A stretch of DNA of 52,605 nt, taken from an uncultured Pseudomonadota bacterium (GTDB lineage: Bacteria > Myxococcota_A > UBA796 > SXON01). Below are positions 1 to 52,605 of this stretch, piece by piece. The position numbers and the translations under genes were made by a program. The DNA is taken from positions 1 through 52,605 of the forward strand of contig CAIXRH010000249.1 in assembly GCA_903921785.1 (NCBI GenBank). Direction: 5' to 3'. Under the pieces are notes generated by a model. That model saw only the letters and a program-made list of their open reading frames with translations, did not search any database and had not been told where the DNA came from. How positions within the stretch are numbered: position 1 is the stretch's first letter; every line of letters begins with the position of its first letter.

Positions 1-2
1 CG

Positions 3-743
3 TGGGGCGCGGGGCGCGGCGGCGGAGGGGCGGCGCGCCCGGTCGCAGCCGCCGCGCTCTTGCTCCTCGCGGCGCTGTCCGCGCCCCCCGCCTGGGCCTC
101 GCCCGTGGACCCCGCGGTGCGGTTGCACCAGGCCGACGTGGTGGCGAGCGCGGCGAGCGCAGTGGCCCGGGCCCGCGCCGAGAACGCCCGGCCGAAGGAG
201 GTCGCGGCCCTGATGGCCACGTACCGCTCCGCCGCGGTGGCGCTCGCCGCGATGGACGCCGACGCCCCCACCGAGGACCGCGGTCACCACGCCGCGCGGG
301 TCGCCCTCATCGAGGCGACGGCCGCCGGCCGCGAGGCCAGGGCGGCGGCGGCGGAGCTCCAGGCGTGGTTGGGGCCCCTCGACGCCCGGCTCACCCTCCT
401 CGCCGCCGTTCCGGATGCGTCATCCCGGCTCCGCGACGGTGCGCTGGCCCGGAGCATGAGGTTGGACGCGGCGGATCAGGCCCTCGCCATCGCGGAGCTC
501 GCGGTGTACGACGCGACGCAGGCGCAGGCGGCCGCGGCGATCTTGGAGATTCGGGCGGCGTCGTTGCGCGCCGAGGCGGGGCCGCACGGCGGCGGCGGCC
601 TCGAGGCCACCGCCGAGCTCCGCGAGCTGGAGATGGAAGCGACCGGCCTCCGCGCGCGCATCGCGGCGGACTGGGCGATGCGCGATCGGGCGGAGGCCCT
701 CCGGGCCTCGCTGGTGGAGAACCCTGACGGAGGTGGCCGATGA
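3..743 (+). CDS. Partial exported Ala-rich helical protein, function unknown
   Basis: The reading frame is open to the window edge, so the start may lie upstream; the only start seen inside is a TTG at 60 without a clear ribosome site. The N-terminal part is a hydrophobic stretch ending in a Trp-Ala / Ser-Pro junction that looks like a signal peptidase site. The mature part is about 210 residues, almost entirely Ala/Glu/Arg-rich and predicted helical or coiled coil, with no cysteine pairs or recognisable motif. It overlaps the next gene by ATGA and should be co-translated with it. That neighbour looks like an outer-membrane barrel, so this may be a periplasmic partner, but that is inference. 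I do not recognise a family. Confidence 0.6.
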   Translation, partial: WGAGRGGGGAARPVAAAALLLLAALSAPPAWASPVDPAVRLHQADVVASAASAVARARAENARPKEVAALMATYRSAAVALAAMDADAPTEDRGHHAARVALIEATAAGREARAAAAELQAWLGPLDARLTLLAAVPDASSRLRDGALARSMRLDAADQALAIAELAVYDATQAQAAAAILEIRAASLRAEAGPHGGGGLEATAELRELEMEATGLRARIAADWAMRDRAEALRASLVENPDGGGR

Positions 744-1801
744 TGCTCTGGATGACCCTGGCGTTTGCAGAGACGTCGGCGGAAGTGACGGTGGTGGCCG
801 GCGCCCGGAGCGCGCCGGAGAGCGCGATCCAGGTGCCGGCGAGCTGGGAGGGCGGCTTCGAACCGTCCGGGCTCCTCGCGGTGGAGGCAGGCGTGGAGCA
901 CGTGAGCCGTCAGGGGCTCCTGGTCCGCGGCGGGCTCGGGGCGTGGGGCTACGCGCCCGACCTCGACGCATCCCTGGGCCACGGCGAGCTCGGCCTGGGG
1001 TGGATGCGGACCATCGGCGGCGCCCGGCTGCGCATCGAGGGCGGGGCTGACGGGGAGCTGTTTCCGGGAATCTCCGGGGCGAACAACCTGCGGGGCGAGC
1101 TGCTCGCGTCGGTGCGGAGCCCGGGCTCGGCGCCGCTCGGGGGCGGCGTGACGCTCCGCGCCGTCGAGCGGGCGTTCGTCGGCACCGAGAACGCCGACTA
1201 CTCGTTCGCGGAGCTGGGCGTGGAGGGGCGGTGGGCCGCTTCGCCGGCGTGGACCTTGCAGGCCGGCGTCGGCGGCGAGGTCAACACGCCCGAGCTCTGG
1301 GGCGAAGGGTTGCCGGGCGCGCAGGTCCGCCCCTGGCTCCGGGCCCGGTGGGCGGGGACCCGCGGGTTCCTCGAGGGCGAGTACCGCTTCGTGGGGGCGT
1401 GGGGCGGCCTCCTCGACCAGAACGAACGCCCAGTGTTCACCCCGCTCGCCGACTACGCCGACGACGTGGACGCGCTCTCCGGCGACGGCTTCACCCAGCA
1501 TCGGGTCTCGCTCCGCGGCGCCGCTGACCTCGGCAAATGGCGTGTCGCGCCGTCCGTGTTCTTCCGGACCCGCGTGTACAGCGTGGCCGCCTGCGCCGAT
1601 GGCGAGCTGGAGGGCCTCTGCGCTTCGGTGGACGCGACCCAGGCCTGGGGCGCGCAGCTCCGCCTGGACGCGCCGGGTGGGAAGACGGGCCTCCGACCGT
1701 TCGTGGCGCTCGGGGTGAACGCCGCGGATCGGCCGGCCGTGATGGACGGGTGGGGCTGGGTGGGCTTCCGCTGGGTGAGCGAGGCCAAGGCGCCGGGCTG
1801 A
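740..1801 (+). CDS. Predicted outer-membrane beta-barrel protein
   Basis: The ATG overlaps the upstream stop (ATGA) and has GGAGGT 5 nt upstream, so the start is well supported. The N-terminus is a very short signal sequence (MMLWMTLAFA, cleavage before Glu) without any basic residue. The remaining ~340 residues alternate hydrophobic and polar residues in many strands rich in Gly, Trp and Tyr, for example GLGAWGYAPD and GWGWVGFRWVS near the end, as in outer-membrane barrels. Two Cys in one loop (CADGELEGLC) could form a disulfide. No enzymatic motif is seen. It probably works with the preceding helical exported protein. A porin-like or assembly role is possible but not shown. Confidence 0.65.
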   Translation: MMLWMTLAFAETSAEVTVVAGARSAPESAIQVPASWEGGFEPSGLLAVEAGVEHVSRQGLLVRGGLGAWGYAPDLDASLGHGELGLGWMRTIGGARLRIEGGADGELFPGISGANNLRGELLASVRSPGSAPLGGGVTLRAVERAFVGTENADYSFAELGVEGRWAASPAWTLQAGVGGEVNTPELWGEGLPGAQVRPWLRARWAGTRGFLEGEYRFVGAWGGLLDQNERPVFTPLADYADDVDALSGDGFTQHRVSLRGAADLGKWRVAPSVFFRTRVYSVAACADGELEGLCASVDATQAWGAQLRLDAPGGKTGLRPFVALGVNAADRPAVMDGWGWVGFRWVSEAKAPG

Positions 1802-1821
1802 GCGCCGCGTCGGGCCGCGCG

Positions 1822-1916
1822 GGTGCAGCCGGTGCCGGGCTCCGGGCGACCGGCGTGCGGCGTCGCCGACGCCTGTCTCGGCTCGCGACGGTGGAGGAGG
1901 GGCGAGAGGTGGAACC
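1822..1916. repeat. Dispersed intergenic repeat, family B, copy 1
   Basis: This stretch lies in the 182-bp gap between the barrel gene and the monooxygenase. It shares its start (GGTGCAGCCGGTGC) and a 55-bp 3' block ending in GGAACC with positions 14401-14478. Hand alignment of the 3' block gives about 45 of 55 identical bases. Copy 2 is shorter in the middle. Function is unknown; a REP-like intergenic element is plausible. Confidence 0.5.
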
Positions 1917-1983
1917 CTGATCGTCGTTGCTGGCCGCCGCGGCGCTTCCGGGCTACCGCGGCGCACCCTCGGGAGACCCGCCG

Positions 1984-3231
1984 ATGTTCGTCCTGCTGCT
2001 CGCGGCTTGTGGCACCTCTGTCGATTCGTCCGGGGAGCCTGCGGGCGACTCGGGCACCCCCTCCGACGCGCCCGTCTGGTACGGCGACGTGGAGCCCATC
2101 GTCGGCGCGAGCTGCACCGGCTGTCACGTCGAAGGCGGGATCGGCGGCTTCTCCCTGGATAGCTACGACGCGGCGAAGCCGATGGCCGCCGCCATGGCCT
2201 CCTCCGTGCAGGCGAAGAAGATGCCGCCCTGGAAGGCGGACGACGGCTGCCGAGAGTACCGCGACGATCTCTCGCTCAGCCCCGAGGCCCTCCAGCGCAT
2301 CGTCGACTGGGCCGCGGCCGGCGCCCTGGAAGGGGACGCCGCGAAGAGCATCCACCTGGCCGCGCCCGTGGAAACCCTGAGCCGGGTGGACGCGACGCTC
2401 ACCCTCCCGGTGCCGTACACGCCGTCCACCACCCGCCCCGATGACTATCGGTGTTTCCTGGTCGACTGGCCGGTGGATCACGACACGTACATGACCGGCT
2501 ACGTCATCCGCCCCGACCAGACCTCGATCGTGCACCACCTCGTCGCGTACATCGCCCCGCCCGAGCAGCTCGCCGAGTTCGAGGGGTTGGATGCGCAGGA
2601 TGAAGAGCCGGGCTGGACCTGCTTCGGCGGGCCCGGCATCGCCAACCAGCAGGACGCGGAGTGGCTCGGCGCCTGGGCCCCCGGAGGCACCTCGGGCGAC
2701 TTCCCCGACGGCACCGGGATTCCGATGAAGACGGGCTCGAAGGTCGTCTTGCAGATGCACTACAACACCTCGAACGCCGCGGCGGTCGCCGATCAGACCA
2801 CGATGGACGTGATGTACGACGACGACGTGGACGTCCCGGCGACCATCCAGCCCTGGGCCGATCCCGACTGGCTCGACGGCACCGGGATGGAGATTCCGGC
2901 GGCCACCAACGGCACCGAGCACGAGTTCAGCTTCACCTTCCCCCGCGGCGGGTTCCAGATCCACAACGCCGCCCTGCACATGCACCAGCTCGGCCGCACC
3001 GCCCGCCTCGAGGTCGATCACAAGGACGGCACGAGCGACTGCCTGCTCGCCATCTCCGACTGGGACTTCAACTGGCAGCGCACCTACACCTTCACCGAGC
3101 CCTACGACGTCCAGGGCGGCGACGCGCTCAAGGTGAGCTGCACCTGGGACAACCCGGGGAGCGAAGAGGTGAACTGGGGCGAGGGCACGTCGGACGAGAT
3201 GTGCCTGGGGACGATGTTGTTTTCGTACTGA
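1984..3231 (+). CDS. Haem c-fused copper type II monooxygenase (PHM/DBM-like) lipoprotein
   Basis: The 415-residue protein starts at an ATG giving a minimal lipoprotein signal, MFVLLLAAC, with Cys9 as lipidation site. A c-type haem motif CTGCH is at 44-48, followed by a cytochrome-like segment (MPPWKADDGC). The rest matches the ascorbate-dependent copper monooxygenase fold. The usual ligands can be placed: HH at 184-185 and H259 (CuH site), HMH at 332-334, and Met406 in DEMC (CuM site). Family members hydroxylate small substrates with O2 and an electron donor; the fused haem could supply electrons in place of ascorbate, which is inference. It ends 6 bp from a convergent gene. The substrate cannot be read from sequence. 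Confidence 0.88.
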   Translation: MFVLLLAACGTSVDSSGEPAGDSGTPSDAPVWYGDVEPIVGASCTGCHVEGGIGGFSLDSYDAAKPMAAAMASSVQAKKMPPWKADDGCREYRDDLSLSPEALQRIVDWAAAGALEGDAAKSIHLAAPVETLSRVDATLTLPVPYTPSTTRPDDYRCFLVDWPVDHDTYMTGYVIRPDQTSIVHHLVAYIAPPEQLAEFEGLDAQDEEPGWTCFGGPGIANQQDAEWLGAWAPGGTSGDFPDGTGIPMKTGSKVVLQMHYNTSNAAAVADQTTMDVMYDDDVDVPATIQPWADPDWLDGTGMEIPAATNGTEHEFSFTFPRGGFQIHNAALHMHQLGRTARLEVDHKDGTSDCLLAISDWDFNWQRTYTFTEPYDVQGGDALKVSCTWDNPGSEEVNWGEGTSDEMCLGTMLFSY

Positions 3232-3247
3232 CGGGCCCTACGGCCCG
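3232..3247. terminator. Small hairpin between convergent genes
   Basis: CGGGCC and GGCCCG form a 6-bp stem with a CTAC loop exactly where the monooxygenase and the kinase gene converge. There is no T-tract on either side, so it is only a possible shared terminator. Confidence 0.3.
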
Positions 3248-5076
3248 ACGGCGATCTTCATCGGCTTGGCGGCGCTGCCGTCCCGAACCGTGGTTCCACC
3301 CACATCCGTGGCCGCCACGAAGTACTCGATGCCGCCCGCCATGGTGTCGTCCACCTTGACGGAGGCGGTGTAGCTGCCGGGGCCCGCGGCGTTCATCGCC
3401 TTGTCGTGGAACGCGCCGCCGCCGACACCGCGGTAATACAGCTTCAGCGTGTACTTGCCGCCGATCGACGCGGTGATGGTGGCGGTGCCGCCGACGGTCG
3501 CGGCGCCGGAGGAGCTGGTGGTGAGCTTGCCGGCCGGCGCGGCGGGTGGGCGCGCTTCGGGGGGCGTGGGCTTCTCGGCCGGCGTGGCCGCGACGTCGCC
3601 GACCGGGGTGGGCACGGGGGGCGTGGACGGAGCGGTGACGGGCGTGGCCGTCGGCGTGCTCGCGCCGCCGTCGGGAGTGGGCGCGGCCGTTCCGCCGCCG
3701 TTGGGGAGCGTGCCGCTGCCATTCGGGGCGGAGGGTGTTCCGGCGCCGTGCGCGGGTGCCGGCGCGGCGGTGCCCGACGGCGGGGGGGTGCCGGCGGGAG
3801 CTCCAGGGTTCTCGCCCGGATTCGCCGCGGGGTTCGCCGCGGGGTCGACCGGCGGCGGGGCGACGGGCGTGCCAGGCTCGGTCGTGGCGGGGGTGGTCGT
3901 GCCCCCGTTTGGCGCGACGATGGGCGGCGGGCGCACGAACCAGAGGAGCAGGCCGGCGACGCCCAGGGCCATCACGACCGCGGCGGGGAGCAGCACCCGC
4001 GCGGAGGTGGAGGGAGGGGGGCGCGGCGGGGGCGATTGCGGCCCGCGAGGGCGGTTCGCCCGGGGCGACGGCCGATCGATCGCGACTGGCGGTGGCGACG
4101 GCTCAGCGAGCATGGCCGCGCGCGGCGCCTCGGGTACCATCGTGCCTTCGTTCGGCTGGGAGCGGCGATAGGCGTCGGGGTCGAGCTGCGCGAGGGTGTC
4201 GATCACCTCGGCGTTACTCTGGCGCTCCGGGGCGCGGGAGACGAGGTCGGGCGTGTCGGGGGGATCTTCGGGGAGGAGGGGGAGTATGGCCCGGAGCGCG
4301 TCGGCCATCGCGCGGGCACTCGGGTAGCGATCTTCGCGGCGGTAGCGGGTGCTCCGACGGATCACCTCGGCGAGCGGCTCGGGGACGCCCTCGTACCACT
4401 CGGCCTCGCCGTCCGACATGAACAGCTCAGGGGGCGTGTCGTTCTTGAGCAGCGACCACAGGGTGCCGCCGATGCTGTAGATGTCGGCCCGCGCATCTAC
4501 CTGCTTGGCGTTCGACTTCTGCTCGGGCGCCATAAAACCCCAGGTGCCGAGCACGGCGCCGGTGCGGGTCATGCCCGCCTTGTCGTCGGCCTGGACCTGG
4601 GCGATGCCGAAGTCCGTGATGCGGAGCTCGCCGTTCTTGGTGAGCAGCACGTTGTGGGGCTTGATGTCGCGATGGATCACGTTGGCTTCATGCGCGGCGT
4701 GGATCGCCTCGCAGAGCTCGATCGTGACCCGGGTGGCCATCCGCGGCGGCAGCGCACCGTGGGCCCGCACCCGGTCCACCAGGGAGCCACCCTCGATGAG
4801 CTCCATCACGATGAAGACCCGCTCGCCGTCCTCGCCCATGTCGAACACCCGGACCACCCGGGCGTTCTCGAGGTTGGCCATGGTCTGCGCTTCGCTGAGG
4901 AACCGCCGCCGCAGCGCCGGGCGTTGGGCGAACGCGGGGCTCAGGATCTTGATCGCGCGCGGGCGCTGAAGACGCTGGTCGTACGCCCGGTAAACCGTGG
5001 CCATGCCGCCTTCACCGATGACCTCTATCAGCTGGAAGCGGCCTTCGGCGAGGGGCTGGGGGCGAACACTACTCAT
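3238..5076 (-). CDS. Membrane-anchored Ser/Thr protein kinase (PknB type)
   Basis: The 612-residue protein has an N-terminal Hanks kinase domain (about 13-265): glycine loop GEGGMATVY at 21-29, Lys43, HRD at 135-137, DFG at 155-157, APE at 183-185, so it should be active. A juxtamembrane region leads to one transmembrane helix (about 361-381). Outside the membrane is a ~130-residue Pro/Thr/Gly/Ala-rich stalk and a C-terminal ~100-residue beta-rich, Ig-like domain with no PASTA signature. This is the layout of a one-pass sensor kinase. It is the last gene of a minus-strand run behind the PssD/PssE glycosyltransferase pair (15-bp gap), which suggests a link with surface glycan synthesis. Its substrates are unknown. 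Confidence 0.93.
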   Translation of the reverse strand: MSSVRPQPLAEGRFQLIEVIGEGGMATVYRAYDQRLQRPRAIKILSPAFAQRPALRRRFLSEAQTMANLENARVVRVFDMGEDGERVFIVMELIEGGSLVDRVRAHGALPPRMATRVTIELCEAIHAAHEANVIHRDIKPHNVLLTKNGELRITDFGIAQVQADDKAGMTRTGAVLGTWGFMAPEQKSNAKQVDARADIYSIGGTLWSLLKNDTPPELFMSDGEAEWYEGVPEPLAEVIRRSTRYRREDRYPSARAMADALRAILPLLPEDPPDTPDLVSRAPERQSNAEVIDTLAQLDPDAYRRSQPNEGTMVPEAPRAAMLAEPSPPPVAIDRPSPRANRPRGPQSPPPRPPPSTSARVLLPAAVVMALGVAGLLLWFVRPPPIVAPNGGTTTPATTEPGTPVAPPPVDPAANPAANPGENPGAPAGTPPPSGTAAPAPAHGAGTPSAPNGSGTLPNGGGTAAPTPDGGASTPTATPVTAPSTPPVPTPVGDVAATPAEKPTPPEARPPAAPAGKLTTSSSGAATVGGTATITASIGGKYTLKLYYRGVGGGAFHDKAMNAAGPGSYTASVKVDDTMAGGIEYFVAATDVGGTTVRDGSAAKPMKIAVGP

Positions 5077-5091
5077 CCACTGCGGACTCTA

Positions 5092-5589
5092 TCACCTCTT
5101 GACGAGTCCGGCGCAGAGCTCGTCGAGCCGCAGCGCGAAGGCGCGCGCCCGCTCCGGACCCCCTACGTTCGGGCCCAGGCTGGCGACCCGGGCGGCGTGT
5201 TCGCGGATCGTGGGACCGAGCTCGGCGATGTCGAGCACCACGAGCACCCGGTCGGCGATCCGGCGGGAGAAGCGGACCTGATGATCGTCGACGTGTTCGC
5301 CGAACTTCGCCTGGCGCGGCACCACCACGGGCACCTTTCCGAGGGCCAGCGCCTGCATGATCGAGGCCGGTCCGCCGTGGGTGACGACGACGCGGGCCCG
5401 GCGCATCCAGTCCTGCACCGCGTCGAAGCCGATCATCGCCTCGTGGGTGCACTGAGCGGGGACGAGCTTGCTGTACCCGGTCTGGATGTGGACGGGCTCG
5501 GTGATCTCGCCCGTGGCCACGAGCCGATCGAGCTCGCCGACGAGCCGATCGAAGGGGTCCTCGTGGGTGCCGACCGTGCAGAAGATCAC
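5092..5589 (-). CDS. pssE: Glycosyltransferase catalytic subunit, PssE/Alg13-like
   Basis: The 165-residue protein starts at a GTG that overlaps the upstream stop (GTGA), directly giving the family N-terminus (V)IFCTVGTHEDPFDRL. This is the glycosyltransferase family 28 C-terminal (Alg13-type) half: TVGTH loop, then VVTHGGPASIMQAL and PVVVPR near residue 120, the nucleotide-sugar binding segment. It works as a dimer with the membrane partner encoded just upstream, adding a sugar (GlcNAc or GlcA in known pairs) to a lipid-linked intermediate. Donor and acceptor cannot be told from sequence. Upstream in-frame residues are not family-like, so the short start is preferred. Confidence 0.88.
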   Translation of the reverse strand: MIFCTVGTHEDPFDRLVGELDRLVATGEITEPVHIQTGYSKLVPAQCTHEAMIGFDAVQDWMRRARVVVTHGGPASIMQALALGKVPVVVPRQAKFGEHVDDHQVRFSRRIADRVLVVLDIAELGPTIREHAARVASLGPNVGGPERARAFALRLDELCAGLVKR

Positions 5590-6059
5590 AGGACGGCCCC
5601 GAGGTGGATGCCCTCCGGGTAGAAGGCCTTCTGCTCTTCCCACTGCACGACCATCCGGTCGAGGACGGGGCGCACCAGCCGTGCGGTGAGCGTGGGCGAG
5701 TCGATGCGGTCGTACACTTCTACGTAGACGGTCTTGCAGCCGAAGACCACCTTGCCGATCCAGAAGAACGGCACTGCGAGGCCGGCGCCGTTGCTCACCA
5801 GGACGTCGGGGCGCTCCTTCGCGAGCACCTTCACCGCGAGCGCCGCGTTCTTGAGGAGGTTCTTCACGTTGCGGTTGGTCGGGTGGTGGCCCCAGTAGGT
5901 GCGCTCCCCACGCAGGAGCGAGACGGCGTCGGGCTTGTCGAACGTGACCCAGAACCGCTCGTGGTTCCCCCACCACGCGTCGAGGCAGTGGAGCTGGGCG
6001 AGGTGCCCGCCGGAGGAGCACACAATGCCGATGCGGTAGGGGGTGGGGGGCGTGGCCAC
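5586..6059 (-). CDS. pssD: Glycosyltransferase membrane-anchoring subunit, PssD/Alg14-like
   Basis: This 157-residue protein starts at GTG 6059 and contains the Alg14 signature CSSGGHLAQ near residues 14-22, the WVTFDKPDA segment and a SNGAGLAVPFFWIGK stretch that is probably membrane-associated. In known pairs this subunit recruits the catalytic Alg13/PssE partner to the membrane and forms the active site with it. The partner gene overlaps its stop codon. Together with the flippase and glycosidase across the divergent gap it suggests polysaccharide synthesis. The 78-bp gap to the divergent MopE-like gene contains a GATAGG hexamer on this strand that may be a -10 element. Confidence 0.88.
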   Translation of the reverse strand: MATPPTPYRIGIVCSSGGHLAQLHCLDAWWGNHERFWVTFDKPDAVSLLRGERTYWGHHPTNRNVKNLLKNAALAVKVLAKERPDVLVSNGAGLAVPFFWIGKVVFGCKTVYVEVYDRIDSPTLTARLVRPVLDRMVVQWEEQKAFYPEGIHLGAVL

Positions 6060-6125
6060 GGTGTCGGACGTGTCCTATCCCACGTCTCTGGGGGGGCGTC
6101 CGCCGTCCGGAACGTCAAGATCGTG

Positions 6126-6131
6126 TATGCT
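6126..6131 (+). promoter_or_regulatory. Possible -10 element of a leaderless transcript
   Basis: TATGCT ends 6 nt before the ATG at 6138, so a start 7 nt downstream of the hexamer would begin on the A of ATG. There is no Shine-Dalgarno sequence and no convincing -35 box. Confidence 0.35.
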
Positions 6132-6137
6132 CGCGCC

Positions 6138-8561
6138 ATGAAGTCGTTCTCCTGGCTCGCGCTCGTCCTTCTGGTAGGTTGTCCCGACCCGAACGCCGGG
6201 AAGACGATCGACGTGGACGGGGATGGCCTCGTCGGCAGTGACGACTGTGACGACGACAACGCCGACATCGGCGGGCCCGTCACCCGGTACGCGGACGACG
6301 ACGGAGACGGGTACGGTGGCGCCGAGGTGGCGGCGTGCGGGGCCTCGGAGGGCGTGGTCGACGAAGCGGGCGACTGCGACGACGCCGAGGCCGGCGTGAA
6401 CCCCGCGGCGGCCGAGTCCTGCGACGGGAAAGACAACAACTGCGACGGCGCGGTGGACGAAGGCGTGGTGACGACCTGGTACCTTGACGCCGACGACGAC
6501 GGCTTCGGAGACGCCACCCAGACCACCACCTCCTGTGAACAGCCCAGTGGCTACGTCAACAACAACACCGATTGTGACGACGCGGATGGCGCGGTGTTCC
6601 CCAACGCCGAGGAGCTGTGCAACGACGCGGACGACAACTGCAACGGGGAGATTGACGAGGGTGCGAGCGGCGAGGCCCTCCGCTACGCCGACACCGATGG
6701 CGACGGGTACGGCGACCCCGGGGACGTGCTCTCCACCTGCCACGAGGTCGCTGGCCGGGTCGAGGACAAGACCGACTGCGACGACGGCAACCCGCTCGTC
6801 CACCCCGCGGCCACCGAGCTCTGCAACACGATCGACGACGACTGCGACGGCCAGATCGACGAGGCTGGCGCGGCCGACCCGCTCACCTGGTACGCCGACG
6901 TGGACGGCGACGGCTACGGCGACGAGGCCTCGACCGCCGCCGCGTGCACGGCGCCCGCCGGCTACGTCGCGATCGTCGGCGACTGCGACGACGGCGACGC
7001 CGCTTACAACCCTGGCGCCATCGAGTCGGACTGCACCGACCCCAACGACTACAACTGCGACGGAAGCGTGATGTACGCCGACGCCGACGGGGACGGCTTC
7101 GCGGCCTGCGCCGAGTGCGACGACGCGAACGCCGGCAACTTCCCTGGTGCGACGGAGTATTGCGACGGCTACGACAACGATTGCGACGGCACGGTGGACG
7201 AGCCGGACGCCGCCGACGCGCTCACCTGGTACGCCGACAACGACCACGACCTCTACGGCGACGCCGGCAGCTCGAGCGTCGGCTGCAGCGCCCCGCTCGG
7301 CTCCCTCGCCGACAACACCGACTGCGACGACACGGACGCCACGGTGAACCCGAGCGCCACCGAGCTCTGCAACGGCGTCGACGACGACTGCGACACCGCG
7401 ATCGATGAAGACTCCGCCGCCGACGCCCTCGACTGGTACGCCGACACCGACGGCGACGGCTACGGGGACGCGACCTCCACCGCGCACGCCTGCGACGCCC
7501 CGGCTGGCTACGTCGCCGACGCCACCGACTGCGACGACGGGCGGAACCTCACTCACCCCGGCGCCACCGAGTATTGCAACACCGAGGACGACGACTGCGA
7601 CGGCGTCGTGGACGACGCCGCCATCGACGCCCGGACGTACTGGCAGGACTTCGACGGCGACGGCTACGGCAACTCCCTCGTCTCCGCGACGGAGTGCAGC
7701 GTTCCCGCCGGCTATGTGCGCGACGACGACGACTGCGACGACACCGACGCCGCGATCAACCCGGGCGAGAGCGAGGTCTGCAACGGCCTCGACGACGACT
7801 GCGACGGCACCGCCGACGACGGCCTCGCGGTGACCACCTGGTACGCCGACGTGGACGGGGACACCTACGGCGACGTCGCCTACAGCGACTGCGTGCAGCC
7901 CGCCGGCACGGTGGACAACGACTGGGACTGCGACGACAGCAACGCCGCGATCTACCCGGGGAGCGACATCTCCTGCCCGTGGCCGAGCTGCCTGGATCTG
8001 CTGGACGACGGCATCGCCGCCACCTCGGGCTCCTACTACATCGACTTCGCGGGCACCTCCACGCTCACCGAGTGCGACCAGACGACCGACGGGGGCGGGT
8101 GGACGCTCATCTTCTCCGACGACATGACCGCGGGCGCCGACCCCGGCTGGAGCATGACCACCACCTACAGCTGCGGCGCCTGGGGCACGATCCTCGGCGG
8201 CTACGGGATCATGTCCGGCGGCAGCTTCGACATCGACCTCTCCACCTACGCCATCGCCCACACCGAGACGTGGACGTACCTGCGCTACATCGCGCTCGAC
8301 AGCTGGGATGGCGAGTCCGGCTACGTGCAGATCGACGGCACGACGGATTGGACGCTCGCGATCAACAACCACAGCTCCTCGTACTCGGAGGTCTGTGGGT
8401 GGAACCGGGGCTATTACGGCTCGTACGACTCGCGGCACGGGGTCTCGATCCAGACCGGTCACACCGCGGGAACGCTCACGCTCACCGCGGGGAGCACCCT
8501 CGACCAGGGCCCGACCGACGAGAGCTTCGGGGTGGACGACGTGTACGTCTGGATCCGGTAG
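6138..8561 (+). CDS. MopE-like metal-binding repeat lipoprotein with fibrinogen-like C-terminus
   Basis: The 807-residue protein begins MKSFSWLALVLLVGC, a lipoprotein signal with Cys15. Residues ~25-610 hold about ten tandem ~60-residue units with the pattern DCDD, NPxAxExC, DxDCDGxxDE, each followed by a DxDGDGYGD calcium-type loop. This is the putative metal-binding (MopE) repeat, common in surface proteins of Myxococcota. From about 613 onward is a different domain starting SCLDLLDDG and containing CDQTTDGGGWTLIF, like the fibrinogen-C subdomain found in some bacterial secreted proteins. It is likely a surface-exposed, metal-rich, disulfide-bonded protein. Copper binding is known only for MopE itself, so the metal here is inferred. 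An antisense ORF of 795 codons is a shadow of the repeats. Confidence 0.85.
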   Translation: MKSFSWLALVLLVGCPDPNAGKTIDVDGDGLVGSDDCDDDNADIGGPVTRYADDDGDGYGGAEVAACGASEGVVDEAGDCDDAEAGVNPAAAESCDGKDNNCDGAVDEGVVTTWYLDADDDGFGDATQTTTSCEQPSGYVNNNTDCDDADGAVFPNAEELCNDADDNCNGEIDEGASGEALRYADTDGDGYGDPGDVLSTCHEVAGRVEDKTDCDDGNPLVHPAATELCNTIDDDCDGQIDEAGAADPLTWYADVDGDGYGDEASTAAACTAPAGYVAIVGDCDDGDAAYNPGAIESDCTDPNDYNCDGSVMYADADGDGFAACAECDDANAGNFPGATEYCDGYDNDCDGTVDEPDAADALTWYADNDHDLYGDAGSSSVGCSAPLGSLADNTDCDDTDATVNPSATELCNGVDDDCDTAIDEDSAADALDWYADTDGDGYGDATSTAHACDAPAGYVADATDCDDGRNLTHPGATEYCNTEDDDCDGVVDDAAIDARTYWQDFDGDGYGNSLVSATECSVPAGYVRDDDDCDDTDAAINPGESEVCNGLDDDCDGTADDGLAVTTWYADVDGDTYGDVAYSDCVQPAGTVDNDWDCDDSNAAIYPGSDISCPWPSCLDLLDDGIAATSGSYYIDFAGTSTLTECDQTTDGGGWTLIFSDDMTAGADPGWSMTTTYSCGAWGTILGGYGIMSGGSFDIDLSTYAIAHTETWTYLRYIALDSWDGESGYVQIDGTTDWTLAINNHSSSYSEVCGWNRGYYGSYDSRHGVSIQTGHTAGTLTLTAGSTLDQGPTDESFGVDDVYVWIR

Positions 8562-8612
8562 CCGCCCCCGGGCGGTTCCCCGTGCGGCGCCGGGCCCGGG
8601 TTAGTCCGGGAC

Positions 8613-10127
8613 GTGGCCGCCGCTGACGCATCCGCCCGCTCCCTGGTCCGCGGCGCCGGGCTCATGTTGCCGGCCACCCTCGCCGGCTATGCGCTGCTCC
8701 TCGGCGTGGACGTGGTGGCCAACCACCTCCTGAGCCTCGAAGACTACGGCCTCTACGGGAACATCCGGCGGCTGGTGCAGATCGCCGGGTTCGTGGTGCT
8801 GCTGGGGATGGAGAACGCGGTCATCCGGGTGGTGGCCCGCGCGCCGGACGCGCCTGCCGCTCGCGCCGGGGTGTGGACGGGGTTGTGGAGCAGCGCGGCG
8901 GGCGGGCTCGTCGCCGGGCTGGCCCTGTTCTTCGCGGCGCCGTCCATCGCTGCCGAGGTGGACCCGTCGCCGGACACGGTGCTCGCGATCCGCATCGCCG
9001 CCGCCGCGCTCCCGCTGTGGTCGATCCGCACGATCACCGTGGCCGCGTGCCAGGGGTGGGGATCGCTGCTGCCCCGCGCGCTGGTCACGTTCATCGCCTG
9101 GCCGATCGTACAGCTCGGCGGCCTCGTCCTCGGGGCGAAGCTGCTCGGGCTCGGCGCGCTGGGCGCGGTGGCCGGCTACGCGGCGGCGGTGGCGCTCGGG
9201 GCGGTGCAGGGGCTCTGGCACCTCTGGCGGATGCGACGCGGCGTACCGGGCTTGACGGCTGGGGAAGGCCCGGGCGAAGGCGCGCTCTTCGCGATGCTCG
9301 CCGTCGCGTGGCCACTGTGGGTGCACGGGGTGGGGATGGCGCTGTACACGTGGGCGGACCAGCTCGCGCTCGGCGGGCTCCTCGGGGAGCGGGCGGCCGG
9401 GCTCTACGGGCCGGTCGCGCAGCTCAGCCCGCTCTTCGGGGTGGGTCTCGGCGCGCTGAACAACGCCTTCGCTCCGGTGATCGCCCGTAAACACCACGAA
9501 GGAGATCGGGCGGGACTGGCGTGGATGTACCGGGTGGTCACCCGGTGGGCGGTGGTCATCGCCACCCCGGCCGTGATGCTCGCCCTGGTGGTTCCCCGGA
9601 GTGTGCTCGCGCCGTGGCACCACGTCGGGCCGGAGACGGTGGAGGCGCTGCGGATCACGGCGGTGGCGCAGCTCATCTGCACCGGCGTCGGCAGCGTGAA
9701 CTACCTGTTGTTGATGTCCGGGCGCCCCCGTGATCCGCTTTACAACGCGATCCCGGCGGTGCTGGTGAGTCTCGGCGCCTGCTACGTGCTCATCCCGAGG
9801 TACGGGGTCGCCGGCGCGGCGCTCGCCAATGCGCTGGCGATGGTGCTGGCGAACCTGCTCGGCCTCGCGCAGGTGTGGCGCCACCTCCACATGCACCCGG
9901 TCGATCGGGGCCTCCTCCGTCCGCTCTTCGCGAGCCTGCCGCTGGTGGGCCTCGCGCTGTTCTGTCAGGCGTTCCTCGGCGACGGCTGGGCCACCCTGCT
10001 CATCGCGGGGGGGCTCGGATCGCTGGCGTTCCTGGGCGTGCTCACGATGCTCAAGCTCGACGAGGGGGACCGGATGGTCCTGGACTGGGTGAGGAGCAAA
10101 CTCCCGTTCCGGCGGGGCGGCGCGTGA
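8613..10127 (+). CDS. Polysaccharide flippase, Wzx/MATE-like (MOP superfamily)
   Basis: This 504-residue protein starts at GTG and has about 12-14 hydrophobic segments spread over its length. The N-terminal GLMLPATLAGYALLLGVD and SLEDYGLYG stretches, and a late segment with YGVAGAALANALAMVL, are typical of the polysaccharide transporter family that flips lipid-linked oligosaccharides across the inner membrane. The following gene overlaps its stop by GTGA, so a glycosidase-like lipoprotein is co-translated. With the nearby PssD/PssE genes this suggests an exopolysaccharide or surface glycan pathway. No polymerase or ligase is seen in the window. Confidence 0.85.
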   Translation: MAAADASARSLVRGAGLMLPATLAGYALLLGVDVVANHLLSLEDYGLYGNIRRLVQIAGFVVLLGMENAVIRVVARAPDAPAARAGVWTGLWSSAAGGLVAGLALFFAAPSIAAEVDPSPDTVLAIRIAAAALPLWSIRTITVAACQGWGSLLPRALVTFIAWPIVQLGGLVLGAKLLGLGALGAVAGYAAAVALGAVQGLWHLWRMRRGVPGLTAGEGPGEGALFAMLAVAWPLWVHGVGMALYTWADQLALGGLLGERAAGLYGPVAQLSPLFGVGLGALNNAFAPVIARKHHEGDRAGLAWMYRVVTRWAVVIATPAVMLALVVPRSVLAPWHHVGPETVEALRITAVAQLICTGVGSVNYLLLMSGRPRDPLYNAIPAVLVSLGACYVLIPRYGVAGAALANALAMVLANLLGLAQVWRHLHMHPVDRGLLRPLFASLPLVGLALFCQAFLGDGWATLLIAGGLGSLAFLGVLTMLKLDEGDRMVLDWVRSKLPFRRGGA

Positions 10128-12868
10128 GCGGCGCCGGGGCCGACTCCGTCGGTGATCAGCCTCCCGGCGTGTCCTTGGCCGCCGCGCTGGGACTCGCGCT
10201 CACCCTCGCCGCGTGCGCCCCCCGCCCGAGCCCCGCGCCCGCGCCGCCCGAGGCTGTCCCGAGCGCCCCGACCGCGCTCTTCCTCCCCTTCGACCACGAC
10301 CTCTTCGTGGACGCCCCCGGTGACGGCGCGTGGTTCCGCATGCGCCGGTGGACCGACCTGTCGAGGGCGTGGCCGGTGCCGCTGGACCTCCACGCCGGCA
10401 CCGACAGCGTGAAGATCGACCACGAAGTTCGGCTCCCGGTCGGCCGGGCGGGGCGCACCTTGTACCTGGTGACCGCCGGCTACGGGGGGATCGACGCCCG
10501 GGGCGTGGCGGCGGAGGGCGAGGTTCACTTCGCGGACAACACCTCGGCGAACTTCCGCATGCTCGTCGGCGAGCACGCCTGGCCGGCCTTCGCGGGCGCG
10601 ACCGGGCGCGGCGCGGACGCGCTGCTCCTCGGCGAGAACGTCGCCGGCGATGCGCTCACCGCCTCGGTCCGCGCGGTGTCGCTGCCCGGCGGCGTGGTGG
10701 AGTCCGTGAGCCTGCGGCCGCGCTTCGGGCTCGACCTCTACCTGCTCGCGGCGGCGATCGACGACGCCCCCGTCGGCGCACCGCACGCAGCACCGGACGA
10801 GCGCCCGCCGGACGGCTTCGCCTTCCCGATCCCCCTCGCCCTCACCCCCCCGGGCGGCCCCGGCCTCGCGCCGTCGGCGCTGCACGGCGCGGTGACCGTG
10901 GACGGCGAGGCGCTGCGTTTTGCGGACGGCTCGACCGCGAAGTTCTGGGGGGTGAACCTCGTGGGGAAGGCGGCGCTGCCGGAGCCGTCCCGTGCGGACG
11001 CGGTGGCGGCGGGGCTCGCCGCCCGCGGCTTCGACCTTGTACGCCTCCACCACATCGACACCGAGGCCACGCTCCTGAACCCCCGGCGCATGGAGCCCGG
11101 CCAGCCCGAGGCCGATCCCGCCGCGCTCGACCGCCTCGACCACCTCCACGCCGCGCTTCGTCAGAAGGGCGTCTACAGCTACGTGGAGATGTGGACGCAG
11201 CGGGCGTTTCGTGAGGGGGAAGGCGTTCCCTCGCCCGAGGGCGTGCCCGTCGGGAACAAGTACGTCGGCTACGTGTGGCCGGAGTGGGTGGCGGCGCAGG
11301 AGCGCTGGTTCAGCGCGGTGTGGGACCGGGTGAACCCGTACACCGGGCTGCGCTACGCGGAGGACCCCGCGGTGGCGTTCGTGGAGCTCTCCAACGAAGA
11401 CAGCCTCCTCACCGGCTGGGCGACGGGCGGGCTCGAGAAGCTCCCCATCCCCCACCGCCGCCGCTTTGACGCGGTGTGGAACGCATGGTTGAAGGCCAAG
11501 TATGGCACGGATGCCAAGGTGGCCGCGGCGTGGTCCGGCTCGGGCCGCCCGGGCCTGGAACCGGGCGAGACCCTGGACATCGGCACCATCGCCCGCGAAC
11601 CGTCCACCCGGGCGCGGACCGAGCTGTACCCCGGCCGGCGCTCGGCGGACCTCGTGGACTTCTACGCCGAGCTGGAGCGCGCCTACTACGCCGAGCTCTC
11701 GCGGTACGTGCGTTCGCGGGGCTTCACCGCGCCGCTCGTCTGCGGAACCGCGATGGGCGTGCCCCAGGCCGATCGGCAGCTCGCCGCCTGCGACGTCGTC
11801 GACGCCCACCTCTACTGGGACCCCATCGGCGAGTCCACGGCGTTCTACGACCGCTCCCTGCTCGGGGACAGCGACCGGTGGTTGGAGCGCGGCGCGGTCT
11901 GCCAGGCCGGAAAGCCGTGCACGCTCTCGGAGGTGCAGCATTCGTGGCCGAACCGCTACGCCGCGGAGGCCCCGCTCGCCTGGGCCACGCTCGCCGCGCG
12001 CCAGGGCTTCGACGCCGTCTTGTGGTTCGCCTGGAGCCACGACACGATCCGCGACCTCCCCGACGGCCCGAACGGCGCCCTCGACGTGGAGGGGCGCTTC
12101 TCGGAGGACGCGCAGATGCCGGCCGCCGGGGCGATCTTCCGCCGCCTCCCCGCCGCTCCGAGCACCTTCACGCGGTGGTGGAGCGACGCGGCCCTTCGGC
12201 GCGACCTCGCCGAGCCCTCCTCGCTCTGGCTTCCCGAGACGGTCGGCGTGAAGTCGTGGATCGACCGGCAACTCCGCGTCTCCTACGCGGCCGAGCCGCC
12301 GCCGGTCGTGGTGCCGACGACGCCTGTCGCGGAGGTCTCGGCGTCGACCGCGGGGCCGACAACGTCGTCCGGGGTACGCTCGGCCTGCACCACGGGCCTC
12401 GGGCCCACGCGGGTGCGGTGGTCACCGGGGCGGCTCACGGTGGAGGGGCCGGACTACGTGGCGGTGGTCGGGGCGCAGGCGCCGACGGAAGAGGCGCCGA
12501 ACCCGTGCGGACTGCACAGCCGCATCCGGGGAAACGCGGCGGTCTCGCTCGTCGGTTCGCCGGAGGGGGAGGGGACGCGCTGGCTGCTCACGATGGTGGG
12601 GCGCACCGACCGCGTCGGGAGCCTGTGGGCGCGGGGCGCGGCGGGCATGCTCACGCTCGGCGGCGGCCCGGCGCTGCTGGAGCGCCTCGACGGGGGCGTG
12701 CATCTCCCGCGGCAGTACGGGGCGCTCACGCCGCTTGGTTCGGATGGAAAGCCCGGGGTGGCGGCGAACGGGCAGCCGTCGGATGGGCTCTACGTGCAAG
12801 CGGGGGACACCGCGTGGTGGACGTGGCTCGGGGACGGCCCCCGGCGCGCGTCGCCACCGGAACGGTGA
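10124..12868 (+). CDS. Clan-A glycoside hydrolase-like lipoprotein
   Basis: A GTG overlapping the flippase stop gives 914 residues; a GTG at 10169 would give 899 and a shorter signal. Both lead to LALTLAAC, a lipobox, followed by a Pro-rich linker. A beta-rich N-terminal part precedes a TIM-barrel-like region with DLVRLHHID, YVEMW and FVELSNED (Asn424-Glu425, likely acid/base pair), DVVDAHLYWDP, and LSEVQHSWPN (Glu603, likely nucleophile). These are the hallmarks of retaining clan-A (GH5/GH39-like) enzymes. A C-terminal beta domain follows. The enzyme probably trims or degrades a glycan in the envelope; the linkage is unknown. The stop codon lies inside a 92-bp repeat. Confidence 0.78.
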   Translation: MSGAGADSVGDQPPGVSLAAALGLALTLAACAPRPSPAPAPPEAVPSAPTALFLPFDHDLFVDAPGDGAWFRMRRWTDLSRAWPVPLDLHAGTDSVKIDHEVRLPVGRAGRTLYLVTAGYGGIDARGVAAEGEVHFADNTSANFRMLVGEHAWPAFAGATGRGADALLLGENVAGDALTASVRAVSLPGGVVESVSLRPRFGLDLYLLAAAIDDAPVGAPHAAPDERPPDGFAFPIPLALTPPGGPGLAPSALHGAVTVDGEALRFADGSTAKFWGVNLVGKAALPEPSRADAVAAGLAARGFDLVRLHHIDTEATLLNPRRMEPGQPEADPAALDRLDHLHAALRQKGVYSYVEMWTQRAFREGEGVPSPEGVPVGNKYVGYVWPEWVAAQERWFSAVWDRVNPYTGLRYAEDPAVAFVELSNEDSLLTGWATGGLEKLPIPHRRRFDAVWNAWLKAKYGTDAKVAAAWSGSGRPGLEPGETLDIGTIAREPSTRARTELYPGRRSADLVDFYAELERAYYAELSRYVRSRGFTAPLVCGTAMGVPQADRQLAACDVVDAHLYWDPIGESTAFYDRSLLGDSDRWLERGAVCQAGKPCTLSEVQHSWPNRYAAEAPLAWATLAARQGFDAVLWFAWSHDTIRDLPDGPNGALDVEGRFSEDAQMPAAGAIFRRLPAAPSTFTRWWSDAALRRDLAEPSSLWLPETVGVKSWIDRQLRVSYAAEPPPVVVPTTPVAEVSASTAGPTTSSGVRSACTTGLGPTRVRWSPGRLTVEGPDYVAVVGAQAPTEEAPNPCGLHSRIRGNAAVSLVGSPEGEGTRWLLTMVGRTDRVGSLWARGAAGMLTLGGGPALLERLDGGVHLPRQYGALTPLGSDGKPGVAANGQPSDGLYVQAGDTAWWTWLGDGPRRASPPER

Positions 12869-12950
12869 AAGACAAGAATTGAACAACGATCTGGGCGATG
12901 CGCCGGGCCCGTCCTGGACGTGGGCATCGTCCGCTGCGCATCGCGGCGCC
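12859..12950. repeat. 92-bp direct repeat, family A, copy 1
   Basis: Starts inside the last codons of the glycosidase gene and matches 14290-14381 without gaps at about 81 of 92 positions by hand count. It contains a conserved 9-bp inverted pair, GCGATGCGC (12895-12903) and GCGCATCGC (12936-12944). The two copies bracket the DUF900-type hydrolase gene. Confidence 0.75.
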
Positions 12951-13060
12951 ACGAAGGCCCCTCACGCGTCCGGCCGCGCACCCTGGCCAACCCGGATCAC
13001 GACGCGCTACGTGGCGACCGCCGCTGCCGGCCCCAGGCCAGCGCCGCTGTGCATCCACGG

Positions 13061-13080
13061 CGCCCCGCCTGCGCGGGGCG
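13061..13080. other. GC-rich hairpin upstream of hydrolase gene
   Basis: CGCCCCGC and GCGGGGCG pair around a CTGC loop, 28 bp before the hydrolase start. It could be a 5' UTR hairpin. No T-tract follows. Confidence 0.35.
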
Positions 13081-13108
13081 CGGACCTCAACCCAGGGAGT
13101 CGATCGAG

Positions 13109-14254
13109 ATGGAGCTGAACCTGTTCTACGCCACCAACCGCCGCCATGAGGGACCCGACCGCGATCACCCCACCGGCTACGGGACCAAGTTCAGCGACGA
13201 CGGGATGGAGAACCTGCGCTTCGGTCGGGTCAAGGTCACGGCGGAGCAGGCGAAGGTGGATGCGTTCCTCAACACGCACGTCCCGGGCTGCGGCATCGGC
13301 GACGGCGAGAACCTGGGGAGCTACCTGGCGACGTGCGCCGGCTCGATCGCACCCTATGCGGAGGTGTTGCAGCGGGGCGTCCATGAACACAGCCAGCCGC
13401 AGGCCGCCCTCGGCTCCAAGGCGATGTTCGCGGACTTGAAGGCGGCGATGGAGCAGGCCAGCGACGTGCTCATCTACATCCACGGCTTCAACGTGTCGTG
13501 GAAGGCGGCCGTCGGGTCCGCGCTCGCGCTCCAATTGATGCTGCGTCGCGCGCCCACGGCAGACCCCAAGCAGAGCGTGCTGGTGGTGCTCTTCTCCTGG
13601 CCGTCGGACGGCGCCGCCCTGCCCTTTGTCTCGTACAAGTCCGATCGCGCGGAGGCGGCGGGCTCCGGCGGGGCGGTGGGCCGAGCCTTCCTCAAGGTGC
13701 GGGACTTCCTGGCGGACATCCGGGACAAGGCAAGCACGGGCGCCGGTCAGCTGTGCGGGCAGGACATCCACCTGCTCTGCCACTCCATGGGCAACTTCGT
13801 CCTCCAGAACGCGCTGGAGCGGGTGGCCGACTTCACGCCCGGCAACATGCTCCCGCGGCTGTTCGAGCACGTCTTCCTCTGCGCGCCCGACGTGGACGAC
13901 ACCGTCCTCGAAAACGGGCATCCGCTCTCAGGAGTCGCGCAGGTCGCCCGACAGGTGACCGTGTACCACAACCGGGAGGACAAGGCGATGGTCGTCTCGG
14001 ACTACACCAAGGGGAACCCCGAGCGCCTCGGGGGTGCGGGCGCCGCGCGGCCGTCGCTGCTGCACAACAAGATCCACCAGGTGGATTGCACCCCGGTCGT
14101 CCAGGGCGTCGTTGAGCACAGCTACTACCAGAACGGGAACGTGAACGCCGACATCCGCGCCAGCATCGACGGATGGCCGCAGAGCGATGCCCGGCGAACG
14201 CGCAAGCGCAGCCCGACCCAGGAGAACGTCTGGACGATGGTTCCGCGCGCCTGA
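13109..14254 (+). CDS. DUF900-type alpha/beta hydrolase
   Basis: The 381-residue protein starts at an ATG with GGGAG upstream and immediately shows the family motif LFYATNR. An oxyanion-hole motif HGFN lies at 125-128 and the nucleophile elbow CHSMG at 224-228 (Ser226). A late Asp (CAPDVDD) and a His near the C-terminus can complete the triad. No signal peptide is seen, so it should be cytoplasmic. The family (esterase/lipase superfamily, COG4782) is poorly characterised and often found with unusual neighbours. Here the gene stands alone between two 92-bp direct repeats, which suggests it arrived or duplicated as a unit. Substrate unknown. Confidence 0.85.
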   Translation: MELNLFYATNRRHEGPDRDHPTGYGTKFSDDGMENLRFGRVKVTAEQAKVDAFLNTHVPGCGIGDGENLGSYLATCAGSIAPYAEVLQRGVHEHSQPQAALGSKAMFADLKAAMEQASDVLIYIHGFNVSWKAAVGSALALQLMLRRAPTADPKQSVLVVLFSWPSDGAALPFVSYKSDRAEAAGSGGAVGRAFLKVRDFLADIRDKASTGAGQLCGQDIHLLCHSMGNFVLQNALERVADFTPGNMLPRLFEHVFLCAPDVDDTVLENGHPLSGVAQVARQVTVYHNREDKAMVVSDYTKGNPERLGGAGAARPSLLHNKIHQVDCTPVVQGVVEHSYYQNGNVNADIRASIDGWPQSDARRTRKRSPTQENVWTMVPRA

Positions 14255-14289
14255 CGCGGCGCGGGCGCTCGTCCGGGGGCGGGGTCCGT

Positions 14290-14381
14290 GGAACGGTGAA
14301 AGACGAGAATTGAGCCACGATCTGGGCGATGCGCTGGGCCCATCCCCGAAGCGGGCATCGTCCGGCGCGCATCGCGGCGCC
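14290..14381. repeat. 92-bp direct repeat, family A, copy 2
   Basis: Second copy of the repeat at 12859-12950, same orientation and same length. The inverted pair is kept exactly, at 14326-14334 and 14367-14375, while several differences fall in the loop. It lies 35 bp after the hydrolase stop. Confidence 0.75.
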
Positions 14382-14400
14382 GCGGGGGTGATCCGGCCTC

Positions 14401-14478
14401 GGCGCAGCCGGCGCTGCCGCGGGGGCGCCGACGCCGGTCGTGGCTCGCGAGGGTCGGGGAGGGCCGGGAGGGGGAACC
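14401..14478. repeat. Dispersed intergenic repeat, family B, copy 2
   Basis: Lies directly after the family A copy and matches the family B copy at 1822-1916, ending in GGAACC in both. It is shorter in its middle part. The 241-bp gap before the next gene is thus almost filled with repeats. Confidence 0.5.
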
Positions 14479-14495
14479 GGCCTTTCTTCCGCACC

Positions 14496-16076
14496 TCAGT
14501 CGCTTGGGTACTCCTCGGGAGGGTCGAGCAGGGGACCGGCGCTCTCCAGGGGGACGGGCTCGTCGGCCGGGATTCCCCAGCGCCAGGCCGTGAGGGTGCC
14601 GTCGGGAGCGAGATCGTAGTACCCGAAGGTCCGGAGGTCGCGGCGGTGGCCGTCGGCGCGCAGCGGGCCCCAGGCGGGCGTGGGGCGTGCATCGCCGGCG
14701 AAGAGGTCCACGAACGCGTCGCCGGTCCGGATGGTCGGTTCGTCGTCGTCCGGGCTCCAGCAGGTCCACTCTGCCGGATCGCCGACACAGACGGCGCCAT
14801 CCCAGGTGTGGACCCGATCGGCCTCGGCGTCGATGAGCGGCACCAGCCCTGCGGTGGTGACGCGGGCGACGACCCTCCGTGCCGGCGCGGCGTGGGGGTC
14901 CGAGGCGCGAGTCTCGCCGATCACCACGAGTCCGCCGTCGCCGGCGAGGAAGCTGGAGCGCATGCCGATCTCCCCCTGGAGCTGCCCGACCTCGTTGCTG
15001 TCCACGAAGACGAGCGCGCCGACGGACCACGCGGGGAGCTGCCCGAGAAACGCGACGTCGTCTGCCCCGTCGATGGGGATGCAGGCGCCATCGTCGAGGC
15101 GGACGTGGCCGTCGGTCTGGAAGAACGCGGCGCGCCCGTCGCCCCGCCAGGTGATCCCGACACGCTCCACGTCCGGGCAGGCGTTCGGGCGGCCGTCGGC
15201 GAAGCGGAGGAGCGAGCCTTCGGTCTCGGTGAGGCCGAGCGTGAAGGACTTGACCCAGTACGCGCCGTTCGGGCCGGCGTTGCCCCGCCAGACTTGCCCG
15301 GCGTGGATCGGCTCGGACAGCCCGTCGCGACGCACCCACGTGGCGCCCGGAAAGCCCTCGCGCCAGCCGGAGAGGAGGAGCGTGCTCCCGTCCTGGCTCA
15401 CGTCGAGGAGCTCGACGCGGTCGGGTGCGAGGAGGGCGGCGAGGCTGCGGTACCGGGTGCGCGTCCAAGCGTGGAGGTCCGGGCAGGAGGCCACCACGGC
15501 GAGCACGAGCAGGAAGACCGTCCGCCAGCGAGCGGCGATGAACCTCGGTAGGAGCATCCCCAGGCACCAGAGCGCGACCAGCGCGCCGGTGAGCAGCGCG
15601 CTGTCGTCCGCGAGCTGATCGACGCGGTACGCCTCGTGCAGCCACGCGCGCTCGCCGCAGACGGCAGCGCCGACGAGCAGCGGCACGACCACCGCGGCCC
15701 ACCACGGACCCAGGCTGCGTCCCACGAGCGCGGCCCCGAGCAGGGCGGCCCAGAGCTGGGCCGGGTGCTCGAGGGCGGCCCACGGGTGGGCGCGGTACTC
15801 GAACGGTTGGGGCAGCCCGGCGTTGTAGGCATGCATCCCCGCGATGGCGGCGGTCGTGATGGCCGCCAGCACGGTGACGGCGGCGGCCGCCAGGCGCGCG
15901 GTCCGCGTCGCGTCGCGGCCGGGGCTCGCGGCGACGATCGCGACGATCAAGGCCGGCGCGAGCACGGCGAGGGTGAGGGGGTCCCAGGCGGTCGCGGCGG
16001 CCGCTGGGAGCAGGGTCCCCACGATGGGCAGCGCGAGGAGCAGCAGCGCGAGGCGGCGGGGGAGCGGCGTGAGCAC
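14496..16076 (-). CDS. Membrane protein with large C-terminal periplasmic beta domain, unknown function
   Basis: The 526-residue protein has an N-terminal region (about 1-205) with six or seven hydrophobic helices, followed by ~320 residues that are hydrophilic and strand-rich. The second part repeats short units with Asp, Gly and Trp (LLSGWREGFPG, WVKSFTLGL, GITWRGDGRA, WSVGALVFVD), which suggests a beta-propeller or similar fold, with several Cys that could form disulfides. I recognise no catalytic motif. The gene stands alone, with its start 112 bp from the end of another small membrane protein gene in the same direction. Confidence 0.6.
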   Translation of the reverse strand: MLTPLPRRLALLLLALPIVGTLLPAAAATAWDPLTLAVLAPALIVAIVAASPGRDATRTARLAAAAVTVLAAITTAAIAGMHAYNAGLPQPFEYRAHPWAALEHPAQLWAALLGAALVGRSLGPWWAAVVVPLLVGAAVCGERAWLHEAYRVDQLADDSALLTGALVALWCLGMLLPRFIAARWRTVFLLVLAVVASCPDLHAWTRTRYRSLAALLAPDRVELLDVSQDGSTLLLSGWREGFPGATWVRRDGLSEPIHAGQVWRGNAGPNGAYWVKSFTLGLTETEGSLLRFADGRPNACPDVERVGITWRGDGRAAFFQTDGHVRLDDGACIPIDGADDVAFLGQLPAWSVGALVFVDSNEVGQLQGEIGMRSSFLAGDGGLVVIGETRASDPHAAPARRVVARVTTAGLVPLIDAEADRVHTWDGAVCVGDPAEWTCWSPDDDEPTIRTGDAFVDLFAGDARPTPAWGPLRADGHRRDLRTFGYYDLAPDGTLTAWRWGIPADEPVPLESAGPLLDPPEEYPSD

Positions 16077-16188
16077 GTGGGCTTGGACCGCGGCGGCGCG
16101 GGGCGGTTCCGAGGGGGGCGTCCGGGGGGAGCAGACTGATCGTGATCATCTTGCGCCAATGCGGCGCCGGCGCGTTTTCCGCCGGCCG

Positions 16189-16803
16189 TCAGGTCGCTGC
16201 CGCGACGATCCCCTCCACCCCCATCCGCACCGCCGCCCCGACCACTCCCGCGAAGATCCAGGTCACCACGCCGCGGGCGACCGCGGACGAACCCGCCGAG
16301 GACCGCAGCCACGGGCGCCAGAGCACCGCGAAGGCGGCCGCGCCGGCCACTGCATCGAGCCCGCCCACCGCGAAGTCGCTCGCGCCCATGAAGCCGGTCA
16401 CCCGCTCCGGCGGCGTTTGGGTCCACAGCGCGTGGCCGATCAAGACCGCTGCCGCGCCCGCGAGCGCGAACGGCCACCCGAGGAGGCCGCGCAAAACCAG
16501 CCCGGCCAGCGCTCGTCCGCCCGGGGGCACCGCGGGGCTCCCGGCCCGCCACGCGCCGAGACCTGCGACCGCGCTGATCGCTGAAAACGGCGCCTGCACC
16601 CTCGACCACTTCAGCCAGATCGACCCGACGAGCAGGCCGGGCGGCGCGAAAGCGCCCGTCTGCACGTGGAGCCTCCAGAGGTCCGTCGTGGCGCCGAGCC
16701 CGCCAGCGGCGAACGCCGCCGCGAGCGCCCAGGTCCACGGGACGCGGGGCGACGAAGCGCGTACGACCTCGTCCGGAAGGGGTGCCCAGTGATCGTCACG
16801 CAT
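16189..16803 (-). CDS. Small multi-pass membrane protein, unknown function
   Basis: From the ATG at 16803 the protein is 204 residues and begins MRDDHWAPLPDEVV, a soluble head followed by about five hydrophobic helices (WTWALAAAFAAGG, ALAGLVLRGLLGW, FALAGAAAVLIGHAL, VGGLDAVAGAAAFAVLW, VTWIFAGVVGAAVRMGVEG). No charged motif inside the helices points to a transporter. The frame is open far upstream, but those residues are antisense to other genes, so this start is preferred. Function unknown. Confidence 0.6.
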   Translation of the reverse strand: MRDDHWAPLPDEVVRASSPRVPWTWALAAAFAAGGLGATTDLWRLHVQTGAFAPPGLLVGSIWLKWSRVQAPFSAISAVAGLGAWRAGSPAVPPGGRALAGLVLRGLLGWPFALAGAAAVLIGHALWTQTPPERVTGFMGASDFAVGGLDAVAGAAAFAVLWRPWLRSSAGSSAVARGVVTWIFAGVVGAAVRMGVEGIVAAAT

Positions 16804-16917
16804 CCGCCAGCTTATGTCGATTCGCACCAATCCAGTGCTCACGGCGTGGGTACGGCCCGTCATCCGACGGGTGGCGATGCCGTCCAGCCGACGGTACGGT
16901 GGGGGCGAGGATCTTCC

Positions 16918-17478
16918 ATGCGCCTGACCCTGATGTTCCCCATGTTCCTGCTCGCCGCGTGCGGCACCGGCTCCACCACGGACACCTCCGGCGGTTCCGA
17001 CACTTCGGGTGGCGACACCTCGGGCGGGGACACCGGCCCCAACGGCTATGGCGACGGCGCCTGCGTCTCCGGCGAGAAGTGGACCGGCGGCAACCGCGAG
17101 TCCGAGGACATGAACCCCGGCCAGGCGTGCATCGAGTGCCACAGCAGCAGCGACGAAGCCCCGTCCTTCGCGATCGCGGGTACGGTCTACACCAACTACG
17201 ACGAGCCGAAGAACTGCAACGGGCTCGACGGCGCGACCGTCCGCGTCACCGATGCCTCGGGCAACACCTACGAGGACAAGACCAACTCGGTCGGCAACTT
17301 CTACATCTCGTCCCGCGACGCGCGGATCAAGACGCCGTACACCGCCGAGGTGGAGTTCGCCGACGGTACGGTGGCGACGATGGCCGGCGAGCAGACCAGC
17401 GGCGACTGCAACTCCTGCCACACCCAGGACGGCGCCGAGGGCGCGCCGGGGCGCATCTCGAACTTCGCCGGGCAGTAG
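16918..17478 (+). CDS. Dihaem c-type lipoprotein with carboxypeptidase-regulatory-like domain
   Basis: The 186-residue protein starts at ATG with GGCGAGG upstream. Its signal (MRLTLMFPMFLLAAC) is lipidated at Cys15, followed by a Thr/Asp/Gly/Ser linker typical of Myxococcota lipoproteins. Two haem c motifs, CIECH and CNSCH, lie at either end of a ~70-residue beta domain with GATVRVTDASGN and NSVGNFYI, as in carboxypeptidase-regulatory or transthyretin-like folds. It is likely an envelope electron carrier on the periplasmic or surface side. A strong intrinsic terminator follows. No partner gene adjoins it. Confidence 0.78.
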   Translation: MRLTLMFPMFLLAACGTGSTTDTSGGSDTSGGDTSGGDTGPNGYGDGACVSGEKWTGGNRESEDMNPGQACIECHSSSDEAPSFAIAGTVYTNYDEPKNCNGLDGATVRVTDASGNTYEDKTNSVGNFYISSRDARIKTPYTAEVEFADGTVATMAGEQTSGDCNSCHTQDGAEGAPGRISNFAGQ

Positions 17479-17518
17479 CGGGTCGCCGCGCTCCGGCGCG
17501 GCTTCGCCCCAACGCGCG

Positions 17519-17555
17519 GACGGCCGGCGGAGAACCCGCCGGCCGTCTTGTTTTT
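17519..17555 (+). terminator. Intrinsic terminator
   Basis: A perfect 12-bp stem (GACGGCCGGCGG with CCGCCGGCCGTC), loop AGAAC, then TTGTTTTT. It lies 41 bp after the dihaem lipoprotein gene and is the clearest terminator in the window. Confidence 0.9.
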
Positions 17556-17624
17556 CTGCCGCCATGGGGAGAGGCAGGGCGCGGCGGTTGGCTCCGCCGG
17601 CTCCCGTCCGCGCCGAGCCGCCAG

Positions 17625-20483
17625 CTACCGAAGCACGTACACCGCGCCCACCTGGGCGGTCATGATGTGCTCGTCGATCCCCGTGCCTTCGTCGCCGCCC
17701 AGGGTGGTGGCGGAGAAGTAGTGCCAGTCCCAGGCGAGGCCGAGGCGGATGGCCGCGGGGGCGGAGCCGAGCGGGATGTCCACCAGGGCGCCCGCGTGGG
17801 TGGCGGCGGGGGCCCAGGCGAAGGTCTCCGCGAGGTCCACGCTGGCGTGGAGGTCGGAAGGGAGGTCGACGTCGAGCTGACCGGCCACCCGCACGCCGAA
17901 CCAGCTCCCGACGGCGAGCTCCGCCGCCTGACGGCTCTCGTCGGTGTACTGGAAGTAGGGCGCGCTCAGCGACTGGATGTCGAGGCCGCCGCCAGCGCGG
18001 AGGCCATCGGCCACCGGGTGCAGGTACCGGCCGCCCGCCGTGATGTCGCGGAGGATGACCAGGAAGCTCTCGCCGTTGACGTCGTAGATATTGGCGGAGA
18101 ACCGACCGTTGGCGCCGAAGACGAGCCGGCCATCGCCCACCGGGAGCCCGTAGTGGCCCTGCACCGCGAGACCCCAGAAGCCCGTGCCCGGCGAGTCGAG
18201 GCTCGCACCAGCGAGGCCGCCGCCGGTGGTGGTGGAGGCGTAGGGACCGCGGAGGTTCACCAGCCCACCGCCGAAGCGCCCGGCCGCCGGCTCGCCGCCG
18301 TTGTTGTTCACCGGCGCGGGTCGCGGCTTGTTCACGGTCGTGCTGCTGCCGCCGCCGGAAGACCCGCCGCCAAAGCCGCCGAACCCACCGCCGCCGCCCG
18401 TGGAGCGGCTCTCGGTGCTCGCGCTCGCCGCGGCCTTCCCGCCGGCCTGCTCCAGCGTGCCCAGCTCGAGGCTGGTGATCGCCGTGCCCGCCGCGACCGT
18501 GACCTTCAGCGGCCCGTCCTTCCCGGCGGCGAGCTGCGCCGTGAAGGAGTAGGTGCCGTCGCGGCCGTCGGTGATCGGGCCGATGGAGGCCCCGCCCGCG
18601 CTGACCTGGAGCTTCTGCCCCGCCACGCCGACGCCGTTGTCGTCGTTGATGCGCACCTGCACGAGGATCGCGGCGCCGGGCGTGGTGTACCCGGGGGTGG
18701 TGGAGATCTGCATGTCGGCCGGGGGGCCGCTCGGGGGGATCACGCCTTCTCGGACCACGGTGAGCGTGGGCGAAGCGTGCTGCCAGCGCTCGAGCGCGGC
18801 GAGGTGGGCGGCGCCACCGCCGGGGGCCGGCGCGAGGAACTGCTTCTGCCCCACCTGGAAGACGGGGATCTCCGTCCACAACCCGCCGCCTTCGATGTGC
18901 AGCGTCTGCAGCCCGGCGGTGGTGCCGGCCTTGTAGGTGGCGTGGGCGATGCCCCGCGCGTCCGCCTTCACGGAGGGGGGCAGCACGCCGTCTCCCTTGG
19001 GGACGGAGAGCTTGAATTCCACGTTGGGGACGGGGAGATCGTAGGCGTCGACCGCCACGAGGGTGATGGCGGTGCCGTCGAGGCCGTTGCCGGTGACGGA
19101 CGGCGAGCCGGCCCAGGCGAGGATGCGCGCCGGAGCGAGCGAGGACACGTCCATCGGGGGGGTCCCGTAGACGCGGATGCGCTCGGTCTTGCTGGTGCCG
19201 GAGACGCTGCTCCCGTAGGTGCCGTCCTTGTTGTCGGCCACCTTCCCCGACATCGTGCCGCCGTCGGCGACCAGGGTGGGCGCGCGCCCGGCGAGGGCGG
19301 TGCCGCCGGCGTCCTTGAGGCGCGCGACGACCTTCACCGAGCCGCCGCCCTTGGGGAGGTCGGCGGGGTCGGCGGCCAGCGTCATCGTCGGGAGCGGGTT
19401 GAGCACCCGCAGCTTCCGGCTGGCGACGAGCCCGTTCCAATTGGCGGTCAGCGTGATGTCCTGCCCGGACGCCGGGGAGGTGAACAACCCGGCCATGACC
19501 TTGCCGTCCGGGCCCGGGGCGCCGATGGTGCCCGCCGAGGCAGTGAGCTTGAGGTCGGACGCCGACACGGCCTCGCCGGTGGGCGCCAGGGCGAGCACCC
19601 GGACCGGCAGCGGCGCGCTGGGGTTGGCGACGACGCTCGCGGGCATCGGCAGGAAGACCAGCTGCCCCTGCTGGGGCACGTTGGGCATGGGCACGTCCTT
19701 CTCGGCCTTGGACGTGTCGGTGTTCACGGTCTGCAGGTGGCCGACCGGCTGACGCGGATCGAGCTCCACCTCGAACGCGACGTGGTTCTTGGTGTCGGCC
19801 TTGAAGGGGCCGTACTTCTTGCCGCCGAGGGTGAGCACGTTCACGGAGGCGGAGGGGGCGTCGAACGTGACGGTCTGCTTCACGGTGACCGGCAGGCCGG
19901 CCCACCCCTGGATGGCGGGCGCGGCGGCGTCGGCGACGGTGACCGCGACCATCACCGGGCCGGTGAGCTTGGCCGGGGCGGTATACCGCGCGGCGTAGGT
20001 GCCATCCCCGAGGGGAACGGGCGGGTCTACTGTGCCGACGCTCGCGGTGAGCGCGAAGCGCCGCTGCTCGACCGCCACCGGCGACGTGCCCGAGGGCTTC
20101 ACCTTGATCGTGGCCGTGCCGCCCGCGGCGATGACCGGCGGGTCGAAGGTGACCGCGACGTCCCCGGCGAAGGGCGGCACGACGGGCACCTGCACCGTGT
20201 ACTCCTCGGACTGCGCCTGCACGGTGACCGGGAGGGTCTTCGCGGCGCTCACGCTCGGCGGGGTGTACGAGAACGTGACCACGCAGTCGGCGCCCGTGGT
20301 GACGCCCGCGACCTTTCCGGACTCCGCCTTCACCCGGGCGCGCACGCTACCGCCGCACTTCTCCAGGTACACATGGACTTCCGAGGTGGTGGCACCGTCG
20401 GCGGGGAGGGGAGCGGTGCCGACGAGGACCGCGCCCGCGTAGGCGGGCGCGACGGCCAGGAGCATCGTGAGCAAGAAGGACAC
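17625..20483 (-). CDS. Large exported Ig-repeat protein with C-terminal barrel-like domain
   Basis: A GTG at 20483 with GAGG upstream gives 952 residues and a clean signal sequence (VSFLLTMLLAVAPAYA, cut before Gly); in-frame residues upstream are not protein-like. Residues up to about 690 are a series of Ig-like beta domains with recurring phrases such as ITDGRDGTYSFTAQL and VPLGDGTYAARYTAP, as in invasin/Big-type repeats. A Gly/Ser-rich hinge with an FGGFGGGSS core separates them from a ~220-residue end rich in alternating aromatic and small residues (GLAVQGHYGLPVGD, RLGLAWDWHYFS), probably an 8-strand barrel. It may be an adhesin-like or structural outer-membrane protein. Barrel and repeat counts are estimates. 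Confidence 0.72.
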   Translation of the reverse strand: MSFLLTMLLAVAPAYAGAVLVGTAPLPADGATTSEVHVYLEKCGGSVRARVKAESGKVAGVTTGADCVVTFSYTPPSVSAAKTLPVTVQAQSEEYTVQVPVVPPFAGDVAVTFDPPVIAAGGTATIKVKPSGTSPVAVEQRRFALTASVGTVDPPVPLGDGTYAARYTAPAKLTGPVMVAVTVADAAAPAIQGWAGLPVTVKQTVTFDAPSASVNVLTLGGKKYGPFKADTKNHVAFEVELDPRQPVGHLQTVNTDTSKAEKDVPMPNVPQQGQLVFLPMPASVVANPSAPLPVRVLALAPTGEAVSASDLKLTASAGTIGAPGPDGKVMAGLFTSPASGQDITLTANWNGLVASRKLRVLNPLPTMTLAADPADLPKGGGSVKVVARLKDAGGTALAGRAPTLVADGGTMSGKVADNKDGTYGSSVSGTSKTERIRVYGTPPMDVSSLAPARILAWAGSPSVTGNGLDGTAITLVAVDAYDLPVPNVEFKLSVPKGDGVLPPSVKADARGIAHATYKAGTTAGLQTLHIEGGGLWTEIPVFQVGQKQFLAPAPGGGAAHLAALERWQHASPTLTVVREGVIPPSGPPADMQISTTPGYTTPGAAILVQVRINDDNGVGVAGQKLQVSAGGASIGPITDGRDGTYSFTAQLAAGKDGPLKVTVAAGTAITSLELGTLEQAGGKAAASASTESRSTGGGGGFGGFGGGSSGGGSSTTVNKPRPAPVNNNGGEPAAGRFGGGLVNLRGPYASTTTGGGLAGASLDSPGTGFWGLAVQGHYGLPVGDGRLVFGANGRFSANIYDVNGESFLVILRDITAGGRYLHPVADGLRAGGGLDIQSLSAPYFQYTDESRQAAELAVGSWFGVRVAGQLDVDLPSDLHASVDLAETFAWAPAATHAGALVDIPLGSAPAAIRLGLAWDWHYFSATTLGGDEGTGIDEHIMTAQVGAVYVLR

Positions 20484-20546
20484 GCCGACCTCGGGGACGG
20501 TGGGGATGCGGAATGTACCGCGCGTGCGCGCGCGGGGACGCGAAAC

Positions 20547-20566
20547 GTTCGTCAGGGCCGACGAAC
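20547..20566. promoter_or_regulatory. Inverted repeat upstream of the Ig-repeat gene
   Basis: GTTCGTC and GACGAAC separated by AGGGCC form a perfect 7-bp inverted pair, 64 bp before the Ig-repeat gene start. It could be an operator or a 5' UTR hairpin. Confidence 0.35.
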
Positions 20567-20685
20567 TTCCGGTCCGGGGATGCGCTCGACACCGGCGCTC
20601 GCCGCCCAGGCCACCGGCACCGGAGCGCAGGCCGTGGGTTGAAGCGCGCCCGTGCGCTCGTTGTCGGTGGATCGGAGCGCGGAGG

Positions 20686-20716
20686 GTGGGGATGCGCATT
20701 CGCACACCGTCCCCAC
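20686..20716. other. Larger inverted repeat in intergenic region
   Basis: GTGGGGA (20686-20692) pairs with TCCCCAC (20710-20716), with an inner TGCG/CGCA pair. Together with the neighbouring terminator it fills much of the 282-bp gap between the Ig-repeat and redoxin genes. Confidence 0.35.
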
Positions 20717-20717
20717 T

Positions 20718-20756
20718 CCAAAAGGCGAGCCCGGAGCGGGCCGAAGCCCGCTCCGG
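20718..20756 (-). terminator. Intrinsic terminator of the redoxin gene
   Basis: Perfect 11-bp stem (CCGGAGCGGGC at 20731-20741 with GCCCGCTCCGG at 20746-20756), a 4-nt loop, and TTTT 7 nt further on the minus strand. It sits 9 bp after the redoxin stop codon. Confidence 0.75.
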
Positions 20757-20765
20757 AAGGCGGAC

Positions 20766-21467
20766 TCAGAGCCGACCGACCGCGGTCTCGACCTGGGTGC
20801 CCGAGGCGATGTTGAAGATCTCCACGCCGGGGTCGATGACCACGGTGAAGGGGAGACCCACGCCGCTCATGCCCTCAGCGTACTTGTACATCAAGTCGTC
20901 GGAACCGGCGAGCACCGGCATGGTGAGGCCGTAGGTGTCGGCCCATTCGGCCGCTTCATCGACGCTCGGCGCGGCGCTCTCATCGTTCTCAACGATAACT
21001 TCCAGGACCATGAATCCCGGGCCCTTGTCCTTGTTGTCCTGGTAGATGGCTTCGAGGCCCCCGGCCTCGGATTGACACGCGCCTCACCAGAACGCTGCGA
21101 ACACCATGTAGATCTCGCGGGCGCAGAAGCTGTACATGTGTACGTTCTGGCCGTTCTGATCGGGAAGGGAGAAGTCTTCGGAGACGTCCCCGTTGGCGTA
21201 GCCTTCGCCCTGGATGTCGGCGTGGCAGCTGTCGATCGCCCAGCCGCCCTTGTAGGGGTACTCCCCGCCATCGAGCGGGTCGGTGTGGGCGGTGAGCTCG
21301 GTGCCGTCGTCGGCGCCGTCATCGTCGGAGTCGGGCTTGGCGGGATCGGTGCCCAGATCGGCTTCTTCCGAGCCGAGCAGGCCGTCTCCGTCCGCGTCGA
21401 CATCCACGCTGACGGACGCGGGGGCGCAGCCGGGGAGCGAGGAGAGGGTGAGGAGGGTCAAAAACAA
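20766..21467 (-). CDS. Candidate selenoprotein: thioredoxin/redoxin-fold lipoprotein with UxxC active site
   Basis: Read through one in-frame TGA (21084-21086) this is a 233-residue protein. It starts at TTG 21467 with GAGGTGA upstream and has lipobox LPGC (Cys14). Residues ~20-60 are Asp-rich calcium-type loops ([14 protein letters not shown]). The redoxin domain then runs [21 protein letters not shown], with Sec at 128 where family members have the nucleophilic Cys of WCxxC, and the resolving Cys131 kept. The downstream part is a normal thioredoxin fold including the cis-Pro loop [16 protein letters not shown]-like hairpin follows the TGA at the expected distance. Probably a periplasm-facing thiol oxidoreductase or peroxidase. 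The alternative is a nonsense mutation in an otherwise intact gene. Confidence 0.82.
21053..21069 (-). promoter_or_regulatory. SECIS-like hairpin downstream of the in-frame TGA
   Basis: On the minus strand, 14 nt after the TGA, CGAGGCC and GGCCTCG form a perfect 7-bp stem with a GGG loop. The loop lies 22-24 nt after the TGA and begins with G. Both fit the bacterial SECIS pattern (loop roughly 16-37 nt from UGA, G in its first two positions) recognised by SelB. Confidence 0.7.
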
Positions 21468-21504
21468 CGTTCACCTCGGGGTGGGACCTGATGATCCTGC
21501 GCGC

Positions 21505-21510
21505 AGTGTA
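21505..21510 (-). promoter_or_regulatory. Possible -10 element for the redoxin gene
   Basis: TACACT on the minus strand, about 38 bp before the TTG start, within the 112-bp divergent gap. No clear -35 box. Confidence 0.3.
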
Positions 21511-21541
21511 CCACGCTTTCGGACATGGGCGACCGCGACTT

Positions 21542-21569
21542 TCGACACCGACGTCAAGGAACGGATAAG
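21542..21569 (+). promoter_or_regulatory. Possible sigma-70 promoter of the regulator operon
   Basis: TCGACA, 16 bp, then GATAAG, with the ATG of the downstream gene 10 nt after the hexamer. This predicts a transcript with almost no leader. Confidence 0.4.
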
Positions 21570-21579
21570 CCCGGGGGCG

Positions 21580-21939
21580 ATGCGAGCGCGAGAGGCCGCC
21601 CAGCGGGTGCGACATGACCTCGGAAAGTACGTCCACCTCGAAGCGAGGTGGCTCGGCGAAGATGCGACCGCGGTCGACTACCGTGACGCGCTGCGCACCG
21701 ATCTGTTGCGCACGCGCCGCGGTCCGCAGGGGGATGAAGACTGCCTCACCCTCTGGTTCCGCCTCCGCCCCACCGTGAGCGACTTCGACCTCCACGAGGT
21801 CGACGATCGGGTCACCCGCATCGGCGCCGCGCTGCCCGCGCTGGAGCAGTTGGACCTGCCCGGGCTCCGCGCCCTCGCTCGCGAGGCCCACGAGCTGGGC
21901 GAAGCCTGCCGGCGTCTGGTTGAGCAGGCGGAGGATTAG
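21580..21939 (+). CDS. Small helical protein upstream of sigma-54 regulator, unknown
   Basis: The 119-residue protein ends exactly where the regulator gene begins (TAG then ATG), so the two are almost certainly co-expressed. It is highly charged and predicted mostly helical. The N-terminal helix contains RHDLGKYVHLEARW with His12, which resembles the phospho-accepting helix of Spo0B or Hpt proteins, but the resemblance is only a few residues. A second helical segment lies near the C-terminus (LRALAREAHELGEACRRL). No membrane segment or cysteine pair. A phosphotransfer or adaptor role for the next gene is inference. Confidence 0.6.
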   Translation: MRAREAAQRVRHDLGKYVHLEARWLGEDATAVDYRDALRTDLLRTRRGPQGDEDCLTLWFRLRPTVSDFDLHEVDDRVTRIGAALPALEQLDLPGLRALAREAHELGEACRRLVEQAED

Positions 21940-23556
21940 ATGGCCACCATCCTGGTGATCGACGACCAGGATCGGTACGTCGGCCTCTGCCGCAAGGCGA
22001 TCCCCGAGCACGACTACCTGGGTCCGGCGCGCTGCTGGCGCGAAGCCGCGGAGCTCCTGCGTACGCGTCGCCGGGACGTGGACCTGGTGCTGCTCGACGT
22101 ACACTTCGAGATCCCCGCTGAGGACCTCGTCGGACTGCCCGCCGGCGCCGACGCCAAGACGCTCGCCAAGGTGCGGCGCCGCCAGGGGCTGGAGATCCTC
22201 GCCCGCCTCCGTCGCCGGCTCCCCGACCTCCCGGTCGTGCTGATGACCAGCAAGGACGAGGTGGCGTTGGAGCGCGCGGCCGAGCGCCTCGACGCCGAGG
22301 AGTACACCTACTTCCTCGACGATGAATACGTGGATGCACGCAGCCTCCGCGTGCAGATCGAGAACGTGCTGTCCGCGCGCCGGGGGCGCGAGGCGGAGGG
22401 GCCCGTCTACTGGGGGCGGTCGGCGGAGATGCGGCGCATCCGCGCCCGGCTCCACGTGCTCGCGCGGGGGCGCCTGCCGGTGATCCTCGGCGGGCCCACC
22501 GGCACCGGCAAGTCGATGATCGCGCGCCACGTGGTGCATACCCGCTCGGGGCGGCGTGGCCGCTTCGTGTCGGTCGACCTCAGCACCCTCCCGCGGGACC
22601 TCGTGGCCGCCCAGCTCTTCGGCAGCGCGCGCGGCGCCTACACCGGCAGCGTCGCGGATCGGAAGGGCGCCTTCGAAGAGGCCGACGGCGGCACCCTCTT
22701 CCTCGACGAGATCGGGAATCTCCCGGAAGACGTACAGAAGATGCTCCTGACGGTCCTCCAGGAGGGCGTGGTGACCCGCATCGGGGACACCGCGGAGCGC
22801 CGGGTGGACGTGAAGCTGGTGGTCGCCACCCACGAGGACCTCCCGGAGTTGGTGCGCGCCGGTCGCTTCCGCGCCGACCTCTACATGCGGCTGAACCCAG
22901 CTTGTACGGTCATCCTGCCCCCGCTGGTGAAGCGTCGCGGCGACTTCCACGGGCTCTTGACCTGGGCGGCGTTGCGGGCCTTGGAGTCGCCACAGCTCCT
23001 CGGCCTGGTGCAAGAATACCGCGAGCGCACCGGGCTCGGCGCGGGCACCCCGACGCAGCCCGCCGGGGATGTAGGGGTTCCCCTGAACGGGGAGGTGCCA
23101 CCGACCGTCCCGAACCGGCTGGTGCTCTTGTTCCCGGAGCGCACCCAGCGCCTGCTCCGTCGTCACCGCTGGCCGGGCAACCTCCGAGAATTCGCGATGG
23201 TTTTGGAGAACGCGCTCACGTTCACCTTCGCTGAGCTCGCTGGCTTCGGCGCGGGCGCTCGCGCGGACGTGGTGCAGGTGCGCCCGAAGCTGGTGCGGGA
23301 TCTCCTCCGCGCGGTGCGCGTCGAGCGCGCCAGCGAAGCGGACGGCTGGAGGTGCGAGGTGGTGATCCGCCCCGACCCCACGCTCAACCACCTCGCGCAG
23401 GACGTCGAACGCCAGTACTTTACCCGGCTCTGGGAGCAGGAGGAGGGCGACTTCGCGGCGATGGCCCGCCTTTTGATGGGCGACGAGACCGCCGCCCGGA
23501 AGGTGCAGCTCCGCTTCAACCAGCTCGGGTTGAAGGTGAGGGAGATGAAGGGGTAG
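21940..23556 (+). CDS. Sigma-54-dependent transcriptional activator with atypical receiver domain
   Basis: The 538-residue protein has an N-terminal response-regulator-like domain (acidic pair Asp8-Asp9, likely phospho-Asp53, Thr103), but with about 20 extra residues after Asp53. The usual C-terminal Lys is not evident (FLDDEYVD in its place). The central AAA+ domain has Walker A GGPTGTGKS at 184-192, GAYTGS at 232-237 (the sigma-54-contacting GAFTGA loop), LFLDE at 253-257, FRADLYMRL and RHRWPGNLRE. A ~50-residue insert lies before the last. The C-terminus (EGDFAAMARLLMGDETAA onward) looks like a diverged Fis-type helix-turn-helix. It should activate sigma-54 promoters; targets are unknown. 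Confidence 0.9.
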   Translation: MATILVIDDQDRYVGLCRKAIPEHDYLGPARCWREAAELLRTRRRDVDLVLLDVHFEIPAEDLVGLPAGADAKTLAKVRRRQGLEILARLRRRLPDLPVVLMTSKDEVALERAAERLDAEEYTYFLDDEYVDARSLRVQIENVLSARRGREAEGPVYWGRSAEMRRIRARLHVLARGRLPVILGGPTGTGKSMIARHVVHTRSGRRGRFVSVDLSTLPRDLVAAQLFGSARGAYTGSVADRKGAFEEADGGTLFLDEIGNLPEDVQKMLLTVLQEGVVTRIGDTAERRVDVKLVVATHEDLPELVRAGRFRADLYMRLNPACTVILPPLVKRRGDFHGLLTWAALRALESPQLLGLVQEYRERTGLGAGTPTQPAGDVGVPLNGEVPPTVPNRLVLLFPERTQRLLRRHRWPGNLREFAMVLENALTFTFAELAGFGAGARADVVQVRPKLVRDLLRAVRVERASEADGWRCEVVIRPDPTLNHLAQDVERQYFTRLWEQEEGDFAAMARLLMGDETAARKVQLRFNQLGLKVREMKG

Positions 23557-23658
23557 CGACCCCGGGCGACCGGGAGGGAGCAGACCGGGTGCCCGTCGAG
23601 GCTTGCCCGTGCTACAAAATGACGACGCGACGTCGGGAGTCGAGATGCGGACGGGCGG

Positions 23659-24951
23659 TCAACGCACGATGGCGGCGCCGTCGTTGACGAGGCCCCACCA
23701 CGCGGGCCAGCGGTCCCGAGGCGCCTCGCCGACGCGGGCGCGGAGCCCGGCGAGGTCGAACCCCGGGGCGGGCGCGGGCGCGGCGGTGAAGGTGCCGGCC
23801 TTGATCTCGGCGGCGACGTCCCGGTAGGCCTCGCGGAACGGCTTGTCCCGACGGTAGGCCTCGGCGGCGGCGAAGAGCGGCGCTTCCAGGGGCTTGGGCG
23901 TCGGGACCACGTGCGGCGCGAGGTGCGCGGCGACGCGGAGCGCCTGCCGACCCGCGCGGACCCCTCGAAGGAACGGGGCTTTCGTGAGCTGGGCGTCCCG
24001 CTGGTAGCCGCCGGGCAACGCCATCACGTCCTCGATCTCGCGCCGGGCGGCGCGCACCCCGACCGCCGTCGCACGCAGCAGCTCCGCGACGTCGGGGTTG
24101 CGCTTCTGGGGCATGATGGAGCTGCCGGTGGTGAACGCGTCCGGGAGCTTCACCAAGGTGAATTCGCTGGAGGCGAAGATCACCAGATCCCAGGACCAGC
24201 GCGCCACGAGCGCGGTGGCGGCGCCCAGGGCCCCGAGGACCGCCGACTCCACGAGCCCGCGAGTGAGCTGGGGCGTGGTGACGGGCGCTTCCACCGCGGA
24301 GAACCCGAGGAGCGAGGCAGCGAGGGCGCGGTCCAAGGGGAGGGGGGTGCCGTAGCCGGCGGCGGAGCCGAGCGGGCAGCGGTCGGCCACCGCGCGCGCC
24401 GCGTTCAGCAGCGGGAGGAGATCGAGGAGCGCCGCGGCATACCCGGCGGCCCAGAGCCCGTACGAGCTCGGCATCGCCGGCTGGAGGTGGGTGTAGCCGG
24501 GGAGGGGCGTCGCCTCGTGGGCGGCCGCGAATTCCAGCCACGCGGCGGCGAGGGCGCGCCACTCGGCCTCGAGGCCGTCGAGCTCGTCGAGCGTCCAGAG
24601 GCGCAGGGCGGTGAGCACCTGGTCGTTGCGACTGCGCCCGGTATGGATCTTCCCGGCGACGGCGCCGAGTCGGGCGGTGAGGCGGGCCTCGATCGCGGTG
24701 TGGACGTCCTCCTCCGCGCGGTCGATGACGAAGGTTCCGGCCTCCATCTCGCCGAGGAGCACGGTGAGTCCGCCGCGAAGGGTCTGGCCTTCCTCCGCCG
24801 TGAGGAGCCCCGCCGCTTCGAGCACGCGGGTGTGCGCCGCCGAGCCGACCACGTCGTGGCGGGCCCAGGCGAGGTCGACCGTGGGGTCGTCGCCCACCGT
24901 GAAGTCAGCGACCGCGGCGTCGAGGGCGCCGCCCTTGTCCCAGAGACGCAT
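23659..24951 (-). CDS. argH: Argininosuccinate lyase
   Basis: The 430-residue protein cleaves argininosuccinate to arginine and fumarate, the last step of arginine synthesis. It carries the family signatures HTGRSRNDQV and GSSIMPQKRNPD (fumarate lyase superfamily loop with the catalytic Ser), plus PLPGYTHLQPAMP. It is slightly shorter than typical ArgH (~460), mainly at the C-terminus. Its ATG overlaps the stop of the M20 deacylase gene (ATGA), so it ends an argB-M20-argH operon. The 102-bp gap to the convergent regulator gene has no clear terminator. Confidence 0.95.
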   Translation of the reverse strand: MRLWDKGGALDAAVADFTVGDDPTVDLAWARHDVVGSAAHTRVLEAAGLLTAEEGQTLRGGLTVLLGEMEAGTFVIDRAEEDVHTAIEARLTARLGAVAGKIHTGRSRNDQVLTALRLWTLDELDGLEAEWRALAAAWLEFAAAHEATPLPGYTHLQPAMPSSYGLWAAGYAAALLDLLPLLNAARAVADRCPLGSAAGYGTPLPLDRALAASLLGFSAVEAPVTTPQLTRGLVESAVLGALGAATALVARWSWDLVIFASSEFTLVKLPDAFTTGSSIMPQKRNPDVAELLRATAVGVRAARREIEDVMALPGGYQRDAQLTKAPFLRGVRAGRQALRVAAHLAPHVVPTPKPLEAPLFAAAEAYRRDKPFREAYRDVAAEIKAGTFTAAPAPAPGFDLAGLRARVGEAPRDRWPAWWGLVNDGAAIVR

Positions 24952-26003
24952 CAGCCCTCCTCGGCGTAGAACGCTTCGATCGCGGCGGTATACGCGCCCA
25001 CCGCGGCCTCCACCATCGAGACCTCGACCCACTCGTCCGCGGTGTGGCTCACCTCGGAACGCCCCGGCCCCCACTTCACCGCCGGAACGCCGTGGAGGTG
25101 CGCCCAGTCGGAGAGGGTGGGGGACGCGAATTCCCGAGCTTCGGGGCGCGCCCGCTTCGCTGCGGCGAGGACGCGGCTGTCGGGCGGCGTCGAGACCGCG
25201 TGGAACCGGTCGCTCCGCACCTGCACCTCGGAGCGCACCCGCGTACGGATGAGCTCCGTGAGCTCGACAGGGGCGTAGGCGTCGGTCGTGCGCAGATCGA
25301 TCGTCCAGCGGGCTTCGCCGGGGATCACGTTGTGGCGCTCGCCCGCGTGGGCCATCGTCACCGTGTGGGTCGTGGGCCCGGCCAGCGGATGCACCCGGTC
25401 GAGCCGGAGGTCCTCCACCGCCGTGATGTCCCGCGCCATGAGGTACACGGCGTTCTCCGCGAGGTGGGGCCGAGCGGCGTGGCCCGCGCGCCCCTTGGCG
25501 ACGCAGTCGAGGACCAGGAGGCCGTTCTGTGCCGTCGCGAGGTCGAGCCCGGTGGGCTCGCCCACGATCGCGCCGTCGATACGCGGCAGCTCCGGGAGCA
25601 CGGTCTCGAAACCGTTGCGCCCGGTCTCCTCCTCGGCGGCCGCGACCAGGATCAGCCTTCCTCGCGGCAGCTCCGCCGCGACAAACGCGCACATCATCGC
25701 CGCGAGGCAACCCTTGGCGTCGTTGGCGCCGAGGCCGTAGAGCCGCTCGCCTTCGCGGGTGGGCGTCCACGGGGGGCGCGTCCACTCGGCGGTGGCCGGC
25801 ACCGTGTCGTAGTGGGAGAGCAGGAGGAGGGTGGGGCCCTCCGCCGGTCCGGTCCGCACGACGATGCGGTTCTGCCCCACGCCGCGCACCGCGACGCCAT
25901 GCGCCGCGGCCCAGCCTTCGAAGACCGCGACCACCGGCCCCTCCTCTCGGGACGGGCTCCGTGCCGCGACCAGCCGCTCCAGCAGCGGCAGGACCTCGCT
26001 CAC
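24951..26003 (-). CDS. M20-family deacylase, probable acetylornithine/acetyl-lysine deacetylase
   Basis: The 350-residue protein starts at GTG 26003, 7 bp after argB. It is a zinc-dependent M20 peptidase-fold enzyme: metal ligands in LLSHYDTVP (His) and GLGANDAKG (Asp), and catalytic/ligand Glu in AAEEETG. Its length and position between argB and argH fit removal of the acetyl group from N-acetylornithine (ArgE role). It also resembles LysK, the [LysW]-amino acid hydrolase, but no LysW carrier is seen here. No signal peptide. Confidence 0.85.
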   Translation of the reverse strand: MSEVLPLLERLVAARSPSREEGPVVAVFEGWAAAHGVAVRGVGQNRIVVRTGPAEGPTLLLLSHYDTVPATAEWTRPPWTPTREGERLYGLGANDAKGCLAAMMCAFVAAELPRGRLILVAAAEEETGRNGFETVLPELPRIDGAIVGEPTGLDLATAQNGLLVLDCVAKGRAGHAARPHLAENAVYLMARDITAVEDLRLDRVHPLAGPTTHTVTMAHAGERHNVIPGEARWTIDLRTTDAYAPVELTELIRTRVRSEVQVRSDRFHAVSTPPDSRVLAAAKRARPEAREFASPTLSDWAHLHGVPAVKWGPGRSEVSHTADEWVEVSMVEAAVGAYTAAIEAFYAEEG

Positions 26004-26010
26004 CGCCCGA

Positions 26011-26907
26011 TCACTCGTCGTCGCGGCGGGCGACGAGCATGGTGCCGCAGCCTTCGTTGGTGAAGACCTCGAGGAGCAGCGCCTGGGGGCGCGTCCCGTC
26101 GATGAGGTGAACGCGGGGAACGCCGCCCTGGAGCGCGTCCTTCACCGCGGCGAGCTTCGGGAGCATGCCGCCGGAGACCACGCCCTGGCGGATGAGCTCG
26201 TCCACCGTCCCGAGGTCCCCGTACGAGACGAGGCGGCGGGGGTCGTCGCGATCTTCGAGCAACCCCGGCACCGAGGTGCAGAGGATCAGCTTCTCCGCCT
26301 TGATCGCGATGGCGAGGCGGGAGGCGATGGTGTCGGCGTTGGTGTTGAGCAGCGCACCGCTCTGATCCGCGATGAGCGAGCAGTAGACCGGGACGATGCC
26401 CGAGTCGATGAGCAGGTTGGGCAAGCCGGCGTCGACCGTGTTGATGTCGCCCACAAAACCGTAGTCGACCGACTGTTCGGCGCCGGTGCTGGGGTCGCGG
26501 ACGGTGCGCGCGGGGCGGCGGGCGCCGACGACGCTCATGCCGTCGCCGCCGGAGAGGCCGACGGCCTTCACGCCGTGGGCAGAGAGCGCGCTGACCAGCT
26601 CGCTGTTGAGCTGGCCCCGGAACACCATCCGGGCGAGCTCGAGGGTGCGGGCGTCGGTGACCCGGCGGCCCGCGACGACCTCCTTGGTGATCCCCATCTT
26701 TTCGCAGAGCGCGTCGAGCTGCGGGCCGCCGCCGTGGACCAGCGCCACCCGGATGCCGACGTGGTGGAGCAGCGCGATGTCCTCCGCCAGCGCGTCCCGC
26801 GCGGCCGGTCGTTCGAGGATCGCCCCGGAGACCTTGATGACGAAGGTGCGGCCCCGGAAGAGGCGGAGGTAAGGATGGGCGTCGCGCAGCGACAGGAGGC
26901 GTTCCAT
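26011..26907 (-). CDS. argB: Acetylglutamate kinase
   Basis: The 298-residue protein phosphorylates N-acetylglutamate, the second step of arginine synthesis. Motifs: FVIKVSGAIL (phosphate-binding Lys), VHGGGPQLD, the substrate segment GRRVTDARTLE, NTNADTIASRLA and the late GGMLPKLAAVKDAL. It is the first gene of the argB-M20-argH operon and divergent from regB-like DNA, 84 bp away. The N-terminus is ordinary for the family. I see no N-terminal arginine-sensing helix typical of feedback-inhibited forms, though this needs alignment. Confidence 0.95.
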   Translation of the reverse strand: MERLLSLRDAHPYLRLFRGRTFVIKVSGAILERPAARDALAEDIALLHHVGIRVALVHGGGPQLDALCEKMGITKEVVAGRRVTDARTLELARMVFRGQLNSELVSALSAHGVKAVGLSGGDGMSVVGARRPARTVRDPSTGAEQSVDYGFVGDINTVDAGLPNLLIDSGIVPVYCSLIADQSGALLNTNADTIASRLAIAIKAEKLILCTSVPGLLEDRDDPRRLVSYGDLGTVDELIRQGVVSGGMLPKLAAVKDALQGGVPRVHLIDGTRPQALLLEVFTNEGCGTMLVARRDDE

Positions 26908-26991
26908 GGCGGGCGGCGGCTAACACCCGCGGGCCGTGCGTGCCGCCGGATGTGTGTCGGCGCGCCGTGCGGTTGCCCGGGTGGAGCGGAT

Positions 26992-28257
26992 GTGCGACGC
27001 TCGGGTGTGCTCGTCACGCGCCCGTCCCCGCGTCGTTCTCTGCGCTGGTTCCGCCGTTTCCGGTACACGTTCCTCCCCGTCCTCGCGCTCGGCGGGGTGC
27101 TGGAGCGCTTCAGCGACGCCAGCTACGACGGAGGCGCGCTCGCGCAGTTCCTCCTCGCGGCGTTGGCGCTGGAGATCCTCGAACGGGCCCTGGTCACCCG
27201 CTTCGGCCCGTCGGCCGCGGTCCTCCCGCTTCAGGTGGCGCTCACCTTGGGGCAACTCGCGGGCGGCGCGTGGTTGCTCCGGGCCGCCGACCACCCCGGC
27301 CTCGACATGCTGGTGCAGTTCGTGGTGCCGTGCGCGCTCACCCTCTCCCCGCCGATGGCGTGGATGTCCGCCCTGCTGCTCATCGGCGTACACAACGGCC
27401 TGGTGCTGTTTGGCCCCCGTGTCGGGCCGGTCGAGCTCGACGTCTTCGGGATGGTGGCGGCGCGACAGCTCCAGCAGCTCCTGGTGTTCGACGCCTCGGT
27501 CGTGGCGCTCACGCTCACGGTCATCCGGGTCCGCGACCTGCTCAACGACCGCGAAGCCCGCCTGCACGCCGCCCTCGAAGATCACGCCCGCGACGAACGC
27601 TTCGTGTCGCTCGGCATCCTCTCCGCAGGCATCGCGCACGAGCTCGGCACCCCGCTGTCCTCGATCGACCTGCTCGCCTCGGAGGCGTTGGCGGACCCGG
27701 AGAGCACGCGCGAGGCGCTCACCACACTGCGGGGGCAGGTGCAACGGTGTCGGGAGATTCTCGACCGGCTGCGTGGCGGCACCGCGTGGACGGTCTCCAA
27801 CGAAGTCGAAGCGTTCGGGCCGTGCCTGCGGCGGTGGGTGGCGGACTGGCAGAGCGCGGGCCTCGATCGCGGGCAGCTCCGCCTGGAGGTGGCTGCCGGG
27901 CTCGAGCTGCTGGCGGTCGCCGGTGACCCAGACACCTGGAGGGGGATCGTCTGGTCGCTCCTCGACAACGCCGCTCGGGCCGGCTTCCCGATCGTCGTGC
28001 GGGCGGACGCCGCGGGGGATGTGCTCCTGGAGATCGACGACGGCGGCCAGGGCCCCACGGCCCAGGTGATCGCCCAGGCGGGCGAGGCGTTTCATTCACG
28101 GTGGGGCGACGGCGGCCGAGAAGGGCGGGGGTTGGCGCTCTTCGTGGCCACTTCGTTCGCCCGTCGCTGGGGCGGGGACCTGCGGCTCTCCCGTAGGCCC
28201 GGTGGGGGTGGTCGGGTCGCGGTTCGCCTTGCTACAATCCCGCGAGAGGCGAGCTGA
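26992..28257 (+). CDS. regB: Membrane sensor histidine kinase, RegB/PrrB-like
   Basis: A GTG at 26992 with GGAG five bases upstream gives 421 residues (alternatives: ATG 26950, GTG 27007). After a basic N-terminus come about five or six membrane helices, then the kinase core: H-box AGIAHELGTPLSSID with His216, N-box LLDNAARAG, G-boxes DDGGQGP and GREGRGLALF. HELGTPL is the RegB/PrrB/ActS form. Cys253, in QRCREIL, 37 residues after His216, sits near where RegB has its redox-active Cys. The quinone-linked GGxxNPF motif was not found. It is followed 2 bp later by its RegA-like partner. Likely senses respiratory redox state. Confidence 0.85.
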   Translation: MRRSGVLVTRPSPRRSLRWFRRFRYTFLPVLALGGVLERFSDASYDGGALAQFLLAALALEILERALVTRFGPSAAVLPLQVALTLGQLAGGAWLLRAADHPGLDMLVQFVVPCALTLSPPMAWMSALLLIGVHNGLVLFGPRVGPVELDVFGMVAARQLQQLLVFDASVVALTLTVIRVRDLLNDREARLHAALEDHARDERFVSLGILSAGIAHELGTPLSSIDLLASEALADPESTREALTTLRGQVQRCREILDRLRGGTAWTVSNEVEAFGPCLRRWVADWQSAGLDRGQLRLEVAAGLELLAVAGDPDTWRGIVWSLLDNAARAGFPIVVRADAAGDVLLEIDDGGQGPTAQVIAQAGEAFHSRWGDGGREGRGLALFVATSFARRWGGDLRLSRRPGGGGRVAVRLATIPREAS

Positions 28258-28259
28258 GC

Positions 28260-28817
28260 ATGCAGACGATCCTGGTGGTGGAGGACGACGAGGTCCATCG
28301 GGACGCCCTCGCGCGGGCGCTGCGGCGTTCGGGCTTCGCGGTGCTCGCTGCCGCGGGGGTCGCGCAGGCGGAGGTGGCGGCGCGGGGGCGCAACCCGGCG
28401 GGCGCCGTGGTGGACCTTCGCCTCGTGGATGGGAACGGGCTGGACGTGGTGCGGATGCTCTCGCTGCGCGCGCCCCGCTGCCGCACCATCGTGCTCACGG
28501 GCTTCGGCTCCATTCCGGCGGCGGTGGAGGCGGTGAAGCTCGGTGCCGTCGACTTCCGCACCAAGCCCACGCCGGCCGAGGACATCGTCGCGGCCCTCCG
28601 GCGCGCGCTGGACGAGCCCGGGCCGCCCACGGAGCTCGAGGCCGTAGAGCGGGAGCACATCCGCAAGGCCCTGGAGGGCACGGACGGGAACATCTCGCAC
28701 GCCGCCCGGCGCCTCGGGCTGCACCGCCGCACCCTCCAGCGGAAGCTCCAGCGCATCGACGGGGGGCCGGGCCTCCTCCCGGATGAGGATGATCCGACGG
28801 AAGACGGCGTGAGTTGA
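28260..28817 (+). CDS. regA: Response regulator, RegA/PrrA/ActR-like
   Basis: The 185-residue protein has a full receiver domain (Glu8-Asp9-Asp10, Asp52, Thr80, Lys102, with FGSIPAAVEAVKLGA after the Thr) and a short C-terminal Fis-type helix-turn-helix, ARRLGLHRRTLQRKLQR at 149-165. This HRRTLQR helix is the trademark of the RegA group, which controls redox-dependent genes. It follows the RegB-like kinase directly. A TACAAT hexamer at 28232-28237 inside the end of regB might allow separate transcription. It carries an extra acidic tail. Confidence 0.9.
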   Translation: MQTILVVEDDEVHRDALARALRRSGFAVLAAAGVAQAEVAARGRNPAGAVVDLRLVDGNGLDVVRMLSLRAPRCRTIVLTGFGSIPAAVEAVKLGAVDFRTKPTPAEDIVAALRRALDEPGPPTELEAVEREHIRKALEGTDGNISHAARRLGLHRRTLQRKLQRIDGGPGLLPDEDDPTEDGVS

Positions 28818-28875
28818 GCCCTCGCCACGGGGCAGGGTGGGGGGGCGCCGGTTAGTCCGCACGGGCGAGGTTCCC

Positions 28876-29919
28876 GTGTTCCTGCTGTTCGCCGCCTTCG
28901 CCTTCGCCCAGGAGCGCCCCGCCACGGGCAGCGCCTGCTCCCCGGTCACCTACTCCGACTACCTGGTCACCCTGACCGGCCGGATGACCGACACCAGCGG
29001 CAAATTCGTGGATGCCCTCCCGAACGGGTACGACGCCAGCGAGTCCGCGCGCAAGATGCTGGTCGCGGTCGTGGCCAACACCCGCGCCCAGGTGTCGAGC
29101 CTGGGCGACTGTCAGGGGGACACCGCGCTGCGCGGCTCGGTGCTGCGCCTCGTCGACTTCTGGGACGGCATGTCCCGCGGCGAGCTCGCCACGCTCACCA
29201 GCTTCCTGGCGGACGGGGCGATCAGCGAGAGCGAGTCCACGGAGGTCGAGCGCATCACCAGCGACCTGAGCTCGCGCGGCACCGTCGTGGAGAACGACGT
29301 GATCACCGCGCAGCGCACGTTCGCCTCCAACTTCGGCTTCACCATCGCGGGGGACTCTCCGTCCGAGCCTACGCCCGCTCCGGAGCCGGTGTACGCGCCT
29401 CCGTCCGAGCCTGTCTACGTGGAACCCCGGCCAGAGCCTCGGCCGCTCTTCTCCAGCGATCCGAAGCTGTTCCTGCGCCTCCACGGCGGACTCGACCTCG
29501 ACTACATGTTCGCCGCGGGTCGTCGGGAGCACAACTACGCCCTCGGCCTCGACGTGCCCGTCGGAGATGGGCTCTCGCTCGGCGCCGTCTACAAGCACGA
29601 CACGCTCGGGAGCCGGGAAGCCCAGCGCGTCCACTTCGCCCTGCTCTACGGCTTCGGCTCCAAGGGCAGCGACAAGGTCTACAGCTACTTCCACTTCCTG
29701 GTTCAGCCCGGGGTCGCCCTGGTGGACGACGCGGACGCGACCTTCGGCTGCGACTTCGGCGGGGAGTTCGGCATCGGCGCCCGCATCGGCGATCGCCTCC
29801 GCCTCGCGCTGTTCTACCGGGTGGACTACGAGCTCTGGTTCGACGACCAGACCACCGCGTTCGAGAGCTTCAACACCTGGGAAGTGCAGCCGGGCCTGTC
29901 GATGACGGTGGGGCTGTGA
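28876..29919 (+). CDS. Exported protein with helical N-terminus and C-terminal barrel
   Basis: A GTG with GAGG five bases upstream gives 347 residues. The signal is very short and uncharged (VFLLFAAFAFA, cut before Gln). Residues ~15-155 are mostly helical with two Cys. A Pro-rich linker (PEPVYAPPSEPVY) follows, then ~170 residues of alternating strands (HGGLDLDYMFAAG, VHFALLYGFGS, YSYFHFLVQPGVALVDD, RLALFYRVDYELWF) ending in MTVGL. This looks like an outer-membrane barrel with a periplasmic domain. Overlaps the next gene by GTGA. Function unknown. The gene is preceded by GGTTAGTCCG, also found before the flippase gene. Confidence 0.65.
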   Translation: MFLLFAAFAFAQERPATGSACSPVTYSDYLVTLTGRMTDTSGKFVDALPNGYDASESARKMLVAVVANTRAQVSSLGDCQGDTALRGSVLRLVDFWDGMSRGELATLTSFLADGAISESESTEVERITSDLSSRGTVVENDVITAQRTFASNFGFTIAGDSPSEPTPAPEPVYAPPSEPVYVEPRPEPRPLFSSDPKLFLRLHGGLDLDYMFAAGRREHNYALGLDVPVGDGLSLGAVYKHDTLGSREAQRVHFALLYGFGSKGSDKVYSYFHFLVQPGVALVDDADATFGCDFGGEFGIGARIGDRLRLALFYRVDYELWFDDQTTAFESFNTWEVQPGLSMTVGL

Positions 29920-30743
29920 GGGCACAGGGGGGCGCCAGCCACCCTCACCGCGCCCGGAACCCGGCCCAGGCGCAACGATCGGGCGGTGTTTGGTGGGTCG
30001 CCTTGCTCGGCGTCGCGGCGTGCACGCCGGTCGGCCCCGGCTCGGCGGGCACCGACAGCGCCGCCGCGGCCGACACCGCCGGCTCCGGCGCCGACACCGC
30101 GGACACGGCCGACACCGCCACCGACACGGCAGACTCCGGCGTTGACACCAGCGACACCGGCCACGCCTGCCAGCCGGCCGACGCGACCACCACGACCGTG
30201 GTGGTCACCGACATCGACGCCACGCTCACCATCAGCGACACCGAGTTCCTCAAGCAGCTCATCGAGCCGTGGAACATCCCGGAGATGCGCCCCGACGGCG
30301 ACGCGCTCATGCGCGCCTACGTCGCCCTCGGCTACCGGATCGTCTACGTCACCGCCCGCGGCGAGGACCTCGTCCTGCTCGATGGCACCAGCGTCGAAGA
30401 CGCCACGATCGGCTGGCTGGAGGACAAGGGTTTCCCCCTATTGGACGACGGCGACGTCTACTTCGCCCCCGGCCTCGGTGAGCCGGGCAGCGGAGCCGAG
30501 GCCTACAAAGCCGACCTGCTCGCCTCGCTCCAGGACCAGGGCTACACCCTCGCGTACGGCTACGGCAACGCCGACTCCGACGTGGGCGCGTACCAGTCCG
30601 CCGGGATCCCCGACGCGCACGACTTCCTCGTCGGCGACCTCGCCGATCAGGCCGGCGACTACGGGGTGGTGGGCATCTCCACCGACGACGCCTACACCGC
30701 GCACCTCGCGGCGTGGATGGGCTCGGTGCCCTGCGCGAACTGA
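29916..30743 (+). CDS. LNS2/lipin-like HAD phosphatase lipoprotein
   Basis: The 275-residue protein starts at GTG overlapping the preceding stop. The signal ends in GVAAC (Cys36), then a long Ala/Asp/Thr linker. The catalytic domain has HAD motif I DIDATLT (Asp99, Asp101, Thr103, the DxDxT form of lipin phosphatidate phosphatases), motif II YVTARG, YKADLL (Lys), and GYGNADSDVGAYQSAGIP. This is the LNS2 fold. With a lipid anchor it would sit in the periplasm or on the surface and might act on phospholipid or other phosphate esters. Substrate is inference. Confidence 0.82.
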   Translation: MRAQGGASHPHRARNPAQAQRSGGVWWVALLGVAACTPVGPGSAGTDSAAAADTAGSGADTADTADTATDTADSGVDTSDTGHACQPADATTTTVVVTDIDATLTISDTEFLKQLIEPWNIPEMRPDGDALMRAYVALGYRIVYVTARGEDLVLLDGTSVEDATIGWLEDKGFPLLDDGDVYFAPGLGEPGSGAEAYKADLLASLQDQGYTLAYGYGNADSDVGAYQSAGIPDAHDFLVGDLADQAGDYGVVGISTDDAYTAHLAAWMGSVPCAN

Positions 30744-30842
30744 GCGGGGAACGGTCGGCGCCCCGACGGATCGGTCAGCAGCGGAGGAACGGGGTTGGGG
30801 CCGCCAGCCGCCACTACAGAACTCGCGGCCCTCCTCGCCGGT

Positions 30843-30864
30843 GATAAGTAAACCGCTTAGCGGT
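30843..30864 (+). promoter_or_regulatory. Possible promoter/operator of the antiporter operon
   Basis: GATAAG (30843-30848, -10-like) is followed by a perfect palindrome ACCGC-TTA-GCGGT (30852-30864) that would overlap the transcription start, 6 bp before the ATG. This is the position of a repressor site. No clear -35 box. Confidence 0.4.
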
Positions 30865-30869
30865 CGGCG

Positions 30870-32729
30870 ATGCACGTGCTGCAGCTCCTCGTCCAGATCG
30901 GCGCCATCCTGCTCGCCGGTCGGCTCCTCGGGTTGGCCTTTCGGCGGGTCGGCCAGCCAGGAGTGATCGCCGAGATCCTCGCGGGCATCCTGCTCGGTCC
31001 CTCCCTGCTCGGGCTCCTCGCGCCCACGGCCGAGGCGGCGCTCTTCCCGGAGGCTTCGCTCCCGGTGCTGAGCATGATGAGCCAGATCGGGCTGGTCTTC
31101 TTCATGTTCCTGGTCGGGCTCGAGTTCGACCCGTCCCGGCTCGGCGGCAGCGGCCGCGCCTCCGTGGCGATCTCCGCCTCCGGCATCGTGCTCCCCTTCG
31201 CGCTGGGCGCCGGGCTGTCCCTGCCGCTCTACGCCACGCTCGCGCCCGAGGGCGTGCCGCAGCTCACCTTCGCGCTGTTCATGGGCGCCGCGATGAGCGT
31301 CACCGCGTTCCCGGTCCTCGCCCGCATCCTCGCCGAACGCCGGCTCATCCGCACGCGCATCGGCACCATCGCGCTGGCCGCCGCCGCGGTGGACGACGTC
31401 ACCGCCTGGTGCCTCATCGCCGCCGTCGTGGCGGTGGCGAGCGCGTCCGGGGCGCTCCCCGCCATCCGCACGGCGCTCCTCGCCGTCGCCTACGTCGCCG
31501 TGATGTGGCGCGTCGTCCGCCCGATGCTCGCCCGCGTCGGGCCCCGGGGGGGCGCCGCCGTGTCCTCGGATCTCGTGGCCGCGATCTTCCTGCTGCTGCT
31601 CACCTCCGCGGGGATCACCGAGTGGATCGGCATCCACGCGCTGTTCGGAGCCTTCCTCTTCGGGGTCATCGTCCCCCGGAAGCACGGCCTCGCCGACGTG
31701 CTGGTGGAGAAGCTCGAGGACCTCGTCACCCTCGTGCTCCTCCCGATGTTCTTCGCGTACAGCGGTCTCCGTACCCAGATCACGCTTTTGAACACGCCGT
31801 CCGCCTGGGGGGTCGCCGGGGTGATCCTCGTGGTGGCCACCCTGGGCAAGTTCGGCGGCACCGCCTTGGCGGCCCGGCTCTCGGGGCTCGACGGGCGCAC
31901 CTCCGCGGCGGTCGGCATCTTGATGAACACCCGCGGGCTGATGGAGCTGGTGGTGCTCAACATCGGCCTCGATCTCGGCGTCATCTCGCCGGAGCTCTTC
32001 GCGATGATGGTGGTGATGGCGCTGGTCACCACGATCGCCACCTCGCCGCTGTTGGAACGGATTTTTCCCGCACGGGAGATGCTGGAACAGGAAGCCGCGG
32101 CGCCCGCGGCGCCCGGCGCCGGTCCGGGGCTCATGCTCTGCCTCTCGGACCCCGCCTCGGGCCCGGCGATGCTCCAGCTCGCCGAAGCGTGGACCCGCGC
32201 CCGTCGCGCCACGGTCTGGGCCGTGCACTTGACCTCGGTCGAGCGGGTGTCCGAGTCGCTCGGCGCGGCGCCGATCGCCGAGGGGCCGGGGCCGCTGGCG
32301 GAGCTGGAGGCCCGCGCGGCGTCCGTCGGGGTGGCGGTCTCCGGGTTGTCCTTCCCCAGCGCCGACCCGGGCGAGGACCTCGCGCGCATCGCCCAGATCA
32401 AGGGGGTGCCGCTGGTGATCCTCGGCGGACACCGCTCGCCGTTTGAGGACCGGGAGACCCTCGGCGGCTCCGTCCGCAGCGTCCTGCAAGGCGCACCTTG
32501 CGACGTCGGCGTGCTCGTCGCGCGGGAGGACGCGCCGATCCGGCGCGTCGGGGTGCTCGGCGACGACGCGGCGGTGCGGAGGGTGGCGGAGCGGCTCGCG
32601 GCGGAGGGCGGCGTGGAGCGGGTGGAGGGCGCCACCACTGGCGTGGAGCTGGTCATCGCGCCGGTGTCCTGGCCGGCGAGCCCTGGCGCGGACGGCCCGT
32701 CGTGGCTCTACGTGCGCGGGAGGGCGTGA
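30870..32729 (+). CDS. CPA2-family cation/proton antiporter (Kef/YbaL-like)
   Basis: The 619-residue inner-membrane protein begins MHVLQLLVQIGAILLAGRLLG, with about 12 helices up to residue ~395. Characteristic segments are QPGVIAEILAGILLGPSLLG, MSVTAFPVLARIL and AAVDDVTAWCLIAAVVA (the Asp-Asp ion site), and NTRGLMELVVLNIGLDLG. The last ~220 residues are soluble, with two alpha/beta segments like universal stress protein domains. It exchanges K+ or Na+ for H+. The next gene, an HTH-EIIA regulator, overlaps its stop, and a palindrome sits over its likely promoter. Confidence 0.92.
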   Translation: MHVLQLLVQIGAILLAGRLLGLAFRRVGQPGVIAEILAGILLGPSLLGLLAPTAEAALFPEASLPVLSMMSQIGLVFFMFLVGLEFDPSRLGGSGRASVAISASGIVLPFALGAGLSLPLYATLAPEGVPQLTFALFMGAAMSVTAFPVLARILAERRLIRTRIGTIALAAAAVDDVTAWCLIAAVVAVASASGALPAIRTALLAVAYVAVMWRVVRPMLARVGPRGGAAVSSDLVAAIFLLLLTSAGITEWIGIHALFGAFLFGVIVPRKHGLADVLVEKLEDLVTLVLLPMFFAYSGLRTQITLLNTPSAWGVAGVILVVATLGKFGGTALAARLSGLDGRTSAAVGILMNTRGLMELVVLNIGLDLGVISPELFAMMVVMALVTTIATSPLLERIFPAREMLEQEAAAPAAPGAGPGLMLCLSDPASGPAMLQLAEAWTRARRATVWAVHLTSVERVSESLGAAPIAEGPGPLAELEARAASVGVAVSGLSFPSADPGEDLARIAQIKGVPLVILGGHRSPFEDRETLGGSVRSVLQGAPCDVGVLVAREDAPIRRVGVLGDDAAVRRVAERLAAEGGVERVEGATTGVELVIAPVSWPASPGADGPSWLYVRGRA

Positions 32730-33508
32730 TGCACTTCGGCGCTTCCCTCCGGATGTTGCGCGTGCAGGGCGGGTGGAGCCTCCGCGACCTCGCCGCCGCC
32801 GTGGGCGTGTCGTCCGCCTACCTCAGCCGCGTGGAGCACGGTCACGACGCCGCGCCGACGCCGGAGCGGCTCGCGGCGCTCGCGCGTAGCCTCGAGCTGC
32901 CCGCCGACCTCCTGCCCCGCCTCGCCGGGCGCGTCGCCGCCACCCCGACCGAAGCGTCCCTCGCCGCGGACGCGCTCCACCGCGAGGTGCTCCGCCGCCG
33001 CCTCTCTCCCGCCCAGGTGGGGCGCGTCCTTGAGTTCATCGAGCACCACTTCCCCGCGGCGCATCCTCCTCGCCACGCCACGGTCGCGGCGCTGCTCTCC
33101 GGGACGCGGGTGGTGCGCGGCGCTCGGGTCGCCTCCTTGGACGACGCGATGGACCTCGCGGCGCTCCGGCTCGGCGCCGGGGGTCAGGCGGCGGTGCTGG
33201 CGGAGTCGTTCCGTCGGGGGGGCGCCGCGGCGTTCGCCCTCGGCGGCGGCCTGCTCCTGCCGCACACGCCGGAGGGTGCCCCGGTCGCGGCCCTGGTCCT
33301 CCTCGCGACACCGCTTCCGGCGCCCACCCCGGACGACCGCCCGATCCACGGAGTGCTCGCGTTGACCGGCGTTCCCCGCGGTGCGGCCGGCCTCACCCTC
33401 CTCGGCCACGCGGCCCAGCTCGCCGACCCCACGCTCCTCCACGCGCTCGCGCACGCCCCGGACGACGAGGCGGTTTTGCGGCTGCTCCGCATGTTCGAAG
33501 GCGGCTGA
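32729..33508 (+). CDS. HTH (XRE) regulator fused to PTS EIIA-Ntr-like domain
   Basis: The 259-residue protein starts at ATG within the antiporter stop (TGATG). Residues ~4-65 are an XRE-type helix-turn-helix (WSLRDLAAAVGVSSAYLSRVEHG). Residues ~115-255 resemble PTS EIIA of the nitrogen type: LGGGLLLPHTPEG with His179 where EIIA-Ntr is phosphorylated, and DDRPIHGVLALTG. EIIA-Ntr proteins control K+ transport in other bacteria, so a regulator of this kind coupled to a CPA2 antiporter is a sensible unit. It may bind the palindrome at 30852. No PTS kinase gene is in the window. Confidence 0.82.
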   Translation: MHFGASLRMLRVQGGWSLRDLAAAVGVSSAYLSRVEHGHDAAPTPERLAALARSLELPADLLPRLAGRVAATPTEASLAADALHREVLRRRLSPAQVGRVLEFIEHHFPAAHPPRHATVAALLSGTRVVRGARVASLDDAMDLAALRLGAGGQAAVLAESFRRGGAAAFALGGGLLLPHTPEGAPVAALVLLATPLPAPTPDDRPIHGVLALTGVPRGAAGLTLLGHAAQLADPTLLHALAHAPDDEAVLRLLRMFEGG

Positions 33509-33616
33509 TTCCCGCGCCGGTGGGGTCGCCCGCCCCGCCATTCTCGCCGCCGGTGGCTCCTCGACCGCCGACCGGTCCGGGGGGGAAAGCCGGTGGAGCG
33601 CCGCGGCCCTTTGGCG

Positions 33617-34579
33617 TTATTCGCCCCGATCCTCGAACGCCCCCAACTTTCGGAACCGGTCGTACCGATCGGCGGTGAGCTGCTCCGGCGTGAGCGCCGA
33701 GAGCTCGTCCAACGCGGCGGCGACCGCATCGCCGAGCGAGCGGATCGCCTCGGCCGGGGAGCGGTGGGCGCCGCCCGCGGGCTCGTCCACGAGGCGGTCG
33801 GCGACGCCGAAGCGGAGGCAGTCCTCCGCGGTGAGCTTGAGGGCTTCGGCCGCGCGAGGGGCCTCGGCACGGTCGTGCCAGAGGATCGCCGCGCAGCCTT
33901 CGGGAGAGATGACGGAGTAGGTGGCGTTCTCCAACATCAGCACCCGGTTGCCCACGCCGAGCGCGAGCGCGCCGCCGCTGCCCCCTTCGCCGATCACGCA
34001 GCAGATGACCGGCACCTTCAGCGTGGCCATCTCCATGATGTTGCGGGCGATGGCCTCGGCCTGGCCGCGCGCTTCGGCGTCGATCCCCGGGTAGGCCCCC
34101 GGCGTGTCGATGAGGGTGACGATCGGCAGGTTGAACCGCTCGGCCAGGCGCATCAGCCTCAGGGCCTTCCGGTAGCCGTCGGGCAGGGCCATGCCGAAGT
34201 TGCGCTGGACGTTTTCCTTGGTCGTACGCCCCTTCTGGTGGCCGATGAGCAGGATGGTGCGCCCGCGGAAGGTGCCCATCTGGGCGACGATCGCCTGATC
34301 GTCGGTGCCGGAGCGGTCGCCGTGGAGCTCGTCGGCATCGGTGAGCCAGTCGGCCGCGTAGTCCAGCGTGTAGGGCCGGGCGGGGTGCCGGCTGAGGAGC
34401 GTACGCTGCCAGGGGGAGAGGTTCGCCAGGATCTGGCGCTGCAACGCCTCGGCCTGCCGTTCCAGCTCGCGGATGCTCGCGCCGAGGTCGAGGCTGTTGG
34501 CGACCTCGGTTTGGCGGAGGAGATCGATGCGGCGGCGCAGCTCAACGAGGGGGCGTTCGAAGTCGAGGACCAGTTCCAT
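33617..34579 (-). CDS. accA: Acetyl-CoA carboxylase carboxyltransferase subunit alpha
   Basis: The 320-residue protein transfers the carboxyl group from biotin to acetyl-CoA with AccD, committing carbon to fatty acids. It shows the usual N-terminal coiled part (ELRRRIDLLR, SIRELERQAEALQR), HGDRSGTDDQAIV, IGHQKGRTTKENVQRNFGM, TLIDTPGAYPGIDAEARGQA and IGEGGSGGALALG. Length is normal. It stands without accD. The 108-bp gap to the convergent HTH-EIIA gene shows no clear terminator. Confidence 0.96.
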   Translation of the reverse strand: MELVLDFERPLVELRRRIDLLRQTEVANSLDLGASIRELERQAEALQRQILANLSPWQRTLLSRHPARPYTLDYAADWLTDADELHGDRSGTDDQAIVAQMGTFRGRTILLIGHQKGRTTKENVQRNFGMALPDGYRKALRLMRLAERFNLPIVTLIDTPGAYPGIDAEARGQAEAIARNIMEMATLKVPVICCVIGEGGSGGALALGVGNRVLMLENATYSVISPEGCAAILWHDRAEAPRAAEALKLTAEDCLRFGVADRLVDEPAGGAHRSPAEAIRSLGDAVAAALDELSALTPEQLTADRYDRFRKLGAFEDRGE

Positions 34580-34693
34580 CGCCGCGCCCGGTAACACGGA
34601 AGGTGCGAAGGGGGTGGAGAGCGGGTGGCGCCCTGCCCCGGACCGGCGTCGGCGGTCGAGGCGCCGCCGGCGGCGAGAAGGGCGGGACGGGCG

Positions 34694-35545
34694 CTACCTC
34701 CCGAACGCCCGCTCCGCCGCCGCCCAGACGTCGCCCCCGACCACCAGCCCCAACCCCCGCAGGAACGTCCGCTGCTTCCGGGCGAAGCGGCGCGTGTCCT
34801 GCTGGGTGAGCCGGACCGCCTCCTCGAGCGCCAGCCCGTCGAGCAGGTGGGCGGTGAGGTGGCGATAGCCGAGGGTGCCCATCGACTTCACCTCCGGGCC
34901 GTAGCCGGCGGCGAGGAGCGCCCGGACCTCGTCGAGGTAGCCGGCGGCCATCATCGCCTTCACCCGGGCGTCGATGCGGGCGTCGAGGTCGGGCGCGTCC
35001 ACCCAGGCCAGCTCCAGGTCGCGCCGAGGCTGGTCATCTCCCGCGTGCAAGGCGGAGAGCGGCGTCCCCGTGAGGGCGTGCACCTCCAAGCCTCTCACGA
35101 CACGCAGGCGGTCGTTGGGGTGCAGGCGCGCGGCGAGGACGGGGTCCACCTCGGCGAGCGCCGCGTGGGGGTTCTCCAGCGCCTCGAACCGGGCGCGAAC
35201 CTGGGGATCGGCGGCGGGCGCGGGCACGAGCCCCCGCCACAGCGCGCGGAGGTAGAACGGCGTGCCGCCGCACACCACCACCGGGCGACCCTCGGCGATG
35301 ACGGTCTCGGCCTCGGCCACAAAGTCAGCGGCGGAGAAGGTGCCGTCCGGCTCGCGGAGATCGAGGCCGCGGTGTGGCACGCGCGCCCGCTCCTCGGGCG
35401 ACGGCTTGGCGGTGCCGATGTCCATGCCACGGTACACCGTCATCGCGTCCATCGCGAGGATCGTGGCGCCGTATCGCTCGGCCACGGCCAACGCGAGCGC
35501 GCTCTTTCCGGCCGCGGTGGGCCCGGTGACGACCAGCGGGCGCAT
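34694..35545 (-). CDS. miaA: tRNA dimethylallyltransferase
   Basis: The 283-residue enzyme adds an isopentenyl group to A37 of tRNAs reading UNN codons. Walker A GPTAAGKS is at 8-15. Then come DAMTVYRGMDIGTAKPS, a variant of the usual DSMQVYRGMDIGTAK, and GGTPFYLRALWRG. KSMGTLGYRHLTAHL and TQQDTRRFARKQRTFLRG are further MiaA signatures. It is a little shorter than E. coli MiaA (316). It lies 13 bp after the haem/phosphoesterase gene and may be co-transcribed. Confidence 0.96.
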   Translation of the reverse strand: MRPLVVTGPTAAGKSALALAVAERYGATILAMDAMTVYRGMDIGTAKPSPEERARVPHRGLDLREPDGTFSAADFVAEAETVIAEGRPVVVCGGTPFYLRALWRGLVPAPAADPQVRARFEALENPHAALAEVDPVLAARLHPNDRLRVVRGLEVHALTGTPLSALHAGDDQPRRDLELAWVDAPDLDARIDARVKAMMAAGYLDEVRALLAAGYGPEVKSMGTLGYRHLTAHLLDGLALEEAVRLTQQDTRRFARKQRTFLRGLGLVVGGDVWAAAERAFGR

Positions 35546-35558
35546 CAGGCGGCGGCGC

Positions 35559-37070
35559 TCACGGGGTGGCCGGGTCGTCGGGCCGTCCCTGCGTCTGGAC
35601 GCGGACGCAGGAGATCCGCTTCCGGTAGTCGTCGTAGACGAACTTCGGGCTGTTCGCCGGATCGTGGCAGGCGCGGCAGGTGCTCTCCCCGATCGGCTCG
35701 CTGTGCACCGAATTGTGCCCGTCGTGCCCCTTCATCGGCCCGTGACAGGCTTCGCACTGCACGTCGCGGAACGCCTCGAGCTGCGGACCCTCCACCGCCG
35801 CGAACCCGCCCGGGCGGCCGAAGCCCGTGCTGTGGCACGACACACACTCGGGGTTGTCGGCGGTCTTGCTCTTCTCCAGGGCCTCCATGGCGCGTGCGTG
35901 ACCGTCGAAGACCCAGGAGGCGAGGCGGTCCCGGTGGCAGCCGCCGCACGCCGACCCGCTGGCGTAGCCGCCTTCCGTTGCCGCGGCGCTGGCCTTGACG
36001 GCGCCCCCGAGGAGCTCGGTGCGGAACTGACCGAGGCGGGCGTCGGCGACAGGGTTGCCGTCGAGATCGGCGCTCAGGGGGAGAACTTCTACGTAGGCGA
36101 GGTCTCGTCCGGCGGAGCGCTTGGTGAGCTTCTTGTGGTCCCGGACCATCTCCTGGTCCATGGCGGCCCGGGCGGCGGGGTCCGCCGTGGTCGTCCGGGT
36201 GGTGCGCCCGAGCGCGACGTCCTTCCAGATGCCACGCTCGACGAGCTCCAGGGCCCGCGGGTCCGTACCCAGCGACAGGTGGAGCACCGTGGCGTACCGA
36301 CCGCGGGAGGGCGCCTCGATGATCGGCGCTCCGGACGTCTTCACCGGCTCGTCGAACCGATCGCCCTCGGTGGTGAGCACGGCGCCCAGGCCCGCGACGG
36401 ACTCCGCGACCATCCGGTTGGTGGCTTCGTCGGCGTTGGAGAGCACGAACCAGGCGTCGGCGGTGCCGGTCATGGCGGCGCGGACGCTGGCCACGGCGTC
36501 GACACCCGGCACGTCCTTCGCCGGAGCGGCGAGGCCGATGAAGCCCAGCTTCACCCCGTCACGCTCCACGATGCTCGCCGGCGCGAGACCATCGGGGGCC
36601 GGAACGTTCCAGTTCGCGGCGAGGGCGCCGCGCTCGCGGAGGAAGGGGAGGCCGCCGGGGAGGAGGTCCACCGGGGAGGCGGCCCACGCGTCCAGCCCGG
36701 CGGTCTTCGCGAGGTCGAGCACGGCCGTGGCGCGGACCTGCCGGTCGGCCTCGTCCCGCCCGGTCAGCCCCTTCACCAGCATCTCCCCGGCGTCTACCGC
36801 GAAGAACGGCACCTGGGCGTCCCCGAGGCGACGGTAGAGCTCGGCGCGGCGGGAGAAGCCGCCGTAGGGGGTGGTCGGGCAGCCGCACACCTCCACCTCT
36901 CCGCGGTCGGCGGCGGTGAAGGCGACGATCGCCTCTCGCAGCGGGCGGGCCTCACCCGGCTCCGTTGCGGCCACCGACAGGCGCGGGGGGAGGGGAGGAA
37001 GCTCGGGCAATTGTCGGCTGCTCCCCTCGGGAGTACAGGCGGCGATGAGGGCGGCGAGGACGAGGGTCAT
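35559..37070 (-). CDS. Tetrahaem cytochrome fused to 5'-nucleotidase-like domain, lipoprotein
   Basis: The 503-residue protein begins MTLVLAALIAAC, a short lipobox signal. The N-terminal ~330 residues resemble the metallophosphoesterase/UshA-type layout (FFAVDAGEML, LAANWNVP, LGFIGLAAP, AVLTTEGDRFDEP) and include the odd CGCPTTPYGGFSRR segment. The last ~140 residues hold four haem c motifs: CGGCH, CVSCH, CEACH, CRACH, with extra His for axial ligation, like cytochrome c554-type proteins. Such fusions occur in periplasmic or surface electron-transfer proteins. Whether the phosphoesterase part is active is unclear because not all metal ligands are evident. Confidence 0.78.
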   Translation of the reverse strand: MTLVLAALIAACTPEGSSRQLPELPPLPPRLSVAATEPGEARPLREAIVAFTAADRGEVEVCGCPTTPYGGFSRRAELYRRLGDAQVPFFAVDAGEMLVKGLTGRDEADRQVRATAVLDLAKTAGLDAWAASPVDLLPGGLPFLRERGALAANWNVPAPDGLAPASIVERDGVKLGFIGLAAPAKDVPGVDAVASVRAAMTGTADAWFVLSNADEATNRMVAESVAGLGAVLTTEGDRFDEPVKTSGAPIIEAPSRGRYATVLHLSLGTDPRALELVERGIWKDVALGRTTRTTTADPAARAAMDQEMVRDHKKLTKRSAGRDLAYVEVLPLSADLDGNPVADARLGQFRTELLGGAVKASAAATEGGYASGSACGGCHRDRLASWVFDGHARAMEALEKSKTADNPECVSCHSTGFGRPGGFAAVEGPQLEAFRDVQCEACHGPMKGHDGHNSVHSEPIGESTCRACHDPANSPKFVYDDYRKRISCVRVQTQGRPDDPATP

Positions 37071-37141
37071 GCAAGAAGGGTGTGACGCCAGCGGCAGGGC
37101 GCGCCAGAGTGTATAGAGGTTGCCGCTCGGAGGGGACCGCC

Positions 37142-40123
37142 ATGTCCGGCATTCTCACGCTCGTCCTGACCGCCCATGCGTTCGCCCCTTCGGAAGCCGT
37201 GTACACCGGCGCCGAGCCCAACCGGATCTTCCGCGTTCATCGCCCCGACCAGGACCGCCTCCGCCACAGCCCGGGCTGGGAAGAGTTCACGCTCGGCGAG
37301 GGCCGCGGCTGGCTCGCGCGGTACGACGAGCGCACGGGCACGGCGCATCGTGCGTGGGGCCCGGGGCTGAACCTCGGTCCGGTGGGTACCGAGGCGCAGG
37401 TCCGCGCGGCGATGGACCGTTTCCTCTCCCGCAACGAAGGCGCGGTCGGCGTGCCCCTGGCGGCGCTGCGGTTCAAAAGTGCCCGCTACGTGGCCCGGAC
37501 GGACACCTGGTACGTCGACTACGACCGCATGTTCGGCGGGGTGCCCGTGTGGCGCGGCGGGGTCACGGCGCGCTTCCGGTTCGGCAAGCTCGTGCTCTTC
37601 GGCGCCGACACCTACCCCGCGGCCACGGTGCCGCAGCCGGAGCTGACCGCGGCGGAGGCGATCACCCTCGCCGAGCTCGACGGGCCGGCGTCCATGGCCC
37701 CGCACCGCAACGAGTCTGCGGAGCTGGTCGTCCTCCCGCTCGACGTGCCGGGGGGCCTGTCGATGCGCCTCTGCTGGCTGGTTCGCAGCGAGAGCAGCGC
37801 GCCGCTCGGCCGCTGGGAAAGCTGGGTGGACGCCGAGACGGGCGATCTCCTCGCGGTGAGCAACGACATCCGCTTCCTCGATGGGACGGTCTACGGAACG
37901 CACCCCCGCCGCACCCTCGACGGCGATGACGTCACCACCGCCCTCCCGTTCGTCGAGGTCGAGGGGGATAGCACCGTCTACGCGGACATCAACGGCAGTT
38001 TCTCGGTCAGCGGCGACTCGGCGAACACCTACCTCAAGGGCAGCTACCTCACGGTGAAGAACACCGCCGGGGGCGAGGGAAGCCTCGCGGTCTCGGGCAG
38101 CGCGCCCACGTGGACCCCCGCCGACGCCACCCTCGCCGAGATCGCCTCGTACGCATTCCTCCACGACGTGCGCGCCTGGGGCCTCGCGGTGGCCCCCGAG
38201 GTCGACATGTCGGTCGACCCGCTCACCAGCAACGTCAACGGCTCCGACTACACCTGCAACGCCTACTATGACGGGGCGGTGAACTTCTTCGTCAAGGCGG
38301 GGGGCTGCAACAACAGCGGCGAGATCGCCGACGTGAACTACCATGAGTGGGGTCACGGGTTCCACGGATACAGCCTCCTCGCCGGCACCTGGGACGGGTC
38401 CCTCGGCGAAGGTGCGGGCGATATCGTGGCGGTGCTCCAGACCCACGACTCGGAGATCGGGCCGGAGTTCATGGTCAACGGCGCCGGAATCCGCGATCTC
38501 TCCCCCGATCGGGTGTACCCCGACGACATGGACGGCGAGGTCCACGACGAAGGTCTCATCTTCGGCGGGTCCGTCTGGGACGTCTGGGGCGAGCTGATGA
38601 ACACCTACGGGGAAACTCGGGGCGAGTCCGGCGAAGCCTGGGACGTGACCCAGCACCTCTTCGCGGACGCCCTGAAGGCCGGCCCGACCATCGAGGCCTC
38701 CTACGACGAGTTCGTCGTGGCCGACGACGACGACGGGGACCTCTCCAACGGCACGCCTCACTTCTGCGACATCGCCCAGGGTTTTGCGCTTCACGGCCTG
38801 GGCGTGCTCGCCGAGGGCCAGAACGCGCTGAGCGTGGACCACGCCCCCCTGGAGAACCAGACTTCGGGCGCCGGGATCACGGTGAGCGGCGGCGTGGTGA
38901 ACCTCGCCGCCGCATGCGCGAGCTTCTCGTTGGCCGGCGCCACCGTCAACTACTCGCTCGACGACGGCAAGACGTGGGATTCCGTGGACGCGACGGTCTC
39001 GGGCGACTCCTTCTCCGCCACCTTCCCGACCCTGCCGAGCGGCTCCATCGTCTGGTACTACGTGGAGACCGTCGGTTCGGATGGGGTCACGGCGTTCGCC
39101 CCCAGCGACGGCGCCTTCGCCCCCTTCAGCTTCTACGTGGGCGAGCTCGAGGAGCTCTACTGCGACGACTTCAACACCAACGACGGCGACTTCACCCACG
39201 AGCTGCTCGACGGCGACGACCGCGAAGGCGCCGACGACTGGGACTGGGGGCCGCCCGAGGGCATGTCGACCGACCCCGACGCCGCGTACACCGGCCGGAA
39301 GGTCTGGGGCAACGATCTCGGGGGAGGCAACTACAACGGAGACTACCAGCCGTCGATCTCCAACCGCCTCACCACCCCCCCGATCCACGTGGCCGGGCAC
39401 CCCGACCTCATCGTGCAGTACCGCCGCTGGCTCAACGTCGAGGATGGGTACTACGACCAGGCCACCGTCTACGGCAACGACGAGGTGATCTGGAGCAACC
39501 ACGCATCCAGCAAGCAGCAGGGCGACGAGAACACCGCCGACGACCAGTGGGTCCTCGCGACGCACCGGGCGAGCGCGCCTGATGGGGCGCTCACCCTCGC
39601 CTGGGAGCTGACCAGCGATGAGGGGTTCGAGACTGGAGGCTGGAACTTCGACGAGCTCTGCGTGTATGCGCCGAGCGCCGCTGACTCCCGCCTCGTTGCC
39701 GACTTCTCGGCCTCCGACGATGAGGTGGGCAAGGTGACCCTCTCGTGGACGATGCCGACCGCGGGCGGCGCCACCGCGGCCGTCGTGGTGCGTCGGGACG
39801 ACCGGTACGCCACGGCGGACGCCGACGGCACCGTGGTCTACACCGGAACGGGGCTGGTGCCGGGCGCGCCGGTCACGGCCGACGACCCCTTCGTCGGCCA
39901 CGGGTACTACACCGTCCTCCTCGCCACCGACAGCGGCTACGCGGAAGGCGCTACGGCGGGCGTGAACGCCGATGAGGGCACCGGCCTCGCGGACGACGGT
40001 GTCAAGGACGACGCGGTCGACCTCACTGGCGACACCGGCTGCGGCTGCGACGCCGGCAACGCCGCGTCTGGGCTCCTTGGCCTCGGCCTGGCGGCTGCCG
40101 CCCTCGCGCGGCGCCGCCGGTGA
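37142..40123 (+). CDS. Secreted M36/fungalysin-like metalloprotease with MYXO-CTERM-like tail
   Basis: ATG with GGAGG upstream gives 993 residues and a signal MSGILTLVLTAHAFA without basic residues. The N-terminal ~240 residues look like an FTP/PepSY-type propeptide. The catalytic part has HEWGH (401-405) and, 18 residues after the second His, GEGAGD with Glu423 as third zinc ligand. Beta domains follow (SGDSFSATFPTLPSGS, GNDLGGGNYNGD). The end is TGCGCDAGNAASGLLGLG, a hydrophobic stretch and RRRR, the MYXO-CTERM type of envelope anchoring signal. A TATAGA hexamer at 37112 is a possible -10. Overlaps the next gene by GTGA. Confidence 0.85.
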   Translation: MSGILTLVLTAHAFAPSEAVYTGAEPNRIFRVHRPDQDRLRHSPGWEEFTLGEGRGWLARYDERTGTAHRAWGPGLNLGPVGTEAQVRAAMDRFLSRNEGAVGVPLAALRFKSARYVARTDTWYVDYDRMFGGVPVWRGGVTARFRFGKLVLFGADTYPAATVPQPELTAAEAITLAELDGPASMAPHRNESAELVVLPLDVPGGLSMRLCWLVRSESSAPLGRWESWVDAETGDLLAVSNDIRFLDGTVYGTHPRRTLDGDDVTTALPFVEVEGDSTVYADINGSFSVSGDSANTYLKGSYLTVKNTAGGEGSLAVSGSAPTWTPADATLAEIASYAFLHDVRAWGLAVAPEVDMSVDPLTSNVNGSDYTCNAYYDGAVNFFVKAGGCNNSGEIADVNYHEWGHGFHGYSLLAGTWDGSLGEGAGDIVAVLQTHDSEIGPEFMVNGAGIRDLSPDRVYPDDMDGEVHDEGLIFGGSVWDVWGELMNTYGETRGESGEAWDVTQHLFADALKAGPTIEASYDEFVVADDDDGDLSNGTPHFCDIAQGFALHGLGVLAEGQNALSVDHAPLENQTSGAGITVSGGVVNLAAACASFSLAGATVNYSLDDGKTWDSVDATVSGDSFSATFPTLPSGSIVWYYVETVGSDGVTAFAPSDGAFAPFSFYVGELEELYCDDFNTNDGDFTHELLDGDDREGADDWDWGPPEGMSTDPDAAYTGRKVWGNDLGGGNYNGDYQPSISNRLTTPPIHVAGHPDLIVQYRRWLNVEDGYYDQATVYGNDEVIWSNHASSKQQGDENTADDQWVLATHRASAPDGALTLAWELTSDEGFETGGWNFDELCVYAPSAADSRLVADFSASDDEVGKVTLSWTMPTAGGATAAVVVRRDDRYATADADGTVVYTGTGLVPGAPVTADDPFVGHGYYTVLLATDSGYAEGATAGVNADEGTGLADDGVKDDAVDLTGDTGCGCDAGNAASGLLGLGLAAAALARRRR

Positions 40124-40728
40124 TCCTCCTGGTCGTGGCGTTGGCGGCGGCCGAGATGGTGCCGCCCGACTACGGCACGACCCTCGTCGAGGGAGCCGGG
40201 AAGGAGATCTCCCGCCTCGGCGTGGAGGCTGGCCCGAACGAAGCCGAGGCCTTCGCCAAGCGCTGGATGCGCACGTTCGGCGCCTCGGCCCGGGTCACCT
40301 ACGAGCTCGGGCTGGTCTGGCGCCTCGCCGGCGACGACGACCACGCCTCCCGCTACCTCGAGGAGGCGGTGAAGCTCGATCCCGACCTCGCGGCCGCCCG
40401 CTACGACCGGGGCGAGGTCCGCCTCGCCGCCGGTGACCTCACGGGCGCCGCCGAGGACTTCGCGGCGGTCGCTCGCCTCGAACCGGAAGCCTGGGCGGGG
40501 TGGTTCCGCCTCGCCGACCTCGCCGGTCGCCGCGGCGACGCCCGCGCGTTCGAGGCCAACCTCCTCAAGGCGCTCCGTTTCGGCTTCTCCCTGAGCGCGG
40601 TCGCCCGCGACCCCACGTGGCACGGGTTCGTGTCCGACCCGACGATCGGGCCGGTGCTCGAGCGGTTGACGAGGGTGTACCAGGGGGAGGAAGTGCTGGA
40701 GGAGCTGCGGAAGGGCGGCGGGGAGTGA
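40120..40728 (+). CDS. Exported TPR-repeat protein
   Basis: A GTG overlapping the protease stop gives 202 residues. The signal (ILLVVALAAA, cut before Glu) is short and uncharged. Three or so tetratricopeptide units are visible: RVTYELGLVWRLAGDDDHASRYLEEAVKLDPD would be one, then ARYDRGEVRLAAGDLTGAAE and WFRLADLAGRRGDARAFEA. TPR proteins act as periplasmic scaffolds. Translational coupling to the metalloprotease suggests a role in its export or processing, but nothing proves it. Confidence 0.72.
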   Translation: MILLVVALAAAEMVPPDYGTTLVEGAGKEISRLGVEAGPNEAEAFAKRWMRTFGASARVTYELGLVWRLAGDDDHASRYLEEAVKLDPDLAAARYDRGEVRLAAGDLTGAAEDFAAVARLEPEAWAGWFRLADLAGRRGDARAFEANLLKALRFGFSLSAVARDPTWHGFVSDPTIGPVLERLTRVYQGEEVLEELRKGGGE

Positions 40729-40772
40729 GCGGGCGCCCCCCGGTCGCCCCTGCGACACGATAACGGGTCCCC

Positions 40773-41315
40773 ATGCTGGCCCTGCTGCTGACCACCGCCG
40801 CCTACGCGGGCGACACCGTGATCACCCACAACCCCGAGGGCATCGGCCTCGGCTTGATCCTCGGTGCTCCCACCGGCTTCTCCTTCGGCTGGCGACCCGG
40901 CGGCCGCTTCATGGCCGACGCGGGCATCGCGTGGTCGTTCTCCGACTCCTACGACGGCCTCGACAGCTGGGCCCAGGTCCACGCCGACGTCTGCATCGAC
41001 CTCGCGGACCTCCGCACGGCGGACCTCCCCGACATGCACTTCCCGGTCTGGATCGGAGTGGGCCCGCGCGCCCGGTTCGGGAGCGGCACGGGGTACGAGG
41101 CGTTCAACCTCGCCGCGCGCGTCCCGATCGCGATGGGCTTCTGGCACAACGAGGTGCCGATCGAGGGGTTCCTCGAGGTGGCGCCGGGGGTGGGGCTCTT
41201 CCCGCGCACCGAGTTCACGTTCGACGCGAGCATCGGCGCGCGGTTCTGGCTGGCGGCGCCGGGCGGGACCGCCCGGTTCACCGCGCCCGAGCCGATGGAC
41301 GATCGCCCGTACTGA
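40773..41315 (+). CDS. Small outer-membrane barrel-like protein
   Basis: The 180-residue protein begins MLALLLTTAAYA (cut before Gly), again without a basic residue. The mature part is a series of amphipathic strands with Gly and aromatic residues (GLGLILGAPTGFSFGW, DAGIAWSFS, VWIGVGPRARFG, VAPGVGLFPR, DASIGARFWL), like small 8-strand barrels. GATAAC at 40759-40764 lies 8 nt before the ATG and may be a -10 element of a nearly leaderless transcript. Function unknown. Confidence 0.62.
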   Translation: MLALLLTTAAYAGDTVITHNPEGIGLGLILGAPTGFSFGWRPGGRFMADAGIAWSFSDSYDGLDSWAQVHADVCIDLADLRTADLPDMHFPVWIGVGPRARFGSGTGYEAFNLAARVPIAMGFWHNEVPIEGFLEVAPGVGLFPRTEFTFDASIGARFWLAAPGGTARFTAPEPMDDRPY

Positions 41316-41327
41316 GCCGGAGGACCC

Positions 41328-41987
41328 TTGCTCGCCCGCCTCGTCGTCGACGCTGACCCGGCCGCGGCCCTCGCCGGGGTGCTGGCACGCCGCCTCCGCT
41401 TCGGCACGGACCCGGTGCGGCTCCTGTTGTCGCCAGCGCCCGAGCTGCTCCCCGCCTGGGACCACCTCGCCTCGGCACCGGTGGCGTGGGAGCGGGTCAC
41501 CGTGTGGCCGACGGACGCCCCGGTCGTCTCCGAAGCGCACCCCGCCTGGGGCTGGTCCCGCCTCTGGGGCCACCTCGCCGTGCCCGCCACGTTCACCGCC
41601 ATCGCGGTCGATCCGGTCGCCGATCGCGACGGAGAGCGGGCGGCCGCGCGACTAGCCTCGATGATCGCGGAGCCTCCCTGCCGCGGCGTCGTCGACCACG
41701 CGGTGCTTCGGCTTGGACCCGCGGGCGAGGTGGCCGCCCTCGTCCCGGATTCGCCCGCCCTTCGGGAGCGCCGCGAAGCGGTCGCCGTGCTCCGTGGCGA
41801 TGGGCTGGTCCACGTGACCGTGACGCTGCCCACGCTCGCGCGGGCCCGGGCGCTGAGCGTCCTGGCGGTGGGCTCCGCTTGCCGAGCTGCCGTCGCCGCG
41901 CTCCTCGCCGGCGACGCGCGCCTGCCGGCCGGCCGCCTCCGCCACCCCGACTTCACGATCTACGCGGATCCTGCGGCGGCGGGGTAG
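41328..41987 (+). CDS. Diverged 6-phosphogluconolactonase-like protein
   Basis: A TTG with GGAGG upstream starts 219 residues. The order of segments resembles 6PGL/SugarP isomerase proteins: RLLLSPAPELLPAWDHL, VTVWPTDAPVV (compare the usual WGDER), HPAWGWSRLW and VLRLGPAGEVAALVPDS, where active enzymes have LGMGEDGHTASLFP. The expected His is replaced (GEVAAL), so catalysis is doubtful. No signal peptide. Its 3' end overlaps the convergent acyltransferase gene by 35 bp. No other pentose-phosphate gene is near. Confidence 0.6.
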   Translation: MLARLVVDADPAAALAGVLARRLRFGTDPVRLLLSPAPELLPAWDHLASAPVAWERVTVWPTDAPVVSEAHPAWGWSRLWGHLAVPATFTAIAVDPVADRDGERAAARLASMIAEPPCRGVVDHAVLRLGPAGEVAALVPDSPALRERREAVAVLRGDGLVHVTVTLPTLARARALSVLAVGSACRAAVAALLAGDARLPAGRLRHPDFTIYADPAAAG

Positions 41988-43113
41988 TCGCGGCGAACGG
42001 GGAATGTTCGGCATACTCGGCGACGCCCGCCCGAATGGCCTCGCCTTCCCGCGCGCAGAAGTCGGCGACCGCCTCATGCAGCCCCGGGTGGTACAGTCGG
42101 TGCACACTGCGGGTGAGGTGGGGCAGGAACCCGCGTTGGAGCTTGTGTTCGCCTTGGGCTCCCGCCTCGACGCGCCGCACCCCGTTCGCCAGCGCCCACT
42201 CCACCAGCGCGTGGTAGCACGCCTCGAAGTGCAGGCCGCGCACCTCCTCATCGGCGCCCCAATACCGGCCGTAGAGTGCGTCGCCCTTGGTGAAGTTCAG
42301 GGTGCCGGCGATGGGGACTCCGTTCCGGCGCGCGAGCACAGCGACGACGTACGGCGCGAGGCGCGGCAGCTCGTCGCGCCACCACGCCGGGGGGAGGTAC
42401 CCGGGGTTGCCATGCTCGGCGTGGGTCTGGCGGTAGAAGCGCTCGAACGCGGCCCACTCCGGGGCGCTCAGCTCGTCGCCCCGCTGGGTGCGCACCTCCA
42501 CGCCGGCCTCCCGAACCTGGCGGCGCTCGCGGAGGAGCTCCTTGCGGCGGCGGCTGGTGAGCCGACCGACAAAGCCGTCGAAGTCGCCGTAGCCGTCGTC
42601 AGTCCAGTGGAATTGCAGGCCCACTCGCACGGCGTAGCCTTCGGCGGCGAAGGCCGCTGCCTCGGCTTCGGTCACGAAGAGCACGTGGTGCCCGCTGGCG
42701 CTGACCCGCTGGGCGAGCAGCCGCGCCGCCTCGGCCAGGGCGGGGATGGCGGCGGGGTCCCCGATCACCCGACCGGGCGCCGCCGGGGTGAAGGGGATCG
42801 CGGAGGTGAGCTTCGGGTAGTAGCGCAGGCCCGCGCGGTGGGCGGCGTTGGCCCAGCCGTGGTCGAAGACGTATTCGCCCCAGCTGTCGCCGCGGAGGTA
42901 CGTCGGCAGTGCGGCGACCAGCCGCCCCGCCTCCTCTGCCACCAGGTGGCGGCCGACCCAGCCGGCTTCCGCTCCCACCGCGCCGCTGCGCTCCAACCCC
43001 GAGAGGAACGCCGGCTCCAGGAAGGGGTTGTCCGACGCCACCAGCGGCGACCAGTCGGGGACCCGCTCGTGGACGGTGATGCGACGGCGCGGGGATCCCG
43101 CCTCCTCCGTCAT
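41953..43113 (-). CDS. GNAT-fold acyltransferase, DUF482/FemAB-like
   Basis: The 386-residue protein from ATG 43113 matches COG3146-type acyltransferases: NPFLEPAFLSGLERSG, YVFDHGWANAAHRAG, YYPKLTSAIPFTP, QFHWTDDGYGDFDGFV, LTSRRRKELLRERRQV, PIAGTLNFTKGDALYGRYWG, HFEACYHALVEWA and AGAQGEHKLQRGF. These are predicted N-acyltransferases related to peptidoglycan-modifying FemAB enzymes; activity is not established. Last gene of a sulfatase-fold/epimerase/acyltransferase operon, overlapping its neighbour by ATGA. Confidence 0.85.
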   Translation of the reverse strand: MTEEAGSPRRRITVHERVPDWSPLVASDNPFLEPAFLSGLERSGAVGAEAGWVGRHLVAEEAGRLVAALPTYLRGDSWGEYVFDHGWANAAHRAGLRYYPKLTSAIPFTPAAPGRVIGDPAAIPALAEAARLLAQRVSASGHHVLFVTEAEAAAFAAEGYAVRVGLQFHWTDDGYGDFDGFVGRLTSRRRKELLRERRQVREAGVEVRTQRGDELSAPEWAAFERFYRQTHAEHGNPGYLPPAWWRDELPRLAPYVVAVLARRNGVPIAGTLNFTKGDALYGRYWGADEEVRGLHFEACYHALVEWALANGVRRVEAGAQGEHKLQRGFLPHLTRSVHRLYHPGLHEAVADFCAREGEAIRAGVAEYAEHSPFAATTPPPQDPRRS

Positions 43114-43574
43114 CCGTCCCGCCGGGCCCAGTCGTAGGCGAGCACGCCATGCGGAGCCAGGCGCTCTTCGTCCGGGTGGGCGTGGTCGTAGCGCTCGGTG
43201 ACGAGGTTCAGGACGATCGCCTCCTTGTCCCCCAGCGCCGTCCAGCCGTGCCACACCCCACGGGGCACGATGACCAGGCGGGGTTTGTAGTCGCCCAGCC
43301 AGACCTCTTGCACGGCCCCTCGACTCGGCGACTCCACCCGGTCGTCGATCATCACCAGCTTGAGCATCCCGGAGACCACGCAGAAGTAGTCGTCCTGCCG
43401 CTGGTGGCGGTGCCAGGCCTTCACCACCCCCGGGTAGGTCGTGGTGACGTAGGCCTGACCGAACTTCTGGAAGTGGGGGTCGTCGTTGCGGAGCACCTCG
43501 AAGAGGCGGCCGCGATCGTCGGGATGCACCACGAGGTCCTTCACCAGGGCGTCGTGGACGGCGCGAGGGGTCAT
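43110..43574 (-). CDS. RmlC-like cupin, dTDP-4-dehydrorhamnose 3,5-epimerase family
   Basis: The 154-residue protein has DDRGRLFEVLRNDDP, YVTTTYPGVVKAWHRHQ (cupin His of the active site), DYFCVVSGMLKLVMID, and VPRGVWHGWTAL. This is the sugar epimerase cupin family, including FdtA/WxcM-type ketoisomerases; it is shorter than typical RmlC (~180). It probably modifies an NDP-sugar for surface glycan. It overlaps both neighbours by ATGA, so the three proteins should be made together. Confidence 0.82.
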   Translation of the reverse strand: MTPRAVHDALVKDLVVHPDDRGRLFEVLRNDDPHFQKFGQAYVTTTYPGVVKAWHRHQRQDDYFCVVSGMLKLVMIDDRVESPSRGAVQEVWLGDYKPRLVIVPRGVWHGWTALGDKEAIVLNLVTERYDHAHPDEERLAPHGVLAYDWARRDG

Positions 43575-45391
43575 TCCAGGTAGCCTAGCGCGCGCAGCCG
43601 CTCTTCGTCTTCTTTGTCGAGCGCCTGGGTCTTCTTGGGCGCGACCACCGGCTTGCCGCTGAGCCAGGCCGCAAAACGTTTGGCGAGCTCCTTCGCGGGT
43701 TTCCGCTCCTTTCCGCTGAGCTCGGCGAGCTCATTCGGGTCGGTCGCCACGTTCCAGGCCTGCAAAAGTGCGCCGCGGGGGTCGGTGATCACCTTCAGGC
43801 CATCCGCCCCGTGGACTGCGTAGCGCAGGTTCTCACTTCGCCCGACCACGGAGGTGACCCACCCGCGCGGCGGGCTCGGCTTGCCCTCCAGCTCCGCGCG
43901 GAGGCTTCGGCCCGCGAACCCCGGCAGGTCCCCGGCGCCCGCGTAGTCGAGCAGCGTGGGCAGCACGTCGAGATGGCTGGTGAGGCCCGTGACGCGGCCG
44001 TTTCCGGTGACCACGCCTGGCCCCCACGCGACCATGGGCACGTGGAGATCGTGGTCGTAGAGGCTGCCGTGGCAGAAGTAGCGGTCGTGGTCGGTCATCG
44101 ACTCACCGTGGTCGGCGGTGATGAGGACCAGGGTGTCGTCGCGGTCGGTGAGGCGGAGGTAGTCCACCAGCCGGCCGATCTCGGAGTCGGTGAACGCGAG
44201 GTCGCCGTCGTAGGAGGCGACGTAGTGGCGGCGTTCGACCTTGCCGTTGTCGTAGACGTACTTGGGGATCTCCGCAGCGCCTTCGGCCCGCTCTCCGGGG
44301 AGGAGCTTCATCGTGTCCGCCGCCCAGAGCGGGTCCCCGGCGAAGAGCGCCTTGAAGCGTGCCGGGGGACGGTACGGGCCGTGCGGGTCGAAGTAGTGGA
44401 CCCACAAGAACAGGTTGTCGGCCTGGTGCGAGGTGAGGAAGGGGATCAGCTCGTCGTTGAGCACGTTCGCCGGCGTGTCGTTCGGGTGGTTCCGGTAATA
44501 GTGGAAACCCTTATTCAGGCCGTAGCGGTTGCTCAGGACATACTGCACGTTGAACGCTGCGGTGACGTACCCGGCCTGGGCGAGCAGCTCCGCCGCGGTG
44601 GGGGCGTTCGCGCCCAGGCTGGGGATGTTGTCCACGAACCCGAGCGTGGTCGGGAACTGCCCGGTGATGAGCGACGCGAGCGAGGGGTGGGTGTACGGCG
44701 CTGGCGCGTAGTGTTGGTCGAAGCTCACCCCTTCGCTGATGAGCCCGTCGAGGTTCGGGGTGGTGTTCCGGGGGTAGCCGTACGCGTGCACATGGTCGCG
44801 CCGGAACGCCTCCACCGACACCACCACGATCCGGCGGATCGGCAGGGATGCCGTGCGGCTCTCCGCGGTGAGCGCCTCCAAGGTGATCGGCGCGAGGTCG
44901 AACGAGCCGGCCGCCTCCGGCCGCTGCATCTGCACCTCGATGCAGACGAAGGCGGAGTTGCCTCCCGCCGGCACCGTGGAGGTGATCTCCACCTCCTCCC
45001 AGGGGAACGCGCCCACGTCGATCCGCCGTCGTGCGACGTGGAGCTCCCCCTTGGGACCGCCGATGTGCAGGTGCATCGCGGTGACGTCTTCGAGCGAGGC
45101 CGAACCCCGGACGCGGCTGTGCAGCCGGAGGGTGGCGCCGTCGGGCACGGCCACCTGGGGCGAGCAGATGCTGGCGCGGGTGCCGGCCGGCCACTTCACG
45201 GTGGTGGAGCCCGCCTCCTTCCCCGCCGTGAAGCTCAGCCCGCCCTTCTCGGCGACGGTAACCCACCCGTCGGGGACCCCGTCTGCCGGCGCCGCGTCCG
45301 TGAGCAGGTTGGCGTTGGGGATCGCCACCGGGGCGGTGGTGACGTGGAGCGGCGACTGCGCGAACGCGAAGCTGGCGACGAAGGCGAGCAC
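43571..45391 (-). CDS. Exported sulfatase-fold (alkaline phosphatase superfamily) hydrolase with Thr at the nucleophile position
   Basis: GTG 45391 gives 606 residues and a short uncharged signal (VLAFVASFAFA, cut before Gln). Residues ~20-180 are a beta-rich domain. The hydrolase part has VVVSVEAFRRDHV, YAPAPYTHPSLASLITG, HYFDPHGPY, ITADHGES and VPMVAWGPG, and the tail RALGYLE. Where sulfatases have Cys/Ser-x-Pro-x-Arg for formylglycine, this has Thr234-His-Pro-Ser-Leu, so it is probably not a formylglycine sulfatase. Thr is the nucleophile in LtaS-like phosphoglycerol transferases. First gene of the operon; no Shine-Dalgarno. Confidence 0.8.
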   Translation of the reverse strand: MLAFVASFAFAQSPLHVTTAPVAIPNANLLTDAAPADGVPDGWVTVAEKGGLSFTAGKEAGSTTVKWPAGTRASICSPQVAVPDGATLRLHSRVRGSASLEDVTAMHLHIGGPKGELHVARRRIDVGAFPWEEVEITSTVPAGGNSAFVCIEVQMQRPEAAGSFDLAPITLEALTAESRTASLPIRRIVVVSVEAFRRDHVHAYGYPRNTTPNLDGLISEGVSFDQHYAPAPYTHPSLASLITGQFPTTLGFVDNIPSLGANAPTAAELLAQAGYVTAAFNVQYVLSNRYGLNKGFHYYRNHPNDTPANVLNDELIPFLTSHQADNLFLWVHYFDPHGPYRPPARFKALFAGDPLWAADTMKLLPGERAEGAAEIPKYVYDNGKVERRHYVASYDGDLAFTDSEIGRLVDYLRLTDRDDTLVLITADHGESMTDHDRYFCHGSLYDHDLHVPMVAWGPGVVTGNGRVTGLTSHLDVLPTLLDYAGAGDLPGFAGRSLRAELEGKPSPPRGWVTSVVGRSENLRYAVHGADGLKVITDPRGALLQAWNVATDPNELAELSGKERKPAKELAKRFAAWLSGKPVVAPKKTQALDKEDEERLRALGYLE

Positions 45392-45458
45392 GGAGAACGT
45401 GTAACCACCGGGCCGCGACCGTTCCGGTATTCGGCCCCGCTCGGCCCGCCGTACGCGG

Positions 45459-45920
45459 CTACCGCCCGAAGTCGCGCGCCATCACCGTCTTGCGGCCTTC
45501 GGAGCGTGCGCGGATGATCGCCTCGCGCGTGGCCTCCCGCACGATGTCGCTGAGCGCCTCCATCACGTCGGCCGCCGTGTTGAACTGGGACTCGTCCCGG
45601 ACGAAGTCCTTGAGGCGGCTGGCGATGATCAGCACGTCCTCGGCCTCCTTCGGGGCCACCCCGCCGGGCCGCACCACCCGGCGCTCGGGCTCGTGGGGCG
45701 CCGCGATCCCGCCCGCGGGCGGCTTGGGCGCGAATTCTTCCACCGCCCAGGTGCCCGAGCGGTGGTTCATCGAGGGATTGTGGGCATCCCAGCAAGAGAC
45801 CGAGCAGAACACCAGCTGAAACCGACCGGAGTTGCAGGTGGACACGCTGCAGCGGTAGTAGCGGGCGCCCCAGGCGATGGCCTTCTTGCAGGTGGAGCAG
45901 GTCTTCCAGGGTTCGAGCAT
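45459..45920 (-). CDS. Zinc-finger protein with C-terminal histone fold
   Basis: The 153-residue protein has an N-terminal Cys/His cluster (Cys8, 11, 24, 29, 39, 43, His47, His53), enough for two zinc sites. A flexible Pro-rich stretch leads to residues ~93-153, which read as a single histone fold: EAEDVLIIASRLKDFV, then DVMEALSDIVREATREAI (long central helix), then GRKTVMARDF. In archaeal histones the same place holds GRKT with Arg52, Thr54 and Asp59; here Arg143, Thr145 and Asp150 have the same spacing. It is likely a DNA-binding protein. The third helix is very short. Divergent from the sigma factor gene, 27 bp apart. Confidence 0.75.
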   Translation of the reverse strand: MLEPWKTCSTCKKAIAWGARYYRCSVSTCNSGRFQLVFCSVSCWDAHNPSMNHRSGTWAVEEFAPKPPAGGIAAPHEPERRVVRPGGVAPKEAEDVLIIASRLKDFVRDESQFNTAADVMEALSDIVREATREAIIRARSEGRKTVMARDFGR

Positions 45921-45947
45921 ACGACGAGTTATCCCGGTGGCGCTCCG

Positions 45948-46769
45948 ATGACCGACTTCGCCGACCCCGCGCTCCTCGCCCGCGCCCGCGAGGGGGACGA
46001 CGCCGCCGTAGAGGCGCTGCTCGTCCGCCACGCCCCCCGGGTGCTCCGTTTCGCGCGCTCGATCTGCCGCGATTCCGTCCTGGCGGACGACATCGCCCAG
46101 GACTCGCTGGTCACCGCGGCACGCGCGCTCAAAGACGTGCGCGCCGACGCGGCGCTCAGCAGCTGGTTCTACGCCGTGGTGCGCAGCCACTGCCGGCGGC
46201 GCAATCGGCGCGGCAAACACGCCCCCACCGAGCTGCTGGTGGACGTGCCGCTCGCCGACCACCGCCCCGGCCCCGAGGCCCTCGCCGCCGACCGGGAGCT
46301 CGGCGTGTCCCTGCGCGGCGCCATCGCCGTGCTCGATCCGAAGTACCGCGACGTGCTCCTGCTCCGCGACGTGGAGGGGCTCACCGCCCCCGAGGTGGCG
46401 GAGGTGCTCGGCCTGCAGGTGGACACGGTGAAGACGCGGCTGCACCGGGCCCGCGCCGCGGTTCGCTCCCGCATCGAGCCGCAGCTCGAACGTTCCCGCG
46501 CGCGCACGCCCGCGTGCTTCGACGTGGTGGAGCGGTTTTCTCGGTACCTCGAGGGCGAGATCGGCGCGGTCGAGTGCTCCACCCTGCACGCGCATGTGGA
46601 GGGATGTCCCTCCTGTAACGCCGCGTGTGCCTCGCTCCGACGGACGCTCTCCGCCTGCAAGGCGGCCGGCGACGAGATCCCGGAAGACGTCGAGGCTCGC
46701 GTGCGTCTTGCGCTCGCGACGGTGGTCGGCCTGGTGAACGACGCGAGCGAAAAACCAGGGACGCGGTGA
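45948..46769 (+). CDS. ECF-type sigma factor with fused C-terminal zinc (ZAS-like) domain
   Basis: The 273-residue protein has region 2 (VRHAPRVLRFARSICRD, DDIAQDSLVTAARAL, WFYAVVRSHCRRRNRR) and region 4 (LDPKYRDVLLLRDVEGLT, EVAEVLGLQVDTVKTRLHRAR) of extracytoplasmic-function sigma factors. The ~85 extra residues at the end carry Cys210 and HVEGCPSC (His216, Cys220, Cys223), the HxxxCxxC zinc motif of ZAS anti-sigma factors. A built-in anti-sigma module would allow control by thiol or metal state. No separate anti-sigma gene follows. The tail is cytoplasmic, with no membrane helix. Confidence 0.88.
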   Translation: MTDFADPALLARAREGDDAAVEALLVRHAPRVLRFARSICRDSVLADDIAQDSLVTAARALKDVRADAALSSWFYAVVRSHCRRRNRRGKHAPTELLVDVPLADHRPGPEALAADRELGVSLRGAIAVLDPKYRDVLLLRDVEGLTAPEVAEVLGLQVDTVKTRLHRARAAVRSRIEPQLERSRARTPACFDVVERFSRYLEGEIGAVECSTLHAHVEGCPSCNAACASLRRTLSACKAAGDEIPEDVEARVRLALATVVGLVNDASEKPGTR

Positions 46770-46816
46770 ACCCATCGGCGCGGGCGTGCCTCCTACCCGC
46801 GAACCCTGGAGTTTCC

Positions 46817-46972
46817 ATGTGCATGCGTGTTTCGTGTCCCAAGTGCGGCAAGCCCACGTTCTCCGGCTGCGGCGCCCACATCGAGCAGGTCCTCGGCGAC
46901 GTTCCGAAAGAACAGCGCTGCAAGTGCCGCGAAGAGGCGGTGAAGAAGCCGTCGATCCCCGGCAGCCGCTAG
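46817..46972 (+). CDS. Conserved 51-residue Cys-rich small protein
   Basis: A short ORF starting MCMRVSCPKCGKPTFSGCG and continuing with AHIEQVLGDVPKEQRCKC. This arrangement (CPKCGKPTxxGCGxH...V...RCxC) is a small family I recall from bacteria and some eukaryotes with no known function; it probably binds one zinc. It starts 47 bp after the sigma factor gene and may share its transcript. No Shine-Dalgarno is evident. Ends 4 bp before the convergent permease gene. Confidence 0.72.
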   Translation: MCMRVSCPKCGKPTFSGCGAHIEQVLGDVPKEQRCKCREEAVKKPSIPGSR

Positions 46973-46976
46973 CCCG

Positions 46977-48404
46977 CTACTTCGCCGCCACCGGAGCGTC
47001 GTCGTGCTCGATGGGCACCTCGACGCTCGGTCGCCCCTTCTTCACGTAGCGGTTGAGGATCGGGTAGAGGATCGGTCCGGTCGCGATCGCGCCTGCAGAC
47101 AGGTACAACGCGCCGATCCCCTCTTCCTGCCACGTGCTGTAGACCGCGAGGGCGAGCACGGCGGTCGGGAACGCGGTGACCACCGCGATCCCGAACCACC
47201 CGCCCGGCACGCGCACCGGGCGGCGCATCGTCGGCTCCTTCGCCCGAAGGGCGATGAGCGCCGCGAACTCAAGCAGGAGCGACGCGGAGTAGACGATGAC
47301 GTCGATCACCACGAGGCTGGAGAACGCGGAGAGGGTGAAGAAGCTGTAGATCGACGCGCACAACGCGATGGCGACCCACGGGGTACCATACTCCGGGTGG
47401 CGCTTGGTGATCGCCTGGGGGAGAAAGCCATCCTCCGCGAGGAAGTAGGGCAATCGGCTGATGGAGAGCATCAGCGCGTTGAACAGCGCCGCGGCGGAGA
47501 CAAGCCCGCCGATCGCCAGCCACACCCCGAGCCACTTGCCGCCCACCATGGCGGCGACCTGGGGGAAGAACCCGGCGGTCCAGCCGGACCACTCGGGGGC
47601 GGCCTGCAGCCCCGCGCCCACGGGGAGCAGGTAGGCGAGCGCCACCAGGGGGATGCACAGCGCGAGGCCGCGGGGGAACGTGCGGCGAGGCTCGTGGATC
47701 TCGTCCGCTACCGTGGAGAGCCCGTCCCAACCTAGGTAGTTCCACATCACCACGAAGAGCCCCGTGCCGAACGCGCTGAGCACCGGCGTGTCCTCGGGCA
47801 CAAACGGCATCCAGAACGCGACCGGGTTGCCGATCATCTGGAAGAGGCCGAGCACCGACATCACGCCGAAGGGGATGAGCACGAACAAGCCGAAGTACTT
47901 CGAGGCGTTACCCACGCCCTTGCTGCCCCGGATGTTCACGAAGACGAACGTCCAGATGATCACCAGCGTGACGGCCCAGTGGGCGAACGCGTTCTCTTCG
48001 AGGATGTGGTTGTCGAAGCTCTGGATGAGCAGCGAGTTGAGGTAGTCGGCGAAGAGCACCGGGTAGATCGCCATGTCCACGAAGGAGGTGATCCAGCTCC
48101 ACCATCCCTCCTGGAAGCCCCAGAAGGGCCCAAGCGCCCGCTTCACCCAGGCGTAGTACCCGCCGGGCACCGGCATCGCGGTCGACAGCTCCGCGACCAT
48201 CAGCGCCGTCGGCAAGCTCCAGATCAGCGGGGTGACGACGATGAGCACCAGCGCCATGCCTGGCCCGCTGCTGCCGACGAGGTCCTCCAGCCCGTAGGCG
48301 CCGCCGGACACGGTGAAGAACATCACCATGACCAGCGGGAGCAGGGTGAGCTTTCGACCCGGCGAGGCGGGCAGCGCGTTGGCGTGGTCGGTGGCCTGGC
48401 TCAT
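46977..48404 (-). CDS. APC-superfamily amino acid/polyamine permease
   Basis: From ATG 48404 the protein has 475 residues and about 12 helices. Family segments: FFTVSGGAYGLEDLVGSSGP, MVAELSTAMPVPGGYYAWV, GPFWGFQEGWWSWITSFVD, WNYLGWDGLSTVADEIHEP and RRTFPRGL. It resembles plant-type LAT/PUT and bacterial polyamine or amino acid importers. The PotD-like gene upstream overlaps it by ATGA, an unusual pairing since PotD normally serves an ABC transporter. Substrate uncertain; polyamine is plausible. Confidence 0.88.
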   Translation of the reverse strand: MSQATDHANALPASPGRKLTLLPLVMVMFFTVSGGAYGLEDLVGSSGPGMALVLIVVTPLIWSLPTALMVAELSTAMPVPGGYYAWVKRALGPFWGFQEGWWSWITSFVDMAIYPVLFADYLNSLLIQSFDNHILEENAFAHWAVTLVIIWTFVFVNIRGSKGVGNASKYFGLFVLIPFGVMSVLGLFQMIGNPVAFWMPFVPEDTPVLSAFGTGLFVVMWNYLGWDGLSTVADEIHEPRRTFPRGLALCIPLVALAYLLPVGAGLQAAPEWSGWTAGFFPQVAAMVGGKWLGVWLAIGGLVSAAALFNALMLSISRLPYFLAEDGFLPQAITKRHPEYGTPWVAIALCASIYSFFTLSAFSSLVVIDVIVYSASLLLEFAALIALRAKEPTMRRPVRVPGGWFGIAVVTAFPTAVLALAVYSTWQEEGIGALYLSAGAIATGPILYPILNRYVKKGRPSVEVPIEHDDAPVAAK

Positions 48405-49516
48405 GGGGTGGCTCCGCGGGCGGCGAGGACGGTGGACCACGCGGCGGTGACGCGCGCGTCGCCCTCGGCGCCGAGGGACTTCACGGGGACGGTCTTGGCG
48501 AGGACGTCGGCCGGCGGCTGGACGGTCGGGTCGCCGGTGTAGGTGGACCATGCCGCCGGGTCCGCGGCGTGCAGCGCGTCGAGCGCGGCTTCGTTGGGAG
48601 AGGAGAAGGGGTAGGCGCGAATCACCGCCAGGCCGCTCTCCGCGCGGAGGAGGTAGTCGAGGAGCGCGGCCGCCGCGTCGGGGTTCGGCGCGCCGGCCGG
48701 GATGGCGAGGTTGTCGAACCAGATGCCGCCGCCTTCCTCGGGGAGCACGTAGGCGATGTCGGGGTTGGCCCGCTTCGCGAGCGCCGCGTTTCCGGAGAAG
48801 ACGATGCCGATCACCGCGCGCCCGTCGGCCAGGTAGGCCTCGGGCGTGTTGGCGTCGAGGGCGACGGCTCCCTTGGCCAGGGTCGCGGCGCGCGCCGCGG
48901 CCGCCTCCAGGCTCGGTCCGTCGCTGGCGTTCTTGCTCTTTCCGTCGGCCATCAGCGCGGCGCCCAGCAGCTCCCGCGGATCGTCCGGCGCGACCACCTT
49001 GCCCGCCCAAGCGGGATTCCAGACGTCAGCCCAGTGGGTCGGGGGCGGCGTCACCACCCGACGGTCGTAGGCGATCCCCGTGGTTCCCCAGAGCCAGGGG
49101 AGGCTGTACTTGGCGCTGCGGGCGTGGCCGCGTCCGCCGCCGGCGAGGCCGCCTGCGTCGAACCAGGGCGTCAGGAACTGCGGGGAGATGTTGGCGTAGT
49201 TGGGCACGGCGGCGAGGTCGAGCGGGCGCAGCGCGTCACGGGCGACGAGCGCGTCCACCGCGTAGTCGCTGGGCATCACCAGGTCGTACGCGCCGGGGGA
49301 CTTCTCCAGCGCCGCGAGCAGGTCCTCGTTGGAGTCGTAGGTGTCCACCTGGACGGTGACGCCGGTCTCGGCGTGGAACCCGTCGAACAGCGCGGTGGGG
49401 ACGGACTCCTCGAACACGAAGACGTGGACGTCGCCGCGGATCGGAGCGGGGCCCGTGGAGCAAGCCAAGGCCAGCAGCGCGGCGCAGGGCGGGACGAAGC
49501 GGGGAATTGCCGTCAC
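48401..49516 (-). CDS. PotD-like polyamine/solute-binding lipoprotein
   Basis: GTG 49516 gives 371 residues with signal (V)TAIPRFVPPCAALLALAC and lipid Cys. The mature part follows the spermidine/putrescine-binding fold: VFVFEESVPTALFDGF (compare IYNWSDYI in PotD), VQVDTYDSNEDLLAAL, DLVMPSDYAV, YSLPWLWGTTGIAYDRR, WADVWNPAWAGKV, EEGGGIWFDNLAIPAGAPN. No ABC permease or ATPase genes follow; instead an APC permease is translationally coupled. It may feed that carrier, which would be unusual. Confidence 0.87.
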   Translation of the reverse strand: MTAIPRFVPPCAALLALACSTGPAPIRGDVHVFVFEESVPTALFDGFHAETGVTVQVDTYDSNEDLLAALEKSPGAYDLVMPSDYAVDALVARDALRPLDLAAVPNYANISPQFLTPWFDAGGLAGGGRGHARSAKYSLPWLWGTTGIAYDRRVVTPPPTHWADVWNPAWAGKVVAPDDPRELLGAALMADGKSKNASDGPSLEAAAARAATLAKGAVALDANTPEAYLADGRAVIGIVFSGNAALAKRANPDIAYVLPEEGGGIWFDNLAIPAGAPNPDAAAALLDYLLRAESGLAVIRAYPFSSPNEAALDALHAADPAAWSTYTGDPTVQPPADVLAKTVPVKSLGAEGDARVTAAWSTVLAARGATP

Positions 49517-49581
49517 CGGGAGAGCGGCGATGGTAGGCCGGTTCCCGCGGTCGGTCAAGCGGCCGCCCCGGAGGGCGCCAG

Positions 49582-50034
49582 CTACTCCTTCTCGATCCGG
49601 ATCGCGACCACCCGGCCCTTGAGGGCGCCTTCGCGGCCGAACGTCCACCCTTCGCCCTCGGCGAGGCGCTCCACCAGCGGGTAACTCTCTTCCATGTCGG
49701 GGTCGGTGCGTCGCGCGTCAGGTTTGTTGAGCAACTCCAGGTCGGGGATGCGCACGGCGTAGCCGCCTTCCTGCGTCTTGAACGACGAGCCCTTCAGCAC
49801 CCGGACGCAGCGCCAGGGCTGGCGCTCCCAGTCTTCGCTCTCGGAGGTCTGCAAGATGAGGCGGGTGCCGAGCGGGGCGATGAACACCAACGACTTGAGC
49901 TCCGCCGTGGGTACGTCGGGCCCCTGTCGCCCGCCGAGGACCTGGATGTCCACGTGGCGGCGCTCGCCCGAGAGGTTGATGCCCGCGTAGCAGACGAGGT
50001 CGGCGCGGAGCTTCGGGGGGAGGTCCCACTTCAT
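49582..50034 (-). CDS. Hypothetical cytoplasmic beta-rich protein
   Basis: The 150-residue protein starts MKWDLPPKLRADLVCYAGINL, with no signal or membrane segment. It appears beta-rich (HVDIQVLGG, LKSLVFIAPLGTRLIL, YAVRIPDLELL) with a charged tail ending VVAIRIEKE. I do not recognise a family. It is divergent from the next membrane protein gene (120-bp gap) and upstream of the PotD gene in the same direction with a 65-bp gap. Confidence 0.6.
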   Translation of the reverse strand: MKWDLPPKLRADLVCYAGINLSGERRHVDIQVLGGRQGPDVPTAELKSLVFIAPLGTRLILQTSESEDWERQPWRCVRVLKGSSFKTQEGGYAVRIPDLELLNKPDARRTDPDMEESYPLVERLAEGEGWTFGREGALKGRVVAIRIEKE

Positions 50035-50154
50035 CACAGGTCCGGGAATGACGCCCTCGTAGCCCGAACCCCCCGGACATGTGGGCGCCGCGACAACTCC
50101 TGTCGGGGCGCGGCGGGCCGGACGCGATACGGCGGCGCGGACCTGGAGCCTTGG

Positions 50155-50562
50155 ATGTACCCGATCGTGCTGTTCCTCCACGTGATCGCCGTGATGTCGT
50201 TCTTCGGCATGGGCGCGGCCACGGACGCCGCGCTGGTCCACGCGCGGAAGAACCCTGCGGACGCCCCGGCGGTCCTTCGCCTCGTCACCACCCGCAACCT
50301 CCGCGCGGAGCTCGCGACGGGGCTCCTGTCGTTGGCCCTCGGGATCGCGCTGCTCTTCGTGAACCCGGTCGGCATGAAGATCATGACCACCGGCGGGTGG
50401 ATCCACGCGAAGCTCGGCGCGGCGCTCCTCGCGATCATCCTGGTGCTGGCTTCGCAGCGGGGCATCACCCGCGAGGCGGTGGCGAAGTGGGTGGTGCCGG
50501 TTCGCGGGGTGGGCTTCCTGCTCGCCGCGATCGCGGTGTTCGCGGTGAAGGTCCTGCGCTGA
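50155..50562 (+). CDS. Small four-helix membrane protein
   Basis: 135 residues from ATG with GGAG eight bases upstream. Four hydrophobic helices: YPIVLFLHVIAVMSFFGMG, LATGLLSLALGIALLFV, HAKLGAALLAIILVLA and GVGFLLAAIAVFAVKVL. The LHxxAVMSFFGMG start and the WIHAKLG segment resemble the DUF2269/CopD-like group of small membrane proteins with conserved His, but the match is loose. It ends 2 bp before the DUF885 gene and should be co-transcribed with it. Confidence 0.65.
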   Translation: MYPIVLFLHVIAVMSFFGMGAATDAALVHARKNPADAPAVLRLVTTRNLRAELATGLLSLALGIALLFVNPVGMKIMTTGGWIHAKLGAALLAIILVLASQRGITREAVAKWVVPVRGVGFLLAAIAVFAVKVLR

Positions 50563-50564
50563 GC

Positions 50565-52220
50565 ATGCCCTCCTCCCGGCCCGCCTTCGCCCTGGCCGAG
50601 GCCCTGGTCGATCAGGTGGCGGCCGACTCCCCGTGCCTCGCCACCTTCATGGGCGTGTCCGGTCACGACGACCGGTGGGACGACTTCAGCCCCGCCGGCG
50701 TCGAAGCCCGCGCCGCGACCTGGCGGCGCGCCCTCGCCGAGCTTGGGGCCCTGCCCCCGACGGACGACGTCTGGGAGCAGCTCGCCCGCGACGTGATCGG
50801 CGACCACGCCACCGGCGAGCTCGACGTGGTGGAGAGCGGCGACCACCTGCTCGACCTCAACAGCCTCGTGTCGCCCTTCCAGCTCCCCCGGCTGGTGCTC
50901 GACTCCATGCCGGTGGACAGTGCGGACGATCGGGAGCGGGTCCGTCGCCGCTTGCTCGCCCTCCCGGAGGCGCTCGAAGGCTACCGGGCGCTCCTCGCCG
51001 AAGGGCTGGCGCAGCAGCGGGTGGTGGGACGGCGTCAGGTCGAGGCGGTGCTGGAGCAGGGCGCCGGGCTCGGCGGTGCTGACGCCACGTTCGGGCGCCT
51101 CGCCGCGCGCTGTGCGGAAGCCGAGCCCGATCGAGCTGCATCATTTCATGAGGCCGCGGCTGAATCGACCCGTGCGTACGCGGAGCTCTGTCGATGGTTA
51201 TCGACGGATTACATGCCTCACGCCGGCCCCGATCCGGTGGGCCGCGAACGATACACTCGGGCGGCTCGCCGCCACCTGGGCATGGACCTCGATGTGGAGG
51301 ACGCCTATGCCTGGGGGTGGGCGGAGGTGGGTCGGCTGGAGCGAGAGATGGCGGCCCTGGCTGGATCGATCCTCCCCGGCACCACCACGCGAGAAGCCCT
51401 CGACCACCTGCAGACAGACCCGCAGTTCCGCGACCCCACGGCCGCGGCGTTTCTCGCTCGGATGCGGAGCTGTCAAGAACGGGCGTTGTCCGCGCTGGAC
51501 GGGGTTCACTTCGTGATTCCAGCGGGCGCGAGGGAGCTCCGCGTCGAGCGGGCGCCGGCCGGGGGTCCACCCGGCGCGTACTACGTACAGCCGGGGGAAG
51601 GCTTCAGTCGGCCGGGAACGGTGTGGTACTCGTTGGAGTCGGACACCGACATCCCCTGGTTCGACGAGGTTTCCACCGCGTTCCATGAGGGGTTCCCGGG
51701 TCACCACCTGCAGATCGCGACGGTGGTGGCACAATCGGCGAACCTCAGCCGGTTCCAGCGCACGGTGGGCGGCAACACCGGCTACGCTGAGGGTTGGGCG
51801 CTATACAGTGAAACCCTGATGGGCGAGCTCGGGTTCCTGGAGAGCCCGGCCGAGCGCATGGGGATGTACGTGGGGCAGCTCGCCCGGGCCTGGCGCGTCG
51901 TGGTCGACACTGGCCTTCACCTGGAGCTCCAGATCCCCGACAATACCGGTTTTCACGGCGGGTCGTGGTGGACGCCCGCGCTCGCCGTGGAGGCGATGCA
52001 CCGGCGAGCCGGGCTGAGCGCGAACACGGCGCAGTCGGAGGTGAACCGCTACCTGGGCTGGCCCGGCCAGGCGATCACCTACAAGCTCGGCCAACGGGTG
52101 ATGCTCGACCTCCGCGCGGCGTGGCTGCGTCGCCCCGGCGCGGACCTACGTAGTTTCCATGAGCGGGTGTTGTCGGTCGGCTCGGTGGGTCTGGAGCGGC
52201 TGCGCGCCTGGGTGGGGTGA
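50565..52220 (+). CDS. DUF885-family zinc peptidase
   Basis: The 551-residue protein begins MPSSRPAFALAEALVD, with no signal peptide. It is the DUF885 family (bacterial proteins related to HExxx(G)HH metallopeptidases): conserved SLVSPFQLPRLVLD, PGAYYVQPGEG, and the metal motif HEGFPGHHLQ at 374-383, followed by NTGYAEGWALYSETLM with the likely third ligand Glu and HGGSWWTPALAVEAM. Predicted carboxypeptidase-like activity; substrates are unknown. It is the last recognisable gene in the window. Confidence 0.88.
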   Translation: MPSSRPAFALAEALVDQVAADSPCLATFMGVSGHDDRWDDFSPAGVEARAATWRRALAELGALPPTDDVWEQLARDVIGDHATGELDVVESGDHLLDLNSLVSPFQLPRLVLDSMPVDSADDRERVRRRLLALPEALEGYRALLAEGLAQQRVVGRRQVEAVLEQGAGLGGADATFGRLAARCAEAEPDRAASFHEAAAESTRAYAELCRWLSTDYMPHAGPDPVGRERYTRAARRHLGMDLDVEDAYAWGWAEVGRLEREMAALAGSILPGTTTREALDHLQTDPQFRDPTAAAFLARMRSCQERALSALDGVHFVIPAGARELRVERAPAGGPPGAYYVQPGEGFSRPGTVWYSLESDTDIPWFDEVSTAFHEGFPGHHLQIATVVAQSANLSRFQRTVGGNTGYAEGWALYSETLMGELGFLESPAERMGMYVGQLARAWRVVVDTGLHLELQIPDNTGFHGGSWWTPALAVEAMHRRAGLSANTAQSEVNRYLGWPGQAITYKLGQRVMLDLRAAWLRRPGADLRSFHERVLSVGSVGLERLRAWVG

Positions 52221-52328
52221 GGATCGGTGCCAAGGGGCGGGTGCGGGAGGGCCGGCCAGCCCGTCAGCCAGCGTCGGTGGTCGAGGAGCCGACGGGGGGA
52301 GAATGGCGAGACGGGCGGCACCGGCGCC

Positions 52329-52371
52329 GATACATGTGTCGATACATGTATCAAGCTATGTGTCATGTATC
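52329..52371. promoter_or_regulatory. Cluster of GATACATG/CATGTATC half-sites
   Basis: GATACATGTGTC is followed directly by the perfect 12-bp palindrome GATACATGTATC, then CTATGTGTC and CATGTATC. The A+T content is far above the surroundings. This looks like a multi-site operator for a dimeric regulator; the regulated gene would lie beyond the window or none may exist. Confidence 0.45.
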
Positions 52372-52562
52372 ATACGGTCTGCCCCTGACTTCCGCTCGCC
52401 CGGCGAGGACGCGGCGCCCGGGGAGGCGGGATTCCCGTCGTCGCAAGTCTCGCCGTTGTAGCCGCGGAAACGGTGAGTGTCGGCGCTGGGTCCTCCTACG
52501 CGGCCGGCCGCCGCCATCGACGGGCGGTCGCTCCGCTCCGCCCGCCGCTGGCGACGTCACAC

Positions 52563-52605
52563 GGCTGGCCCACTTTCGGGCTGGCCCACTTTCGGGCTGG
52601 CCCAC
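52563..52605. repeat. 16-bp tandem repeat, at least 2.7 copies
   Basis: The unit GGCTGGCCCACTTTCG occurs at 52563-52578 and 52579-52594, with a partial third copy to the window edge, all identical. It probably continues outside. Similar short repeated ends occur in some transposable elements, such as IS21 types, but no transposase is seen here. Confidence 0.75.

Follow-up and report, generated by a model that had tools for sequence, protein, structure and literature searches.

A probable selenocysteine-containing TSP3-repeat redoxin lipoprotein and its relatives in an uncultured Myxococcota-like order

Within the window (the whole stretch of 52,605 nucleotides analysed here), a reading frame for a redoxin-like lipoprotein is crossed once by TGA, at the very position where thioredoxin-type enzymes carry their first catalytic cysteine. 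Does this codon end a gene, or is it read as selenocysteine (Sec)? Judged from sequence comparison, we place the probability that the gene at 21467..20766 encodes a selenoprotein at roughly 95%. Its features are as follows.

20766..21467, minus strand: predicted gene for a TSP3/redoxin lipoprotein with Sec (233 aa), running from TTG at 21467 to the TGA stop at 20768-20766
21474..21477, minus strand: GAGG ribosome-binding site, 6 nt upstream of the TTG start, by direct reading
21426..21437, minus strand: lipobox LPGC, its Cys14 invariant among orthologues
21270..21398, minus strand: bacterial TSP3 (calcium-type) repeats, PF18884
20826..21191, minus strand: AhpC-TSA/Redoxin (ResA/TlpA-like) domain, from Pfam, profile and fold matches and an AlphaFold model
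21084..21086, minus strand: UGA codon read as putative Sec, residue 128; TGA or Cys in 110/116 family members
21075..21077, minus strand: partner Cys131 of the U-G-A-C motif, from the family alignment
21225..21227, minus strand: Cys81, present or absent jointly with Cys115
21123..21125, minus strand: Cys115, predicted disulfide partner of Cys81
20731..20756, minus strand: possible terminator, a strong hairpin past the stop codon with a weak T tract at 20720-20723

Apart from the single TGA, the frame holds no other stops or frameshifts, and standard gene finding closes it at 21084. The motif around residue 128 reads FAAFW-U-GAC, with TGA where a WCxxC site of the TlpA/ResA type has its first Cys, just as the first-pass annotation had claimed. 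That annotation had the position of the gene right and left out its strand, which is minus; the good ribosome site it noted is the GAGG listed above, and its Ca-type loops are bacterial TSP3 repeats, which PF18884 matches in two stretches at 25.9 bits against a gathering cut-off of 25. Other claims stood in part. The lipobox is supported by Cys14, which is invariant after LPG, LVG or FTG in the seven orthologues; the signal segment of the window copy is short, uncharged and without a basic start. Likewise, the proposed terminator has a stable hairpin (-28 kcal/mol) but only four T, a few bases on, and a consensus terminator scan did not report it.

What might such a protein do? Its AlphaFold model is confident (pLDDT 88). 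Among solved structures, ResA proteins come closest, both by fold and by profile, with further structural matches to pneumococcal surface thioredoxin lipoproteins and, by fold, to the 1-Cys peroxiredoxin AhpE; the top Pfam match is AhpC-TSA. A thioredoxin fold combined with a W-C/U-x-x-C active site makes the protein ResA/TlpA-like, and Pro206, in a putative cis-Pro loop, is invariant. On these sequence and model comparisons, a role as thiol-disulfide oxidoreductase is likely. The selenoprotein could instead act as a peroxidase of the peroxiredoxin kind, a reading to which the AhpC-TSA and AhpE matches lend some weight, as does the fact that Sec favours peroxide chemistry. We nevertheless consider this unlikely, given the TlpA/ResA-type WU/CxxC site, with Cys131 kept in all 68 Sec members of the family (and in all 42 Cys members, being lost in 5 of 6 others), the first rank of ResA by both fold and profile, and Cys versions that are mostly WCGPC.

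The likely oxidoreductase shares with Bacillus subtilis ResA (1st9) and the TlpA family a thioredoxin fold with N-terminal additions, a WCxxC-type site and a predicted envelope location; it differs from them in its Sec at the place of the first Cys, in its TSP3 repeats and in a further Cys pair (Cys81-Cys115), with an identity of about 20%. Since it misses the NCBIfam cut-offs for ResA (43.5 of 170 bits) and TlpA (20.3 of 230 bits), it would work like these proteins without being ResA or TlpA proper; the same two models are the best NCBIfam matches of 14 relatives. As for the extra pair, Cys81 and Cys115 occur together in 92/116 members and never singly; the remaining 24 show neither (the Cys81 region being unaligned in 5 of them), and both are kept in the six copies whose active site is not of the normal kind. 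This co-occurrence, and the retention in inactive copies, indicate that Cys81-Cys115 probably forms a structural disulfide.

Whether the TGA is a sense codon can be judged from the relatives. A search of public genome contigs turned up six orthologues, 66-69% identical, in assemblies other than that of the window, whose names read Deltaproteobacteria or Proteobacteria. In 6/6 the matching codon is likewise TGA, and the frame runs on past it to a TGA stop. A single-base sequencing error at this codon is ruled out by the same TGA in these independent assemblies. We aligned 116 distinct family members from 58 genomes of the order, in all of which (58/58) family matches are present. At the Sec column, 68 members have TGA, 42 have Cys and 6 have another residue (Ser, Asp or Thr), such that homologues show TGA or Cys at the exact position, not the random stop codons that the first-pass annotation had named as a sign against its own reading. 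On a tree built with the Sec column masked, the Sec state changed at least 11 times, 5 of these changes being forced by well-supported branches.

These data also bear on the proposal that the locus is a decaying pseudogene, or encodes a true lipoprotein of 127 aa that ends at the TGA and is followed by relic similarity. Closure of the frame at 21084 by standard gene finding agrees with it, as do non-Sec, non-Cys copies in the family, such as one with WSALS in the same genome. We regard it as highly improbable all the same: among the seven orthologues, the stretch past the TGA is about as well conserved as the stretch ahead of it (in keeping with the earlier view that the gene is not decayed), TGA occupies one column in 68 members alongside a covarying hairpin, and the frame is free of further stops and frameshifts.

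The selenoprotein reading calls for an insertion element, for which there is the following candidate.

21053..21069, minus strand: predicted bacterial SECIS element, a hairpin CGAGGCC-GGG-GGCCTCG whose loop (21062-21060) lies 21 nt past the UGA

This is the hairpin of the first-pass annotation, and its start 14 nt past the TGA and GGG loop at +22 to +24 proved correct on the sequence. Rules for bacterial SECIS (bSECIS) elements specify a loop of 3-9 nt, a stem of 4-16 bp, a G within the first two loop positions, a distance of 16-37 nt from the UGA and an energy of at most -7.5 kcal/mol (PMC13188914); the window hairpin, with a 7 bp stem, GGG loop and -11.5 kcal/mol, conforms to them. So do 54/68 Sec members vs 4/42 Cys members, while 14/68 Sec members miss the -7.5 kcal/mol limit in a simple hairpin scan. 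Mean hairpin energy is -9.5 kcal/mol in Sec and -4.4 kcal/mol in Cys members (p = 9e-13). Against random synonymous codons, single-gene hairpins give a modest signal (mean z -1.25), and single-sequence folding of a 45-nt stretch of the window did not favour the hairpin (z = -0.18). The latter being uninformative, comparative tests were used instead.

Apart from one loop base, CGAGGCCGGKGGCCTCGAA does not vary among the seven closest genes, although the proteins they encode are ~67% identical to the window's. In the covariation set of 38 genes with the hairpin in the window register, 96.9% of cells are paired, vs 90% in shuffles (0/500 shuffles) and 27-55% when the hairpin is slid. Compensatory changes replace the outer C-G pair with G-C in 12 genes and an inner G-C pair with A-U in one. 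The outer swap joins a replacement of Glu (GAA) by Gln (CAA/CAG) to a third-base change in the codon preceding Glu-Ala, where TCC or AGC gives way to TCG or GCG; selection on the protein alone would not predict such coupling of third-base and Glu/Gln changes. In other subfamilies, the sequence and place of the hairpin differ, the small loop usually beginning with GG or GU.

The machinery for Sec insertion, for which a search of the same genome had been suggested earlier, is there in full. The genome that holds the window, 7.48 Mb in size and 96% complete, encodes selA (378 bits), selB (313 bits, 605 aa), selD (385 bits) and a tRNA-Sec with a UCA anticodon. The selD gene (L018, G000:C14:28559-29485) has an in-frame TGA of its own, in HGGG-U-GCK, and by this motif its product, selenophosphate synthetase, is of the selenoprotein type. 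Across the order, selB scores above the cut-off in 47/58 genomes and was not found above it in 11/58, some of the latter with TGA members; these are draft assemblies. Readthrough of the UGA by another route, i.e., suppression, misinsertion of Cys or genome-wide reassignment, would also yield a working enzyme if Cys were inserted, relatives having Cys at this codon, but there is very little chance of it where tRNA-Sec, selA, selB and selD are present and the element fits the bSECIS rules, all the more as the window gene and all six orthologues end in TGA, so that UGA is not generally reassigned.

For the selenoprotein, we thus envisage the following sequence of events. SelB with Sec-tRNA(UCA) would bind the hairpin in the mRNA, allowing Sec to be inserted at residue 128 in place of termination; here, machinery and element are read from sequence and insertion is inferred. 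The product, going by its lipobox and repeats, would be exported as a lipoprotein bearing calcium-type TSP3 repeats, which suggest that the redoxin may face the medium. On the ResA/TlpA-like thioredoxin fold, Sec128 and Cys131 would form the redox pair, the former being the nucleophile and the latter its partner; the most likely task of the redoxin, in the envelope or on the cell surface, would be to reduce or exchange disulfides or to reduce oxidised thiols.

How does this protein relate to known selenoproteins? UxxC redoxin, Prx-like and TlpA-like selenoproteins are among the 119 families and subfamilies catalogued in 2026 (PMC13188914), and share with the window protein a Sec first in UxxC and a bSECIS element (Table 1 therein); none of the families in that table is described as a TSP3-repeat lipoprotein, a separation that is drawn from their descriptions. 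Two NCBIfam families, NF041054 (WAxxUGC_long) and NF053656 (redoxin_TUGYCR), are likewise ResA-like or thioredoxin-fold selenoproteins; their Sec motifs are UGC and TUGYCR, as opposed to WUxxC here, and the window protein scores 13.1 of 300 bits and 11.5 of 100 bits against them, respectively. It also misses the curated cut-off of deiodinase_rel, and no NCBIfam model, for selenoproteins or otherwise, matches it at cut-off. In the literature searched, with subscription papers outside its scope, we found no relevant paper on Myxococcota selenoproteins or on selenoproteins with TSP3 repeats, and myxobacteria go unmentioned in the main text of the deep-Sep paper and of a 2016 survey. The earlier claim of novelty is thereby narrowed: a calcium-loop lipoprotein with UxxC is undescribed in the literature searched, while UxxC redoxin and TlpA-like selenoproteins are an established class. 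New are (i) the combination of TSP3 repeats, lipobox and UxxC redoxin, (ii) its order-wide expansion, (iii) the always co-occurring second Cys pair and (iv) the lack of a fitting curated model.

That expansion is considerable. At least 36/58 genomes carry a Sec copy, the maximum being six Sec copies each in G009 and G031, and in several members of the genus Sec copies stand in tandem, two or three at a time. Strong matches lie mainly within the same order and class in a phylum-wide sample, and a search of a plasmid collection returned distant ResA matches only. Since ordinary annotation would split these genes in two and no curated model covers them, most of this order-wide set of selenoproteins has probably escaped notice. 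The 68 Sec and 42 Cys versions from related genomes make the family a good system for asking when, and for what reasons, bacteria swap Sec and Cys; it also suits study of how a SECIS element is maintained inside coding sequence, the Glu/Gln change tracking a codon third base, and suggests redox chemistry dependent on selenium at the cell surface.

Copies that lack the active site accompany the Sec copies. A paralogue in the window's own genome (L058, G000:C315:13012-13632) has WSALS in place of WU/CxxC, and thus neither redox residue, and retains Cys81 and Cys115. In G009, three Sec redoxin genes and one inactive copy lie in tandem (C15:36206-39104; L028, L072, L074, L080), immediately ahead of the Ig-domain surface-protein gene; the inactive copy, which follows the Sec genes, reads QDGPT.

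The window gene has comparable company, with two neighbours of interest.

17625..20498, minus strand: Big_1/Invasin_D3 Ig-domain surface protein, a co-directional neighbour, from domain matches
21940..23556, plus strand: divergent sigma-54-dependent response regulator, a conserved neighbour within the family

The Ig-domain protein is large and exported, with a Gly/Ser linker and a C-terminus that, from its sequence, reads like a beta-barrel. No remnant of a second tandem copy was found between its gene and that of the redoxin. Within the family, the regulator is retained beside the redoxin, and the Ig-domain gene is retained beside redoxins in other families of the order too, Cys versions included. 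Such conserved adjacency implies that redoxin and Ig-domain protein likely act on the same surface structure; more weakly, it suggests that the redoxin may serve the Ig-domain protein itself or that structure. A disulfide of the Ig-domain protein was considered as the conserved substrate, a candidate weakened by the distribution of that protein's only Cys pair, which is conserved within the genus alone and is not shared by other families in which the two genes stay together. Taken more broadly, this uncultured Myxococcota-like order, with its expanded and repeatedly duplicated Sec surface redoxins, recurrent Sec/Cys exchange and genetic coupling to Ig-domain proteins, might possess a previously undescribed selenium-dependent system of redox maintenance at the outer surface, an idea we put forward tentatively and hold to be somewhat less probable than its opposite.

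Two further observations concern the remainder of the window. The gene at 16666-17478 is small and lipoprotein-like; its product, which has a linker of Thr, Ser, Gly and Asp and the CxxCH-like motifs CIECH and CNSCH, is possibly haem-binding. At 27417-27506, ARAGORN reports a 90-nt tRNA-Arg(tcg) that overlaps long open frames, including an apparent histidine kinase, and may be a false call.

What the first reader, a model, noticed from the sequence alone, without database searches (positions are those of the whole stretch)
45459..45920. Bacterial histone fold joined to a Cys/His zinc domain
Residues 93-153 fit a single histone fold, and GRKTVMARDF reproduces the archaeal histone loop with Arg, Thr and Asp at matching spacing (Arg52/Thr54/Asp59 in HMfB numbering). 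The N-terminal 55 residues have six Cys and two His in a pattern expected to bind zinc. Bacterial histones are recent additions to the field, and zinc-finger forms have only been outlined from genome surveys. The gene is divergent from a sigma factor by 27 bp, so a regulatory rather than a packaging role is worth considering.
Basis: partly seen in the sequence, partly recalled or inferred. Interest (0 to 1): 0.8.

Follow-up and report, generated by a model that had tools for sequence, protein, structure and literature searches.

The report
Zinc-finger bacterial histone (ZZ histone)
This gene encodes a small bacterial histone joined to a zinc-binding domain, a member of the recently named but functionally untested 'ZZ histone' family, whose zinc part turns out also to exist alone in relatives where no such histone was found.

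Summary
Window 45459-45920 (-) encodes 153 residues: a Cys6-His2 zinc domain (residues 5-63), a flexible linker, and one short-alpha3 histone fold (95-151). The fold is shown by sequence (Bd0055/HBb, E 6e-9; family profile 5.5e-18) and by structure prediction (HBb Z 8.5, HMfB Z 5.8). This is the known 'ZZ histone' family (Schwab 2024), so it is a new member, not a new kind. Most of HBb's DNA-contact residues are kept. The face-to-face tetramer residue N52 is absent in 66 of 66, which favours a DNA-bending dimer. The divergent sigma factor is not conserved (0 of 68 related loci), so a regulatory link through it is unsupported.

What I add, and did not find in the papers searched: (1) all 80 relatives examined share one ligand spacing, with C-x3-C at ligands 5-6; by sequence the domain leans to VATC/HIT/FCS treble clefs, by fold (weakly) to ZZ domains. 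(2) 16 stand-alone zinc-domain genes; 8 of those genomes had no detected histone of this kind. (3) A basic [RK]R-hV linker motif in 39 of 66 (shuffles: mean 1). (4) Three zinc proteins with two histone folds.

The parts
45459..45920 (-). ZZ-histone gene, 153 aa, ATG start
   Evidence: alignments of 27 and 66 sequences
45732..45908 (-). N-terminal zinc domain, residues 5-63; ligands C8 C11 C24 C29 C39 C43 H47 H53, spacing C-x2-C-x12-C-x4-C-x9-C-x3-C-x3-H-x5-H
   Evidence: invariant ligands; spacing in 80 of 80 loci; AlphaFold2 of the domain alone mean pLDDT 91
45666..45686 (-). Basic linker motif ERRVVRP, residues 79-85, in an otherwise variable, low-confidence linker
   Evidence: R81 invariant in 27; [RK]R(x)hV-type motif in 39 of 66 sequences against a mean of 1.0 (maximum 5) in 500 shuffles of the 63 linkers that could be delimited
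45468..45638 (-). Histone fold, residues 95-151: helix 1 100-111, helix 2 119-140, very short helix 3 at about 148-150
45468..45497 (-). Loop 2 / helix 3 DNA-binding motif GRKTVMARDF (R143 K144 T145 R149 D150)
   Evidence: R143 66/66, T145 65/66, R149 65/66, D150 66/66
45921..45947 (.). 27-bp gap to the divergent ECF sigma factor gene (45948-46769, +); adjacency not conserved
   Evidence: no consensus sigma-70 promoter or terminator in 45300-46200

Best explanation
It is a ZZ histone. SHOWN: sequence and predicted fold of a short-alpha3 histone domain, eight invariant Cys/His ligands, and conserved DNA-contact positions. INFERRED: the histone domain dimerises through helix 2 and, like HBb, grips the minor groove with the start of helix 1 (S101, R102, K104, R108), loop 1 (N114) and loop 2 (K144, T145, R149), bending DNA without sequence specificity. 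INFERRED: the arginine-rich spot in the linker, some 10-20 residues before helix 1, adds a tail-like DNA contact near where helix 1 meets the minor groove. INFERRED, least certain: the two-zinc domain is not the DNA reader but a docking module that binds a peptide or protein, so each bent site displays two docking modules. I expect a low-abundance accessory protein rather than the bulk packer, because the genome also has four HU/IHF-family genes and no second histone of this kind was found.
For: Histone domain. Of the ten HBb DNA-contact residues listed in PMC11317129 (passage), six are identical in the window protein (S9, K12, N22, K52, T53, R57), two are K-to-R (K10, K16) and two are Ala (T8, S24); family counts are. 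Dimer rather than tetramer: the position of FtF N52 is E141 here and never N in 66 of 66 (motif numbering from PMC11390915). Zinc: ligands invariant and one spacing in 80 of 80; the lone-domain model is confident, and ZZ domains lead its Foldseek list and recur in the VIA list (weak: Foldseek E 0.17 and worse, VIA Z up to 4.6). Zinc domain as an independent module: 16 stand-alone genes. Accessory role: one histone match and four HU/IHF-family matches in the own genome; the Bdellovibrio ZZ histone is reported as very lowly expressed (PMC11390915, passage).
Against: No binding, zinc or dimer data exist here; only monomers were predicted (pTM 0.48 for the full length). The histone domain has net charge -1, poor for a strong non-specific DNA binder. 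The T8 and S24 equivalents are Ala in the window, and T8 is kept in only 1 of 66. FtF position R48 is Arg in the window protein and in 22 of 66, so that tetramer mark is mixed. Schwab et al. [quoted passage not shown] A review states that both Bd0055 and Bd3044 are essential (PMC11318664, passage), which would fit a weightier role if right.
Confidence: 0.55

Rival explanations
1. The zinc domain itself is a second DNA- or RNA-binding element (treble clef), so the protein bridges two nucleic-acid segments or reads a structure; the histone part is an anchor.
For: By sequence the domain leans to treble clefs (VATC 31 of 62 members, best E 9e-4; also zf-HIT, zf-FCS), all below Pfam cut-offs. Residues 1-66 have net charge +4, with invariant K12, R33 and R54 in 27 sequences. 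VIA also lists ribosomal zinc proteins and PARP-1 Zn2 at Z 3.3-4.4.
Against: All matches are weak; ZZ domains lead the Foldseek list. No surface or docking test was possible.
Confidence: 0.25
2. A regulator tied to the neighbouring ECF sigma factor, for example its anti-sigma or co-regulator.
For: 27-bp divergent arrangement; the sigma protein carries its own C-terminal zf-HC2 domain.
Against: Adjacency found in 1 of 69 loci only; sigma matches in the genus lie on other contigs; no neighbour is shared widely.
Confidence: 0.05
3. The zinc domain reads tails of other histones, as eukaryotic ZZ domains read H3.
For: Weak fold likeness to ZZ domains of HERC2, SAGA and RSC proteins (the subunit names Ada2 and Rsc8 are recalled).
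Against: The own genome has no second histone of this kind; eight genomes carry the zinc domain alone with none detected; Schwab et al. call it unlikely.
Confidence: 0.05
4. A main chromatin protein that packages the genome, as HBb is in Bdellovibrio.
For: DNA-contact residues kept.
Against: Four HU/IHF-family genes in the genome; patchy presence, 32 of 63 in the order; low expression of the Bdellovibrio relative in print.
Confidence: 0.1

Closest known systems
ZZ histones (Schwab et al. 2024, PMC11390915; example D0LYE7 of Haliangium ochraceum; Bdellovibrio Bd3044 by elimination)
   Same: N-terminal two-site zinc domain (C4 and C2H2) plus C-terminal bacterial-dimer-like histone fold; same order of ligands and same relative position of the two His
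   Different: The printed ligand numbers (C51, C53) imply C-x1-C at ligands 5-6; all 80 loci examined here have C-x3-C, so the printed number looks like a slip (D0LYE7 itself was not read). The linker motif, stand-alone zinc genes and two-fold forms were not mentioned in the passages read.
Bacterial dimer histone HBb / Bd0055 (8cmp, 8fvx, 9ezz, 9f0e)
   Same: Histone domain: 34% identity, Z 8.5, rmsd 1.4 over 59 residues; RKT...RD motif and most DNA-contact residues
   Different: HBb lacks the zinc domain and linker
Face-to-face (FtF) histones HLp, HTkC
   Same: Short alpha3 fold, Z 8.1-8.3
   Different: Tetramer residue N52 absent in 66 of 66 of this family
Eukaryotic ZZ, HIT, MYND, VATC zinc domains
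   Same: Two-zinc cross-brace/treble-clef type arrangement (inferred from ligands and weak fold matches)
   Different: No sequence match above any Pfam cut-off

Membership tests
ZZ histones | C-terminal alpha3-truncated histone fold like bacterial dimers | tested here: met
ZZ histones | N-terminal domain with the ligands of a C4 and a C2H2 zinc site | tested here: met
   Eight ligands invariant in 66; metal binding itself not tested
ZZ histones | Zinc domain structurally like eukaryotic ZZ domains | tested here: inconclusive
   Foldseek top hits are ZZ domains but E is 0.17 or worse; VIA Z 4.6 at best, mixed with ribosomal and other zinc folds. PF00569 is not among the families shown (25 of 29).
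Bacterial dimer histones | Lack of FtF R48 and N52 | tested here: inconclusive
   N52 absent in 66 of 66; R48 position is Arg in the window protein and in 22 of 66
Bacterial dimer histones | RKTxxxD and basic residues on helix 1 | tested here: met
   R143, K144, T145, D150; R102, K104, R108
Bacterial dimer histones | Forms dimers and bends DNA | not testable with these tools
   Only monomer prediction available
FtF histones | Tetramer residue N52 | tested here: not met
   Glu141 in the window; never Asn in 66
Pfam CBFD_NFYB_HMF (PF00808) | Score above the curated cut-off | tested here: not met
   13.9 bits against 21.4

The most novel reading that the evidence does not exclude
The zinc half is not a histone accessory but an independent bacterial docking or nucleic-acid module (CSVSTCN finger) of Myxococcota and neighbours. 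It exists as free 60-75 aa proteins, including in genomes without a detected histone of this kind, and was once or more joined to a dimeric histone that delivers it to bent DNA; a doublet form carries one zinc domain per two histone folds. If so, the 'ZZ histone' is a bacterial example of a chromatin-tethered adaptor.
Probability: 0.35. Interest if true: 0.65.

Novelty: new member of a known kind. Interest (0 to 1): 0.45.

Why it matters
ZZ histones were named only from a survey, and in the papers searched here nobody reports what they do. The free zinc proteins, found in genomes without a detected partner histone, give a clean way to separate the functions of the two halves, and they argue against the idea that the zinc domain reads histone tails. 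The conserved linker arginines give a specific site to mutate. The fixed ligand spacing lets the zinc finger be searched as a family of its own, which Pfam does not hold above cut-off.

Tried and rejected
Gene neighbourhood: a rough gene caller and clustering on 69 loci gave no widely shared neighbour. The caller is crude; in the window it merged the histone into a longer frame and missed the sigma factor. tblastn with the window's sigma factor at E 1e-3 is not very sensitive: a sigma-like gene about 8.5 kb away in four loci (cluster 17) was not picked up, so distantly related sigma factors next to other histones cannot be fully excluded.

12 of the 80 loci were dropped by my first pattern and were checked afterwards; they have the same ligand spacing. 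They are not in the 66-row alignment A3; nor are L063, L072 and L079, so A3 is 65 loci plus the window. One search gave 64 of 68 in the exact spacing; the other four came out shifted by one, which I put down to a double Cys and the greedy pattern, and all 68 of these loci plus the window matched the exact spacing. The genome-contig scan itself used two peptide patterns, one of which presupposes C-W-D-x-H; neither presupposes C-x3-C.

PHROGs and NCBIfam gave no family above cut-off for the histone protein. The PDB sequence search with the zinc profile gave only chance-level hits (ZMYM5 E 0.46). VIA lists are second looks at Foldseek's hits; families absent there are not excluded. The tree of the zinc domain has only 62 columns and many open forks: 11 stand-alone genes fall on one side of a branch (94/92), five others sit among fusions; the direction of fusion or loss is not settled. 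Absence of a histone in a genome rests on draft assemblies and on a first look after which only 16 candidates a genome were scored. Two further zinc-only genomes (G039, G056) were set aside because the match lies at a contig end. A promoter/terminator scan of 45300-46200 found nothing. Literature: searches; no paper in those listings was seen to report stand-alone relatives, the linker motif or zinc doublets. PMC11390915, PMC12701072, PMC10627809, PMC11317129 and PMC11318664 were read as passages only; supplements were not readable.

Full report
What is there. The minus-strand ORF 45459-45920 encodes 153 residues. The first 55 residues hold six Cys and two His, and residues 95-151 match the Bdellovibrio histone Bd0055/HBb at E 6e-9, with HTkC, HLp and, weakly, HMfB behind it. 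Pfam's histone model alone would have missed it. A profile of 66 sequences raises HBb to 5.5e-18 and reaches archaeal histones (HMfB 0.0035). AlphaFold2 gives a zinc domain (block means of residues 1-60 from 92 to 97 pLDDT), a loose linker (block means 53-62 over residues 71-100) and helices at 100-111 and 119-140 with a remnant third helix. The best PDB folds are HBb (VIA Z 8.5, 59 residues, rmsd 1.4), HLp 8.3 and HTkC 8.1, with HMfA 6.1 and HMfB 5.8 behind (Foldseek).

Family. 32 of 63 genomes of the order have a match, one of them doubtful. In 377 genomes of the phylum, the whole-protein profile matches 143, the histone profile 136 and the zinc profile 126. A scan of named genomes gave 151 relatives, of which the best 80 were fetched, mostly labelled Deltaproteobacteria, Myxococcota and Bdellovibrionota; a few 'Klebsiella' and 'Bifidobacterium' labels look like misnamed MAGs (inference). 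All eight ligands are invariant in the 27-row and 66-row alignments, and the spacing C-x2-C-x12-C-x4-C-x9-C-x3-C-x3-H-x5-H holds in all 80 loci.

This is the 'ZZ histone' group of Schwab et al. 2024 (PMC11390915; [quoted passage not shown] The group is known; in the papers searched I saw no functional study of it. Bdellovibrio's second histone Bd3044 is probably its ZZ histone (by elimination).

How it may work. HBb contacts DNA with T8, S9, K10, K12, K16, N22, S24, K52, T53, R57 (PMC11317129, passage). Mapped on the window (HBb number plus 92), six are identical, two are K-to-R, two are Ala; over 66 sequences S9 is 66/66, K10 and K12 basic 66/66, N22 57/66, S24 61/66, T53 65/66, R57 65/66, but T8 only 1/66. 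R143 and D150, the clamp pair, are 66/66. So the DNA-binding face is mostly kept. The FtF tetramer residue N52 is never Asn (66/66), while the R48 position is Arg in 22 of 66, the window included. I therefore expect an HBb-like dimer. The histone half has net charge -1, which argues for modest affinity. In the linker a [RK]R-hV motif recurs in 39 of 66 sequences, against a mean of 1.0 and a maximum of 5 in 500 shuffles of 63 linkers. Relatedness inflates such counts, but the motif is kept while linker length ranges from 34 to 89 residues, and one relative has it twice (L168). I read it as a tail-like DNA contact; this is inference.

The zinc domain. Alone it is predicted well (pLDDT 91). Foldseek's top rows are ZZ domains of p62, KCMF1 and BIG, but only at E 0.17 and worse. 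VIA's best is a chain of the RSC complex (Z 4.6), with SAGA, p62, CBP and HERC2 at 3.6-4.1 among other small zinc folds. So 'ZZ' is acceptable for the fold but is not shown by sequence. Schwab's text gives C51 and C53 for ligands 5-6; the loci here all have three residues between them.

Stand-alone zinc proteins. 16 genomes carry the domain as a closed gene that ends just after it. In eight of them (G125, G185, G251, G316, G328, G330, G342, G362) neither the whole-protein nor the histone profile finds a histone half. In seven (G101, G133, G299, G307, G332, G365, G368) a stand-alone copy sits in a genome that also has a fusion. The last, G334, has a weak separate histone match. In a tree of 69 fused and 16 lone domains, 11 lone ones group apart and five lie among fusions (few columns). 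This speaks against a zinc domain whose only job is to read a partner histone.

Doublets. L072 (the same protein as G162, L166), G247 and G153 have one zinc domain followed by two histone folds in one frame: three distinct proteins.

Context. The divergent ECF sigma factor (45948-46769, with zf-HC2) is adjacent in the window only (1 of 69 loci). Same-genus matches to it are 36-39% identical and on other contigs than the histone. The downstream sulfatase (PF00884) and sugar epimerase are likewise not shared with most relatives. The genome has four HU/IHF-family genes and this single histone, so I favour an accessory, DNA-bending adaptor over a bulk packer.

Verdict. Observation confirmed; new member of a known, functionally unexplored family; the sigma-linked regulatory idea is not supported. 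The most open and interesting point is the independence of the zinc domain.

Noticed in passing
L072 (and L166), L165, L167: Zinc domain followed by two histone folds in one protein, three distinct cases.
   Followed up: partly
L148-L156, L158-L164: Stand-alone 60-75 aa zinc-domain genes of the same family in 16 genomes, eight without a detected histone.
   Followed up: partly
L140 (G120): Zinc half and histone half lie in different frames a few hundred bases apart: frameshift in the assembly or a broken gene.
   Followed up: no
window 46817-46972 (+): Small Cys-rich ORF (MCMRVSCPKCGKPTFSGCGAHIEQVLGDVPKEQRCKC...) just after the sigma factor; looks like a small zinc protein, no Pfam match at 0.001.
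   Followed up: no
window 27417-27506 (+): tRNA-Arg (TCG), the only tRNA in the window.
   Followed up: no
L033, L040, L047, L051: Records labelled Klebsiella pneumoniae or Bifidobacterium breve that group with Myxococcota-like MAGs; probably misnamed records.
   Followed up: no
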